Shown here piece by piece: positions 1 through 43,800 of a stretch of 43,800 nt of DNA; positions within the stretch are counted from its first letter, which is position 1, and each line of letters opens with the position of its first letter. The notes beneath the pieces are model-generated. The model ran no database searches. It saw only the letters and a program-made list of their open reading frames with translations, and had not been told where the DNA came from. The position numbers and the translations under genes were made by a program. The stretch is from Pirellulales bacterium. GTDB lineage: Bacteria; Planctomycetota; Planctomycetia; Pirellulales; DATAWG01. The DNA lies in assembly GCA_035939775.1 (NCBI GenBank), contig DASZFO010000292.1:1-43800 (forward strand), read 5' to 3'.

Positions 1-568
1 ACGAACCGTCGTCGCTGATTCCGGGCATGGCCGCCGGGTTGGTAAGTCGCGACGATTCTTGAGGTTTGTTCGCCGCTTCCGGTTTCGGGGCGACCAAAAT
101 ATGACCCGTGTTTTGCAGCACGCGCAGCAATTCTATTTGAATTTGGGCTTGAAAGTTTGTGATATTGCCGAGCAGCTTTGGCGAATAAAAGCGGTCAAGG
201 TCGCCCGGTTTTATCTTCGAGTAGCTAAGATGCTGCGCCATTTCGTGAAGTAGGTCCAGCATCTTGGTATAGGGATTTGTTGCAAGTAAATGTTCATCGG
301 AAGTGACGCAAAGTGCGTCGTGGTATGTTCGCCACGCTTGAACGACCGGCGGAACGTCATAGAAAACCACGTCAATCTGATTGAGGGCGGAAAGCCAATC
401 CGGTGCCGGCGGCCAGGATTTCCTATAGGCCATCAACGTGAAAAACAGCCATCGCTTGGCGGCGAGCTTCTGTTTTCGGTTTTCATGCCATAGCGTCACG
501 CTGACCGCCAGAATCGGGCCGACGATGATTGCCGCGACAGTGATTACGGGCATCAACCAATCTGGCAT
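1..568 (-). CDS. DUF6680-like membrane-anchored protein (3' end beyond window)
   Basis: An open frame of 189 codons runs from an ATG at 568 off the left edge of the window with no stop, so the C-terminus is missing. Residues 5-25 form one hydrophobic segment (MPVITVAAIIVGPILAVSV), followed by a basic stretch (ENRKQKLAAKRW) and then FFTLMAYR and ALNQIDVVFYD. This order (TM, R/K-rich, LMA-R, ALN-D-VFY) matches what I recall of the DUF6680 family, whose function is unknown. The rest is a soluble, mostly helical domain. I see no strong Shine-Dalgarno sequence before this ATG. The family assignment is from memory of the pattern; that the frame is coding is more certain than the name. Confidence 0.6.
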   Translation of the reverse strand, partial: MPDWLMPVITVAAIIVGPILAVSVTLWHENRKQKLAAKRWLFFTLMAYRKSWPPAPDWLSALNQIDVVFYDVPPVVQAWRTYHDALCVTSDEHLLATNPYTKMLDLLHEMAQHLSYSKIKPGDLDRFYSPKLLGNITNFQAQIQIELLRVLQNTGHILVAPKPEAANKPQESSRLTNPAAMPGISDDGS

Positions 569-910
569 TTGAAGGCCCCATGTTTGGCCATCGGACTAAT
601 TCGTCAAGAACCGAAGCGACTGATCCTCGGTGAATGGCTCAATGATAATCGGCTGGCGTGGTCGAATCTAGCCTCATCGCATCGGCCGCTAAGCACGAGC
701 CGGTTAATTAAGTCGCTGCAATAGTAACCAGCGACAAGAGGAGAATGAACGTGGAAAGATGGTCAGAACGATTTACCGAATTGCGCTGACCCATCTTGTC
801 TCGCCCCTTGAATGCTTTCACGTGTCGGGAATTTCTGGACAACACCAACGCCGCTTGATTAAAGTCGAATATCGCGGCAGCATCTCATTTCCAACGCGGA
901 GGTCCGGATC
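569..910. other. Intergenic, 342 bp
   Basis: This is the divergent spacer between the DUF6680-like gene and the small membrane protein. I see no RNA gene or clear sigma-70 promoter. The only suggestive signal is a short reading frame at 745-789 behind a good ribosome binding site. Confidence 0.5.
745..789 (+). CDS. Possible 14-residue peptide ORF
   Basis: An AAGAGGAGA sequence lies directly before an ATG that opens a 14-codon frame (MNVERWSERFTELR) ending in TGA. The ribosome binding site is among the better ones in the window, but nothing else supports the peptide. It could be a leader peptide, the remnant start of a lost gene, or chance. Confidence 0.2.
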   Translation: MNVERWSERFTELR

Positions 911-1300
911 ATGGAAAACGAAAGCGCTTCAACGGCGCCGGCGGGAAAGCCGGGCCAGGGATTTGGCGCGGGCGCACAATGGGGTTTGGCGTCGCTGATG
1001 ATTGGGAGCGTCGTATTCGTCGCATCTCCCATCGTGTTGGTCTTCAATACGATGTTCATGAACGAGGGTCGGTTCAGAATACCGATGGGATTGGCCTGGA
1101 TCACCTCGCTGATTGGTGTTGTCACGGTGCTGGCGATCGGCGTGGCCGGGATCGTATTCGGAAGTCGCGGCTGGCTCATCGCGGGCCGCCAGCGGCGATG
1201 CCCCGCCTTGCCTGTCGCGGGAACCTTCTTGAGCATCGCCGCCGTGATCTGTTGGTTGATCGTCTCGATTGATTTGATCGTGATCTTGGCAACGATGTAG
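911..1300 (+). CDS. Small integral membrane protein, three TM segments
   Basis: A 129-residue protein with a Gly/Ala-rich cytosolic start and three clear hydrophobic helices at about residues 24-50, 58-85 and 102-128. The loop between the last two carries GSRGWLIAGRQRR, so the arrangement resembles DUF4190-type small membrane proteins, though I do not claim that family. GCGGAGG about 8 bp before the ATG is a good ribosome binding site and fixes the start. A convergent gene follows after a hairpin-rich spacer. Function is unknown. Confidence 0.6.
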   Translation: MENESASTAPAGKPGQGFGAGAQWGLASLMIGSVVFVASPIVLVFNTMFMNEGRFRIPMGLAWITSLIGVVTVLAIGVAGIVFGSRGWLIAGRQRRCPALPVAGTFLSIAAVICWLIVSIDLIVILATM

Positions 1301-1334
1301 CCGAGCTTCCAAGCTGTTTTGACATATTGGGTGC

Positions 1335-1541
1335 CATGCCCACGCTGGCACCGGCGCCAGCAAGTCGGCGTGGGCATGAGCCGCAACATGGCATGGCCAC
1401 TCAGGGAAGTGGCCATGGCACCCGGCGCCCCACATCCCGCAATCCTGTTTGGGGCCCTCACAAAACGTGGCACTGCTTGACGGCTGCTGCCATCCGGTGC
1501 GGAACTCCCGTCAAGTCATGGCAGCCGTCAAGCAGTGGCAC
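1335..1541. repeat. Cluster of three inverted repeats between convergent genes
   Basis: Three hairpins lie in a row. CATGCCCACG at 1335-1344 pairs with CGTGGGCATG at 1369-1378, with a nested GCTGGC/GCCAGC. A second, near-perfect stem spans 1390-1419 (ATGGCCACT against AGTGGCCAT). A third pairs about 1467-1493 with 1518-1541 (CACTGCTTGACGGCTGC). They separate two convergent genes and could act as terminators, but there is no T tract. They look like dispersed intergenic repeats. Confidence 0.6.
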
Positions 1542-1547
1542 CCAGCC

Positions 1548-2021
1548 TCAGTATTTCAGCCCGTTCTTGCGGATGTGTACCATCGGCCGATGGCCGTCGG
1601 CGAGATGGCCCGATGTGACTCGGGCGAGGAAGATGCGGTGGTCGGCCGAGTCGATGTGGCCGGACGGTTCGCATTCGAGATAGCCGATCGTACCGGTGAG
1701 CACCGGCGCGCCGGCCGACGTGCGACCCAGCTCCATTCCCTCGAAGGCCGGCTCGCCTTCCTCTAAACCGCGGCTGAAGTGGGCCACGACCGGCCGCTGG
1801 TCGTCGGAAAGCAGATTGACCGTGAACGGCGTCCCGGCGGTGAGCCATTTGGCCAGCGGGCGATCCTTGTGCAAGGCGACCGTGATCATCGGCGGATCGA
1901 AGCCGGCTTGCATGATCCAGCTTGCGAGCATTCCGGTCTCCTCGACGCCGCGGCGGGCCGTGAGGACGAACAGGCCGCTGGGCAGGCGGCCGAGGACGGC
2001 GGCGAGATGCGAAGGAGTCAC
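1548..2021 (-). CDS. Flavin reductase-like FMN-binding split-barrel protein
   Basis: The GTG start at 2021 overlaps the TGA of the upstream gene by 4 bp (GTGA), so translation is probably coupled; a longer frame upstream is a shadow of that neighbour. The 157-residue product begins VTPSHLAAVLGRLPSGLFVL and continues with GMLASWIMQAGFDPPMITVAL, the hallmark of the flavin reductase-like domain that binds FMN (PF01613 type). TPFTVNLLSDDQ and ARVTSG are the later barrel strands expected in this fold. Such proteins reduce flavins with NAD(P)H or act as small FMN oxidoreductases; the substrate cannot be read from sequence. Its partner is a thiamine-binding-like protein. Confidence 0.8.
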   Translation of the reverse strand: MTPSHLAAVLGRLPSGLFVLTARRGVEETGMLASWIMQAGFDPPMITVALHKDRPLAKWLTAGTPFTVNLLSDDQRPVVAHFSRGLEEGEPAFEGMELGRTSAGAPVLTGTIGYLECEPSGHIDSADHRIFLARVTSGHLADGHRPMVHIRKNGLKY

Positions 2022-2344
2022 TCGCGACTGCCTCCGGCGCGGCGCAGCGGATGGCCCAGCCGGCGCTCGACGCTGGCCACTTTGCCGAGGATCGCCCCGC
2101 GATGGTCGCGGCGCAGGTCGAGCTTGGCCGAGCAGGTGACGCGGTGGCAATCGGCGGCGACCGCTTCGATGCACTGCCGCATCACGTCGAGGACGGCGGC
2201 GAGTTCTCCTTCCACCAGCGTGCCCATCGCATGGACTTCGTAATCCAACCCGCTCGACTCGACGATTTCGACACACCGGGCGACATAATCGCCGACGCTT
2301 TCTCCCATACCCAGTGGCGAGACGCTGAATTCCAGAAGAACCAT
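2018..2344 (-). CDS. MTH1187/YkoF-type thiamine-binding family protein
   Basis: A protein of about 108 residues starting at ATG 2344 (MVLLEFSVSPLG); an in-frame ATG at 2362 is also possible and neither has a strong ribosome binding site. The N-terminal strand and the YEVHAMGTLVEGE segment followed by VMRQCIEAV are typical of the DUF77/thiamine-binding-protein family (PF01910), small ferredoxin-like folds that bind thiamine or related pyrimidines. The last codons overlap the GTG of the flavin reductase gene by 4 bp, so the two form a minus-strand operon. A link between flavin chemistry and thiamine salvage is possible but only inferred. Confidence 0.75.
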   Translation of the reverse strand: MVLLEFSVSPLGMGESVGDYVARCVEIVESSGLDYEVHAMGTLVEGELAAVLDVMRQCIEAVAADCHRVTCSAKLDLRRDHRGAILGKVASVERRLGHPLRRAGGSRE

Positions 2345-2452
2345 GACTGCATTGTAAAGCAAGAAGGAAGAACTAAGCTAGGTTCCCCTTTCTTCTCTCG
2401 ACGGTTTGCCGTACTTTGTGAGCGGTTGCCATCTGAGGATTTGGAGACGGTC

Positions 2453-3106
2453 ATGGCGGGCGTCTGGTCGAACTATCGGGTCTTCATCAAACAGTTTTTC
2501 CGGCGCTATCATACGACCGGGGCGATCCTGCCCAGCGGCCGGCCGCTGGCCTCCGCGCTGTGCCGATACGTCCGCGACGGCGACGGCGCGTCGCGCGAAA
2601 TCCTCGAAGTGGGACCGGGCACCGGGGCGGTCACCGCGCGGCTCGTGCAATTGCTGCGGTCGGACGATCGGCTGACGCTGGTGGAACTCAACGACGATTT
2701 TATCCGGCATCTCGGCGAGCGGTTCGCCAGCGAGGCCGATTTCAAGGCGGTCGGCGATCGCTGCCATTTGGTTCACAGCCGCTTGGAAGACCTCGACGGG
2801 GCGGGGCGCTACGATCGCATCGTCTCCGGTTTGCCGCTCAACAATTTCGCGTCCGCGGAGGTACGGCAGATTCTGGAAACCTTCGCCCGACTCGCCAAGC
2901 CCGGCGGCATTCTCTCGTTCTTCGAATATGTGGCTGTGCGCAAGGCGAAGCGGTTGGTGAGCGGGCGAAGCGAACGGCAGCGGCTCCGCGAGATTGGCGA
3001 TCTGCTCGGCCAGCTATCGAAGCAGCACGGAATCCACCGCGACTGCGTGCTGCTAAACGTGACGCCGGCGTGGGTGCATCACGTGCGGTTCGGGAATGGC
3101 ACGTGA
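2453..3106 (+). CDS. SAM-dependent methyltransferase, PmtA-like
   Basis: 217 residues from the ATG at 2453, which has a GGAGA 6 bp upstream; the longer open frame upstream is antisense to the DUF77 gene and is rejected. Motif I is complete and canonical (ILEVGPGTGAVTARL, about residues 47-61), followed by LTLVELNDDF (motif II acid) and DRIVSGLPLNNF (motif IV). N-terminal FFRRYHTTGAILPSGRPLA and the SGLPL motif are typical of phospholipid N-methyltransferases of the PmtA type and of KsgA-like relatives. A role in phosphatidylethanolamine methylation is plausible; the substrate is not proven. It stands alone on its strand. Confidence 0.75.
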   Translation: MAGVWSNYRVFIKQFFRRYHTTGAILPSGRPLASALCRYVRDGDGASREILEVGPGTGAVTARLVQLLRSDDRLTLVELNDDFIRHLGERFASEADFKAVGDRCHLVHSRLEDLDGAGRYDRIVSGLPLNNFASAEVRQILETFARLAKPGGILSFFEYVAVRKAKRLVSGRSERQRLREIGDLLGQLSKQHGIHRDCVLLNVTPAWVHHVRFGNGT

Positions 3107-3157
3107 TGTCGGCGATCAGATTCCGGAACGGCACAGCGCGGCGAAGCCGCATCCAAA

Positions 3158-3210
3158 GTTGGAATTCACGCTTTAGCGTGCTCGCGGCACGCTGAAGCGT
3201 GAACTCCAAC
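3158..3210. repeat. Inverted repeat with nested hairpin
   Basis: A 24-bp arm at 3158-3181 pairs with 3187-3210 with two mismatches, and each arm contains its own small palindrome (CACGCTTTAGCGTG in the left one). It lies downstream of the methyltransferase stop in a spacer of 270 bp. It could be a terminator for that gene, but resembles the dispersed intergenic hairpins seen elsewhere in this window. Confidence 0.65.
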
Positions 3211-3300
3211 AGAATCGTCGAGCCTAGCAAAGATCTCGAACGTTTCTGTCACGGAGGCCGTTCCCTACAAGCATCGGCCACGCGGGGTTCGGCGCTCAAC

Positions 3301-3329
3301 TTGTCGCAACCGAACTGCCGCCCTATACT
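3301..3329 (+). promoter_or_regulatory. Sigma-70-like promoter for the S41 peptidase gene
   Basis: TTGTCG at 3301-3306 and TATACT at 3324-3329 with a 17-bp spacer, 47 bp before the start codon of the peptidase gene. Confidence 0.5.
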
Positions 3330-3376
3330 TGCAACGGCGATCGCGACGACGGAACATTCTTCGAGAGAGGCCGGCT

Positions 3377-4780
3377 ATGATCTCGCGGCATGGGTTGGTG
3401 TGGCTTGTTTTATTCGGCTTGATTGCGGCGCCAGTCCGAATCATCCGAGCGGACGAACCGGCTGCGGAGCCGCCCAAATCTTCCGCGGCCGATCCGGCGA
3501 AAGAAAAGGCGGATAAACAAGCGGCCGACAAGCAGGCGGCCAAGGACGAGGAGGAGTTTTACGATCTCTACAAATCTCTGGCCGACACGGTCGATCAGGT
3601 CGATCGGAATTACGTCAAGAAGGTCGATCGGCGCGAGCTGATGGAGGCCGCGATCAAGGGGGTCTTGAGCAAGCTCGATCCGTATTCGAGCTACATCGGG
3701 CCTAGCGAGGCGGGGCACTTCAAAGATACCGTCGAGAACCAGTTCGGCGGCATCGGCATTCAGATCACGATGGACGAGAGTCAGCTCAAGATTCTCAGCC
3801 CCCTGGTGGGCACGCCCGGATACAAGGCCGGCCTGTTGGCGGGGGACAAGATCGTGAAGATCGGCGACGAATCCACCGCCAACCTTTCGTTGGATGAAGC
3901 GGTGGGCAAGCTTAAGGGAGATGCCGGCACCAGCATCACGCTCTCGGTGATCCATCCCGGCACGGCCAAGCCCGAGGCGATCACCGTCACCCGCGAAGTG
4001 ATTCACATCGACACAGTGCTGGGAGACAAGCGGAGAGGGGACGATAGTTGGGATTTCATGTTCGACGGTGAGAAGCGGATCGGCTACATCCGCATCACCA
4101 CCTTCAGCCGCGACACGGCGCAAGACCTCAAGAAGGCGATGGACGAGCTGAAGGCTCACAAGCTTCGCGGTTTGGTGATCGATCTGCGGTTCAACCCCGG
4201 CGGGCTGCTGACCTCGGCAATCGACACTTGTGACATGTTTCTGACCGAAGGGAGGATCGTCAGCACCGAGGGGCGCAGCACGCCGAAAAAAGTCTGGGAC
4301 GCGACGAAGAAGGCCGATGCCTACACCGGATTTCCGCTGGCGATCCTCGTGAATCGATATAGCGCCAGCGCCAGCGAAATCGTCTCGGCCTGCCTGCAAG
4401 ACCACAATCGGGCCGTCATCATCGGCGAACGGACGTGGGGCAAGGGAAGCGTGCAAAACGTGATCGAGCTGGAAGACGGCAAGAGCCTGCTCAAGCTGAC
4501 CACGGCCAGCTACCAGCGCCCGAACGGACACAACATCCATCGCTTTCCCGATTCGAAGGACACTGACGAATGGGGCGTCTCGCCCAGTCCCGGCTACGAA
4601 ATCAAGCTGAGCGACGCGGAGATGGCGGAGTTTCTCGCCGACCGCCGCGACCGCGACATCGTCGCCGGCAAGAAATCGGGAAAGACCGCGGACGCCAAGG
4701 CCGCTGCCAAGCACGGCGCCGATCGGCAGCTTCAGAAGGCGATCGATTATTTGACGACCGAGCTGGCCAAGGCGCCGTGA
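3377..4780 (+). CDS. S41 family carboxyl-terminal processing peptidase
   Basis: 467 residues from ATG 3377, chosen because GAGAGAGG precedes it and a signal peptide follows (hydrophobic residues 6-20, cleavage near RADEP). Residues 40-60 are a charged Lys/Ala linker. A PDZ domain spans about 120-205 (GGIGIQI ... AGLLAGDKIVKIGDES). The S41 protease domain follows, with Ser331 in YSASASEI and Lys356 in GKGSVQ, 25 residues apart as in E. coli Tsp, giving the Ser/Lys dyad. The enzyme should cleave periplasmic or secreted proteins near their C-terminus. Its last codons overlap the GTG of tsaD by 4 bp, so the two are co-transcribed, although their functions are unrelated. The usual C-terminal domain is short. 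Confidence 0.93.
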   Translation: MISRHGLVWLVLFGLIAAPVRIIRADEPAAEPPKSSAADPAKEKADKQAADKQAAKDEEEFYDLYKSLADTVDQVDRNYVKKVDRRELMEAAIKGVLSKLDPYSSYIGPSEAGHFKDTVENQFGGIGIQITMDESQLKILSPLVGTPGYKAGLLAGDKIVKIGDESTANLSLDEAVGKLKGDAGTSITLSVIHPGTAKPEAITVTREVIHIDTVLGDKRRGDDSWDFMFDGEKRIGYIRITTFSRDTAQDLKKAMDELKAHKLRGLVIDLRFNPGGLLTSAIDTCDMFLTEGRIVSTEGRSTPKKVWDATKKADAYTGFPLAILVNRYSASASEIVSACLQDHNRAVIIGERTWGKGSVQNVIELEDGKSLLKLTTASYQRPNGHNIHRFPDSKDTDEWGVSPSPGYEIKLSDAEMAEFLADRRDRDIVAGKKSGKTADAKAAAKHGADRQLQKAIDYLTTELAKAP

Positions 4781-5799
4781 ACCTTCTCACTCTCGAGACG
4801 ACCTGCGATGAAACCGCTGCGGCGGTAGTGACCGAACGGCTCGAAGTGCTCGGCTCGGCGATCGCCTCGCAAGACGAACTGCACCGGCAGTTCGGCGGCG
4901 TGGTGCCGGAAATCGCCTCGCGGGCGCACGTCGAATCGATCTTGCCGGTAATCGACCAAGTGCTCGCTCAATCCGGCCTGCGGCTCGACCAGCTCGACGC
5001 GGTGGCCGTGGCCAATACGCCGGGGCTGGCCGGATCGCTCCTGGTGGGATTGGCGGCCGCGAAGTCGCTCGCCGTGGCGCTGGGGATTCCTCTGGTGGCG
5101 GTGAACCATCTTCAAGCGCACATTTATGCCTGTCGAATCGCGGCGGGCGCAGAGATTTTCCCCTGCGTCGGACTGATCGTCAGCGGGGGACATTCGAGCC
5201 TTTATCGCTGCGAAGGTCCGCTCGATTTCACCTTGCTGGGCGGGACGATCGACGACGCGGCCGGCGAGGCCTTCGACAAAGTGGCCGCCATGCTCGGCCT
5301 ACCTTATCCCGGCGGCCCGGCAGTCGAAGCCGCGGCCCGCGCGGGAAATCCGCGAGCCTACGCGCTTCCGCGACCGTTCCTGCGCGACAACGACCGGCTC
5401 GATTTCAGCTTCAGCGGCCTGAAGACGGCGGTGCGCTATTTGATCGCTCCGCCGGGAACATCGCTGCCAGCCGCGTCGCTCTCCGCCGAAAAACTCTCCG
5501 ACCTGGCAGCCAGCTTTCAAGCGGCGGTGATCGATTGCCTCTCGGCAAAGGCGCTCGTGGCGCTCGAGCGAACTCGAACCCAACGGCTCTGTGTCGGGGG
5601 TGGAGTTGCCGCGAATTCGGCGCTTCGCGAGCGGTTGGCCGGCGAGTGCAAACGGCGCGGCGTGGAACTGCATTTCCCCCCGCCTAGGCTCTGCACCGAC
5701 AACGCCGTGATGGGAGCCATCGCCATCGAGCGGCTCAAGGCGGGCTTGACCGAGCCGCTCGATCTCGATGCGTTTCCCGCTGCAGCCGGAGCGATGTGA
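4777..5799 (+). CDS. tsaD: tRNA N6-adenosine threonylcarbamoyltransferase TsaD
   Basis: The GTG start at 4777 overlaps the peptidase stop (GTGA); from here the product is 340 residues, the normal TsaD length. LLTLETTCDETAAAVV at the N-terminus is the ASKHA-fold signature. The metal ligands sit in VNHLQAHIYA (His111 and His115, the same numbering as in E. coli), and the nucleotide-binding motifs LIVSGGHSSLY, LGGTIDDAAGEAFDKVA and CVGGGVAANSALRERL are all present. With TsaB, TsaE and TsaC (not in this window) it makes t6A37 in ANN-decoding tRNAs in the cytosol. The gene is essential in most bacteria. Nothing is missing or unusual apart from the coupled GTG start. Confidence 0.96.
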   Translation: MNLLTLETTCDETAAAVVTERLEVLGSAIASQDELHRQFGGVVPEIASRAHVESILPVIDQVLAQSGLRLDQLDAVAVANTPGLAGSLLVGLAAAKSLAVALGIPLVAVNHLQAHIYACRIAAGAEIFPCVGLIVSGGHSSLYRCEGPLDFTLLGGTIDDAAGEAFDKVAAMLGLPYPGGPAVEAAARAGNPRAYALPRPFLRDNDRLDFSFSGLKTAVRYLIAPPGTSLPAASLSAEKLSDLAASFQAAVIDCLSAKALVALERTRTQRLCVGGGVAANSALRERLAGECKRRGVELHFPPPRLCTDNAVMGAIAIERLKAGLTEPLDLDAFPAAAGAM

Positions 5800-5827
5800 C
5801 CGCGCTTCTCGCGCTTCAGCGGATGCA

Positions 5828-5904
5828 CTGCGGAATCGTAGACGAATTCGCCAGAATTCGGACTTACGGAGCGTGGGCAGCCCGGAATTCTTGCGAATTC
5901 CGCG
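5828..5904. repeat. GAATTC-containing inverted repeat, copy 1
   Basis: GAATTCGCCAGAATTC at 5844-5859 and GGAATTCTTGCGAATTCCGC at 5884-5903 form an imperfect inverted pair. The same two blocks recur at 41044-41059 and 41081-41100. This copy sits between the convergent tsaD and VWA genes. Confidence 0.6.
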
Positions 5905-5923
5905 ACGGCGCGCGGCGCTGCTG

Positions 5924-8900
5924 CTAGAACGTACCGCCGCCGCCGCCACCACCGCCGCCGATGCCGCTACCGCCGCCGCCAGTGTTGTTGCCCGTCATGA
6001 TGCTCGAAGCGCCCGTGGCGAAGTTGAATGTCTCGACGTCGCCGATCGTCGAGAAGAACGGCACGGCGCTGATTCGCACATAACGCCGATCCGCCGAAAC
6101 CACCGCCGTCGCAACCAAATTGGCGCCTTCGGGCAACGTCGTGATCACGGGTTGGTATCCGGCCGCTCCCTGGAGCACGAACGGCAAGAGACCGCCCCCC
6201 CCGTTGCCGCCGCCTCCGGCGACCGGCGCGGGAATCGTGTCGGAGCGCGAGGCCGCAAACGCTTGCAGCGCGCTGGTGTCGTCGATCAATTTCAATTGCA
6301 AATTCAGAGCGGGCACTCTCGGCGCGCCCGCCGCGGCCGCTTGCTGATTAGGGCCGCCAGCGGCGCCCTGGCCGCCGACCATCTTGGCCAGCAAGGCTTG
6401 GTTCATGCCGGCGGCGTTTTCGAGCGCGTTGGCTATTTGAGCTTGGGCCAGCGACTCTTGCCGCCGGCCTTCCTTGAGTTCGAACACCACGACGGCGTCC
6501 TTCTCGCCGAGCGGAATCTGCTTGTGAATGCGCTCGGCCTGCTTGGTTCCGAGATGACTGTAGATATCGACCGTGACCTTGTTGGCGCTGACCTTGCCCC
6601 ACACGCGGCGCACCAGCATCCGATACGTGCCCGAGAAGCCGCGACTCACGACGTAGTCTTCCGAGGTGCTCTCGCCCGCCAAAACGCCGGTCCGATCGGC
6701 CGAGCTGCTGAGCATCACTCCGCCGGAAGTCGTGCGGGGATTGCGGAACGAGCAGACCGTTCCCGCCGGCTCTTGGACGGTCAGATCGACTTCTGCGTCT
6801 CCGGTCCAGCTCACGTGAACGACGCAATCGCGGATCAGGGCCTGATCGAGGGCCGCTTGAAAACGCTCGGCCTCGGCGGTCTTCTTTTCGCCCTTGAGCC
6901 GTTCCAGAGTCGCCGTTGCGGCGCGGCGAGCGGTTTGCACCACGTTGAGCTTGTCGTCGGGCCAGGCTTGTCCCATGACTCCGATGCAAGCCCACTGAAT
7001 TCCCTCGGTGTCGCCGAGCCGCAGCGCCACGGCGAGGCCCTGCATATACGGCTCGCAACGGGTCGGATCAAGCTGTGCAGCCTGGCGGTAGACCTTCAAC
7101 GCCCGCGCATCGAATCCCATCCGCGTCATATAGACGGCGATGTACGTCAGGTCGTTGGTGGTATGAGCGAATTGCACGGCCGACATCAGCGCCCGCTCGA
7201 TCTCCTCGCGCGATTGGCTGGCGGCCTGCATCGTCAGCCCGAGCGCTTCGTACATCCAGGGCTGGCCGTATCCATTTCGCAGGGCGCCGCGGATCAGGGC
7301 CGCCACGTCGGCGTACTTCTGCTCACTGGTCAATTGCCGGACCGTTTCCCGAACCGATTCGTTCCGCTCGCGCATGGCCGACGAAGCGCGGTCTTTGTCG
7401 GGGATTGGCAAGCTGGCGAAGTAGTGATCCCAGGCCGCATCCAATTGGCCCTTCGAGTCGGCCTTGACGGCGATTCGCGCGGCCTTCGCGCCGGCAGGGC
7501 GGGCGCCGTGCTGGGTGTCAGGCTGTTCTGCGGCGGCCTTCGCGGTCAGTTTCAGTTCGTTGTTGACGGACGACGATGCCGCATCCGACCGACTTGGCCT
7601 GGCATCCACGGAATCGGCAACATCGAAGGCGCCGCCACCGCCAAAGCCGCCGCCGCCCATCCCGCCGCCAAAGCCGCCGCCACCACCCCCGCCGCCAAAT
7701 CCGCCGCCCGAGAGTCCGCCGCTCATACCGCTGTTAAAGCCGGCGGAGCCGCCGGCGCCTCCCCCGGATTGAAACGGGTTAATGCCCTGAATGGCGATCG
7801 GCAGCACCAGGTCGGCGACCGGATATACCTTAGTCACCACGTGTTCCTTGGCCTTCGCGTCGGTGGTGATGAGCAATACTTCGTGGTCGATGATGAAGTT
7901 CAATTCGTGCTCCTGAAGCATCAGCCGCAACGCCGATTTGAGCGAAATGCCCTTCAAAGTGCGGGTGATCGGAGTGTCGGCGTTGACGCCGGCATCGGTG
8001 AGGGCCTTGGCGTCAAGTTGGATTTCGATGTTGTGGCGAATCTTGAGCGCCTCGACCACGTCCTTGAGCGGAGTTTCGACGAAGTCCATTTCGGTCGGCT
8101 GGTCGAGTTCGTGAAGGATCTTGGCCTCGGCACTTCCAGGTTCCTTGAGATCGACCGACTTATATTTCTCGCGGTCCTTGGTCAGCTTGCGCCAGACCTC
8201 GGGCGATGGGTAAACGATCGGCGGTTCGTCGGGAAACGGAATGCTCGACACATCGACCAAGTGCGCCGTGGCCAGGAATTCTTTGTTCGTCTGGTCGCGA
8301 ATCGTGTTGCCCAGCGCGATGTTGTGCGTGAAGCCGGCGTTGACCACGGCGGCAACTGCCACGGGCAAGGCGTCGGCGTCGGCTGGAGCCTCGGCGGATT
8401 GGACTGCCCTAAAAACGTTCAATGCCTCGACCGCCGCGTCGTTCTCGGCTTCCGCATAGCGGCCTTCCAGCATCAGCGAGTTCATCCGTTCGATAAGTTG
8501 CCGGACCTTCTGCTGATCGCGGACGAGATTGTCTTGAATATGCTTGCTCTCTTCGATCTGCGCGGCTCTGATCTGCGCCTCGACCACCTCGTAGTCGCGT
8601 TCGCGGGCCCGCGTGCTGGCCTGGACGATCGCGGCGTCGATCCGTTCGCGAAGCTGGGCTCGCGTTTCGGCCGGCAGCTCCGGCGCACGAGTGACCGATT
8701 CCCGAAGGAGCTGGAGGTCTTGCTTCACGCCGGCAGGATTGATGGACATTTGGTCGCGCGCGCGTTGCAATTGCTGGTTCACATCGGCGATGATTTGGCC
8801 GATCCGGACTTGTCGCAATCGGTCGGCTTCTTCGAGGAATTGACCGGTTTGCCCCGCTAGACCCGATTGATTGTCCGGACCCGCTTGCCCGCCTGCCGGC

Positions 8901-10324
8901 GCCGGCGGGGGCGGAATTGGCGCGTCAGCGGGTGATTTCGCCAAATGGATGGCATTCGGATCGGCGGAATCGGCCGGAGGCGCCGATCCAGTTTGTGCAT
9001 CGGCCGGAGAACCAGATCCAGCTTGTGCAGGGGGAGGAGGCACCGCGTCGGCTTGTGCGGCCACGGGACGAACTTTGCCGTCGAGCTGAGCTTTAACCAA
9101 TTGGGCGCGGGTGTTCGTCGGATCGCGCTCTAGCGCGGCGTCGGCCAACTGGCGGGCTTGCTCGCGGTTGCCGCCGCCGGCCACCTCCGATGCGACTCTC
9201 GCGATGCTCTGAGCCCCGAGATTCACCATCCGCCGAGCTTCCCACAGTCCCTCGCTCCCCACGGTCGGCAAATGATAGCCCCCGTCCGACCGTCCGGAAT
9301 CGACCAACTGGGTCAGGTAAGCATTTTCGGGATTCGATTTCCGCGGTTCAGCGTTCCAGGAATACGAGACCGGCGATGCAGCGACCTCGCCGGCAATCTT
9401 CACTTCGACCGGTCCGGCCTCGCCGAGCTTGCCCACGAGAATCGTATCGCGATCGGCACGCAGTGGCGGCGTCTTCTTGGGATAGATTTCTGCCAGCGAT
9501 TTCGAGACGTTAAACGATGTCGGCCAAACCACCGGCCCAGTCGCCATCTGCGCCAAATGCCGGCCGATTTCCTTCCCGAGCATCCCCGGCCGATCGTCAC
9601 TGGCGCGGTCCGCATCGACCAGCAACATGCCCCCGGTCTGATTGGCCAGCGCGGCCAGAATCGAAGCATCCACCTTTTGGCCCAGGACGAAACTGCTGAC
9701 CGAGATTCGACCACCCACGAGTTGATCGACCAGGCCGTTGAATTCATCCGCCATTGAATTGGCCTTGCTAGCGCCGTCGCCAATGTAGACGATCGACTTG
9801 TCCGCGGCTTTGGCGCCGGTAAACCCTTCGATGGCCTTGGCCAGCGCGACGCCCATGTCGGTCGCCCCCAATGGCACTCGCTGCCGCAGCTTGCTCATCG
9901 CGGCATCGATGGCAGCGCCGCGCGGGGCGACGAATCCTTCGGTCAACGGAATCGCGTTGAGATCGATGGCCACGAGCTGCACGCGGTCTTTCGCGCCTAG
10001 AGCGCTCAAGAATCCGCCGAGCGCTTCGAGCGCCTTGTCGCGGTAGACGCCGGTCTGGCTGGCGGACGTGTCGAACAGAACGATCATGTCGTGGGTGTCG
10101 CTCGCGGGGGCCTTCACCGGCGGCAAGCTAAGAGCGAAATAGGTTGCGCCGTCGGATGCGGTGAATGTGTCGAGCCGCGCCGCCTCGGGACCGGCGTTGC
10201 TCGGCGCCGCATTGTCGCTAGAGGCCTTGTCGGCCGCCGCCACTCCCATAGCGGCCATCGTGATCGCGGCCAGCGCGACGCTCACGGTCGCCATCATTCG
10301 GCAACTGCTGCTGAACTTGGACAT
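5924..10324 (-). CDS. Giant secreted VWA / secretin-N-like / DUF2135-like protein
   Basis: 1466 residues from ATG 10324, preceded by AAGGAGC; a signal peptide follows (hydrophobic residues 12-30, AAAD). A von Willebrand A domain at about 78-255 has an intact MIDAS (DTSAS 85-89, later GATDMG and GDG). Then come a Pro/Ala-rich linker, a long charged helical region (about 520-640), and an STN/secretin-N0-like domain at about 735-850 (FVETPLKDVVEALK, ISLKSALRLML, VLLITTDAKAK, VYPVADLVLP). A Gly-rich run (about 850-900), TPR-like helices (about 1000-1085) and a YfaP/DUF2135-like beta domain near 1170-1270 (DAEVDLTVQEPAG, RTTSGG) follow, and a Gly-run tail. It is probably an exported, cell-envelope scaffold. 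Gene-final Gly runs match no family I know. Function is unknown. Confidence 0.88.
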   Translation of the reverse strand: MSKFSSSCRMMATVSVALAAITMAAMGVAAADKASSDNAAPSNAGPEAARLDTFTASDGATYFALSLPPVKAPASDTHDMIVLFDTSASQTGVYRDKALEALGGFLSALGAKDRVQLVAIDLNAIPLTEGFVAPRGAAIDAAMSKLRQRVPLGATDMGVALAKAIEGFTGAKAADKSIVYIGDGASKANSMADEFNGLVDQLVGGRISVSSFVLGQKVDASILAALANQTGGMLLVDADRASDDRPGMLGKEIGRHLAQMATGPVVWPTSFNVSKSLAEIYPKKTPPLRADRDTILVGKLGEAGPVEVKIAGEVAASPVSYSWNAEPRKSNPENAYLTQLVDSGRSDGGYHLPTVGSEGLWEARRMVNLGAQSIARVASEVAGGGNREQARQLADAALERDPTNTRAQLVKAQLDGKVRPVAAQADAVPPPPAQAGSGSPADAQTGSAPPADSADPNAIHLAKSPADAPIPPPPAPAGGQAGPDNQSGLAGQTGQFLEEADRLRQVRIGQIIADVNQQLQRARDQMSINPAGVKQDLQLLRESVTRAPELPAETRAQLRERIDAAIVQASTRARERDYEVVEAQIRAAQIEESKHIQDNLVRDQQKVRQLIERMNSLMLEGRYAEAENDAAVEALNVFRAVQSAEAPADADALPVAVAAVVNAGFTHNIALGNTIRDQTNKEFLATAHLVDVSSIPFPDEPPIVYPSPEVWRKLTKDREKYKSVDLKEPGSAEAKILHELDQPTEMDFVETPLKDVVEALKIRHNIEIQLDAKALTDAGVNADTPITRTLKGISLKSALRLMLQEHELNFIIDHEVLLITTDAKAKEHVVTKVYPVADLVLPIAIQGINPFQSGGGAGGSAGFNSGMSGGLSGGGFGGGGGGGGFGGGMGGGGFGGGGAFDVADSVDARPSRSDAASSSVNNELKLTAKAAAEQPDTQHGARPAGAKAARIAVKADSKGQLDAAWDHYFASLPIPDKDRASSAMRERNESVRETVRQLTSEQKYADVAALIRGALRNGYGQPWMYEALGLTMQAASQSREEIERALMSAVQFAHTTNDLTYIAVYMTRMGFDARALKVYRQAAQLDPTRCEPYMQGLAVALRLGDTEGIQWACIGVMGQAWPDDKLNVVQTARRAATATLERLKGEKKTAEAERFQAALDQALIRDCVVHVSWTGDAEVDLTVQEPAGTVCSFRNPRTTSGGVMLSSSADRTGVLAGESTSEDYVVSRGFSGTYRMLVRRVWGKVSANKVTVDIYSHLGTKQAERIHKQIPLGEKDAVVVFELKEGRRQESLAQAQIANALENAAGMNQALLAKMVGGQGAAGGPNQQAAAAGAPRVPALNLQLKLIDDTSALQAFAASRSDTIPAPVAGGGGNGGGGLLPFVLQGAAGYQPVITTLPEGANLVATAVVSADRRYVRISAVPFFSTIGDVETFNFATGASSIMTGNNTGGGGSGIGGGGGGGGGTF

Positions 10325-10745
10325 GACTCTGTGCTCCTTGTAGACGCAACACGACATCCCGAGGCGGCGTGTTCCGGTAGCGCCGAATCCGAACGTCGAA
10401 AAGAAATGCCATGCAAACGACGCGAGCCCACCGTCCGACAATCATTCGTCCGGCTGCACCTATTTTATTCTCCCCACAGGCATTACGCTACCAAAAAAGG
10501 ACAAAAAACCGAGGCTCGAGGCCGGAGGCCAGGGGGCCGAGAAAGCGGCGAATCTCGGCTGACCAGTCGCGAGTTGCGACCTTCTATCGTCTTATCAAAA
10601 GGCTCCTGGTCTCGCCAATCTGGCAAAAAATGTATACTTATTCCTTTGGATCAGGCAGCGGCAAACGCGATCTCCAGAACATCAAACTCTAAACCGGCTC
10701 GTTCGCGGCCGACGCCGCCGGCGTCGGCATAAGTAGGAGGCTGTT
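10325..10745. other. Intergenic, 421 bp, divergent promoters expected
   Basis: The spacer between the divergent VWA and HtrA-like genes is more AT-rich than its surroundings near 10440-10500 and 10600-10660. TATACT at 10633-10638 could be a -10 box for the protease gene, but no good -35 is correctly spaced. A purine-rich low-complexity stretch (10510-10545) is rich in GAGGC and GGCC. No RNA gene was recognised. Confidence 0.4.
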
Positions 10746-11942
10746 ATGCGCAAAAACGTCGTTTTGTGTCTGCTGAGCGCGGTTTTGGGGGGCGTCTTGG
10801 CCGCGGGCTTGTGGAACCAGCCGAATCCCGCCCATCGGGTGACGGCCGCGGAACCCCCGGCCGTGACAGGTCCGCGGATCGAGCCGGTGGGGACGCCGGG
10901 AAACGAGCCATTGCCAGTGGCCGTCCGAGCGCGGGCCGCCGTTGAAGACGACCTGACTCCCGAGGAGCGGGTCAACGTAGCCGTCTACGAAAATGTCAAC
11001 CGCAGCGTCGTGAACATCGTCACCAAGATCCCCGGCACGGCCGGATTCTTGATGTTCGACAACACCGAGGTCGGGGCCGGCTCCGGCTCGGTCCTCGACA
11101 AACGGGGGCACATCCTGACGAACTACCACGTCATTGAAGGTGCGAAGGAAATCGAAGTCACGCTCTTCGACGGCACGCAGCACGACGCCCGTCTCGTGGG
11201 ACGCGACATTTCCAGTGACGTCGCGGTGATCCAGATCGAGGCCCCGCCCGACGTTTTGTTTCCGGTCTTTTTCGGCGACTCGACGCGGCTCAAAGTTGGC
11301 CAAAAAGTTTTCGCCATCGGCAATCCGTTCGGCTTCGATCGCACGCTGACCACGGGCATCATCTCCAGCCTCGATCGCTCGATTCCCGCGCGAAACGATC
11401 GAACGATCAAGTCGATCATTCAAATCGATGCGGCCATCAATCCGGGCAATTCCGGCGGGCCGCTGCTCGATAGCCATGGCCGGCTGATCGGAATGAACAC
11501 GGCCATCGCCAGCCGAACTGGCCAAAACACGGGAATCGGGTTCGCGATTCCGGTGAACAACATCTCGCGCGTCGTTCCGGAGTTGATCGAGAAGGGGCAC
11601 GTCGTTCGCCCCGAGACCGGGATCACGCGCGTTTATCAAACCGAACAGGGTCTGTACGTCGTGACCATGGCGACCGGCGGACCTGCAGAACAGGCCGGCT
11701 TGCGCGGTTTCAAGGTCGTAAAGCAGGTCAAGCGACAAGGGCCGTTCACATACCAAACTGAAACCGTCGATCGCAGCTCCGCCGATCTGATCATCGGAGT
11801 GAACGGCGAAAAGACCCTCACGCGCAATGATTTCTTAAACGCGATCGAGGCCCACCATCCGGGCGAGGACGTGATCCTCAACGTCATCCGCGAAGGGCGT
11901 CAGATTGCAGTGAGATTGAGGTTGGCCGCGGCGGAGTCGTGA
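10746..11942 (+). CDS. HtrA/DegP-type trypsin-like serine protease with PDZ
   Basis: 398 residues, ATG preceded by GTAGGAGG. The first 25 residues are a signal or anchor sequence (VVLCLLSAVLGGVLAAGL). The S1C catalytic triad is complete: His128 in LTNYHVIEG, Asp158 in SSDVAVI and Ser236 in NPGNSGGPL. One C-terminal PDZ domain lies at about 295-390 (GLYVVTMATGGPAEQAGLRG, DLIIGVNGEKTLTRNDF). Enzymes of this family degrade or refold damaged proteins in the periplasm. The stop codon overlaps a GTG in the next frame and the thiolase ATG follows after 8 bp, so the two genes may be co-transcribed despite unrelated roles. Confidence 0.93.
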   Translation: MRKNVVLCLLSAVLGGVLAAGLWNQPNPAHRVTAAEPPAVTGPRIEPVGTPGNEPLPVAVRARAAVEDDLTPEERVNVAVYENVNRSVVNIVTKIPGTAGFLMFDNTEVGAGSGSVLDKRGHILTNYHVIEGAKEIEVTLFDGTQHDARLVGRDISSDVAVIQIEAPPDVLFPVFFGDSTRLKVGQKVFAIGNPFGFDRTLTTGIISSLDRSIPARNDRTIKSIIQIDAAINPGNSGGPLLDSHGRLIGMNTAIASRTGQNTGIGFAIPVNNISRVVPELIEKGHVVRPETGITRVYQTEQGLYVVTMATGGPAEQAGLRGFKVVKQVKRQGPFTYQTETVDRSSADLIIGVNGEKTLTRNDFLNAIEAHHPGEDVILNVIREGRQIAVRLRLAAAES

Positions 11943-11950
11943 GTCATGCC

Positions 11951-13129
11951 ATGAATCACGCCTATTTACTCGCCTGCTGCCGCACGCCGATCGGCAAGTT
12001 CTTGGGGGCGCTTGCGGCATTGCCGGCCCCCGAACTTGGAGCGGCCGCGATTCGGGACGCCGTTCGCCGCGCCGGGGTTCCGGCCGATGCGATCGAGGAA
12101 GTGATCATGGGATGTGTGCTCGCGGCGGGAGTCGGGCAGGCGCCGGCGCGGCAAGTTGCGCTCAAGGCCGGTTTGCCGCCGACGGTGGCCGCGCTGACGA
12201 TCAACAAGGTCTGCGGATCGGGGCTGAAGGCCGTCATGCTGGCCGATCAGGCGATTCGATCGGGCGACTCGCGATTGATTGTGGCCGGCGGCATGGAGAG
12301 CATGAGCCGCGCGCCGTTCTTGCTGACCGGTGCTCGCGAAGGCTGGAAATTCGGCCCGCAGAAGGTGCTCGACTCGATGCTTCACGACGGGCTGTGGTGC
12401 GCGTTCGAAGACGTGGCGATGGGGGCCGAGGCCGACTATATCGCATCCAGCCGTCAGGTGAGCCGCGGCGATCAAGACGCCTTCGCGGTTGAAAGTCATC
12501 GCCGAGCGAACGCAGCCATGGAGCAAGGGCTGTTCGACGCCGAGATTGTGCCGGTGATCATGCCGGGCCGAAAGGGAGAGACTCGCATCTCGCGTGATGA
12601 GGGCCCGCGGACCGATTCGACGATCGAGGGCCTCGCCAAGCTCCGCCCCGCGTTTCAGCCGGACGGGACGGTAACTGCGGGAAATGCCTCACAACTGAGC
12701 GACGGCGCGGCGGCGGTGGTCGTCGGCGACGAACGGGCGGCGCGAGAGAGCACGTCTCCGCTGATCGCGCGAATCGTCGCCACGGCAACTGCCGGCGTGC
12801 CGCCGAAGGAGATCTTCATTGCCCCCGTCGCCGCGATCGAGCGCGTTTTGGAAAAGTCCAAGCTCAGACTTGCGGACATCGATCTGGTCGAACTGAACGA
12901 GGCTTTCGCCGCCCAATGTCTCGCGTGCATGCGGCCGCTCGGTTTGGATTCGGCGAAGACCAATGTCAGCGGCGGGGCGATCGCGCTCGGGCATCCGATC
13001 GGGGCGAGCGGGGCGCGAGTGCTCGTGACGCTGCTCTACGGCTTACAGCGCCTAGGGCTGAAACGCGGCCTAGCCGCCCTCTGCCTCGGCGGCGGCAATG
13101 CCGTGGCGATGATCGTCGAGCGCGAGTGA
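11951..13129 (+). CDS. Acetyl-CoA C-acetyltransferase (thiolase)
   Basis: Two starts are possible: GTG 11939, overlapping the protease stop, or ATG 11951. I chose the ATG because it gives 392 residues and places the catalytic residues at Cys88 (INKVCGSGL), His348 (GGAIALGHPIGASG) and Cys378 (ALCLGGGNAV), the positions seen in the Zoogloea enzyme. The product condenses two acetyl-CoA to acetoacetyl-CoA or cleaves the reverse way, in the cytosol; it could serve isoprenoid or fatty-acid metabolism. GGMESMSRAPFLL and EAFAAQCLACM are further family signatures. No other genes of a beta-oxidation or PHB pathway are adjacent. Confidence 0.94.
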   Translation: MNHAYLLACCRTPIGKFLGALAALPAPELGAAAIRDAVRRAGVPADAIEEVIMGCVLAAGVGQAPARQVALKAGLPPTVAALTINKVCGSGLKAVMLADQAIRSGDSRLIVAGGMESMSRAPFLLTGAREGWKFGPQKVLDSMLHDGLWCAFEDVAMGAEADYIASSRQVSRGDQDAFAVESHRRANAAMEQGLFDAEIVPVIMPGRKGETRISRDEGPRTDSTIEGLAKLRPAFQPDGTVTAGNASQLSDGAAAVVVGDERAARESTSPLIARIVATATAGVPPKEIFIAPVAAIERVLEKSKLRLADIDLVELNEAFAAQCLACMRPLGLDSAKTNVSGGAIALGHPIGASGARVLVTLLYGLQRLGLKRGLAALCLGGGNAVAMIVERE

Positions 13130-13132
13130 CAA

Positions 13133-13190
13133 GTGTACTCCTCACGCTCCGCGTGAGCAAATGTCATCACGCGGAGCGTGATGACTACAC
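13133..13190. repeat. Inverted repeat between convergent thiolase and hemH
   Basis: The arm at 13133-13156 pairs with 13164-13190, around the palindromic core CACGCTCCGCGTG and its complement. It lies between two convergent genes and overlaps the last codons and stop of hemH. It could end transcription in both directions, but lacks a T tract. Confidence 0.55.
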
Positions 13191-14330
13191 GGGTCGCGTT
13201 GCCGGTCTTCCCGATGGGCAGCAGTCATCCGGGCAAAAATCGTGGCTCGGCCCGAGCGTGCCCAAGGCCGGCCGTTCGACGTTCCCATCAATTCGTTCAA
13301 CGATCAACTCCCGGATCATCTGGACGAACCGCGGATGGGTGCCGACCGTCGCTGCACGCACCATATTGATCCCCAATTCGTCGCAGATCGCGTGAGCTTC
13401 CATATCGAGGTCGTAAATCACTTCCACGTGGTCCGAAATGAAGCCGATCGGCACGATGACCACGTCGCTCGCCCCGGCCATCTTAGAGCCTAGCCGAGAA
13501 CCGCCGGGGACTGTCCCCTTTTGTGGAGCGGGCACCATCGCCAGATGGTCGGGAACCAAAGGGGACTGTCCCCCTCTCCGCAGGCGGTTCTCGGATTGGC
13601 TCTTGGAGGACCGTAGCCAATCGCGGATGTCCGGCTCGAGCCACGGCTGGCTCGGCGGCCCGCTGCGGCTTTGGTAAACCAGTTCCCACTCGCGCCCGAC
13701 AGTTTCCGCGACGAGCCGGCAAGCCTCACGAAGCTGCGGCTCGTAGCGGCAGCCCTGGGCCATCGCAAGCGGGATGCTATGTGCCGTGAAGGCCAGCCGC
13801 ACGCCAGCGCTGCGTTCGGTGGGAATCCGCTCGATCGCCTCGCGAGTGCGGTCGATCATTGGCTCGATAAACCCCGGATGATTGAAGAATGTTCGCAGCT
13901 TGTCGATCCGCGGCGCGGCAGGCCCGACCTCAGCCCGAGCCTGCTCGATGTTCTCAAGATACTGCCGGCAGCCGGAATACGAGCTATAGGCGGATGTGAA
14001 AAACGCCAGTGCCCGGCGAACGCCATCCGCCGCCATCTGCCCCAGCGTATCCGGCAAGAGCGGATGCCAATTGCGATTGCCCCAATAGATCGGCAGCCGC
14101 GGTCCATGGGAATCAAGCTCATCGCGAAGCGCGGCGATCAGCGCGCGATTCTGCGCATTGAGCGGACTTACGCCGCCGAACCGCCGATAATGCTCCGCGA
14201 CCTCGAGCATCCTCTCGCGGGGCACATTCTTCCCGCGTAGGACGTTCTCCAGAAACGGCGCCACGTCCGCCATCCCCTCGGGCCCGCCGAAGGAAACCAC
14301 CAGCAGCGCGTCATATTTATGAGTGCTCAT
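13185..14330 (-). CDS. hemH: Ferrochelatase with an in-frame repeat-encoded insertion
   Basis: 381 residues. The HemH fold is clear: LLVVSFGGPEG at the N-terminus, GGVSPLNAQN, YWGNRNWHPLL, catalytic His184 in FTAHSIP, YQSRSGPPSQPWLEPDI, and IVPIGFISDHVEVIYDLD. It inserts ferrous iron into a porphyrin to make haem. Residues about 243-282 are not part of the family: they are encoded by a 119-bp palindromic element (13485-13603) that keeps the frame open. Without it the length is about 341, which is normal. The C-terminus carries DFCPDDCCP, a Cys cluster that may hold an iron-sulfur cluster, as in some actinobacterial and Caulobacter ferrochelatases. The start overlaps the sulfotransferase stop by 14 bp, so it is third in a minus-strand operon. 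Confidence 0.93.
   Translation of the reverse strand: MSTHKYDALLVVSFGGPEGMADVAPFLENVLRGKNVPRERMLEVAEHYRRFGGVSPLNAQNRALIAALRDELDSHGPRLPIYWGNRNWHPLLPDTLGQMAADGVRRALAFFTSAYSSYSGCRQYLENIEQARAEVGPAAPRIDKLRTFFNHPGFIEPMIDRTREAIERIPTERSAGVRLAFTAHSIPLAMAQGCRYEPQLREACRLVAETVGREWELVYQSRSGPPSQPWLEPDIRDWLRSSKSQSENRLRRGGQSPLVPDHLAMVPAPQKGTVPGGSRLGSKMAGASDVVIVPIGFISDHVEVIYDLDMEAHAICDELGINMVRAATVGTHPRFVQMIRELIVERIDGNVERPALGTLGPSHDFCPDDCCPSGRPATRPV
13485..13603 (-). repeat. Palindromic element copy A (inside hemH)
   Basis: Terminal inverted repeats of 21 bp (13485-13505 and 13583-13603, AGAGCC...AACCGCC, two or three mismatches) enclose two GGGGACTGTCCCC palindromes (13506-13518 and 13561-13573) and an inner ACCATC/GATGGT-type hairpin. 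In hemH sense orientation its first half shares about 30 bp with copy F in the CPBP gene. It encodes about 40 residues with no stop. Confidence 0.88.
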
Positions 14331-15474
14331 TCGCCGCGGTCGCTTTTCCAGCCGGTTCCGGCGCCGCGTAGCCGTATCGTTGCAAATAGTCGCCGCAGCG
14401 GGCGCGAATCTTGGCGGCCAAGCGCTCTTCCAGCTCGTATTTATTGGTCCGATAGTTCTTCACGCCTTCAAGATACTTCGCCACCGCGGGCCGTGCCGTC
14501 TCGAAGTCGCCCAAATTCAGCCGTCGATAGATCTCGTCAAGCCGCGGCAGGGGTTCGGCCACCAGGTCTTCGTAACGCAGCTCAACGAAATTCGCCTCGG
14601 GAATCAATCCCCGCTCTTGCTCGAACCGGCCATACATCAGCTCGAACATGTCGAAAACGCGGTCTTCGAGAGATTGCTCGCCGCGGATTTGGAGCGACAC
14701 TGCATCGGTCATCCGCGCCCAGGTGCGGATCGATGAAGGAATCACCACTCGCGGATCGCGCACGATGTGTACGAAGCGGGCGTCGGGATACAACTCGAGG
14801 ATCGTCTTCACTCGCGCCGTGTGCGGCGGCGATTTGACGACAATCCGCGCGGAAGTGTCTTTCAAATTGAGCCGCCGCATGAACCAGTCCATTCCGCATA
14901 GCCAGCGCTTCCGCTCCTCGGCGGAAATGCCCTGAAGCGTGAGAAACTCCGTGTGAACGCCCCGATTGGGAAATGCCCATTCGAGATACGGCGAACCGAC
15001 CCCTAGATTCATGAGCGCGAATTCATCTTCCTGAGGCCGCTCGAAGCCGAAGGCCATGTCGTCCATCGGCCGTGTCTTGGGAAGCAGCCAGCCAAGCCAG
15101 CGGGTAATGAAGCCCGCGGAAAGGAGGAAGTGCCGCGGGGCCATGCAATCGTAAGTGGTCGGATAAATGAATCGCCTGTCTTGCACGAGCAGCTCGTGCA
15201 ACAGCGTCGTGCCGGTCCGCCAATGCCCGATCACGAAGAGCGGCGGATTCCCGAGCGGCGTTCGCCGCGCGCGGCCCCCATAGATCGCCTCGCTGATCCA
15301 AGCCAGCACGAGATTGATCCACGTGACGAGCGAAATGGCGATCGCCATCGGGATCCGCGTCGGAGAGACGGCGAAGCGATTGGCCGCCAGCAGCCGGAAC
15401 CACACGCCCGGCGTCATGCCGTGCCAAGGTCGCGGCGTTCGCATCGGCAGCGTCGTTCGCTTTTCTTTCGCCAT
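14317..15474 (-). CDS. PAPS-dependent sulfotransferase family protein
   Basis: 385 residues. The 5'-phosphosulfate loop is GHWRTGTTLLHELL (residues 83-96) and the 3'-phosphate-binding segment is HIVRDPRVVIPSS (about 234-246), both needed for PAPS binding. A hydrophobic stretch at 42-60 may associate with the membrane. Sulfotransferases of this prokaryotic group (Sulfotransfer_3 type) sulfate lipids, sugars or small molecules; the acceptor is unknown here. The gene starts 21 bp after the alkylsulfatase-like gene and overlaps hemH by 14 bp, so all three are likely one transcript. Pairing a sulfate-adding with a sulfate-removing enzyme suggests a sulfated lipid or alcohol as a shared substrate; this is inference. 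Confidence 0.88.
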   Translation of the reverse strand: MAKEKRTTLPMRTPRPWHGMTPGVWFRLLAANRFAVSPTRIPMAIAISLVTWINLVLAWISEAIYGGRARRTPLGNPPLFVIGHWRTGTTLLHELLVQDRRFIYPTTYDCMAPRHFLLSAGFITRWLGWLLPKTRPMDDMAFGFERPQEDEFALMNLGVGSPYLEWAFPNRGVHTEFLTLQGISAEERKRWLCGMDWFMRRLNLKDTSARIVVKSPPHTARVKTILELYPDARFVHIVRDPRVVIPSSIRTWARMTDAVSLQIRGEQSLEDRVFDMFELMYGRFEQERGLIPEANFVELRYEDLVAEPLPRLDEIYRRLNLGDFETARPAVAKYLEGVKNYRTNKYELEERLAAKIRARCGDYLQRYGYAAPEPAGKATAANEHS

Positions 15475-15495
15475 GTCGCTAGCTCATTGCCCAGT

Positions 15496-17178
15496 TTAGG
15501 GTTGGACGATGCACCGGCGGAGCCGCATTAATGCCCGCAGCATCTTCAGCCGGCTCAACACGCCCCCCTTCGGCGCGACGAGCTGCACCCGCATGCGGAA
15601 CTCGGCCGACAGTGGCCGCACTTCGCCGGCCACCAGGATCCGCTTGAAATCGGCCTCGGTTGTGCGAATCACGACTTCGGCCTGCTCATCCAAGCCGGGC
15701 GCCACCTCGCCAATTCCGCTGCGAACAAAAAACGTGAATCGCTTTCCGGTGTCGGTGAATTCGTAGCCGATCGTGTAGGACAGATTCGCGGAGCGCCGGG
15801 GATTGAGCCGAGACGGCATCAGTCGCACGAGCGTCTCGACCGGTATTTCGGCGATCGTGGCGCCGTTGATCCGCGGCTTGTCGGGGAGGTGCTGCCGCTC
15901 GCGGAGCAATTCGGCGTCGCTGCGCATCCAGTTCTTCATCAGCGGATTGACGCAGTCGGCCGCCAGTCGTTCGAGCAATTCAGCTTTCTTTCGCCGTAGC
16001 TTCTTGCTCGCGGGCTGCCCAACGAGCAATACCTGAGCCAGCCAAAGTGCCCAGCGGACGTTGCCTTGTGATTCGGCCGCCTCGATCTGGCCGATCACTC
16101 GCTCGGGGCCGCCGATGAGCGGAACTAGCTGACGGGCGACCTCTTTGAGCGTGAACGGGTCGAGATTGGCCGCATCGCCGTCGAACCAGCCGACATATCC
16201 GCAGTAGATTCCGCGAATGGCGCCGCGCAGCGTGCCATAACGCTCCTGCAAATAGGGATGCTCGCGCAGATCGCGCGGCAAGTCGATTTCCTCGACGAGT
16301 TCATCCGGCGTTCGTCCGGCATTGATTCCCGCCACGACGGAATCGTGCACCCGCGCGATCGCGTCGCGATAAACGGTGAGCAGTTCGTGGATCTCTCGCG
16401 CGCCGCAAATCGTTTCCGTGTGCCCGAGCACCATCACTTCAGGCGCCGGATCGAGGCGGCGCATCGCATCGAGCGAATCGATCCATTGCCGCACGGGTCG
16501 TGGCGGCACTCCGCGGATCGCATACAGATTTGGAAACCCCCGGTAGATATTGTCGCCGGCGAATAGCGTCCGCTCATCCGGGAGCCAGACAAACAGATGA
16601 TCGTGCGTCTCACCGGGCGCCGCATGCAACTCGATCCGCACTTCACCGATCTCGAATGAGGTGCGCGACTCGAGCAACGCAGTCGGGAACCGAATCGGCG
16701 GCCGCGGCTCGCCGCTCAATCGAAACGGCGGCCCGATTGTGTCTCGCGCGACCTGGTCGAGCGGCAGCGCCGCCCCGGATTGCTTCGCGCCGCGTGTGAA
16801 ATGGGCGGCTGGCATGAGCTGCGTGACTTCGAGTTCGCCGGCAAATCCTTGCTGCGCCCAGATCGGGACTCCCGAATCGCAGAACGCATCCGCTCCACCG
16901 ATATGGTCGGGATGTGAGTGCGTATAAATCACGGCCCGCGGCGGCCCGCCCGCCCGTTTCTCGAACTCCCGCCGGATTTCCCGCCCGGTTTGCAGGGACG
17001 ATGCCGTATCGATCACGACAAATCCGCCATCGACCGCGATCATCCCGACATTCGCCAAATCGTAATCGAGAGCGCAATGGACGCGCCCATAAGCCTCGAC
17101 CCGCGGCCCAAACCCATCCTTCGGCACCCCGCATGTCCCAGGGTCGTTCAGCAATCCGGAAGAGGCGAGCTTATTCAT
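15496..17178 (-). CDS. MBL-fold alkylsulfatase-like hydrolase with SCP2-like tail
   Basis: 560 residues from ATG 17178; the open frame extends 32 codons further upstream but that part reads across an apparent tRNA remnant and looks non-coding. The metallo-beta-lactamase motif THSHPDHIGG is at 86-95, with GETHDHLFVW and LFAGDNIY as further metal ligands, and VLGHTETICG. The middle helical part (about 290-430) resembles the alkyl-sulfatase dimerisation domain, and the C-terminal 120 residues resemble SCP2 sterol-carrier modules. This is the architecture of SdsA1/YjcS enzymes, which hydrolyse alkyl sulfates, though spacing in the core differs enough that a related hydrolase is possible. It is first in the operon with the sulfotransferase and hemH. 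Confidence 0.8.
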   Translation of the reverse strand: MNKLASSGLLNDPGTCGVPKDGFGPRVEAYGRVHCALDYDLANVGMIAVDGGFVVIDTASSLQTGREIRREFEKRAGGPPRAVIYTHSHPDHIGGADAFCDSGVPIWAQQGFAGELEVTQLMPAAHFTRGAKQSGAALPLDQVARDTIGPPFRLSGEPRPPIRFPTALLESRTSFEIGEVRIELHAAPGETHDHLFVWLPDERTLFAGDNIYRGFPNLYAIRGVPPRPVRQWIDSLDAMRRLDPAPEVMVLGHTETICGAREIHELLTVYRDAIARVHDSVVAGINAGRTPDELVEEIDLPRDLREHPYLQERYGTLRGAIRGIYCGYVGWFDGDAANLDPFTLKEVARQLVPLIGGPERVIGQIEAAESQGNVRWALWLAQVLLVGQPASKKLRRKKAELLERLAADCVNPLMKNWMRSDAELLRERQHLPDKPRINGATIAEIPVETLVRLMPSRLNPRRSANLSYTIGYEFTDTGKRFTFFVRSGIGEVAPGLDEQAEVVIRTTEADFKRILVAGEVRPLSAEFRMRVQLVAPKGGVLSRLKMLRALMRLRRCIVQP

Positions 17179-17212
17179 GCCGCAGCGGAACCCGATCGAT
17201 AAAATGAGCCGA

Positions 17213-17236
17213 TGACCCCGACGGGAGTCGAAACCG
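17213..17236 (-). other. Candidate attachment-site remnant: copy of tRNA-Glu 3' end
   Basis: 24 bp match the 3' end of the tRNA-Glu gene (21230-21253) at 22 positions, covering the T-loop, 3' T-stem and 3' acceptor strand, in the same orientation. The rest of the tRNA is absent. The tRNA lies on the minus strand, so its downstream side faces this remnant, as expected for an element integrated at a tRNA 3' end. Confidence 0.5.
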
Positions 17237-17355
17237 AATTTATCAAGGGTAACAGCGTAAGCGACCTGCGGCAACCGCCCGTTGCGAGTGCCGCAGAAAC
17301 CACCTTGGCCGGCTCCCCAACGTGTAGTAGATTAAAAGATACGGAGACTTGATCA

Positions 17356-17622
17356 ATGTCCATCACCATCCAGCTTCCAGAGCACATCGAGCAGCAGCTT
17401 CGTCGAGACATCGGCGACCTCGATCAGGTGGCCAAGGAGGCTGCGTTGGTGGAGATGTACCGGCAGGGGAAGCTCACGCACCACCAGCTTGCGACGGCAT
17501 TGGGTCTCGACCGCTTTGAAACGGAAGCACTGCTCAAGCGACACAACGTCACCGAAGACTTGTTGACGCCTGAGGAATTGGGCGCTCAAATTGCGAACTT
17601 GCGCAAACTTGTCAGCGGATGA
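17356..17622 (+). CDS. UPF0175 family antitoxin
   Basis: 88 residues, ATG preceded by CGGAGA. The sequence VAKEAALVEMYRQGKLTHHQLATALGLDRFETEALLKRH is the UPF0175 helix-turn-helix core, found as the antitoxin partner of DUF3368 PIN-like toxins. The stop overlaps the toxin start by 4 bp (ATGA), so the pair is translationally coupled. It would bind the toxin and its own promoter. It is the first gene of the accessory block that begins after the tRNA-Glu-like remnant. Family recognition is from the pattern and the partner. Confidence 0.88.
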   Translation: MSITIQLPEHIEQQLRRDIGDLDQVAKEAALVEMYRQGKLTHHQLATALGLDRFETEALLKRHNVTEDLLTPEELGAQIANLRKLVSG

Positions 17623-18107
17623 TCGTCGTCTCTGATACAACGCCGCTGAACTACTTGGTGCTTATCAAGGCCGATCATGTATTGCCCGCTCTCTTCGGGC
17701 AAGTCATCGCGCCGCCTATCGTGTTGAGCGAGATGCAGCACGCGAAAGCTCCCGCGCAGGTCCAGTCGTGGGCCAAGAACGCGCCGGCGTGGCTGGACAT
17801 TCGCTCGCCCACAATCGTTCCGCAGCTTGGAGCGTTGGGACCGGGGGAGTCGGCGGCGATCGCCTTGGCCCAGGAACTTAATGCTGACGCGATTCTCATC
17901 GACGAGCGCGATGGCACAGCCATTGCGACACGAATGGGCATAAAGGTTACGGGCACACTCGCGATCCTCGGTATGGCCGCCGAGCAGGATTTAATTTCGT
18001 TACCCGCGGCGATAGCGGACCTTCGCCGCACGACGTTTCGTGGTCCAAGGGAATTCATCGAGGAACTTCTCCGACTCGATCTGGCGCGACGATCACGAAC
18101 TCAATAA
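17619..18107 (+). CDS. DUF3368 PIN-like toxin
   Basis: 162 residues. VVSDTTPLNYLVLI at the N-terminus carries the first PIN-type acid, ALGPGESAAIALAQEL the central Glu, and DAILIDERDGTAIATRMG the later acids, followed by VTGTLAILGMAAEQ. All active-site acids of the PIN fold appear intact, so it could be an active ribonuclease. It follows the UPF0175 antitoxin with a 4-bp overlap, the usual order for this type II toxin-antitoxin family. The C-terminal basic tail (RLDLARRSRTQ) is not conserved in the family as far as I know. Confidence 0.88.
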   Translation: MIVVSDTTPLNYLVLIKADHVLPALFGQVIAPPIVLSEMQHAKAPAQVQSWAKNAPAWLDIRSPTIVPQLGALGPGESAAIALAQELNADAILIDERDGTAIATRMGIKVTGTLAILGMAAEQDLISLPAAIADLRRTTFRGPREFIEELLRLDLARRSRTQ

Positions 18108-18149
18108 TGACTCCATGGGGAGTCAAGCCGGAGCAATGGTGGACCAATG

Positions 18150-18196
18150 CGGGACATTCCGGTCTTCTTTGAAAAGTAGAATGTCCCCGTTTCTTC
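18150..18196. repeat. GGGACATTC hairpin repeat, copy 1
   Basis: CGGGACATTC at 18150-18159 pairs with GAATGTCCCCG near 18179-18189. The part from 18162 to 18196 recurs, with small changes, at 18640-18673, sharing GTAGAATGTCCC and GTTTCTTC. Confidence 0.55.
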
Positions 18197-18275
18197 CCCC
18201 TACCATCATCCAGATCGTCGGCGACCCGATAGACCGCGCGGCATTGTGCGGTGCATGAATTTGTCCACTGCGACA

Positions 18276-18492
18276 GCATCCTGAAAGGATGCGAGACATT
18301 AGCCGGCGGTCGAGGCCGTTCGGCCGACACCGCCGGTTCCGAGAAGCGCAAACGTTGTTCGACACTGGCAGGGGTCGCAGCGCTCTGGCACCCTTTCAGG
18401 GTGCGACGGCGATTTCCCTTGAGGCTGACCGGTGGTATCGGCCGCCTGCGGCCTCGACCACCGGCTAATGGCTTCGAACCCTACCGGGTTCC
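18276..18492. repeat. Inverted pair of CATTAGCCGG hairpin units
   Basis: The left unit (18276-18337) has a small GCATCCTGAAAGGATGC hairpin, then CATTAGCCGGCGGTCGAGG and a long stem ending CCGCCGG. The right unit (18428-18492) is the reverse complement of the same plan, with CCGGTGGT...ACCACCGG, then the complement of CATTAGCC and a GAACCC/GGGTTC hairpin. Another hairpin (GCACCCTTTCAGGGTGC) lies between. I remember similar blocks from other planctomycete genomes but cannot confirm it here. Confidence 0.6.
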
Positions 18493-18639
18493 CCGGAGGC
18501 CGCCACTCCCTGTCTGACATTCGCGGAACAGAATCTGGATCAGTCGCATGCGGTCAGCAGGCCGCGATTTGCACAGCCCAGACCGCGCGGGTTGTGGCGA
18601 GCTAGGATGCACCAGCTCAAGAAAAAAGTGGATTTTCGA

Positions 18640-18673
18640 GTCTTCTTGGAAACGTAGAATGTCCCGTTTCTTC
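18640..18673. repeat. GGGACATTC repeat, copy 2
   Basis: Second copy of the sequence at 18162-18196; this one lacks the pairing left arm. It abuts the 3' end of the minus-strand gene at 18682. Confidence 0.5.
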
Positions 18674-18681
18674 TCCGGTCG

Positions 18682-19206
18682 TCAATAATGCGTCCCTGTC
18701 GGCGCTCGCAATACCGCCGGCCGATCAATATTATCATCACCGCGCCAATTCTTAGATCGCAGTTTCTCCCACTGATTAACAAGCTGTTTCGCGCGATAGT
18801 TGAAGTCTTTTCGGTCGTCCATTGCGTAATCTACTCGGGTTTTCAACCACTCTTCGCAATCATTGTACAAGAACACTTTTTGGCTCTCATACGGGCCGCC
18901 CTCGGCGACTTTATTCAGGTAATCCACTTCCGCGACGCCAGCGAGTGCAAGCTGCTCGACGAACGCCTGTCGGCTATTCAATTCCTCGCGTCCGATCGAG
19001 TGCGCCGCCTTGATTTGCACTAACTCGGCATTCAGTTTCAGCAACCCGGCGTTCAGTTCTGCTATCTGATTAAACTGAGTATTGATTACGTCCAATCGGT
19101 CGTTCGCGGCACGTTGGGCTTGGTCTGTTTCCTGGCGTTGAACTAGAAATCCGGCAACGTAGCCCAAAACCGCTCCGAGGATTGTCGCTATAACCGAATT
19201 CCGCAT
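18682..19206 (-). CDS. Membrane-anchored coiled-coil protein of unknown function
   Basis: 174 residues. Residues 5-22 form one N-terminal TM helix (VIATILGAVLGYVAGFLV), followed by a long heptad-like coiled coil at about 25-75 (QFNQIAELNAGLLKLNAELVQIKAAH) and a soluble C-terminal part with LYNDCEEWLKTRVDYAMDD. AAGGGTG lies a little upstream of the ATG. The base composition is clearly lower in GC than flanking genes, in keeping with recent acquisition. I do not recognise the family. It lies inside the block between tRNA-Glu and its partial copy. Confidence 0.65.
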   Translation of the reverse strand: MRNSVIATILGAVLGYVAGFLVQRQETDQAQRAANDRLDVINTQFNQIAELNAGLLKLNAELVQIKAAHSIGREELNSRQAFVEQLALAGVAEVDYLNKVAEGGPYESQKVFLYNDCEEWLKTRVDYAMDDRKDFNYRAKQLVNQWEKLRSKNWRGDDNIDRPAVLRAPTGTHY

Positions 19207-19478
19207 AAGGCACCCTTCGTCCCAAGAAGTCTACAAACGTCCACTATGAACAACGGCTATTCCGGATCAGTATACCCGCCCGTCCAGCGGGTTGCATCAA
19301 TAGGCGTCGGCCGACAACGCGTCCTCTTGCTTTGGCAGACGTAACGGCTAGTATCGCAGGTATCGGGACGGTCGCGCGGGTTGCAAACCGGTCGCCCAAG
19401 CGAACTCGGCGGTGAGCGCCTTTCTTACCTTGTGGCGATCGCTGCTGGGTTCGGCCCGTTCTTTACGAGGTAAGATCA

Positions 19479-20279
19479 ATGGTTGCGAATCCTTCCGTCC
19501 AAGCTGGCGAAGCCAGCGACGAGGCCATGCTCGGGCAGCTTCACTCGACTGCCCGGGGAATTGTCGCGGCACTCGTTAGTTTGCGTGGGCACGTCATAGA
19601 TATGCGGTGGCATAACCGCCCCAGCGCGCTGCCCGCAGACCGACAGCGAATTATCGGCGAAATCGAGTCCGATTTGGCCAAGTTGCGGCAGCTCACCGGC
19701 GATGCGCGAACACAACCGTCCGACGTACATGCGCTGACAACCGCGTTCGACGGGAGCGTGGTCGAAAAGGAACATGCCGGCATTCGCGGGCGCAGTTATC
19801 ACGACATCGCCTTCAAACTAGGAGAGTCCGCGTGTGAAACGATCAAAGCACAGCTCGGCGTGGACCTCGTAGTTGCGGCGAGCGAATGGATTGACACCAT
19901 CAGATTTCGCCAGGATAGATTGGGCCAATTGCTGGCCGAAGAATATGCGAGAGCCGTCGAGGCCGTCCGCCGGAGCGGATCAGCGACCATCGACGCGCTG
20001 GCCGGTCAGGCGGGAAGCGGCCGCGCAAAACCAATCGGCAGCGCGATTGTTTCCGGCAACGAAGCGCGAGACAAGTGGATTTACGACGAAGCCCGCAAGA
20101 CGACGGGCTGGAAAACCATCGTTGCTCGCCTAAAGAATAAACCGAAGAAATGGCTGCGGATCAGTTCCGTTAGTGGCATCAAAGCGGCCGCGGTTCGCTA
20201 TGCGGACCGCCACGAACTGCCTCTCCCGGATCCGCGAAAGGCTGGCCGGAAACCGGTTTCATATCGACGCGCAATGTGA
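19479..20279 (+). CDS. Hypothetical protein with putative C-terminal DNA-binding module
   Basis: 266 residues, with ACGAGGTAAG shortly before the ATG. The first 180 residues are helical and unrecognised. The last 70 (ARDKWIYDEARKTTGWKTIVARLKNK ... SGIKAAAVRYADRHELPLPDP) resemble a small helical module that I have seen at the end of proteins with many paralogues in planctomycetes, possibly a helix-turn-helix. Function is not known. Its position, in the accessory block near toxin-antitoxin genes, suggests a mobile or regulatory role, which is only a guess. Confidence 0.6.
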   Translation: MVANPSVQAGEASDEAMLGQLHSTARGIVAALVSLRGHVIDMRWHNRPSALPADRQRIIGEIESDLAKLRQLTGDARTQPSDVHALTTAFDGSVVEKEHAGIRGRSYHDIAFKLGESACETIKAQLGVDLVVAASEWIDTIRFRQDRLGQLLAEEYARAVEAVRRSGSATIDALAGQAGSGRAKPIGSAIVSGNEARDKWIYDEARKTTGWKTIVARLKNKPKKWLRISSVSGIKAAAVRYADRHELPLPDPRKAGRKPVSYRRAM

Positions 20280-20436
20280 GCGCAATTGCGCTCCATCTCG
20301 GTCAATTTTCGCTTGCGGCGCGCTGCAGTACCATTCTCGCAACAGCCCGATGATGGGCGGAAAGCGAGAAGTAAATATGAGTGCGGCGGCAAACGAATCT
20401 ATTCCCTCTCTGCTGATCATTTGTCATAATCAAATC

Positions 20437-20691
20437 ATGGTCGAAGTGTTCTACGAAGCCGCGGCGCGGGAACAGTTCGAGCGGTTGCCGGGGCGGATCA
20501 AGGCCCGCGTGTTCGGCATCGTGGAGCGATTGGCTCGGTGGCCCGAAGTGAGCGGAGCGAAGCCATTGCGGGGCGATTTGTCGGGCCGGTATCGAATTCG
20601 CACCGGCGACTATCGCGTGCAGTTTCGCGTGGAAGGCAACGTCCTGTCGATCGAGAAGATCGGCCACCGCGATCGGTTCTACGAAAGGTGA
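20437..20691 (+). CDS. RelE/ParE-family toxin
   Basis: 84 residues from ATG 20437; the longer frame upstream (from 20173) overlaps the preceding gene and is rejected. The sequence MVEVFYEAAAREQFERLP, VERLARWPEV, AKPLRGDLSGRYRIRTGDYRVQFRV and LSIEKIGHRDRFYER is a full RelE-superfamily fold, with the basic residues (Arg in RYRIR, YRV, and HRDRFY) of ribosome-dependent mRNA interferases. The Xre antitoxin gene follows after 3 bp. Toxin-first order resembles higBA-type modules. A good ribosome binding site is not obvious. Confidence 0.88.
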   Translation: MVEVFYEAAAREQFERLPGRIKARVFGIVERLARWPEVSGAKPLRGDLSGRYRIRTGDYRVQFRVEGNVLSIEKIGHRDRFYER

Positions 20692-20694
20692 AGT

Positions 20695-21066
20695 ATGTCC
20701 ACACTGTCACAACGCTTGGTCATCGAAGGAAAGCGGTACATCCTCTTGCGGGAAGCCGAGTACGAATCCTTATGCCGAGAAGCGGGCCGGTTCGAGAATG
20801 TGCCCGACGATGACTTGCCCGCGCTACCCAAAGCCGACCGGCGGGGTCGCGTTCCGGCCGTCGAATATAGCCGCGTGTCGCTGGCCCGCGATTTGATTCG
20901 CCAGCGCAAGGCGGCCGGACTGTCGCAACAACAGCTAGCCGATGCGGCGCGGGTCCGGCAGGAAACCATCTCGCGGATCGAATCCGGCAAGCATAGCGTG
21001 ACGATCAAGACTTGGGACAAGATTTTCAAGGCGCTGGAAACGGCGCAGCGCAAGAAAGGCAAGTGA
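20695..21066 (+). CDS. Xre-family antitoxin of the RelE pair
   Basis: 123 residues. The N-terminal half (LVIEGKRYILLREAEYESL ... DDDLPALPKAD) is a linker region shared with the paralogue at 33003-33389. The C-terminal half is a helix-turn-helix (LIRQRKAAGLSQQQLADAARVRQETISRIESGKHSVT). It should neutralise the RelE toxin and repress the operon. It starts 3 bp after the toxin stop, with GAAAGGTGAAGT upstream as a ribosome binding site. The C-terminus is basic (ETAQRKKGK). Confidence 0.9.
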   Translation: MSTLSQRLVIEGKRYILLREAEYESLCREAGRFENVPDDDLPALPKADRRGRVPAVEYSRVSLARDLIRQRKAAGLSQQQLADAARVRQETISRIESGKHSVTIKTWDKIFKALETAQRKKGK

Positions 21067-21106
21067 CTCCGAGGAATTCGACGCCGCGCGATACTTCTCG
21101 AATGAA

Positions 21107-21229
21107 CTAGAAGCAGTTTCAAAACCGCTGTGAGAAGGGGACAGTCCCCATTTTACTCCACGGCCATCGAGGCGTTGGTGCAGGGCGCAAAATGGGGACA
21201 GTCCCCGACGGTTTTGAAACTGCTTCTAG
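21107..21229 (+). repeat. Palindromic element copy B (abuts tRNA-Glu)
   Basis: Perfect 21-bp terminal inverted repeats (21107-21127 and 21209-21229, CTAGAAGCAGTTTCAAAACCG) enclose GGGGACAGTCCCC at 21137-21149 and 21194-21206 and a degraded inner hairpin. The core is nearly identical to the reverse complement of copy C over about 80 bp, but the termini are entirely different. The right end is the base next to the tRNA discriminator base. Confidence 0.9.
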
Positions 21230-21302
21230 TGACCCCGACGGGACTCGAACCCGTGTTACCGGCGTGAAAGGCCGGTGTCCTAGACCGCTAGACGACGGGG
21301 CC
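21230..21302 (-). tRNA. tRNA-Glu (UUC)
   Basis: 73 nt on the minus strand. The acceptor stem is GGCCCCG/CGGGGTC with one G-U pair, the D arm has GTCTAGCGGTCTAGGAC, the anticodon arm is CCGGC-CTTTCAC-GCCGG with anticodon TTC, and the T arm is ACGGG-TTCGAGT-CCCGT. CCA is not encoded. Palindromic elements flank it on both sides, and a copy of its 3' end is at 17213-17236. Confidence 0.96.
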
Positions 21303-21340
21303 AAAAAGTTGCGAGCCGAATCGCCGATCACGCGTCTAAC

Positions 21341-21455
21341 CGAGAACCACCTGCGGAAAGGGGGAGACTGCCCTTGTGCTTCGGAGACAACCTCACCCCG
21401 GCCCTCTCCCAACAAGGGCGAGGGAAAGGCGGCGGATAGTCCCCGGCGGTTCTCG
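21341..21455 (+). repeat. Palindromic element copy B2 (degenerate, core replaced)
   Basis: CGAGAACCACCTGCGGAAAG at the left end and GGCGGTTCTCG at 21445-21455 match the ends of copies A and F. One GGGAGACTGCCC-like and one ATAGTCCCC-like block replace the usual 13-bp palindromes. The centre is a different dispersed repeat (21391-21424). Confidence 0.7.
21391..21424. repeat. CCTCACCCC...GAGGG repeat, copy 1
   Basis: A short hairpin of the type CCTCACCCCGGCCCTCTCCC with GGGCGAGGG, also present at 29004-29039 and 31361-31398. Such repeats are common in many bacterial genomes. Confidence 0.55.
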
Positions 21456-21741
21456 AAGCGGACAGCGCGCCGACAGACGGCTATCAATTTACAACCGACC
21501 CGCACCCAAACAAAGCCCTAATTGGTTGGCGCGATGGAGGTCGAGGCACTCGAGTCTCAGCCATCATCGATCGGAACGCCGCGTCCGACGGAACGCCACG
21601 GAGAACGTTCCCTACATCGTCGTCGCAATGGGTGGAGCGTCCAATAGGCCGCGAGCCAGCAGGCAACTCGCGCGGCTCAAGACAGAGATCAAGCGGAAAC
21701 GCAGGGGAGAGAACCCTTCGAAATCGTGAGGCTCGACGGCG

Positions 21742-21987
21742 TCAGCCGGCCGAGTCAGCTTCGCTGGCCGAATGGTTTTCCGCGGGCGCAGCACCTTCGG
21801 TCGGAGCATGTGTGTCGGCACGGGAGTTGCGATGAATCGCATCGTATACTTCGCGACGATGCACGGGCACTTCCTTCGGCGCTTCCACGCCAAGCCGAAC
21901 CTTATCCCCACGGATTTCAACGACAACGATCGTGATGTCATTATTAATGACAATACTTTCGTTCTTCTTACGGGAGAGAACCAACAT
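21742..21987 (-). CDS. csrA: Carbon storage regulator CsrA
   Basis: 81 residues from ATG 21987, preceded by AAGGAAAACACG. MLVLSRKKNESIVINNDITIVVVEIRGDKVRLGVEAPKEVPVHRREVYDAI is a complete CsrA, with the RNA-binding residues of strand 1 (LSRK) and strand 5 (VPVHRREV). The last 27 residues (SRADTHAPTEGAAP...) form a low-complexity tail longer than usual. CsrA binds GGA motifs in mRNA leaders and represses translation. A longer upstream frame is rejected because the family begins with MLVLSR. No flagellar genes are nearby. Confidence 0.95.
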   Translation of the reverse strand: MLVLSRKKNESIVINNDITIVVVEIRGDKVRLGVEAPKEVPVHRREVYDAIHRNSRADTHAPTEGAAPAENHSASEADSAG

Positions 21988-22645
21988 CGTGTTTTCCTTC
22001 TTTCGCCACAGCCGCCTTGGCGTTGATGGCACGTCGCCGTCAGTCGACCCGTTCGACTGAACTCCGCCAGTTCCAGGGCCATTTTCGGGGCGAATTCGCT
22101 TGCACGGCGCACCGACTTGAGGGCGTTCGCGCAAGCGCTTCCTTCAATTTACTTTACGTGCCAGCGGCGCGGAGTCAAGCAAATCGGCGGCCGGTTTGAG
22201 GCCATTTCGCCAAGGAATATCGACTTTGGCATAAAATTAGTCACTGCCCGAATCCGCGCGCTGGCTTGAAGCGATGCAAAAACCAGCGGATTGCGATCAG
22301 CGGAGCGCAATTTAAACCCTATGATCGTCTAATGTTACAATCCAGAGTCGTTCTGCTGCCGCGAATGGTTTCAGGTGGACTTTAACCAGCGACGTGAGCG
22401 CGAATCAAGTCGAAATCGCCGCTCCGGTTAGTCGGCGCTTTTTTCGCTTTTTCCGTCTTGGGGGGCAGGAAAAGCTCTCGCTTTGGGAAAATTGCGACCG
22501 TTTTTCCGCTCGCTTGCGTAGGCCGGCGACATACATATAATTCGAGTGTCGAATTGGATTTGCCACGGCGGGACTTAGCTATCCCGGGTCCGCGGTCTTG
22601 GGTCGCACTTTCGCGCATTCGCCATCGGGGATCGGAGTCGCTGGA
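21988..22645. other. Intergenic, 658 bp, between divergent csrA and nuoI
   Basis: The longest non-coding stretch in the window. AT-rich near 22200-22350, where a TACAAT at about 22336 has no matching -35. The open frame on the minus strand at 22382-22654 has no recognisable protein features or ribosome binding site. I see no riboswitch or RNA gene, though the length leaves room for one. Confidence 0.4.
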
Positions 22646-23173
22646 ATGGGACATTGGCTTCGCGATATTTGGGACGCCGTTTCAACGGTCGCGGCCGGTA
22701 TGTGGGTTACGCTGCGCTATTGGTTCAAGACCTACGAACCGGGCCGGCGGACGTTCACCGAGAAGTTCGAATATCCCGAATTGCCCGTGCCGGTCGCGGC
22801 GCGGTATCGCGGCTTTCATCGGTACGATCTGACGACCTGCATCGCCTGCGACCAATGCGCAAAGGCCTGTCCGGTGGATTGCATTTACATCGGGAAGGAG
22901 CGGGTGACGAACGGCAAAGGTTTCAAAATCACGGGCTTCACGATCGACTACTCGAAGTGCATGTTTTGCGCTCTGTGCGTCGAGCCGTGCCCGGTGGATT
23001 GCATTTTCATGGGGGCAACGCACGATTTGAGTTGCTACAGCCGCGACGGCTGCATCGTCGATTTCGCGCGGCTGCCCGTGGACGTGGCCTGGGGCCGCGC
23101 GACGCTCAATCCGACGGCAGTAGCGGATTCCAAAGTGCTCGTCGAGCCGGTGCACGGAGGTCCGAATCAATAG
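22646..23173 (+). CDS. nuoI: NADH-quinone oxidoreductase subunit I
   Basis: 175 residues from ATG 22646 (GGAG about 10 bp upstream); the longer frame adds 16 residues without support. Two complete 4Fe-4S motifs, [15 protein letters not shown] and [15 protein letters not shown], and FHRYDLTTC are typical of NuoI, which passes electrons between clusters in the peripheral arm of complex [14 protein letters not shown] near the N-terminus is the usual membrane-facing helix. No other nuo gene lies in the window, so this subunit is either separated from the main nuo operon or serves an alternative complex. Confidence 0.93.
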
Positions 23174-23278
23174 TAGCAATTGGCAAGGCGCAAGTTCGAC
23201 GTCGCACTTGTGCGGCGATGGCTCGACCGCGGCGAATTATCGCGACGTAGACGCGAATGCTTTGAAAAGGTGCTGGCC

Positions 23279-23713
23279 ATGAACGATGACCTTCCGACCG
23301 AGCGAAAGCTGTTCACTGTCGAGCAGGTCAATTCGATGCTGCCGCTGGTTCGGGCGATCGTCAAGGATTTGGCAAATCTTTCTCTCGAGGTGGTCGAGCG
23401 CCGCGAACGGCTGGCGCATCTGATGTCGGGGCGAAACCTTGAGCCGGGCGACCCGTATCGCGCCGAATTAGTGCAGATCGAGGAAGAATTGGAGAAAGAC
23501 GCCCGGCGGCTGCGCGACTACGTTGAAGAGCTGCGTGAGTTGGGCGCCGAGCCGAAGAATGGCATCGAAGGGTTGGTTGACTTCCCGACGATTGTCGACG
23601 GCCGCGTCGTCTATCTCTGCTGGAAGCTCGATGAGCCTGAAGTGCTCTTCTGGCACGAATTGGATGCCGGATTTCAGGGCCGCCAGCCATTGCCGACCGC
23701 CGCCGCGGTGTGA
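23279..23713 (+). CDS. DUF2203 family protein
   Basis: 144 residues from ATG 23279, with AAAAGGTG upstream; a longer frame to 23180 is unsupported. KLFTVEQVNSMLPLVRAIVKDL, a long charged helix (QIEEELEKDARRLRDYVEELRELG), and GIEGLVDFPTIVDGRVVYLCWKLDEPEVLFWHELDAGFQGRQPL are the full DUF2203 signature. The family is widespread, cytosolic and of unknown function. It follows nuoI by about 105 bp on the same strand and may share its transcript. Confidence 0.9.
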   Translation: MNDDLPTERKLFTVEQVNSMLPLVRAIVKDLANLSLEVVERRERLAHLMSGRNLEPGDPYRAELVQIEEELEKDARRLRDYVEELRELGAEPKNGIEGLVDFPTIVDGRVVYLCWKLDEPEVLFWHELDAGFQGRQPLPTAAAV

Positions 23714-23765
23714 CGTCAGGTCGCCGCCTGGCGACTTGCGTCCGGTGTGCTCGTGAAGATCATCC

Positions 23766-23795
23766 TTGCCAGCGGTTCAGCGCGCGTGGTAGACT
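23766..23795 (+). promoter_or_regulatory. Possible sigma-70 promoter
   Basis: TTGCCA at 23766-23771 and TAGACT at 23790-23795 with an 18-bp spacer, about 140 bp before the small lipoprotein gene. Match quality is moderate. Confidence 0.35.
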
Positions 23796-23938
23796 CGCCA
23801 CGTTGGTCGCGAATGCGGCACGAAGCGAATTCGCTCGCCACAGCAATCGGCGTGCCCGGCACGATGGTCGGTATGTTTAGCGGCAACGTCCGCTTCGCCC
23901 GTCGTGAATCGTACGCAATCTATCGTGGAGACCAGAAA

Positions 23939-24199
23939 ATGAAGCGTATCGGATTGTTCATCGTTTTAGTATGCGGATTGACGGCCGCGATTGGCTGTTC
24001 GGAGGTCAAACGAAAGGCCGAGGAAGCGGCTCGCGCCACCGAGGAGCGTGCCATGGGCAAAGGTGAAGAGGCCGCTCGTGAGGCCGGCAACAAGGCGGTC
24101 GATAGCGCCGCCACGGCTGCTGCTGGCTCGTCCGAAAAAGATGCCGCTGACGCCAAAAACCGCGACAAGCTGAAAGGCAAAGACGACGACGACAAGTGA
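23939..24199 (+). CDS. Small predicted lipoprotein, Ala/Lys/Glu-rich
   Basis: 86 residues from ATG 23939, with GTGGAGACC upstream. A signal sequence (LFIVLVCGLTAAIGC) ends in a Cys at residue 20 that fits a lipobox (AIGC). The mature part is a low-complexity amphipathic helix rich in Ala, Lys and Glu with a KGKDDDDK end. It resembles small stress-type lipoproteins but has no recognisable domain. The codons and composition are in line with neighbours. Function is unknown. Confidence 0.7.
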   Translation: MKRIGLFIVLVCGLTAAIGCSEVKRKAEEAARATEERAMGKGEEAAREAGNKAVDSAATAAAGSSEKDAADAKNRDKLKGKDDDDK

Positions 24200-24282
24200 C
24201 GCGCGGTTTCGGCGCGGTTCAAGCGCCGGTGCCGCACGAGTGCGGCGGCTAAATGACGATTTGCCGCTTTCCGTTTGTCACT

Positions 24283-24326
24283 TGTCGTTTCCCTAGTCCC
24301 CAGCCCCTAGTCCCGAGTCCCTCCCG
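24283..24326 (+). other. C-rich leader before clpV, no Shine-Dalgarno
   Basis: The 40 bp before the clpV start repeat CCTAGTCCC / CAGCCCCTAGTCCC-type units up to the ATG, leaving no ribosome binding site. A related run precedes hcp at 27126-27161. Confidence 0.5.
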
Positions 24327-27029
24327 ATGTCTTCGATCAATCTCAAATCGCTTGTCGGCAAACTCAGTCCTGTTTCGCGCCGGGCGCTGGAATCCGCGGC
24401 GGGGATGTGCCTGTCGCGGACCAATTACAACGTCGAGATCGAGCATTGGCTCTTGAAGTTGCTCGAGCCGGCGGATTCCGATTTGGCGCGGGTCGTCAAG
24501 CATTACGAGATCGATCCCTCGCGCGTCAATCGCGATTTGACTCGCGCGCTCGACAAGCTCCGCACCGGCAACGCCCGAGCGCCGGAACTCTCGCTCGAGG
24601 TGGTCGATGCGATGCGCGAGGGTTGGGTGATTGCATCGCTTAAGTATGGCAGTCCGGTGGTCAGGTCGGGGCACATTTTGGCGGCGCTGCTGACCGATCG
24701 AAACCTATCGGGGCGGATTCGCACCAGTTCGGAAGAGCTGGCCAAGATTCCCGCCGAGCAACTTGAAAAAGATCTGCCCGCACTCACGGCCGACACCGCC
24801 GAAGCGGCGGAAGCCGCCCGCGCGCAGCCGGCGGCCCAAAGCGATGGTTCGCCGCGCCCTGCATCCCCCGATTCGAAGACTCCGTCGCTCGATCAGTTCA
24901 CTTCGAATCTGACCGAACAGGCCAGGAAGGGCAAAATTGATCCGGTGCTGGGTCGCGATGCCGAAGTGCGGCAGATCATCGACGTGCTGACGCGCCGCCG
25001 CCAGAACAATCCGATCCTCACCGGCGAGGCGGGAGTCGGCAAGACGGCGGTCGTCGAGGGATTTGCCCTCCGAATCGCGGCCGGCGATGTGCCCGATGCG
25101 CTCAAGAACGTCGCTCTGCGAACGCTCGACCTAGGCCTGCTGCAAGCTGGCGCGGGTGTCAAAGGAGAATTCGAGAATCGTCTCCGGTCGGTGATTGACG
25201 AGGTCAAGGCCTCTCCGACCCCGATCATTCTTTTCATCGACGAGGCCCACACGATGATCGGCGCCGGCGGCCAGGCCGGGCAAGGCGATGCCGCAAACCT
25301 GCTCAAGCCGGCACTCGCCCGCGGAGAATTGCGCACCATCGCCGCCACGACCTGGGCGGAATACAAGAAGTATTTTGAGCGCGATGCAGCGCTTGCCCGG
25401 CGGTTCCAGGTGGTCAAGGTCGAGGAGCCGAGCGAAGATGCCGCCGTCGAGATGATGCGCGGCCTGATCGAAACGCTCGAAAAGCACCACGGCGTGCGAA
25501 TCTTGAACGAGGCGGTCGTCGACGCGGTGCGGCTCTCGAACCGCTATATCTCGGGCCGGCAATTGCCCGACAAATCGGTAAGCCTCTTGGATACGGCATG
25601 CGCTCGGGTCGCGATTGGGCAGGGAGCGACGCCGCCGGCCGTCGAGGACCGCCGGCGCCGCGTCGAGCAATTGGGCGTGGCGATTGGCGTGCTCGAGCGG
25701 GAGAACGTCACCGGCGCCGAGCACGACAAGAAGTTGGGTGAGTTGAAGGTCGAACTGGCGGCCGTAAAGGACGAACTGAAGGCCCTCGAAGAGCGCTGGG
25801 CCAAGGAGCGCGAGCTGGTGACGCAAATCCGCCAGCTTCGCGATCAACTCGAAGGCCGCCCGGCCCCCGTGAAGAAAGTGGCTGACGTGGCGAAACCTCC
25901 CGAGCCGATCAAACCGGTCGAACTGACGGCGCAAGATCGCGAACGACGCCGCGGCGAATTGGACAAGCGGACCGCCGAGCTGCGCGAATTGCAAGGCGAG
26001 ACGCCGTTGATGTCGGTCTGCGTCGATTCGCAGGCGATCGCCGACGTGGTCTCCGCCTGGACCGGAATCCCCGTCGGACGGATGGTGTCGAACGAGATTC
26101 AGACCGTGCTGAATCTCAAGCAGAAGATGGAAGAGCGGATCATCGGCCAATCGCACGCCTTGGAAGCGATCGCCCAAAGCATCCGCACGTCGCGGGCGCG
26201 GCTGACCGATCCGCGGCGGCCGATCGGAGTGTTCATGCTCGTCGGCCCCAGCGGCACCGGCAAGACGGAGACGGCGATCACTTTGGCCGATCTGCTCTAC
26301 GGCGGCGAGCAGAACATGACCGTGATCAACATGTCGGAATTCAAGGAGGAGCACAAAGTATCGCTCTTGATGGGTTCGCCGCCGGGCTATGTCGGCTACG
26401 GGGAAGGGGGCGTGCTCACCGAGGCGGTCCGACGCCGGCCATACAGCGTCTTGCTGCTCGACGAGCTGGAAAAAGCCCATCCCGGCGTGCAGGAGATTTT
26501 CTACCAGGTGTTCGACAAGGGGACGCTTCGGGACGGCGAAGGTCGCGACATCGACTTTAAAAACACGGTGATCTTGATGACCTCGAACGCGGCCTCCGAC
26601 ACCGTGATGAAGCTCTGCGCCGATCCCGACACGATGCCCGACGCAGCCGGATTGGCCGAGGCCCTGCGCCCTGAATTGCTCAAGGTCTTCAAACCGGCGT
26701 TCTTGGGACGGATCAGCATCGTGCCGTATTTTCCGCTCAGCGACCAGGCCTTGCGGAACATCATCGAGCTGAAACTGCGGCAGGTCCGCCGGCGGGTCGA
26801 GGAGAATTACCAGGCGGAATTCAGCTACGATCCGAATCTGGTGACGACGATTGCCTCGCGCTGCAAAGAGGTCGAAAGCGGCGCCCGCAACATCGACCAC
26901 ATCATCTCGCGCACGCTCCTGCCCGAGCTGTCCGCCGAGTTCCTTTCGCGGATGGCCGAAGGAGGTGCGATCGAAAAAGTCCGCCTCGGCGTCGATGCCG
27001 CCGGCAACTTCGTCTACGACATACAATAG
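24327..27029 (+). CDS. clpV: Type VI secretion AAA+ ATPase ClpV/TssH
   Basis: 900 residues. The N-terminal Clp-N domain (to about 150) begins SSINLKSLVGKLSPVSRRALESAAG, which is ClpV-like rather than ClpB-like. A disordered linker (155-185) follows. AAA1 has Walker A GEAGVGKT at 233-240 and Walker B FIDEAHTMIGAG; DKSVSLLDTACARVAIGQG and the coiled-coil middle domain follow. AAA2 has GPSGTGKTET at about 640 and LLLDELEKAHP, with GSPPGYVGYGEGG and a C-terminal D2-small domain. ClpV disassembles contracted VipA/VipB sheaths in the cytosol. Hcp and an unknown gene follow directly, but sheath, baseplate and VgrG genes are not in this window. A C-rich leader replaces the ribosome binding site. Confidence 0.92.
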   Translation: MSSINLKSLVGKLSPVSRRALESAAGMCLSRTNYNVEIEHWLLKLLEPADSDLARVVKHYEIDPSRVNRDLTRALDKLRTGNARAPELSLEVVDAMREGWVIASLKYGSPVVRSGHILAALLTDRNLSGRIRTSSEELAKIPAEQLEKDLPALTADTAEAAEAARAQPAAQSDGSPRPASPDSKTPSLDQFTSNLTEQARKGKIDPVLGRDAEVRQIIDVLTRRRQNNPILTGEAGVGKTAVVEGFALRIAAGDVPDALKNVALRTLDLGLLQAGAGVKGEFENRLRSVIDEVKASPTPIILFIDEAHTMIGAGGQAGQGDAANLLKPALARGELRTIAATTWAEYKKYFERDAALARRFQVVKVEEPSEDAAVEMMRGLIETLEKHHGVRILNEAVVDAVRLSNRYISGRQLPDKSVSLLDTACARVAIGQGATPPAVEDRRRRVEQLGVAIGVLERENVTGAEHDKKLGELKVELAAVKDELKALEERWAKERELVTQIRQLRDQLEGRPAPVKKVADVAKPPEPIKPVELTAQDRERRRGELDKRTAELRELQGETPLMSVCVDSQAIADVVSAWTGIPVGRMVSNEIQTVLNLKQKMEERIIGQSHALEAIAQSIRTSRARLTDPRRPIGVFMLVGPSGTGKTETAITLADLLYGGEQNMTVINMSEFKEEHKVSLLMGSPPGYVGYGEGGVLTEAVRRRPYSVLLLDELEKAHPGVQEIFYQVFDKGTLRDGEGRDIDFKNTVILMTSNAASDTVMKLCADPDTMPDAAGLAEALRPELLKVFKPAFLGRISIVPYFPLSDQALRNIIELKLRQVRRRVEENYQAEFSYDPNLVTTIASRCKEVESGARNIDHIISRTLLPELSAEFLSRMAEGGAIEKVRLGVDAAGNFVYDIQ

Positions 27030-27125
27030 TTCAATGACGAATTCCTAGTGACGAATGTCTAAAGAATGACGAAGCACGAATGACGAAGACCTGCCGCGGT
27101 GGGACGAATCACGTTGCTCTTGCTT

Positions 27126-27161
27126 CCGCGTCCCATAGCCCCCAGTCCCCAGCCCCTTCCT
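27126..27161 (+). other. C-rich leader before hcp, no Shine-Dalgarno
   Basis: CCCCCAGTCCCCAGCCCC and neighbouring units run up to the hcp ATG, as before clpV. The upstream 27030-27100 has repeated AATGACGAA units. Confidence 0.5.
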
Positions 27162-27641
27162 ATGCCTAGCACATTTCTGCAAATCGCCGATCTGCCCGCC
27201 GCCGGCGCTGAAGACAAGGGCTGGATCCCGGTCAAGAACGTCAGCCTGGGGATCACGACCGAGGTCGGCAAGTTCGAGCGCGGCAAGGCTCGCCAGGTGA
27301 ACACCTCGGAACACAATGACATCGAGATCAAGAAGCCGCTCGATCGCGCGTCGCTATTCCTGGACGTCGCTTGCAGCGACGGCCGGGTCCTCAAGAGCGT
27401 CGGGCTGGCCTTCAGCCGCGAAGGAGAGAAGGAAATCTATCTCAAGGTCGAGCTGAAAAACGTTTTCGTCAGCGAAATCGGCCTCGATATCGCCGACGGC
27501 GAGGAACCCGAGGAGACGGTCAAGCTCAACTACGAATCGATCGTCTGGAAATTTCGCCCCAAGCTCAAGTCGGGCCAGATGGGCAACTGGGTCGCCGCCG
27601 GCTGGGACCGCTCGGAGCTTCGCGAAATCACGCCGAGCTAA
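27162..27641 (+). CDS. hcp: Hcp-like type VI secretion tube protein
   Basis: 159 residues from ATG 27162; a longer frame (from 27099) reads through the C-rich leader and is rejected. The start FLQIADLPAAGAEDKGWIPVKNVSLGI matches the Hcp pattern of a substrate-like loop followed by GWI-V-S. ARQVNTSEHNDIEIKKPLDRASLFLDVACSDGRVL and the later KLNYESIVWKFRP are the beta strands and the conserved LNYE-I-W motif of the family. Hcp hexamers stack as the secreted tube. It follows clpV by 132 bp, and the next gene by only 4 bp. Confidence 0.88.
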   Translation: MPSTFLQIADLPAAGAEDKGWIPVKNVSLGITTEVGKFERGKARQVNTSEHNDIEIKKPLDRASLFLDVACSDGRVLKSVGLAFSREGEKEIYLKVELKNVFVSEIGLDIADGEEPEETVKLNYESIVWKFRPKLKSGQMGNWVAAGWDRSELREITPS

Positions 27642-27645
27642 ACCG

Positions 27646-28137
27646 ATGTCGAAATTCGAAGAACTCTGCGCGGCCTATGGCGGCGTCAAGCACGAGTACG
27701 ACACGTATCGCCACGAGTGCATGGCTTTCGTCGGCACGCTTGTGGCGGGCTTGCGCGATTATCTCGAAGCGCCGGAAGGGTTCGTCAACCTGTTTGCCAA
27801 AGGGGGCTCGTTCGCCGGGCGGAAAGTCGATGGCCCCGCCGCCGCGATGCACATGGGGGATGACACTTTCTGGCACTTCGGCATCGCCATCGATTTGTTC
27901 GAGGAATCGAACCAGATGCCGATGCACTGCGTGGGATTCGACATGCGGCTCAAGAAAGTGGGCCACAAATTCATCCTCCACGTCGAAGGGGGCCCGCCCT
28001 TCGAACTGACCAAAGAGAATCCCGACCGCCTTGCGCCGCTGTACGAATTCATCTTCCAATTCATCAAGGGGCGTTACGAAAACTCATTCAGCGAGTTCGT
28101 GATCAAGGGGGACGCGTCGCGACGATTTGGGTTTTAG
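27646..28137 (+). CDS. Unknown protein, third gene of the clpV-hcp trio
   Basis: 163 residues, beginning 4 bp after the hcp stop, so surely co-transcribed. It is an alpha/beta protein with MHMGDDTFWHFGIAIDLFEESNQMPMHCVGFDMRLKKVGHKFILHVEGG and FEFIFQFIKGRYENSF-like segments; no signal peptide or TM. I recognise no family. Its position makes it a candidate effector, immunity protein, chaperone or tube adaptor of the Hcp it follows; which one cannot be told from sequence. The stop codon falls inside the left end of palindromic element copy C. Confidence 0.7.
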   Translation: MSKFEELCAAYGGVKHEYDTYRHECMAFVGTLVAGLRDYLEAPEGFVNLFAKGGSFAGRKVDGPAAAMHMGDDTFWHFGIAIDLFEESNQMPMHCVGFDMRLKKVGHKFILHVEGGPPFELTKENPDRLAPLYEFIFQFIKGRYENSFSEFVIKGDASRRFGF

Positions 28138-28267
28138 AACGCCTAACAAAACCGCCGGGGACTGTCCCCATTTTGCGCCCTGCACCATCGCCTCGATGGC
28201 CGCGGAGTAAAATGGGGACTGTCCCGGACTTTCCGCTTTGCCCAGGCGGTTCTCGGATAGGCTCTAA
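28134..28267 (-). repeat. Palindromic element copy C (spacer, mixed termini)
   Basis: The left end TTAGAACGCCTAACAAAACC resembles the GCCTAACA termini of copy E; the right end GGCGGTTCTCGGATAGGCTC is the copy A type. GGGGACTGTCCCC is at 28157-28169, a mutated copy at 28214-28226, and an inner CCATCG/CGATGG hairpin lies between. The core is nearly that of copy B reversed. It lies between the convergent clpV-trio and bioD genes and overlaps the last codon of the former. Confidence 0.87.
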
Positions 28268-28282
28268 GCGAAGACGTTTCCG

Positions 28283-28969
28283 TCACTGCGCGCTCGCAAG
28301 CGCAAACCAATCGACGGCCCGATCGAACTCTTTCGCCTGCCAACCGACTTCAGCCAGCACTGGCGGAACTGCGCGGCGCGACAGTTCGTCGCGATTGCTG
28401 TCGATGCTCGGATCGTCGTCGGGGGCGGTCGGGTGGTTCAGCACGATCCCGGCGACCGGCAGGCCTTCGCGAAACGTCGCCGCCACGATCAGCGTCTGCA
28501 AGGTTTGGTTGATCGCCCCGAGCGCGTTTCGGGCGACAACCACGAGCGGATAGCCGAACTCCGCAGCCAGATCGGCAACGTACTCATCTTCTCCCACCGG
28601 CGACATCAGCCCGCCGATTCCTTCGACAATCACAATCTCTGCCCGCTCCCGCCAATAATCCAAGCCGGTCCTGAGCAGCGCTGCATCGATCCGCTTCCCT
28701 GCGGCGCGCGCCGCCAGATGGGGCGCAAGCGGCGCGGCAAACCGCTGCGGGCAAACTCGCTCCAAATCGCCCGGCCGCCCCGCCGCCTCCCAGAGCATGA
28801 CGGCGTCGTCCGAGAAGAGAGTTCCTCCCGCATCGCGGCAACCACTGGCGATGGGCTTGTAAACGCCGACCGTCCGACGGTGTGCCACGAGCGCCCGCGC
28901 GATCAAGCTCGCCGCGTAGGTCTTCCCCACGCCCGTGTCGTTGCCCGTGATGAACAATCCCGGCAGCAT
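28283..28969 (-). CDS. bioD: Dethiobiotin synthase BioD
   Basis: 228 residues. The P-loop FITGNDTGVGKT is at the N-terminus, then VGVYKPIASG with the catalytic Lys, VCPQRFAAPLAPHLAA, IVEGIGGLMSPVGEDEYVADLA, VVARNALGAINQTLQTL and AGIVLNHP; every BioD motif is there. It closes the ureido ring of 7,8-diaminopelargonate with CO2 and ATP to dethiobiotin. No bioA, bioB or bioF is next to it, so the pathway is split or completed elsewhere. The C-terminus is slightly extended. Codon use fits the genome. Confidence 0.95.
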   Translation of the reverse strand: MLPGLFITGNDTGVGKTYAASLIARALVAHRRTVGVYKPIASGCRDAGGTLFSDDAVMLWEAAGRPGDLERVCPQRFAAPLAPHLAARAAGKRIDAALLRTGLDYWRERAEIVIVEGIGGLMSPVGEDEYVADLAAEFGYPLVVVARNALGAINQTLQTLIVAATFREGLPVAGIVLNHPTAPDDDPSIDSNRDELSRRAVPPVLAEVGWQAKEFDRAVDWFALASAQ

Positions 28970-29003
28970 TTGAATACCATAACAGGAAATAGCGTCCTGC
29001 TTA

Positions 29004-29039
29004 CTCCCTCTCCCTCTGGGAGAGGGCTGGGGTGAGGGA
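29004..29039. repeat. CTCCCTCTCCC...GGGTGAGGG repeat, copy 2
   Basis: CTCCCTCTCCCTCTGGGAGAG and GGGTGAGGGA form a hairpin, in the same family as 21391-21424 and 31361-31398. Confidence 0.6.
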
Positions 29040-29190
29040 AACTGTCAAAGGATTCAAATCTCAATCCTTCCCGTCCCAACCATCAACCCGCTTGCCGCGA
29101 GGAATAAAATCCTACAAACTGTCCGCACCGGCTGCTGTCCACCAATTTCCGACCCATTCGTATTCGTCAACCAACTCCAGGAGCGCCGTT

Positions 29191-29562
29191 ATGCACCGCC
29201 CCGTCCATTTCGAATTCCATTGCACCGATTTGGCCCGTGACCGCGAGTTTTACTCGAAAGTGTTTGGCTGGAAATTCACGAAATACGAGGGAGGGAAGGA
29301 GGAGTATTGGCTGGCGACGACCGGCGAGCCCGGCGAGACTGGTATCAACGGCGGGATGATGAAATCGCCCGATGGCCAACCCCGCACGATCAACTCGATC
29401 AGCGTCGCCTCGGTGGATGCATCGGCCACGAAGATTCTCGCCGCCGGCGGCAAGCAGATCATGCCGAAGATGACCATTCCGGGCGTCGGCTTTGTCGCCT
29501 ATTTCACCGATCCGGGCGGCCTGTGCTTCGGAATCTTTCAGGAAGACCGATCGGCCAGGTAG
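29191..29562 (+). CDS. VOC family (glyoxalase/bleomycin resistance-like) protein
   Basis: 123 residues from ATG 29191, with CCAGGAGCG upstream. HFEFHCTDLARDREFYSKVFGWKFTKYE and a second half VASVDASATKILAAGGKQIMPKMTIPGVGFVAYFTDPGGLCFGIFQED show the paired beta-alpha-beta-beta-beta modules of the vicinal oxygen chelate fold. Likely metal ligands are His7 or His11 and Glu in the later strand; the substrate is unknown. Proteins of this sort often act on small carbonyl compounds. It stands alone, convergent to the Flp pilin gene. Confidence 0.88.
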   Translation: MHRPVHFEFHCTDLARDREFYSKVFGWKFTKYEGGKEEYWLATTGEPGETGINGGMMKSPDGQPRTINSISVASVDASATKILAAGGKQIMPKMTIPGVGFVAYFTDPGGLCFGIFQEDRSAR

Positions 29563-29574
29563 CGCGCCGGCAGC

Positions 29575-29751
29575 CTAGCTCGCGATTGCGTTCGTGATCG
29601 ACAGCGAGCTGTTGGAAAAACTGGTGCCAGTCGCCGTGCCGACCGACTTGATCGCCCCGAAGCAGACCAGCACGATCAGGGCCATCATCACGGCATATTC
29701 CACTGCCGTGGGACCATCGTCGGCCAGCAAGAATTGGAGGAGCTTTTTCAT
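29575..29751 (-). CDS. Flp-family type IVb pilin
   Basis: 58 residues from ATG 29751. The pattern MKKLLQFLLADDGPTAVEYAVMMALIVLVCFGAI is a short leader followed by a Gly/Pro before TAVEYA, with the invariant Glu at +5, and a single hydrophobic helix, as in Flp/Fap pilins processed by a TadV-like prepilin peptidase. The tad secretion genes are not in this window, so it is a solitary pilin. The longer frame upstream (from 29823) is not needed. No clear ribosome binding site is present. Confidence 0.85.
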   Translation of the reverse strand: MKKLLQFLLADDGPTAVEYAVMMALIVLVCFGAIKSVGTATGTSFSNSSLSITNAIAS

Positions 29752-29983
29752 GGCACGCAAAGTAGCAGCAACCGTGCGGTCGCCCGCCGCGTCGTATTGC
29801 CGCGCGGCACACGGAACAATCATGGCGGCCGCTTGGGTTCAAGCGGCGTTGCAGCATTCCACTTCAAGGCTACGTCGCCGTTTTAGTGAATGCAAACCGC
29901 GGCGACTGGATTCCTTTACCGCTTGACAATTGCGACGGACCAACCGCTAAATCCCGCAGTCCCGTCACCCCACCGACCGGCCA

Positions 29984-31315
29984 ATGACGCGGAACGCCGC
30001 CCCAATCCATTCCGCGCTGGCCCCTTTTCAGTGGCCCGATTTCCGCCGCCTCTTCGCGGCCACCGCGTGCGCGACGTTCGCCAGCCGCGCGCTTGCCGTC
30101 GTGCTCGGTTATCGCGTCTACGCGCTGACCAATAGCACGCTCGCCCTCGGCGGCTTGGGGCTCGTCGAAGCGATCCCCTCGATCTCGCTGGCCCTCTATG
30201 GCGGGCACATCGCCGATCGGCGCGACCGGCGCTCGATCCTCCGCCTCACGCTCGCCGCGCTGGCGGTCTGCGCGATCGGACTTGCCGTGCTCGAGCAGAT
30301 CGACGCCGGGCGGGTACAGTTATTCTTCCTCTACGCCGTGGTGTTCATCGCTGGCATTGCCCGTGGATTTGCCGAGCCGGCCGCGGGCGCTCTCGAGCCG
30401 CAACTCGTGCCACGCGATTTGCTGATCAACTCGTCGACGTTGATGGCGACCTGTTGGCTCATCGGGGCGATCATCGGCCCGTTGGCCGCCGGAGTCGCTT
30501 TCGCCACTCTGGGCGCCGCCTGGACGTTCGTCGGCATTGCGCTGCTCTATCTACTGGCTTGGCTCTCGATCCTGCGAATCCGTCCGCGGCCGATCCCCGC
30601 GGCGCCGCCCGGCGAATCGGTTTGGGAAAGCGTAGCGACCGGCGTTCGTTATGTGTTTGGCGACCAGGTGCTGTTCGGTTCGATGTCGCTCGATTTGTTC
30701 GCGGTGCTGTTCGGCGGCGTGATCGCACTCTTGCCGGTGTTCGCCCACGATATCCTCTTCGTCGGGCCGATCGGCCTGGGCGTACTCAACGCCGCGCCGA
30801 CGACCGGGGCGCTCCTGACGATGCTCTGGGCCACACGGCATCCGCCGGTAAAGCACGCCGGGCGAAACTTGTTTCTTGCGGTCGCGGCCTTCGGGGTCAC
30901 GATGATCGTGTTCGCGCTCTCGAAATCGATGGCGCTCTCGGTCGCGATGTTGTTTCTCAGCGGCGTGTTCGACGGCGTCAGCGTCATCATCCGCCGCTCG
31001 ATCGTGCGGCTGCTGTCGCCGGAGCATCTCCGCGGGCGAATCGCGGCGGTGAACATGATCTTCGTCGGCTCGTCGAACGAATTCGGCGCCCTGGAAAGCG
31101 GCGTCGCCGCCACGCTGCTGGGCACGGTCCCCTCAGTCTGGGCCGGCGGCGTGGTCACGCTCCTCATCGTCGCCACCGCCGCCGCGCTCGCTCCCAAACT
31201 CCGGCGACTCAGCCTCGATCCGCACAGTGTTATCGAACGCGACGCTCAGGTGGACGATGCCATCGACGAAGACGAAGCGCCAGCGGCAAATACCGCCAGC
31301 GAAGGCGCGCCATGA
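29984..31315 (+). CDS. MFS transporter, EntS-like
   Basis: 443 residues with about 11-12 hydrophobic helices. The start PFQWPDFRRLFAATACATFASRALAVVLGYRVY is typical of the MFS_3 (enterobactin exporter-like) group; the conserved loop 2-3 GGHIADRRDRRSI is intact. The later loop HLRGRIAAVNMIFVGSSNEFGALESG is also diagnostic. Substrate is unknown; likely an exporter. The last 35 residues are acidic and hydrophilic. I see no Shine-Dalgarno directly upstream of the ATG. No siderophore genes lie beside it. Confidence 0.87.
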   Translation: MTRNAAPIHSALAPFQWPDFRRLFAATACATFASRALAVVLGYRVYALTNSTLALGGLGLVEAIPSISLALYGGHIADRRDRRSILRLTLAALAVCAIGLAVLEQIDAGRVQLFFLYAVVFIAGIARGFAEPAAGALEPQLVPRDLLINSSTLMATCWLIGAIIGPLAAGVAFATLGAAWTFVGIALLYLLAWLSILRIRPRPIPAAPPGESVWESVATGVRYVFGDQVLFGSMSLDLFAVLFGGVIALLPVFAHDILFVGPIGLGVLNAAPTTGALLTMLWATRHPPVKHAGRNLFLAVAAFGVTMIVFALSKSMALSVAMLFLSGVFDGVSVIIRRSIVRLLSPEHLRGRIAAVNMIFVGSSNEFGALESGVAATLLGTVPSVWAGGVVTLLIVATAAALAPKLRRLSLDPHSVIERDAQVDDAIDEDEAPAANTASEGAP

Positions 31316-31360
31316 ACTGCCAGGTGATCCGTGAACTGCCGCGGTTTACCTCCGCAATTC

Positions 31361-31398
31361 TCTCCCTCGCCCTCGATGGGAGTGGGCCGGGGTGAGGG
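31361..31398. repeat. CTCCCTCGCCC...GGGTGAGGG repeat, copy 3
   Basis: Hairpin repeat of the 21391 and 29004 family. It abuts the TPR remnant. Confidence 0.55.
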
Positions 31399-31408
31399 TG
31401 TCAGGCGA

Positions 31409-31564
31409 GCCAAAGGAGATTTCGCCTCCGCCGTCAAATGGCACACCCAGGCCCTCGAACGGACTCTGACCGTCGATTCAGACAAGAAGCCCGCCGATCT
31501 CCACGCCCGCTTGGAACTGTTTCAAGCCGCCAAGCCATACCGCGATTCGCCGATTGGGAAGTGA
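31409..31564 (+). pseudogene. Remnant of a TPR protein C-terminus
   Basis: The frame encodes AKGDFASAVKWHTQALE ... ADLHARLELFQAAKPYRD and ends in a stop. This is the typical final TPR helix pair of a family of large planctomycete proteins (GDF-SAVKWQ-KA ... RL-LYQ-KKPYR). No upstream part of such a protein is in the preceding sequence, which is a hairpin repeat followed by the MFS gene. It is therefore read as the surviving 3' end of a lost gene, not a functional small protein. Confidence 0.55.
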
Positions 31565-31862
31565 TGCGGATGAGGTTCCCTTTGAGGCGCGTGAAGAGGA
31601 AGCAGTTCGCAGGGTCGGGATGCCGTCGTCCGATTCTCCCGTGCGCAACCGCGGCCGTTCCCGACATTCAATTCGATCGTCCAACTCTGAACTATTCTCG
31701 ATGCGCATCGAAAGGGTCGGTTTCAAAGTTTCAGCCCCGTCACGGCCCGGCTGGCCAGTTGGGATCTGGGTCTCGGCCTTCTCACAGAGCTCGCTCAGTG
31801 GGGCGTTTCCGCGACCTGCTTACGCCGATGTCGTTCCGCGATTTATCTGTATCGGTACTTCG

Positions 31863-32797
31863 CTAGCCACCACCTTCGAGTTCTTCGTCGAAGTAATCGG
31901 AATCAATGCGCTTCAGGGCATATTGACGGGTCGTAGTAACACCAACCCCGAAGTCAATCATCAGCTCTGCCAGCCGCTGCCCGTCGATTAAAACGATGCG
32001 TCTCTCGATTCGATCCACATAGTCGCGGGAGTCCTTGCTGAATCTAGAAGTGGTAATCAGCACACCTTTCTTGGCGCGATACGCTTCCATGCTGCCCGCA
32101 AAAGCCTGAACGACAGGCCGTCCGACCTGATTGTCTCGCCAGCGCTTTGCGTGGATGCACACGACATCCAATCCGAGGCGGTCCTCGTTGATGATTCCAT
32201 CAATGCCCTCGTCGCCCGATTTGCCAATCGTTTTTCCAGCGTCGTCAATTGATCCACCGTAGCCCATCGCAACGAGAAGTTCGACGACCAACCGTTAAAA
32301 AAACTCGGAGAGCTCGTTTTGACCTGCTCAAGCAAGTCGTCGGCAAGGGCGGTGCGCAGATCGTGATAGGCAGACTCGAGTGCCTCTTCCGGTGTCGCGT
32401 CTTGACCAGCACTGTTCGTTTGTTCGCCGACGATCTCGTCTGCCGATTTCGATTTGAATCTCGCGAATTCCACAAATGCCGGAAACTGCATGAGGAATCG
32501 AGCAGTGACGGCTTCGGGCGGATGTTCCAAAACTGATCGCCCAGCTTGGCTAACCCGAATGATGCCCCGCCGAACCGATTCAAGTAGTCCAGCCTTCAAA
32601 AGATAGGTTCGACCCCACCCGACTCGGATTGCGATAACGGTCTGTTGTCCGCTCGGAAGACGCTTTTGACGTTCTTCATCAGGCAAGCCGAGTTCCCCCG
32701 AAATTCCCCGTACCAAGTCTTTCATGCGATGCTCGTGATCATCGGCAACGGCCCGCAGTAACGGCAGCATCAGCCCTTCGTAATCAGGAATTGCCAT
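31863..32797 (-). pseudogene. mrr: Mrr-type restriction endonuclease, frameshifted
   Basis: The N-terminal part from ATG 32797 (MAIPDYEGLMLPLLRAVAD, winged-helix; then SRAGRSVLE-like and FARFKSKS) runs to SPSFF near 32300. The catalytic part continues in another frame with LVVELLVAMGYGGSIDDAGKTIGKSGDEGIDGII and IHAKRW...VLITTSRFSKDSRDYVDRI...VLIDGQRLAELMIDFGVGV. A stretch of seven T in the sense strand at 32297-32303 marks the break: one base is missing between SFF and RLVVELL, and a TAA lies in the second frame just before it, so programmed slippage would not rescue it. The catalytic QAK is HAK here. It was probably a type IV enzyme against modified DNA. Confidence 0.85.
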
Positions 32798-32969
32798 ACT
32801 GCCGTAACCTCGCTCAAGATCGTGAAATCGGAGACCCACGGACGCTTGCTTCAAGCCGCCAGTCTAGCCGCTGCGATGGAAGCTGCAAGTCGAGGCGAGG
32901 CTCCCCGACATCGCTGATGGAAGCAGTCCGCCCTATAATGCGCGCACTTCGCAGAAGTAAACCATCCAC

Positions 32970-32990
32970 GCCGGATTTGTTAGGCGCTCT
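32970..32990 (+). repeat. Solo terminal half of the palindromic element
   Basis: GCCGGATTTGTTAGGCGCTC and one more base match the right terminus of copy E, but neither the 13-bp palindromes nor the left end are present. It lies 12 bp before the start of the Xre gene, between a TATAAT at 32934-32939 and the ribosome binding site. Confidence 0.6.
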
Positions 32991-33002
32991 ATGGGAGGAT
33001 GC

Positions 33003-33389
33003 ATGATCGGACTGCAACGCATTGAAGTGGCCGGGCAACGGTTTGTGTTGTTGCCGGAAGGGGAATACGACCGGCTCTGTTCGCGGGCTGGGGAAGCCGT
33101 GCCGTTTACCGACGACGATTTGCCCCCGCTGCCAAGGCCCAACAAAGACGGGAGTTTTCCGGCCGTGGAGTACGCGCGGATTTCTTTGGCCCGCGACATC
33201 ATTCGCGACCGCCGCGCCGCCGGGCTGACGCAGCAGCAGTTGGCCGATTTGGTCGGCGCGCGCCAGGAAACTATTTCACGGATCGAAACCGGCAAGCACA
33301 CGGCGTCAGTCACGCTGGTCGACAAAATCGACCGCGCGCTGCGCAAGGCGCTGGCCAAGCGCCAGCAACTTGACAAGTTTCGCAAATAA
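33003..33389 (+). CDS. Xre-family antitoxin without its toxin
   Basis: 128 residues from ATG 33003 (GGGAGGA upstream; an ATG at 32991 is less likely). The N-terminal IEVAGQRFVLLPEGEYDRL, acidic DDDLPPLPRP and C-terminal HTH (RDIIRDRRAAGLTQQQLADLVGARQETISRIETGKHTAS) match the antitoxin at 20695-21066 along the whole length. That paralogue follows a RelE toxin by 3 bp; here no toxin gene precedes it, only a stretch with a solo element end and a decayed mrr gene on the other strand. It could protect against the related RelE toxin or be a lone regulator. TATAAT at 32934 may be its -10 box. Confidence 0.88.
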   Translation: MIGLQRIEVAGQRFVLLPEGEYDRLCSRAGEAVPFTDDDLPPLPRPNKDGSFPAVEYARISLARDIIRDRRAAGLTQQQLADLVGARQETISRIETGKHTASVTLVDKIDRALRKALAKRQQLDKFRK

Positions 33390-33412
33390 CGTAAATAATT
33401 ACGTAATATGCG
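33381..33412. promoter_or_regulatory. 32-bp AT-rich palindrome over the wHTH-NTase start (operator)
   Basis: CGCAAATAACGTAA (33381-33394) pairs with TTACGTAATATGCG (33399-33412) at 12 of 14 positions around a 4-bp centre; the inner six-base arms ACGTAA/TTACGT are perfect. It overlaps the Xre stop and the start codon of the next gene, and is AT-rich in a GC-rich genome. An autoregulatory site for the winged-helix protein or for Xre is the likely reading. Confidence 0.6.
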
Positions 33413-34007
33413 AAATATCCGAGCGCTCGATGCTCTGCTTCCGAAAACGCGCCAGGGAATCTTGGCGGCGATACTCGTGCGGCCGGAGAAGGCGTGGTAC
33501 GTCTCCGAATTGGCGCGCCGCATGGGCGTGCCTTCGTCGAGCCTGCAACGAGAACTGCAACAGCTCAGCGAGGCAGGTATCCTCAAAGTGCAACGGCAAG
33601 GACGGATGGCCTATTACCGGGCCAATACAGGCTCGCCTCTATTTCCCGAACTCCGCGGCTTGCTGCTGAAGACGGCCGGGTTGGTGGATGTGTTGGCCGA
33701 CGCTTTGAAGCCGCTCGCCGCAAAGCTGCGGATCGTTTTTGTGTATGGCTCGATCGCCAGCGGCAAGGAGCAAAGCGACAGCGATATCGACCTGATGGTC
33801 GTTGGCACCGTGCCGCCCGCGGAGTTGGCAGTGCCGTTGCGTCGCGCGCGCGAGTCGCTGGGCCGGGAGATCAATTCCACCGTTTACTCGCCCGCGGAAT
33901 TCGCCAAGAAACGGGCGACGAAAGATCATTTCCTGACGCGGGTGTTGGACAAGCCCAAGCTGTTTGTGTTAGGCAATAGGGATGAGCTGGGCGAAGCTGC
34001 TGTCTGA
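33408..34007 (+). CDS. Winged-helix plus nucleotidyltransferase (MNT) protein
   Basis: 199 residues. The first 80 or so form a winged helix (RQGILAAILVRPEKAWYVSELARRMGVPSSSLQRELQQLSEAGILKVQRQG). The rest is a minimal nucleotidyltransferase with the catalytic motif GSIASGKEQSDSDIDLMV (about residues 114-131) and a later acid region. MNT proteins pair with HEPN proteins and AMPylate or otherwise silence them. The next gene, which overlaps by 26 bp, is such a HEPN protein. The start codon lies inside a 32-bp palindrome and lacks a visible ribosome binding site. It could also represses its own operon. Confidence 0.87.
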   Translation: MRNIRALDALLPKTRQGILAAILVRPEKAWYVSELARRMGVPSSSLQRELQQLSEAGILKVQRQGRMAYYRANTGSPLFPELRGLLLKTAGLVDVLADALKPLAAKLRIVFVYGSIASGKEQSDSDIDLMVVGTVPPAELAVPLRRARESLGREINSTVYSPAEFAKKRATKDHFLTRVLDKPKLFVLGNRDELGEAAV

Positions 34008-34419
34008 CAACCGCGTGACCCGCATCCCGCCGAGCAAGGCGGAACTGGATAATCTGCGCTCGATCGTAACGCGGAGCCTTAAAGACGTGACGGCGGCAGG
34101 CCTTTCGGCCGATGCACGATTCATCATGGCTTACGACGCCGCACGAACGCTCTCCTTGATGATCGTGCGGGCCGCAGGCTATCGTCCCAGGTCGGTCGGC
34201 GGGCATTACAACACCTTCCTAGCGCTGGAAGCGGCTGACCCAGCTTTCGCGGCGCTATCGGCCTATTTCGACGGCTGCCGGATGAAACGCAACGATTGCG
34301 AGTATGACTTCGCCGGAGGCATCAGCGACACCGAGGCGGCTGGCCTACTCAAGACGGTTCAACAGTTCGCGATTGACGCCGAAGCGTGGGTGAAGGCCCA
34401 CCACCCGAAAATGACCTGA
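33982..34419 (+). CDS. HEPN-domain protein, putative toxin of an HEPN-MNT pair
   Basis: 145 residues, overlapping the MNT gene by 26 bp. It is all-helical, with the ALSAYFDGCRMKRNDCEYDFAGG segment carrying the R-x-x-R-N-x-x-x-Y-D pattern of minimal HEPN domains, a ribonuclease centre. YDAARTLSLMIVRAAGYRP and GGHYNTFLALEA are the preceding helices. The motif keeps Arg and Tyr; an Asn replaces the His in some RX4-6H members, which is common in this branch. With the wHTH-MNT it would form a toxin-antitoxin or abortive-infection pair. tRNA-Met follows on the other strand. Confidence 0.85.
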   Translation: MSWAKLLSDNRVTRIPPSKAELDNLRSIVTRSLKDVTAAGLSADARFIMAYDAARTLSLMIVRAAGYRPRSVGGHYNTFLALEAADPAFAALSAYFDGCRMKRNDCEYDFAGGISDTEAAGLLKTVQQFAIDAEAWVKAHHPKMT

Positions 34420-34457
34420 CTGGCAAGCGCACATTTGAGCGTCAGGGAGAAAACGAG

Positions 34458-34531
34458 TAGCGGCGACTGGACTCGAACCAGTGACACACGGCTTATGAAG
34501 CCGTTGCTCTAACCAACTGAGCTACGCCGCC
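34458..34531 (-). tRNA. tRNA-Met (CAU)
   Basis: 74 nt on the minus strand. Acceptor stem GGCGGCG/CGCCGCT with one G-U pair, D arm GTAGCTCAGTTGGTTAGAGC, anticodon loop TTCATAA (anticodon CAT), T arm CTGG-TTCGAGT-CCAG. CCA is not encoded. It looks like an elongator tRNA-Met; a tRNA-Ile with a modified CAU cannot be fully excluded. Confidence 0.93.
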
Positions 34532-34738
34532 AAGCAAGAAAAACGACTTGAAAATCAAGCGTATCAAAACCGCCACCGCCGACAAGCCCTGGAGACGCAA
34601 CCGAGCGGCAGGGTTGGCTCGCGCCGCATGCCGAATCGGCGAAGACACTTTAGCCGGTGCCGCGCGGAGATGGGCCGGGCTACCCCGCGGAGCCTTTCCA
34701 AAGCGGATGACCGGTCCCTGAACGGATTCCGCAATTTG

Positions 34739-34766
34739 TTGACACCCCTGAAATTGAGGGTACAAT
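34739..34766 (+). promoter_or_regulatory. Sigma-70 promoter for the PEP-CTERM gene
   Basis: TTGACA at 34739-34744 and TACAAT at 34761-34766 with a 16-bp spacer, the best promoter match in the window. The gene starts 190 bp later, so palindromic element copy D lies within its 5' leader RNA. Confidence 0.65.
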
Positions 34767-34803
34767 CTCGCCAAGATTGGCGTTGCGCGGTGGCCTTAGG
34801 GCC

Positions 34804-34925
34804 ACGGCAAAGGGGCAATCCCCAGTTTTGTTCCGCCGGCCATCGCGGCGATGGTGCCAGCGCAAAATGTGGGCACTCCCCGCCACGGCGGATGTTCCAC
34901 CCAGCGGATTTGTGAGAGGTTCTTA
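34804..34925 (+). repeat. Palindromic element copy D (degenerate, 5' leader)
   Basis: GGGGCAATCCCC at 34812-34823 and a GGGCACTCCCC block near 34871 replace the 13-bp palindromes, and the inner CCATCGCGGCGATGG hairpin is perfect. The right end GCGGATTTGTGAGAGGTTCT resembles that of copy E; the left terminus is not recognisable. Confidence 0.75.
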
Positions 34926-34954
34926 AGTCAGCGCCCGATTCAAAGGAAGTTATC

Positions 34955-36028
34955 ATGAAGCGTCTTCCGCGCGCCTTGTCATCGCACTGGCGGATAGCGA
35001 TCGCACTCGCGCCAGTTATGTTGGCGCTTTCGGCGGCGCCGTTGCCGGCCGGCTTCATCGGTTGGACGTATTCCGTGGCCAGCGACGGGCTTTCCAGCCA
35101 AATTTCCCGCACGACTAACGGCGGGACGAATTGGTCGGTTCAAGAGAACGCCAGCGGTCATCTCCAGTCCCTTGCCTTTTCCGATACGCTGCACGGCTGG
35201 GCAGGGATTAACGGTTCTTCGAGCCTCCTGCACACGACCGACGGAGGCGTTTCGTGGACGTCGGTGAGCACGGGCGTGGGGACTGTCGGCTTCCTGGGGA
35301 TTTCCGCGCTCGATGCACAGAATGTCTGGGCCATCGGCTTCGGATCGGCGCTCGCGCACACGTCGAACGGTGGCGCGACCTGGTCCGCTCAGTCGCCGCA
35401 GCCCAACGGCAATGGAAACTTTTACAGCGTGCAATTCCTCAATTCCCTGGATGGTTGGCTCGTGGGAGACAAGGCGATCCAGCATTCGACCGACGGGGGC
35501 CAAACCTGGAACGTTCAACTGAGCAGCACGTCGTTTCACGGCTTGTTTTTCGACGATCTGTCCAACGGCTGGGCGATCGGCGCAAATAATGCGCTTTTTC
35601 ACACGAGCAACGGTGGCGCGGCTTGGGCCTTTCAATCCACCGGCTTGACCGCGACCGCGAACCTCGAGGGCATCTTTTTCACTAGCCCGAATATCGGCTG
35701 GCTCGTGACCGCGGGCGGTCAGATCTTGCATACGACGAACGGCGGCGCCAATTGGGCGACTCAATTCACCGGCGCCAATGCGCTGCTCGGCGTGAGCTTC
35801 GTCGACTCTCTGAATGGGTGGGCGGTCGGCCTGAACAGCACCGTCCTGCACACCGCCGATGGCGGCGCCAGTTGGAACCCGCAAAGCCCTGGGACGGTCG
35901 ATCCGTTCATCGACGCAGTTGTCTTTCCGGCGTCGGCGGTGCCCGAGCCTACGTCGCTGTTACTGATGGGCCTGGGGATTGTCATCGGCGGTCTGACATA
36001 CGTGGGTCGGGCGCATCGGCGAAGTTGA
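34955..36028 (+). CDS. YCF48/BNR-repeat beta-propeller with PEP-CTERM sorting signal
   Basis: 357 residues, ATG preceded by AAAGGAAG. An N-terminal signal peptide (residues 12-32) is followed by seven repeats of the form H-T-x-x-G-G-x-x-W (from RTTNGGTNW to HTADGGASW), which fits a seven-bladed YCF48-like propeller. The C-terminus VPEPTSLLLMGLGIVIGGLT then YVGRAHRRS is a textbook PEP-CTERM tail: PEP motif, TM helix, basic end, expected to be cut by an exosortase. No exosortase gene is in the window. It is likely a secreted or surface protein, maybe linked to exopolysaccharide. A strong promoter lies upstream. Confidence 0.93.
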   Translation: MKRLPRALSSHWRIAIALAPVMLALSAAPLPAGFIGWTYSVASDGLSSQISRTTNGGTNWSVQENASGHLQSLAFSDTLHGWAGINGSSSLLHTTDGGVSWTSVSTGVGTVGFLGISALDAQNVWAIGFGSALAHTSNGGATWSAQSPQPNGNGNFYSVQFLNSLDGWLVGDKAIQHSTDGGQTWNVQLSSTSFHGLFFDDLSNGWAIGANNALFHTSNGGAAWAFQSTGLTATANLEGIFFTSPNIGWLVTAGGQILHTTNGGANWATQFTGANALLGVSFVDSLNGWAVGLNSTVLHTADGGASWNPQSPGTVDPFIDAVVFPASAVPEPTSLLLMGLGIVIGGLTYVGRAHRRS

Positions 36029-36036
36029 GGGGGATC

Positions 36037-36855
36037 GTGGACGATCGACCGAAGCGCGCCTCGCGCGGGCTGCCGTTGTCGCTTCGCTGGGGAGCGTTTC
36101 TATTCACGGCGGCGTTTCCAAGCATATTCACCTGGGTCTACTTCGTGGTGTTGGACGGAAGCGCGCCCTGGGTGCAGCAAGCAGCTTGGTTGACCGGGAA
36201 GTTGATTCAATTTGGATTTCCGCTGACGTGGGTACTATTCGAGAACATTCGAAAACCGCCTGCGGAGAGGGGGACAGTCCCCGTTTTCTCCGCGGACTCC
36301 GAAAAGGGGGACAGTCCCCGGCGGTTTTTGCAGCGGTTGCGTCTGCCGGCGGCGACTCGCCGCGGAATGATGCTCGGTTTGGGAATGGGCGCGGCGGTGG
36401 CGGGAATCATGTTGGCCGCGTATTTTGGAGGGCTTGCTCATTCCGATTTTTTCGCTCATGCGGCGGAGGTACTGCGGAATAAGCTGCCGGCGTTTGGAAT
36501 CGATAGCCCGAGCAGAATGATTGCGCTGGGAGTCTTCTATTCGGCGATCCATTCCTTGCTGGAGGAATACTACTGGCGGTGGTTCGTGTTCGGGCAATTG
36601 CGGCGGCTCGTTCCGCTGCCGGCGGCGGTCGTTGTGTCGAGCCTCGCGTTCATGGGGCATCATGTCATCGTGCTCTCGATCTACTTATCGTGGCCGGGGA
36701 CGGCGGCGGCTTCGGGCTGCGTGGCGGTCGGCGGAGCGTTGTGGGCCTGGCTCTATCAGCGAAGCGGATCGCTTTATGCTCCGTGGGTTAGCCATCTACT
36801 CATCGACGCGGCCATCTTCGCCATCGGATATGAGATGGTCTTCGCGCCGCGATGA
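36037..36855 (+). CDS. CPBP intramembrane protease with in-frame repeat insertion
   Basis: 272 residues from GTG 36037, chosen because GAGGGGGA lies before it and the frame upstream is antisense-like. The CPBP/Rce1 motifs are EEYYWR (Glu176, Glu177, Arg181), FMGHHV (His208/209) and HLLIDAAIF (His253), the expected zinc and active-site residues; about seven hydrophobic helices surround them. Residues about 72-98 are encoded by palindromic element copy F (36251-36329) and fall in the loop after the second or third helix, so the protein probably still folds. Function may be cleavage of prenylated or membrane-bound substrates. It follows the propeller gene by 8 bp. Confidence 0.85.
   Translation: MDDRPKRASRGLPLSLRWGAFLFTAAFPSIFTWVYFVVLDGSAPWVQQAAWLTGKLIQFGFPLTWVLFENIRKPPAERGTVPVFSADSEKGDSPRRFLQRLRLPAATRRGMMLGLGMGAAVAGIMLAAYFGGLAHSDFFAHAAEVLRNKLPAFGIDSPSRMIALGVFYSAIHSLLEEYYWRWFVFGQLRRLVPLPAAVVVSSLAFMGHHVIVLSIYLSWPGTAAASGCVAVGGALWAWLYQRSGSLYAPWVSHLLIDAAIFAIGYEMVFAPR
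36251..36329 (+). repeat. Palindromic element copy F (inside CPBP gene, shortened)
   Basis: GAAAACCGCC and GGCGGTTTTT at the ends enclose two GGGGACAGTCCCC blocks; the inner hairpin is reduced, so this copy is about 79 bp. Its left half equals the sense orientation of copy A, but the CPBP gene reads it in a different frame. Confidence 0.85.
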
Positions 36856-36934
36856 GCCGCGCAGTGAATCGTGCGACGCGGGCCGCCACAGTTGTCTATT
36901 CCTCCGCTTTGGCGTAGCATGGGACCGGTTGGTA

Positions 36935-37054
36935 AGAGCGCCTAACAGACCCGGCTGGGAGAAGGGGACAGTCCCCGTTTTGCTCCGCCGACCATCGCGG
37001 CGATGGTGCCCGCGCAAAAGGGGGACGGTCCCCGCCGGATTTGTTAGACGTTCT
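36935..37054 (+). repeat. Palindromic element copy E (before proC)
   Basis: Ends AGAGCGCCTAACAGACCCGG and its imperfect complement enclose GGGGACAGTCCCC at 36964-36976 and GGGGACGGTCCCC at 37021-37033, with a perfect ACCATCGCGGCGATGGT in the middle. It lies 36 bp before the proC start. Confidence 0.9.
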
Positions 37055-37090
37055 GAGGACGATACTCCGCGCGAACGGCCGGATTTGCAG

Positions 37091-37906
37091 ATGCTGCCGC
37101 AGACATTTGGATTCATCGGGGCGGGTCAAATGGCGCAGGCGCTCGCCCGCGGTTTTGTCGCGGCCGGGCTGATCGAAGGTCGCCAGATCGTGACGGCCGA
37201 TCCGGTGGCCGGGGCCGTCGAGGCGCTGTGCCAGGCGGTGCCCGGCGCTCAGCGAATGGCCGACAACCGCCGCGTCGTCGAGCGGGCGGAGGTCGTCTTC
37301 CTGGCTGTCAAGCCGCAGGTCGTGCCTTCGGTGCTGACGCAACTGAAAGGGCATGTCGGCGATGATAAACTGTTGATCTCGATTGCGGCTGGAGTGCGGT
37401 TGCGAGCGCTCGCCGATGGCCTCGGGACGACGCGCCTGGTGCGCGTCATGCCGAATACGCCATGTCTCGTCGGCCTGAGTGCGAGCGCCTATAGCCTCGG
37501 GGCGGGCGCCACGCCGGCCGACGGCGAGTTGGTGGCGAAGCTGCTGGGGGCGGTCGGTCGCGCGTTCGCGGTTGATGAGAAACTGCTCGACGCGGTCACC
37601 GGTCTCTCTGGCTCCGGGCCGGCGTATGTTTATGTGATGATCGAGGCGCTGACCGACGGCGGCGTGCGAATGGGCCTGCCGCGCGAAGTCGCCGCAGCGC
37701 TCGCCGCGCAAACAGTCAAGGGCGCGGCTGAGATGGTGCTGACCACTGGCGAACATCCGGCCGCGCTAAAGGACCGCGTGGCCAGCCCCGGCGGAACGAC
37801 AATCGCCGGGCTCCAGGCCCTCGAGGTCGGCGGAGTCCGCGCCGCACTCATGGCCGCCGTTGAAGCCGCGACAAAGCGCGCCATCGAACTCGGCGCTGGA
37901 AGATAG
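37091..37906 (+). CDS. proC: Pyrroline-5-carboxylate reductase
   Basis: 271 residues from ATG 37091; a much longer frame from 36521 runs through the CPBP gene and element E and is rejected. The dinucleotide-binding motif FGFIGAGQMAQALARGF starts the protein. LVRVMPNTPCLVGLSASAYS and the C-terminal signature LKDRVASPGGTTIAGLQALEVGGVRAAL, with GLSGSGPAYVYVMIEAL, are canonical ProC motifs. It makes proline from pyrroline-5-carboxylate with NAD(P)H in the cytosol. proA and proB are not in the window. Its 5' leader carries element E. Confidence 0.95.
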   Translation: MLPQTFGFIGAGQMAQALARGFVAAGLIEGRQIVTADPVAGAVEALCQAVPGAQRMADNRRVVERAEVVFLAVKPQVVPSVLTQLKGHVGDDKLLISIAAGVRLRALADGLGTTRLVRVMPNTPCLVGLSASAYSLGAGATPADGELVAKLLGAVGRAFAVDEKLLDAVTGLSGSGPAYVYVMIEALTDGGVRMGLPREVAAALAAQTVKGAAEMVLTTGEHPAALKDRVASPGGTTIAGLQALEVGGVRAALMAAVEAATKRAIELGAGR

Positions 37907-37915
37907 AATTGAACC

Positions 37916-38155
37916 ATGTCCATCTTTTGCCGAATTGACGACAAGAACGTCCCGCTGTATCGCGTGATGTGGATCGCGGCGACGCCCCACTTCTGCGGAC
38001 ACGAGGATTGCCAGCGCGAAGGGCAATACGAGGTCCGCCTCGAGCAAGGGGAATCCGTCTGGGCCACCAAGGAAGAGTACGACGGCATCCTCCGGGCCAT
38101 CGAGGATTGGCAAGGGGGCGTCGGGCTCGATGACGATGATGAAATCCAAGAGTGA
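37916..38155 (+). CDS. Small hypothetical protein
   Basis: 79 residues, 9 bp after proC and 3 bp before the next gene, so the three form a likely operon. RIDDKNVPLYRVMWIAATPHFCGHEDCQREGQYEVRLEQGESVW carries Cys and His (HFCGHEDC) that could bind a metal. The tail is acidic (DDDDEIQE). I do not recognise the family. No Shine-Dalgarno sequence is obvious. Confidence 0.6.
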   Translation: MSIFCRIDDKNVPLYRVMWIAATPHFCGHEDCQREGQYEVRLEQGESVWATKEEYDGILRAIEDWQGGVGLDDDDEIQE

Positions 38156-38158
38156 ACC

Positions 38159-38647
38159 ATGTCGACCTTCGAAAACAGTGACTACAAATGGCGCGAGACG
38201 TATTTCGTGCTGTTCGACGCGGCCAAGCGCCCGAGCCTTGAAAGAATCGCCAAGGCCCTGCGGCGCGTGAATCCGCGGTTCGAGCTATCGAACCTGGCGG
38301 GGAACGAAGAAGGGATGTTCGAATCGCTTACCCTCCACTCGCCGCAAGACTACGCGGCCGTCGATATCAGCTATGCCGACGACGAAGAGGTGCAGGAGCA
38401 AGGCGTCAATCTCGCCGAGGAACTCCGCTCATCGGCCACCGATGCCGACGAGCGGGCGAAGCTGGCGCGGCTCCCGAAATGCAATGCCCGGCTCGACATT
38501 CTGCATTTCGAGCAAGTCGTCGGCGCCGAGAGCGAGGAGGAAGGCGAAGAACTGCTCGATCCCAGCGCGCTCTTGATCATCCTCGACACGCTGGTGGACA
38601 TGACCGGCGGGGTGGGCGTCGATCCGCAGTCGGGGACGGTGTTTTAG
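38159..38647 (+). CDS. Hypothetical acidic protein, partner of the previous gene
   Basis: 162 residues, starting 3 bp after the preceding stop. It begins YKWRETYFVLFDAAKRPSLERIAKALRRVNPRFELSNL and ends with a strongly acidic C-terminal half (ESEEEGEELLDPSALLIILDTLVDMTGGVGVDPQSGTVF). No signal peptide or TM. I have seen similar proteins in planctomycetes but no function is known to me. Confidence 0.65.
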   Translation: MSTFENSDYKWRETYFVLFDAAKRPSLERIAKALRRVNPRFELSNLAGNEEGMFESLTLHSPQDYAAVDISYADDEEVQEQGVNLAEELRSSATDADERAKLARLPKCNARLDILHFEQVVGAESEEEGEELLDPSALLIILDTLVDMTGGVGVDPQSGTVF

Positions 38648-38678
38648 GAGCGGTGAAACTGACGCGTCGTGCGCGAGT

Positions 38679-38897
38679 TCATATCTGGTCGGGATCCAAC
38701 TCCTGCGTGAGGCCGGCGCGATTCTCGGCCAGGGCCTGTTTGGCGAGTTGCGCGAGTTTTTCGCCCGAGTTCGCGAGCGCGCGGTCAAAGTCGTCTTCGG
38801 CCGTCAATTCCGCGAGCAGCCGTGAGGCGAGCAGATCCTGCTCATCGGCAGGCAGCTTCGCCGCTTCGTTGAACGCTTGTTCCAGCAGGGTGGTCAT
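38679..38897 (-). CDS. Small antitoxin-like protein, no toxin beside it
   Basis: 72 residues. MTTLLEQAFNEAAKLPADEQDLLASRLLAELTAEDDFDRALANSGEKLAQLAKQALAENRAG resembles short addiction-module antitoxins of PIN or RelE toxins, which have the LPADEQD-LA--LL-EL pattern. Normally a toxin follows; here the gene is convergent with the preceding one, with no toxin downstream. GAGGAG lies directly upstream of the ATG. Confidence 0.7.
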   Translation of the reverse strand: MTTLLEQAFNEAAKLPADEQDLLASRLLAELTAEDDFDRALANSGEKLAQLAKQALAENRAGLTQELDPDQI

Positions 38898-39011
38898 GCG
38901 TTCTCCTCTAATCCGATTATAGCTTGGCCGCGGAATGGAACCAAACAGAGGCCAAGAAGATTGCCGCAGAGTAGTGAAGCGAGACGCACAAGTCTCCCCG
39001 ACGCAGTTCGC

Positions 39012-39272
39012 TCAAGCCGCCTTGCCCATCTCCAACACTCGGCGCAGCGTTGCCGTGAGCATAATCTCGGCGGTTTGCGGGTCCGCGCGCAGGGCGTCGA
39101 GCACTTGCTCAAGCCGGTCGCGCGTCGAGAGATTCAGGTCGAGAAAGAGGAACTTTCGACCACGGACGGTGCAAGCCCCGCCGCCGTTGCCGCCGAACCA
39201 TTCTTCCCGGATTTGAAATCCGATCCGGCGCGCTGCGTCGAGAGCTTCTTCCAACAGTTCGACGCTGTGCAT
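39012..39272 (-). CDS. Small hypothetical protein
   Basis: 86 residues. MHSVELLEEALDAARRIGFQIREEWFGGNGGGACTVRGRKFLFLDLNLSTRDRLEQVLDALRADPQTAEIMLTATLRRVLEMG is a compact alpha/beta protein; I believe it is one of the small proteins conserved in planctomycetes, function unknown. It precedes the antitoxin-like gene on the minus strand with a gap of 114 bp. Confidence 0.65.
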   Translation of the reverse strand: MHSVELLEEALDAARRIGFQIREEWFGGNGGGACTVRGRKFLFLDLNLSTRDRLEQVLDALRADPQTAEIMLTATLRRVLEMGKAA

Positions 39273-39532
39273 CCTGTCTTCTCCAACCCGCGAAGCCTAT
39301 CGCGCGCCGCGGTTTGACGCCCGGCGGTGGCGGATTATAGCCGCTTCCGTTTTAGTTCGCCACAGCAGACGACGATACCGGAAATGACACTAAATTATGG
39401 ACGCGTAATGAGTTAAGACGCAACCTTGCGGCAAGACAGTGAGGAAGCCACGACGGCGGCAAAGCAAGCGGAGTTGGCGGCCTCGGTCGCCCTTCACGAT
39501 TCCGGAAGCTGGAAACAATTCGGGAGCCACTG

Positions 39533-40378
39533 ATGACGCACGATGGTCAGCAATCATTGCCCAACTTGGAGCAACAGGTCGCGATACTCAAGCAACAGCT
39601 TGCGCAGGCCCAAAAGCTGACCGCCATCGGCGAACTGGTCAGCACGACCACCCACGAATTCAACAACGTGCTCACCACGATCATCAACTACGCCAAGCTC
39701 GGCATGCGCCACTCCGACGCGCCGACCCGCGACAAGGCGTTCGAAAAGATCCTCGCGGCCGGCAATCGGGCGGCCAAGATCACTAACGGAGTGCTCGGCT
39801 TTGCCCGCAATCGCTCGACCTCATTCGAGCCGACCGATCTGGCGCGGGTCGTCGAAGACTCGCTAATGCTGCTGGAACGGGAGATGAGCAAGTATCGGAT
39901 TCGGGTCGAAAAGCTGGTCGAGCCTGCGCCGCCGGCCTGGGCGAACGGCAATCAGATTCAGCAGGTGTTGTTGAATCTGCTGATCAACGCCCGGCAGGCG
40001 ATGGCCAACGGCGGGCTGATTGTCGTCCGGCTCAGCTACGACGAAGCGGCCGACATGATCGATCTCATGGTCCGCGACTCGGGGACCGGCATTCCGCCGG
40101 AAGCACTGCGAAAGATCTTCGATCCGTTCTTCACGACTAAGTCCGGCCCCGACGCCAGCGGCAAGGGAGGCACGGGGCTGGGGCTGGCGATGTGCCGCGA
40201 CATCATCGACGCTCACCACGGCAGGATTCGGGTCGATAGCACGCCGGGCCGCGGAACCGCGTTCACGCTCAGGCTCCCGGCAAAACGCCCGGTGGCGGCC
40301 CGGCCGGCGTCGAGCCCAATTCCGGTTATCGCTCCGGCCGGCAGTAAGCCGGCCATTCTCGATGGCGCCAATCGCTAG
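39533..40378 (+). CDS. Sensor histidine kinase, short cytosolic type
   Basis: 281 residues, ATG preceded by CGGGAG. There is no TM or sensor domain, only a short coiled coil (LEQQVAILKQQLAQAQKLTAIGELVSTTTHEFNNVLTTI) that leads into the H-box, where His in THEFNNV is the phosphorylated residue. The N-box (QQVLLNLLINARQAM), G1 (VRDSGTGIPPEA), F (IFDPFFTTKSG) and G2 (GKGGTGLGLAM) motifs are complete. Kinases of this layout often work in NtrB-type or hybrid chains; no response regulator gene is adjacent. The C-terminus (PVAARPASSPIPVI) is disordered. Confidence 0.92.
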   Translation: MTHDGQQSLPNLEQQVAILKQQLAQAQKLTAIGELVSTTTHEFNNVLTTIINYAKLGMRHSDAPTRDKAFEKILAAGNRAAKITNGVLGFARNRSTSFEPTDLARVVEDSLMLLEREMSKYRIRVEKLVEPAPPAWANGNQIQQVLLNLLINARQAMANGGLIVVRLSYDEAADMIDLMVRDSGTGIPPEALRKIFDPFFTTKSGPDASGKGGTGLGLAMCRDIIDAHHGRIRVDSTPGRGTAFTLRLPAKRPVAARPASSPIPVIAPAGSKPAILDGANR

Positions 40379-40518
40379 CGTCGCGGGCGGTTTCTGCTAG
40401 AATATGGTGGCGATCGATCGCGGTCGAATGCAACATGTCGGCGTCCGACCTCCGACTTCTGACTTGTCACAACGGCCATCCCGTCGCGCGCGACGGGGCT
40501 AACGAACGTTTTCCGGCT

Positions 40519-41016
40519 ATGTCTAACGCACAATTGCATCTGAAGCGTTACGAATTCAATCGCAATCGAACGCTCGATTTGCTTTCGACGATCGAGAAGT
40601 TGCCCAATGCACAAGACGTCTTGTCGTGGCGGCCAGGACCAGGGCGGGCGCACATTGGCTGGCAATTGATGCACGTGGCGATCACGGAGGAGATTTTCGC
40701 CACGGAACGGCTCAAGCCCGAGAAGGCGGCGGCCTTTGCCGAACTTTGGCCGCGCTTCCGAGGCGGCAGCACGCCGGACGACGACGTGCCATCGGCGGAA
40801 GTGATCCGGCGGATTCTGGGCGAGACGCGCGAGCATCTGGTCAGCACTTTGGCCGAATATGGTGACGATCGCTTGGAGGAGATTCCGCCGTCGTTGGCGG
40901 CCAGGAAAATCACGGTCCGCACCGCGCTCGACATCATCGGCTGGCACGAGCCGCATCATCAGGGCCAAGCCCACATCACGCTCAACCTCTACCGCGCGGC
41001 GCACCCGCAGCCGTAG
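40519..41016 (+). CDS. DinB-like four-helix metal-binding protein
   Basis: 165 residues from ATG 40519; the longer frame (from 40435) starts in a non-coding leader and is rejected. YEFNRNRTLDLLSTIEKL, WRPGPGRAHIGWQLMHVAITEEIF and DIIGWHEPHHQGQAHITLNLYR show the DinB/YfiT pattern with metal-binding histidines (His in LMHVA, HEPHHQGQAH). Related enzymes are thiol-dependent transferases or damage-induced proteins. No Shine-Dalgarno precedes the start. Confidence 0.85.
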   Translation: MSNAQLHLKRYEFNRNRTLDLLSTIEKLPNAQDVLSWRPGPGRAHIGWQLMHVAITEEIFATERLKPEKAAAFAELWPRFRGGSTPDDDVPSAEVIRRILGETREHLVSTLAEYGDDRLEEIPPSLAARKITVRTALDIIGWHEPHHQGQAHITLNLYRAAHPQP

Positions 41017-41041
41017 GGCCGACCTGACCGTGCGGCCGTAG

Positions 41042-41100
41042 CGGAATTCGCCAGAATTCCGGGAGCTTGAACTTGCCTTCGGAATTCTTGCGGATTCCGC
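41042..41100. repeat. GAATTC-containing inverted repeat, copy 2
   Basis: GAATTCGCCAGAATTC at 41044-41059 and GGAATTCTTGCGGATTCCGC at 41081-41100 form an imperfect stem; same blocks as at 5844-5903. It lies in the DinB to MoxR-like spacer. Confidence 0.6.
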
Positions 41101-41126
41101 TGCGACCTCCTCCGCTGCTTCCCTGG

Positions 41127-41154
41127 TTGGCACCGCGACCATCCGCGCTATAAT
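41127..41154 (+). promoter_or_regulatory. Sigma-70 promoter for the MoxR/ChlI-like gene
   Basis: TTGGCA at 41127-41132 and a perfect TATAAT at 41149-41154 with a 16-bp spacer, 78 bp before the start codon. Confidence 0.6.
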
Positions 41155-41231
41155 CTCTTGCAGATGCTCATCGATTCTGTACTTCGTACTTTGCATTTCG
41201 TACTTGGCATTTCTCCCTTCGATCAACAAGT

Positions 41232-42644
41232 ATGGCAACATTGAAACCGACGAATCTCCGCGACTTGCGCGCCAGCGAATGGATGTCTCGAACCGTCAAA
41301 CAAGAAATCCAACACAACTTTCTCCGAATGCTCCGCGAGGGAGACGAGCTGTTTCCCGGGATCGTCGGCTTCGACGACACGGTTGTTCCCGAGATCAACA
41401 TCGCCTTGATCGCCGGGCACGACATGCTGTTCCTCGGCGAAAAGGGGCAGGCCAAGAGCCGGCTGATGCGGCTGTTACCTCGATTTCTCGACGCCGAGAT
41501 ACCGTATATCGAGCTGCCCGAGGCGCCGCTGCACGACGATCCGTATCGCCCGATCAGCAGCGTTTGTAGGCGATTCGTCGCGACGCATCCGGAAAGCGAA
41601 GTGCCGATCGGCTGGTGGCGGCGCGAAGATCGCTATGCCGAGCGGCTCTCGCCGGGCACCAAATTCGCCGACATCATTGGCGAGATTGACCCCGCCAAGC
41701 TGGCCGGGGGGACGAGCATGTCGGCCGAGGAGGCATTGCACTTCGGGCTGATTCCACGGATGCACCGCGGCATCTTCGCGATGAACGAATTGCCCGAACT
41801 CGACGAGCTGGTGCAGGTAGGCTTGTTCAACATCCTCGAAGAGCGCGACGTGCAGATTCGCGGCTATCCGATCAAATTCGACATCGACGTGCTGATGCTC
41901 TTTTCGGCGAATCCGGCCACTTACAACCGCAGCGGCAAGGTGATTCCGCAGTTGAAAGACCGTATCGGCGCCGTGATCCATACCCATTATCCGCGCGAGC
42001 GCGATCTAGGGATCCAAATCATGGAGCAAGAGGCGGCGGTCAACCTGGATGGCGAATTTCCGGTGGTGATCCCGTACTTCATGCGGGAGATCATCGAGCA
42101 AGTGACCATCCTGGCGCGCAAAAGCAAGTATGTCGATCATCAATCGGGCGTTAGCGCCCGGTTCAGCATTGCCAACTATCGCACGATGGTCGCCAGCGCG
42201 CGGCATCGCGCGGTGCGGCTTGGCGAACGGCCGGCAGCACCGCGAATCAGCGATTTGGGGCATCTCTATTCATCGTCGCTCGGCAAAATCGAGTTGGATA
42301 TGATGGGGAGCCATCAAATGAGCGAGCGGCAGGTGCTCGATGCCGTGCTGGCCGAGGCGATCCGCACCGTGTTCGCCGAGTACGTCGATCGACACGGCCT
42401 CGACCAGATTTCACACATCTTTTCCGACGGAGTGAAGATCGAAGTGGGCGACATGCTCCCCTCGTCGCAATATGCCGAGCGGCTGAAACGCGTGCCGCCG
42501 GTGTGGGACAAAGCGTTTGAAGTGAATGCTTCGTCCGACCCGGCTGTGCGGGCCGCCTGCGTCGAATTCGTGCTGGCAGGGCTATACGCGATGGACAAGA
42601 TCTCCCGGTCGCAGCACCACGGGCGAATAGTGTATGAGGTGTAG
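41232..42644 (+). CDS. MoxR/magnesium-chelatase-I-like AAA+ ATPase
   Basis: 470 residues. Walker A is GEKGQAKSR (about residues 68-76), an atypical G-x-x-G-x-x-K-S form; the Walker B region and sensor are [48 protein letters not shown], and the arginine finger region lies at [18 protein letters not shown]. The C-terminal helical domain ([17 protein letters not shown]) is as in ChlI/BchI. Magnesium-chelatase-like AAA proteins in non-phototrophs often pair with VWA proteins as chaperones. No such partner is next to it here, but a VWA gene is at 5924-10324. A promoter lies upstream. Confidence 0.9.
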
Positions 42645-42816
42645 CAAATCCCCCCGTTTGCGGCGATTCATCGCGGCCAATTGACGCGCATATAATGTGT
42701 CATGAGAATTGTGGCGCAGCGAGCATCGCCGGCACTGCGGCAGGCGGCGACGCTAGCATGGCGCGATCTATGGTTACCGAGCCTGCCGCGCGGAAAAGCC
42801 AAAGGAGGGTATTGAA

Positions 42817-43152
42817 ATGTTGGGCAAGTGTCGTCTGCTTGCGACCACCGTGGCCTTGGTGCTCGGCGGATTGGCGGTATTTTCCGATCTGCCGACGGCG
42901 CAGGCGCAAGCGCCGGTTCGAAGGTCGGTCTATGCGGCGGGACGCGTCGCCGCGGCGCCGTGGCGCGGCTACGGCTGGGGTTATCGGCCATATTGGTATG
43001 GCCCGCGATACTACGGCTATTACCGGCCGTACTACCGACCATATGTTTATCAGCCTTGGTATCCGCGCTACTACTACGGCTACTTTCCATACCCGGGAAG
43101 TGTCTATCTTTCCTATTCATATCCGGTATATGGCGGCGCGTATTATTGGTGA
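42817..43152 (+). CDS. Small secreted Tyr/Pro/Gly-rich protein
   Basis: 111 residues, with AAAGGAGGG before the ATG. A signal peptide (LLATTVALVLGGLAVFSDLPTAQAQA) ends near residue 31. The mature part is dominated by Tyr, Pro, Trp, Gly and Arg (RPYWYGPRYYGYYRPYYRPY and similar), with at least 25 Tyr residues. Such Tyr-rich proteins are usual in planctomycete envelopes and may cross-link or stick to surfaces; function is unknown. TATAAT at 42691-42696 may be its -10 box. The stop overlaps the end of the convergent hydratase gene. Confidence 0.75.
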   Translation: MLGKCRLLATTVALVLGGLAVFSDLPTAQAQAPVRRSVYAAGRVAAAPWRGYGWGYRPYWYGPRYYGYYRPYYRPYVYQPWYPRYYYGYFPYPGSVYLSYSYPVYGGAYYW

Positions 43153-43800
43153 GTTCGCTGGAACGCCTCGGGTAGGTAACGGATCAGGTCACTGGCTATG
43201 ATCGAGACCTGCCCGAGCGCGTCGGCGGCCAGATCCCCGGCGAGCCCGTGAAGATAGGCGCCGAGTTGGGCGGCATCAAAGGGTTCGAGGCTCTGGGCTA
43301 AGAGCCCTGCGATGACGCCCGTGAGAACATCGCCTGTTCCCCCGGTAGCCATTCCTGGGTTGCCGGTGGTGTTGATAGCGTGATGCGAGCCATCGGCGAC
43401 CACGGTGCCATGCCCTTTGAGGACTACGACGGCCGATGCGTGTGCGGCTAGTTCAGTTGCTGCGACGACACGGTCTTCTGAAGTTTCGGGCGGACGTTGT
43501 GTCCCAACCAGCCGCGCGAATTCGCCAGGATGGGGCGTTACCACGCGCGGTCCCACGTGGTCGGGCAGGACGTCGCGGCGGCCGGAGAGCGCATTCAAGC
43601 CATCGGCATCGATAACCATGGGTTGGGAGACTTCTCGATATAGCGCGATCACCATTTCAGCGACCGCGGGCGATTGACCTAAACCCGGACCGAGCGCGAC
43701 CGTCGTTGCCTGTTGGATCAGCGCCCGCAATTGCGGCAGGGCCGAGGCGTCAAGGAGCCCGTTCGAGTCCGAGGGAACGGGCGCCGTCATATATGACGGC
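43143..43800 (-). CDS. nnrD: ADP-dependent NAD(P)H-hydrate dehydratase, 5' end beyond window
   Basis: The frame runs off the right edge: upstream of the ATG at 43790 the codons remain open, and the family needs about 70 residues more, so that ATG is internal. ALGPGLGQSPAVAEMV, PMVIDADGLNALSG, RVVTPHPGEFARLVG, AVVVLKGHGTVV and NTTGNPGMATGGTGDVLTGVIAGLLAQ are the ribokinase-like fold of NnrD/CARKD, with the catalytic Asp in GTGDVL. It repairs hydrated NAD(P)H. An N-terminal epimerase (NnrE) may be fused or adjacent in the missing part. Confidence 0.93.
   Translation of the reverse strand, partial: PSYMTAPVPSDSNGLLDASALPQLRALIQQATTVALGPGLGQSPAVAEMVIALYREVSQPMVIDADGLNALSGRRDVLPDHVGPRVVTPHPGEFARLVGTQRPPETSEDRVVAATELAAHASAVVVLKGHGTVVADGSHHAINTTGNPGMATGGTGDVLTGVIAGLLAQSLEPFDAAQLGAYLHGLAGDLAADALGQVSIIASDLIRYLPEAFQRTHQ

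Follow-up and report, generated by a model that had tools for sequence, protein, structure and literature searches.

In-frame insertions of repeated DNA in conserved genes, with a hairpin structure, are known from the Rickettsia palindromic elements, or RPEs (Ogata et al. 2000/2002; PMC2229807, PMC10969869). The single RPE insert to have been tested lies in guanylate kinase; it is translated, and the enzyme carrying it is active (PMC2229807, PMC10969869). Target duplication is listed as unknown for RPEs (PMC2229807), and a 2024 review calls a comparable mechanism in other prokaryotes conceivable (PMC10969869). The Correia elements (NEMIS) of Neisseria occur in 107-bp and 155-bp forms, one size class being ORF-compatible and lying inside genes while the other is mostly intergenic, and the two classes differ by stop codons (PMC2229807).

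Here we describe a palindromic element that lies in frame in the ferrochelatase gene of a Pirellulales bacterium. The window analyzed is contig C292 (43,800 nucleotides), part of a draft genome of 6.39 Mb. Set beside RPEs by description and not by sequence, the element is alike in behavior (in-frame insertion, empty sites in relatives): both are palindromic repeats of 100 to 150 bp, present in many copies, in frame in conserved metabolic genes, and able to form a stable hairpin. They differ in that the present host belongs to another phylum and that long inverted ends and 3-bp TTA/TAA duplications are clear here. By this analogy RPEs are the closest system in behavior; the two would appear to work alike, and we do not file the element as a member of that group. 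The likeness to Correia/NEMIS, again compared by description, lies in the division into ORF-compatible and ORF-incompatible size classes (here 99 and 117 bp versus 100 and 118 bp), but the classes described here differ by length modulo 3, those of Neisseria by stop codons.

The ferrochelatase gene and its insert

The hemH open reading frame runs without a stop through 381 amino acids, insert included. Its product exceeds the curated ferrochelatase cut-offs of Pfam (PF00762, 4.5e-81) and NCBIfam (NF000689 equivalog, 1.1e-132), the profile matches fall into two stretches divided by the insert, and H184 (the catalytic His) and E303 (a conserved Glu) are invariant in the alignment. The gene is the single PF00762 locus in the genome, and a genome-wide PF00762 search for a further hemH, of which an intact copy elsewhere had been envisaged, found none. 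The insert is a 117-bp palindromic element flanked by a target duplication with a one-base mismatch (Table 1), and the element and its 3-bp duplication together add 120 bp, or 40 codons, in frame. A preliminary description of the locus had placed a repeat-encoded stretch at 13485-13603, giving residues 243-282, with no stop, no frameshift, and normal HemH sequence on either side. These boundaries are correct within a few bases, the residues encoded by the element are indeed about 243-282, and the observation as a whole is confirmed.

The hemH copy differs from the family consensus (97% identity) by three substitutions, each of which changes an amino acid. Its RNA, folded as a single strand, reaches -71.8 kcal/mol (z -6.8). 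The frame in which hemH reads the element is KSLSENRLRRGGQSPFVPDHLAMVPAPQKGTVPGGSRIGS, which is not the commonest one among the inserts. The tryptic peptide GTVPGGSR of the hemH insert recurs in other inserts. At the end of a thiolase-like gene, positions 13128-13195 hold an inverted repeat with 29-nt arms (86% complementary, 10 nt spacing), a possible terminator between that gene and hemH.

Table 1. Features of the window, with related copies in genome G030
Feature	Position	Strand	Remarks
hemH, ferrochelatase	13185..14330	-	only copy in genome, profiles above cut-off
Palindromic MITE copy, subfamily 117, GAGCC...GGCTC ends	13486..13602	-	in frame in hemH
Target duplication TTG (+ strand) = CAA (hemH strand)	13603..13605		
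Target duplication TTA (+ strand) = TAA (hemH strand)	13483..13485		one base off partner
Diverged family copy	21121..21215	+	adjoins tRNA gene (21230-21302, minus)
Strongly diverged family copy	21334..21458	+	
Family copy	28148..28264	-	one intact GAGCCTATCCGAGAACC end (28248-28264)
Diverged partial family copy	34811..34883	+	
Family copy	36242..36333	+	in frame in ORF 35752-36852, whose C-terminal part is a Rce1-like (CAAX protease) domain
Family copy between Rce1-like gene and proC-like gene	36947..37042	+	probably intergenic
Element copies in G030	L179, L187, L193, L198, L200, L201		

Empty site in relatives and predicted fold

The empty site that the preliminary description anticipated was found. 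In the HemH protein alignment, 27 of 27 aligned relatives lack the insert, contradicting the possibility that relatives all share it, and they have, as had been claimed, only a short loop at this place. The loop of one relative (L066) is about 10 residues longer than those of the others, in sequence unrelated to the insert. In G001, which belongs to the same family, the two pieces of hemH abut with 3 nt between them. With the insert removed, the loop of the present HemH reads LRSSKMAGASDVV, close in length to the LRELRAGGATDAVV of relative L063, less about one residue of alignment slack.

In an AlphaFold2 model of HemH, built from a 20-sequence alignment, a helix (235-251) precedes the insert and a strand (289-293) follows it. 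The pLDDT is below 50 at 254-286 and mostly 71 to 97 elsewhere, the C-terminal tail excepted, and solved structures of bacterial ferrochelatases match it at TM scores of 0.84 to 0.88 (normalized by target). HemH is thus predicted to keep the ferrochelatase core fold with the insert as a disordered surface loop, a model-based result that favors the surface-loop reading offered earlier.

A family of elements with inverted ends and target duplications

The window contains 10 occurrences of the core motif GGGGACWGTCCCC (at most one mismatch), versus 0.07 expected in shuffles, and the 117-nt element used as a query matched 40 places genome-wide (E 1e-55 to 7e-26), so the stretch is repeat-encoded as first described. 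The end motif GAGCCTATCCGARAACC gave 140 matches with at most one mismatch, and a profile search returned 136 matches, 67 of them full-length, in the 403 kb examined, which makes these copy numbers lower bounds. Most of the full-length copies carry GAGCCTATCCGARAACC-type ends on both sides, that is, terminal inverted repeats; copies measure 93 to 154 bp and contain no transposase gene. Exact 3-bp target duplications flank 34 of the 67, versus 10.9 in shuffles (no more than 20 in any of 2000 shuffles), and TTA (14) and TAA (11) prevail among them. These features define a MITE family whose ends read GAGCC...GGCTC and whose duplications are mostly TTA or TAA. It has four main subfamilies, of which those of 99 and 117 bp keep the frame when the 3-bp duplication is added and those of 100 and 118 bp do not.

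A limited search recovered element matches in 9 of 117 genomes of the order, the present one included. Perfect TTA or TAA duplications flank all six 117-bp copies examined in G030, a genome from another family of the same order, where the form is about 87% identical. An exact-pattern scan of genome contigs, a set that possibly excludes this genome and its near relatives, gave no match to the element. Among open-licence papers, a search for the core sequence came back empty, and titles and abstracts of the planctomycete MITE literature held no description of this element. The family appears undescribed so far, the kind of phenomenon being already known.

A different dispersed repeat, of the CTCACCCCGGCCCTCTCCC type, lies at 21386-21428 and 31360-31402 in the window, its inverted copies being 88% complementary, and in the YchF and GH95 genes (L103, L117) similar peptides such as SPSPLTGEGRGEG lie inside or beside copies of the element. 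DUF1559/SBP_bac_10, a family characteristic of Planctomycetes, is matched 51 times in the genome, which fits a planctomycete host. Element copies in L115, L116, L124, L134, and L151 sit near contig ends, which suggests that the repeat breaks the assembly.

In-frame copies in other genes

The preliminary description had treated the insert as a peculiarity of ferrochelatase, which it is not: about two dozen family copies lie in frame within recognizable genes of this genome. Their hosts include LigD, PolX, NadE, YchF, a TrpE-like enzyme, a GarD-like protein (galactarate/altronate dehydratase), ZnuA, and an FGE-sulfatase; ABC transporters, TssG, an APH kinase, an AP_endonuc_2 protein, a Ser/Thr kinase, and glycosyltransferases; and a TgpA-like protein, QueC, a histidine kinase, a flavoprotein, the Rce1-like gene, and others. 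Relatives lack the insert in PolX, YchF, NadE, ABC, and GarD, and the inserts in PolX, NadE, and LigD fall at sites whose length varies among relatives anyway. Genic copies occur in either orientation and use four frames or more, the commonest reading being SLSENRRGLSPFVERAPSPDGREQKGTVPLSAGGSRIGS. The YchF gene (L103:2175-3482, + strand) encodes 436 amino acids, with low-complexity repeat-like residues in addition to the element, and exceeds the YchF of G001 by about 78 residues in all.

We asked how far frame is kept among copies within genes. Long ORFs served to train a codon-usage model, which picked copies with coding flanks on both sides, frame being ignored. In the whole set, sampled partly from an in-frame-protein search, 19 of 20 strictly intragenic copies are in frame. 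A frame-neutral sample, made up of copies from DNA and end-motif searches only, has 14 of 19 intragenic copies in frame (p 4e-4 versus 1/3), and 12 of 13 at a strict threshold (p 2e-5 versus 1/3). The sole strict exception, C191:3813, was rejected as a frame-breaking intragenic copy since it sits between two ORFs. Length is divisible by three in 16 of 19 copies within genes versus 19 of 35 clearly outside them (Fisher p 0.04), and outside genes lengths of 100 and 118 bp are common. Frame preservation is in part due to 99 and 117 being multiples of three already.

The encoded peptides show a different picture. Synonymous and replacement changes in 26 intragenic copies number 135:374 versus 153:348 expected, which is near neutral; the insert peptide is accordingly not conserved, and what the host maintains is the frame and not the peptide. 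Depletion of stop codons was considered as evidence of translation and dropped, since intergenic copies show the same. We can only speculate that the 99- and 117-bp subfamilies evolved to be compatible with genes, through an added length divisible by three, freedom from stops in several frames, and hydrophilic, disordered peptides, and thus enter even essential genes with little harm while their 100- and 118-bp sisters stay mostly intergenic; this idea has a fairly small chance of being right.

Proposed origin and alternatives

The account that we favor, with a probability of roughly 0.88, is that a nonautonomous IS5-like MITE transposed into hemH and is tolerated there, being translated as an unstructured loop and kept for the sake of the frame, not for any use of its peptide. 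The element would have jumped into the gene with a 3-bp target duplication. Since the 120 bp added are in frame, the element has no stop as hemH reads it, and the site is predicted to be a surface loop, the reading frame would survive and the enzyme would tolerate the insert, which would be translated as 40 unstructured residues. Selection against loss of the hemH frame would then hold the insert in frame, whereas the peptide itself would not be useful. HemH would presumably retain its activity.

A 3-bp TWA duplication and GAG/GGC-type ends are conventional for the IS5 family, and the element, with its TTA/TAA duplications and ends, matches this pattern. Full-length DUF4096 (IS5-type) elements of relatives have inverted, GAG-starting ends (GAGCGTCTAACAAAAC and GAGGCTGACAAACAAC) and TTA/TTA duplications, so the GAG...CTC ends and 3-bp TTA/TAA duplications of IS5-family insertion sequences and MITEs recur here, although the inner parts of the inverted ends are unlike those of the element. 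A search of the draft genome for a parent transposase bearing the same ends yielded only DDE_Tnp_1 remnants that lack them, and a search for a DUF4096 transposase in it gave no match; the parent may have been lost or may lie outside the assembly. Because the DUF4096 elements of relatives share the design, we infer an IS5-type mobilizer as the best fit, with the parent itself missing. The palindromic core GGGGACAGTCCCC and the four Y1_Tnp genes in the genome would also suit a REP/BIME-type element, whose mover would be a RAYT (Y1) transposase. However, transposition of the IS200/IS605 type leaves no target duplication, while this element has long terminal inverted repeats and 3-bp TTA/TAA duplications. 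A RAYT origin was sought at the four Y1_Tnp loci and rejected, none having the motif within about 1.5 kb, and we consider such a mover improbable. That the insert is an assembly artifact at a repeat is scarcely credible: repeats do break this assembly, as the copies near contig ends indicate, but both flanks here are halves of one single-copy gene, the boundaries are exact and come with a target duplication, and the same pattern recurs in many other genes with differing copies.

Two further readings, both raised in the preliminary description, concern the fate of the insert. It might be removed after transcription or translation, by self-splicing RNA, intein-like excision, or ribosomal bypass, leaving mature HemH of normal length, and the very stable transcript hairpin could in principle favor bypass. 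A length of 117 bp or 40 amino acids is, though, too short for known introns or inteins, and an Rfam search of the window gave two tRNAs and no ribozyme or other match. Because genic copies lie in both orientations and in several frames, they offer no constant peptide for protein splicing, and preservation of frame would be needless were the segment excised as RNA. Removal is unlikely, and we give it very little credence. The other reading is that the insert is beneficial, having been co-opted as a regulatory or interaction loop; its near identity to the consensus and its intact frame agree with this, and the hairpin could influence mRNA stability. Yet every relative examined lacks the insert, one of the same family included, no constraint on the peptide is seen across intragenic copies, the hemH copy departs from the consensus by replacements only, and the insert is disordered in the model. 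A benefit is accordingly unsupported, and co-option quite improbable.

Implications

What makes this element interesting is how many conserved genes it has struck in a bacterium with a large genome. In-frame selfish DNA in conserved genes at such a scale has so far been known mainly from Rickettsia, with genome decay as a confounding factor. With about two dozen cases in a genome of 6.4 Mb, it would follow that enzymes of bacteria whose genomes are not reduced also gain disordered loops from small transposons. The subfamilies differing in length modulo three provide material for testing whether transposons evolve toward ORF compatibility, and the insertion sites form a natural collection of insertion-tolerant positions.
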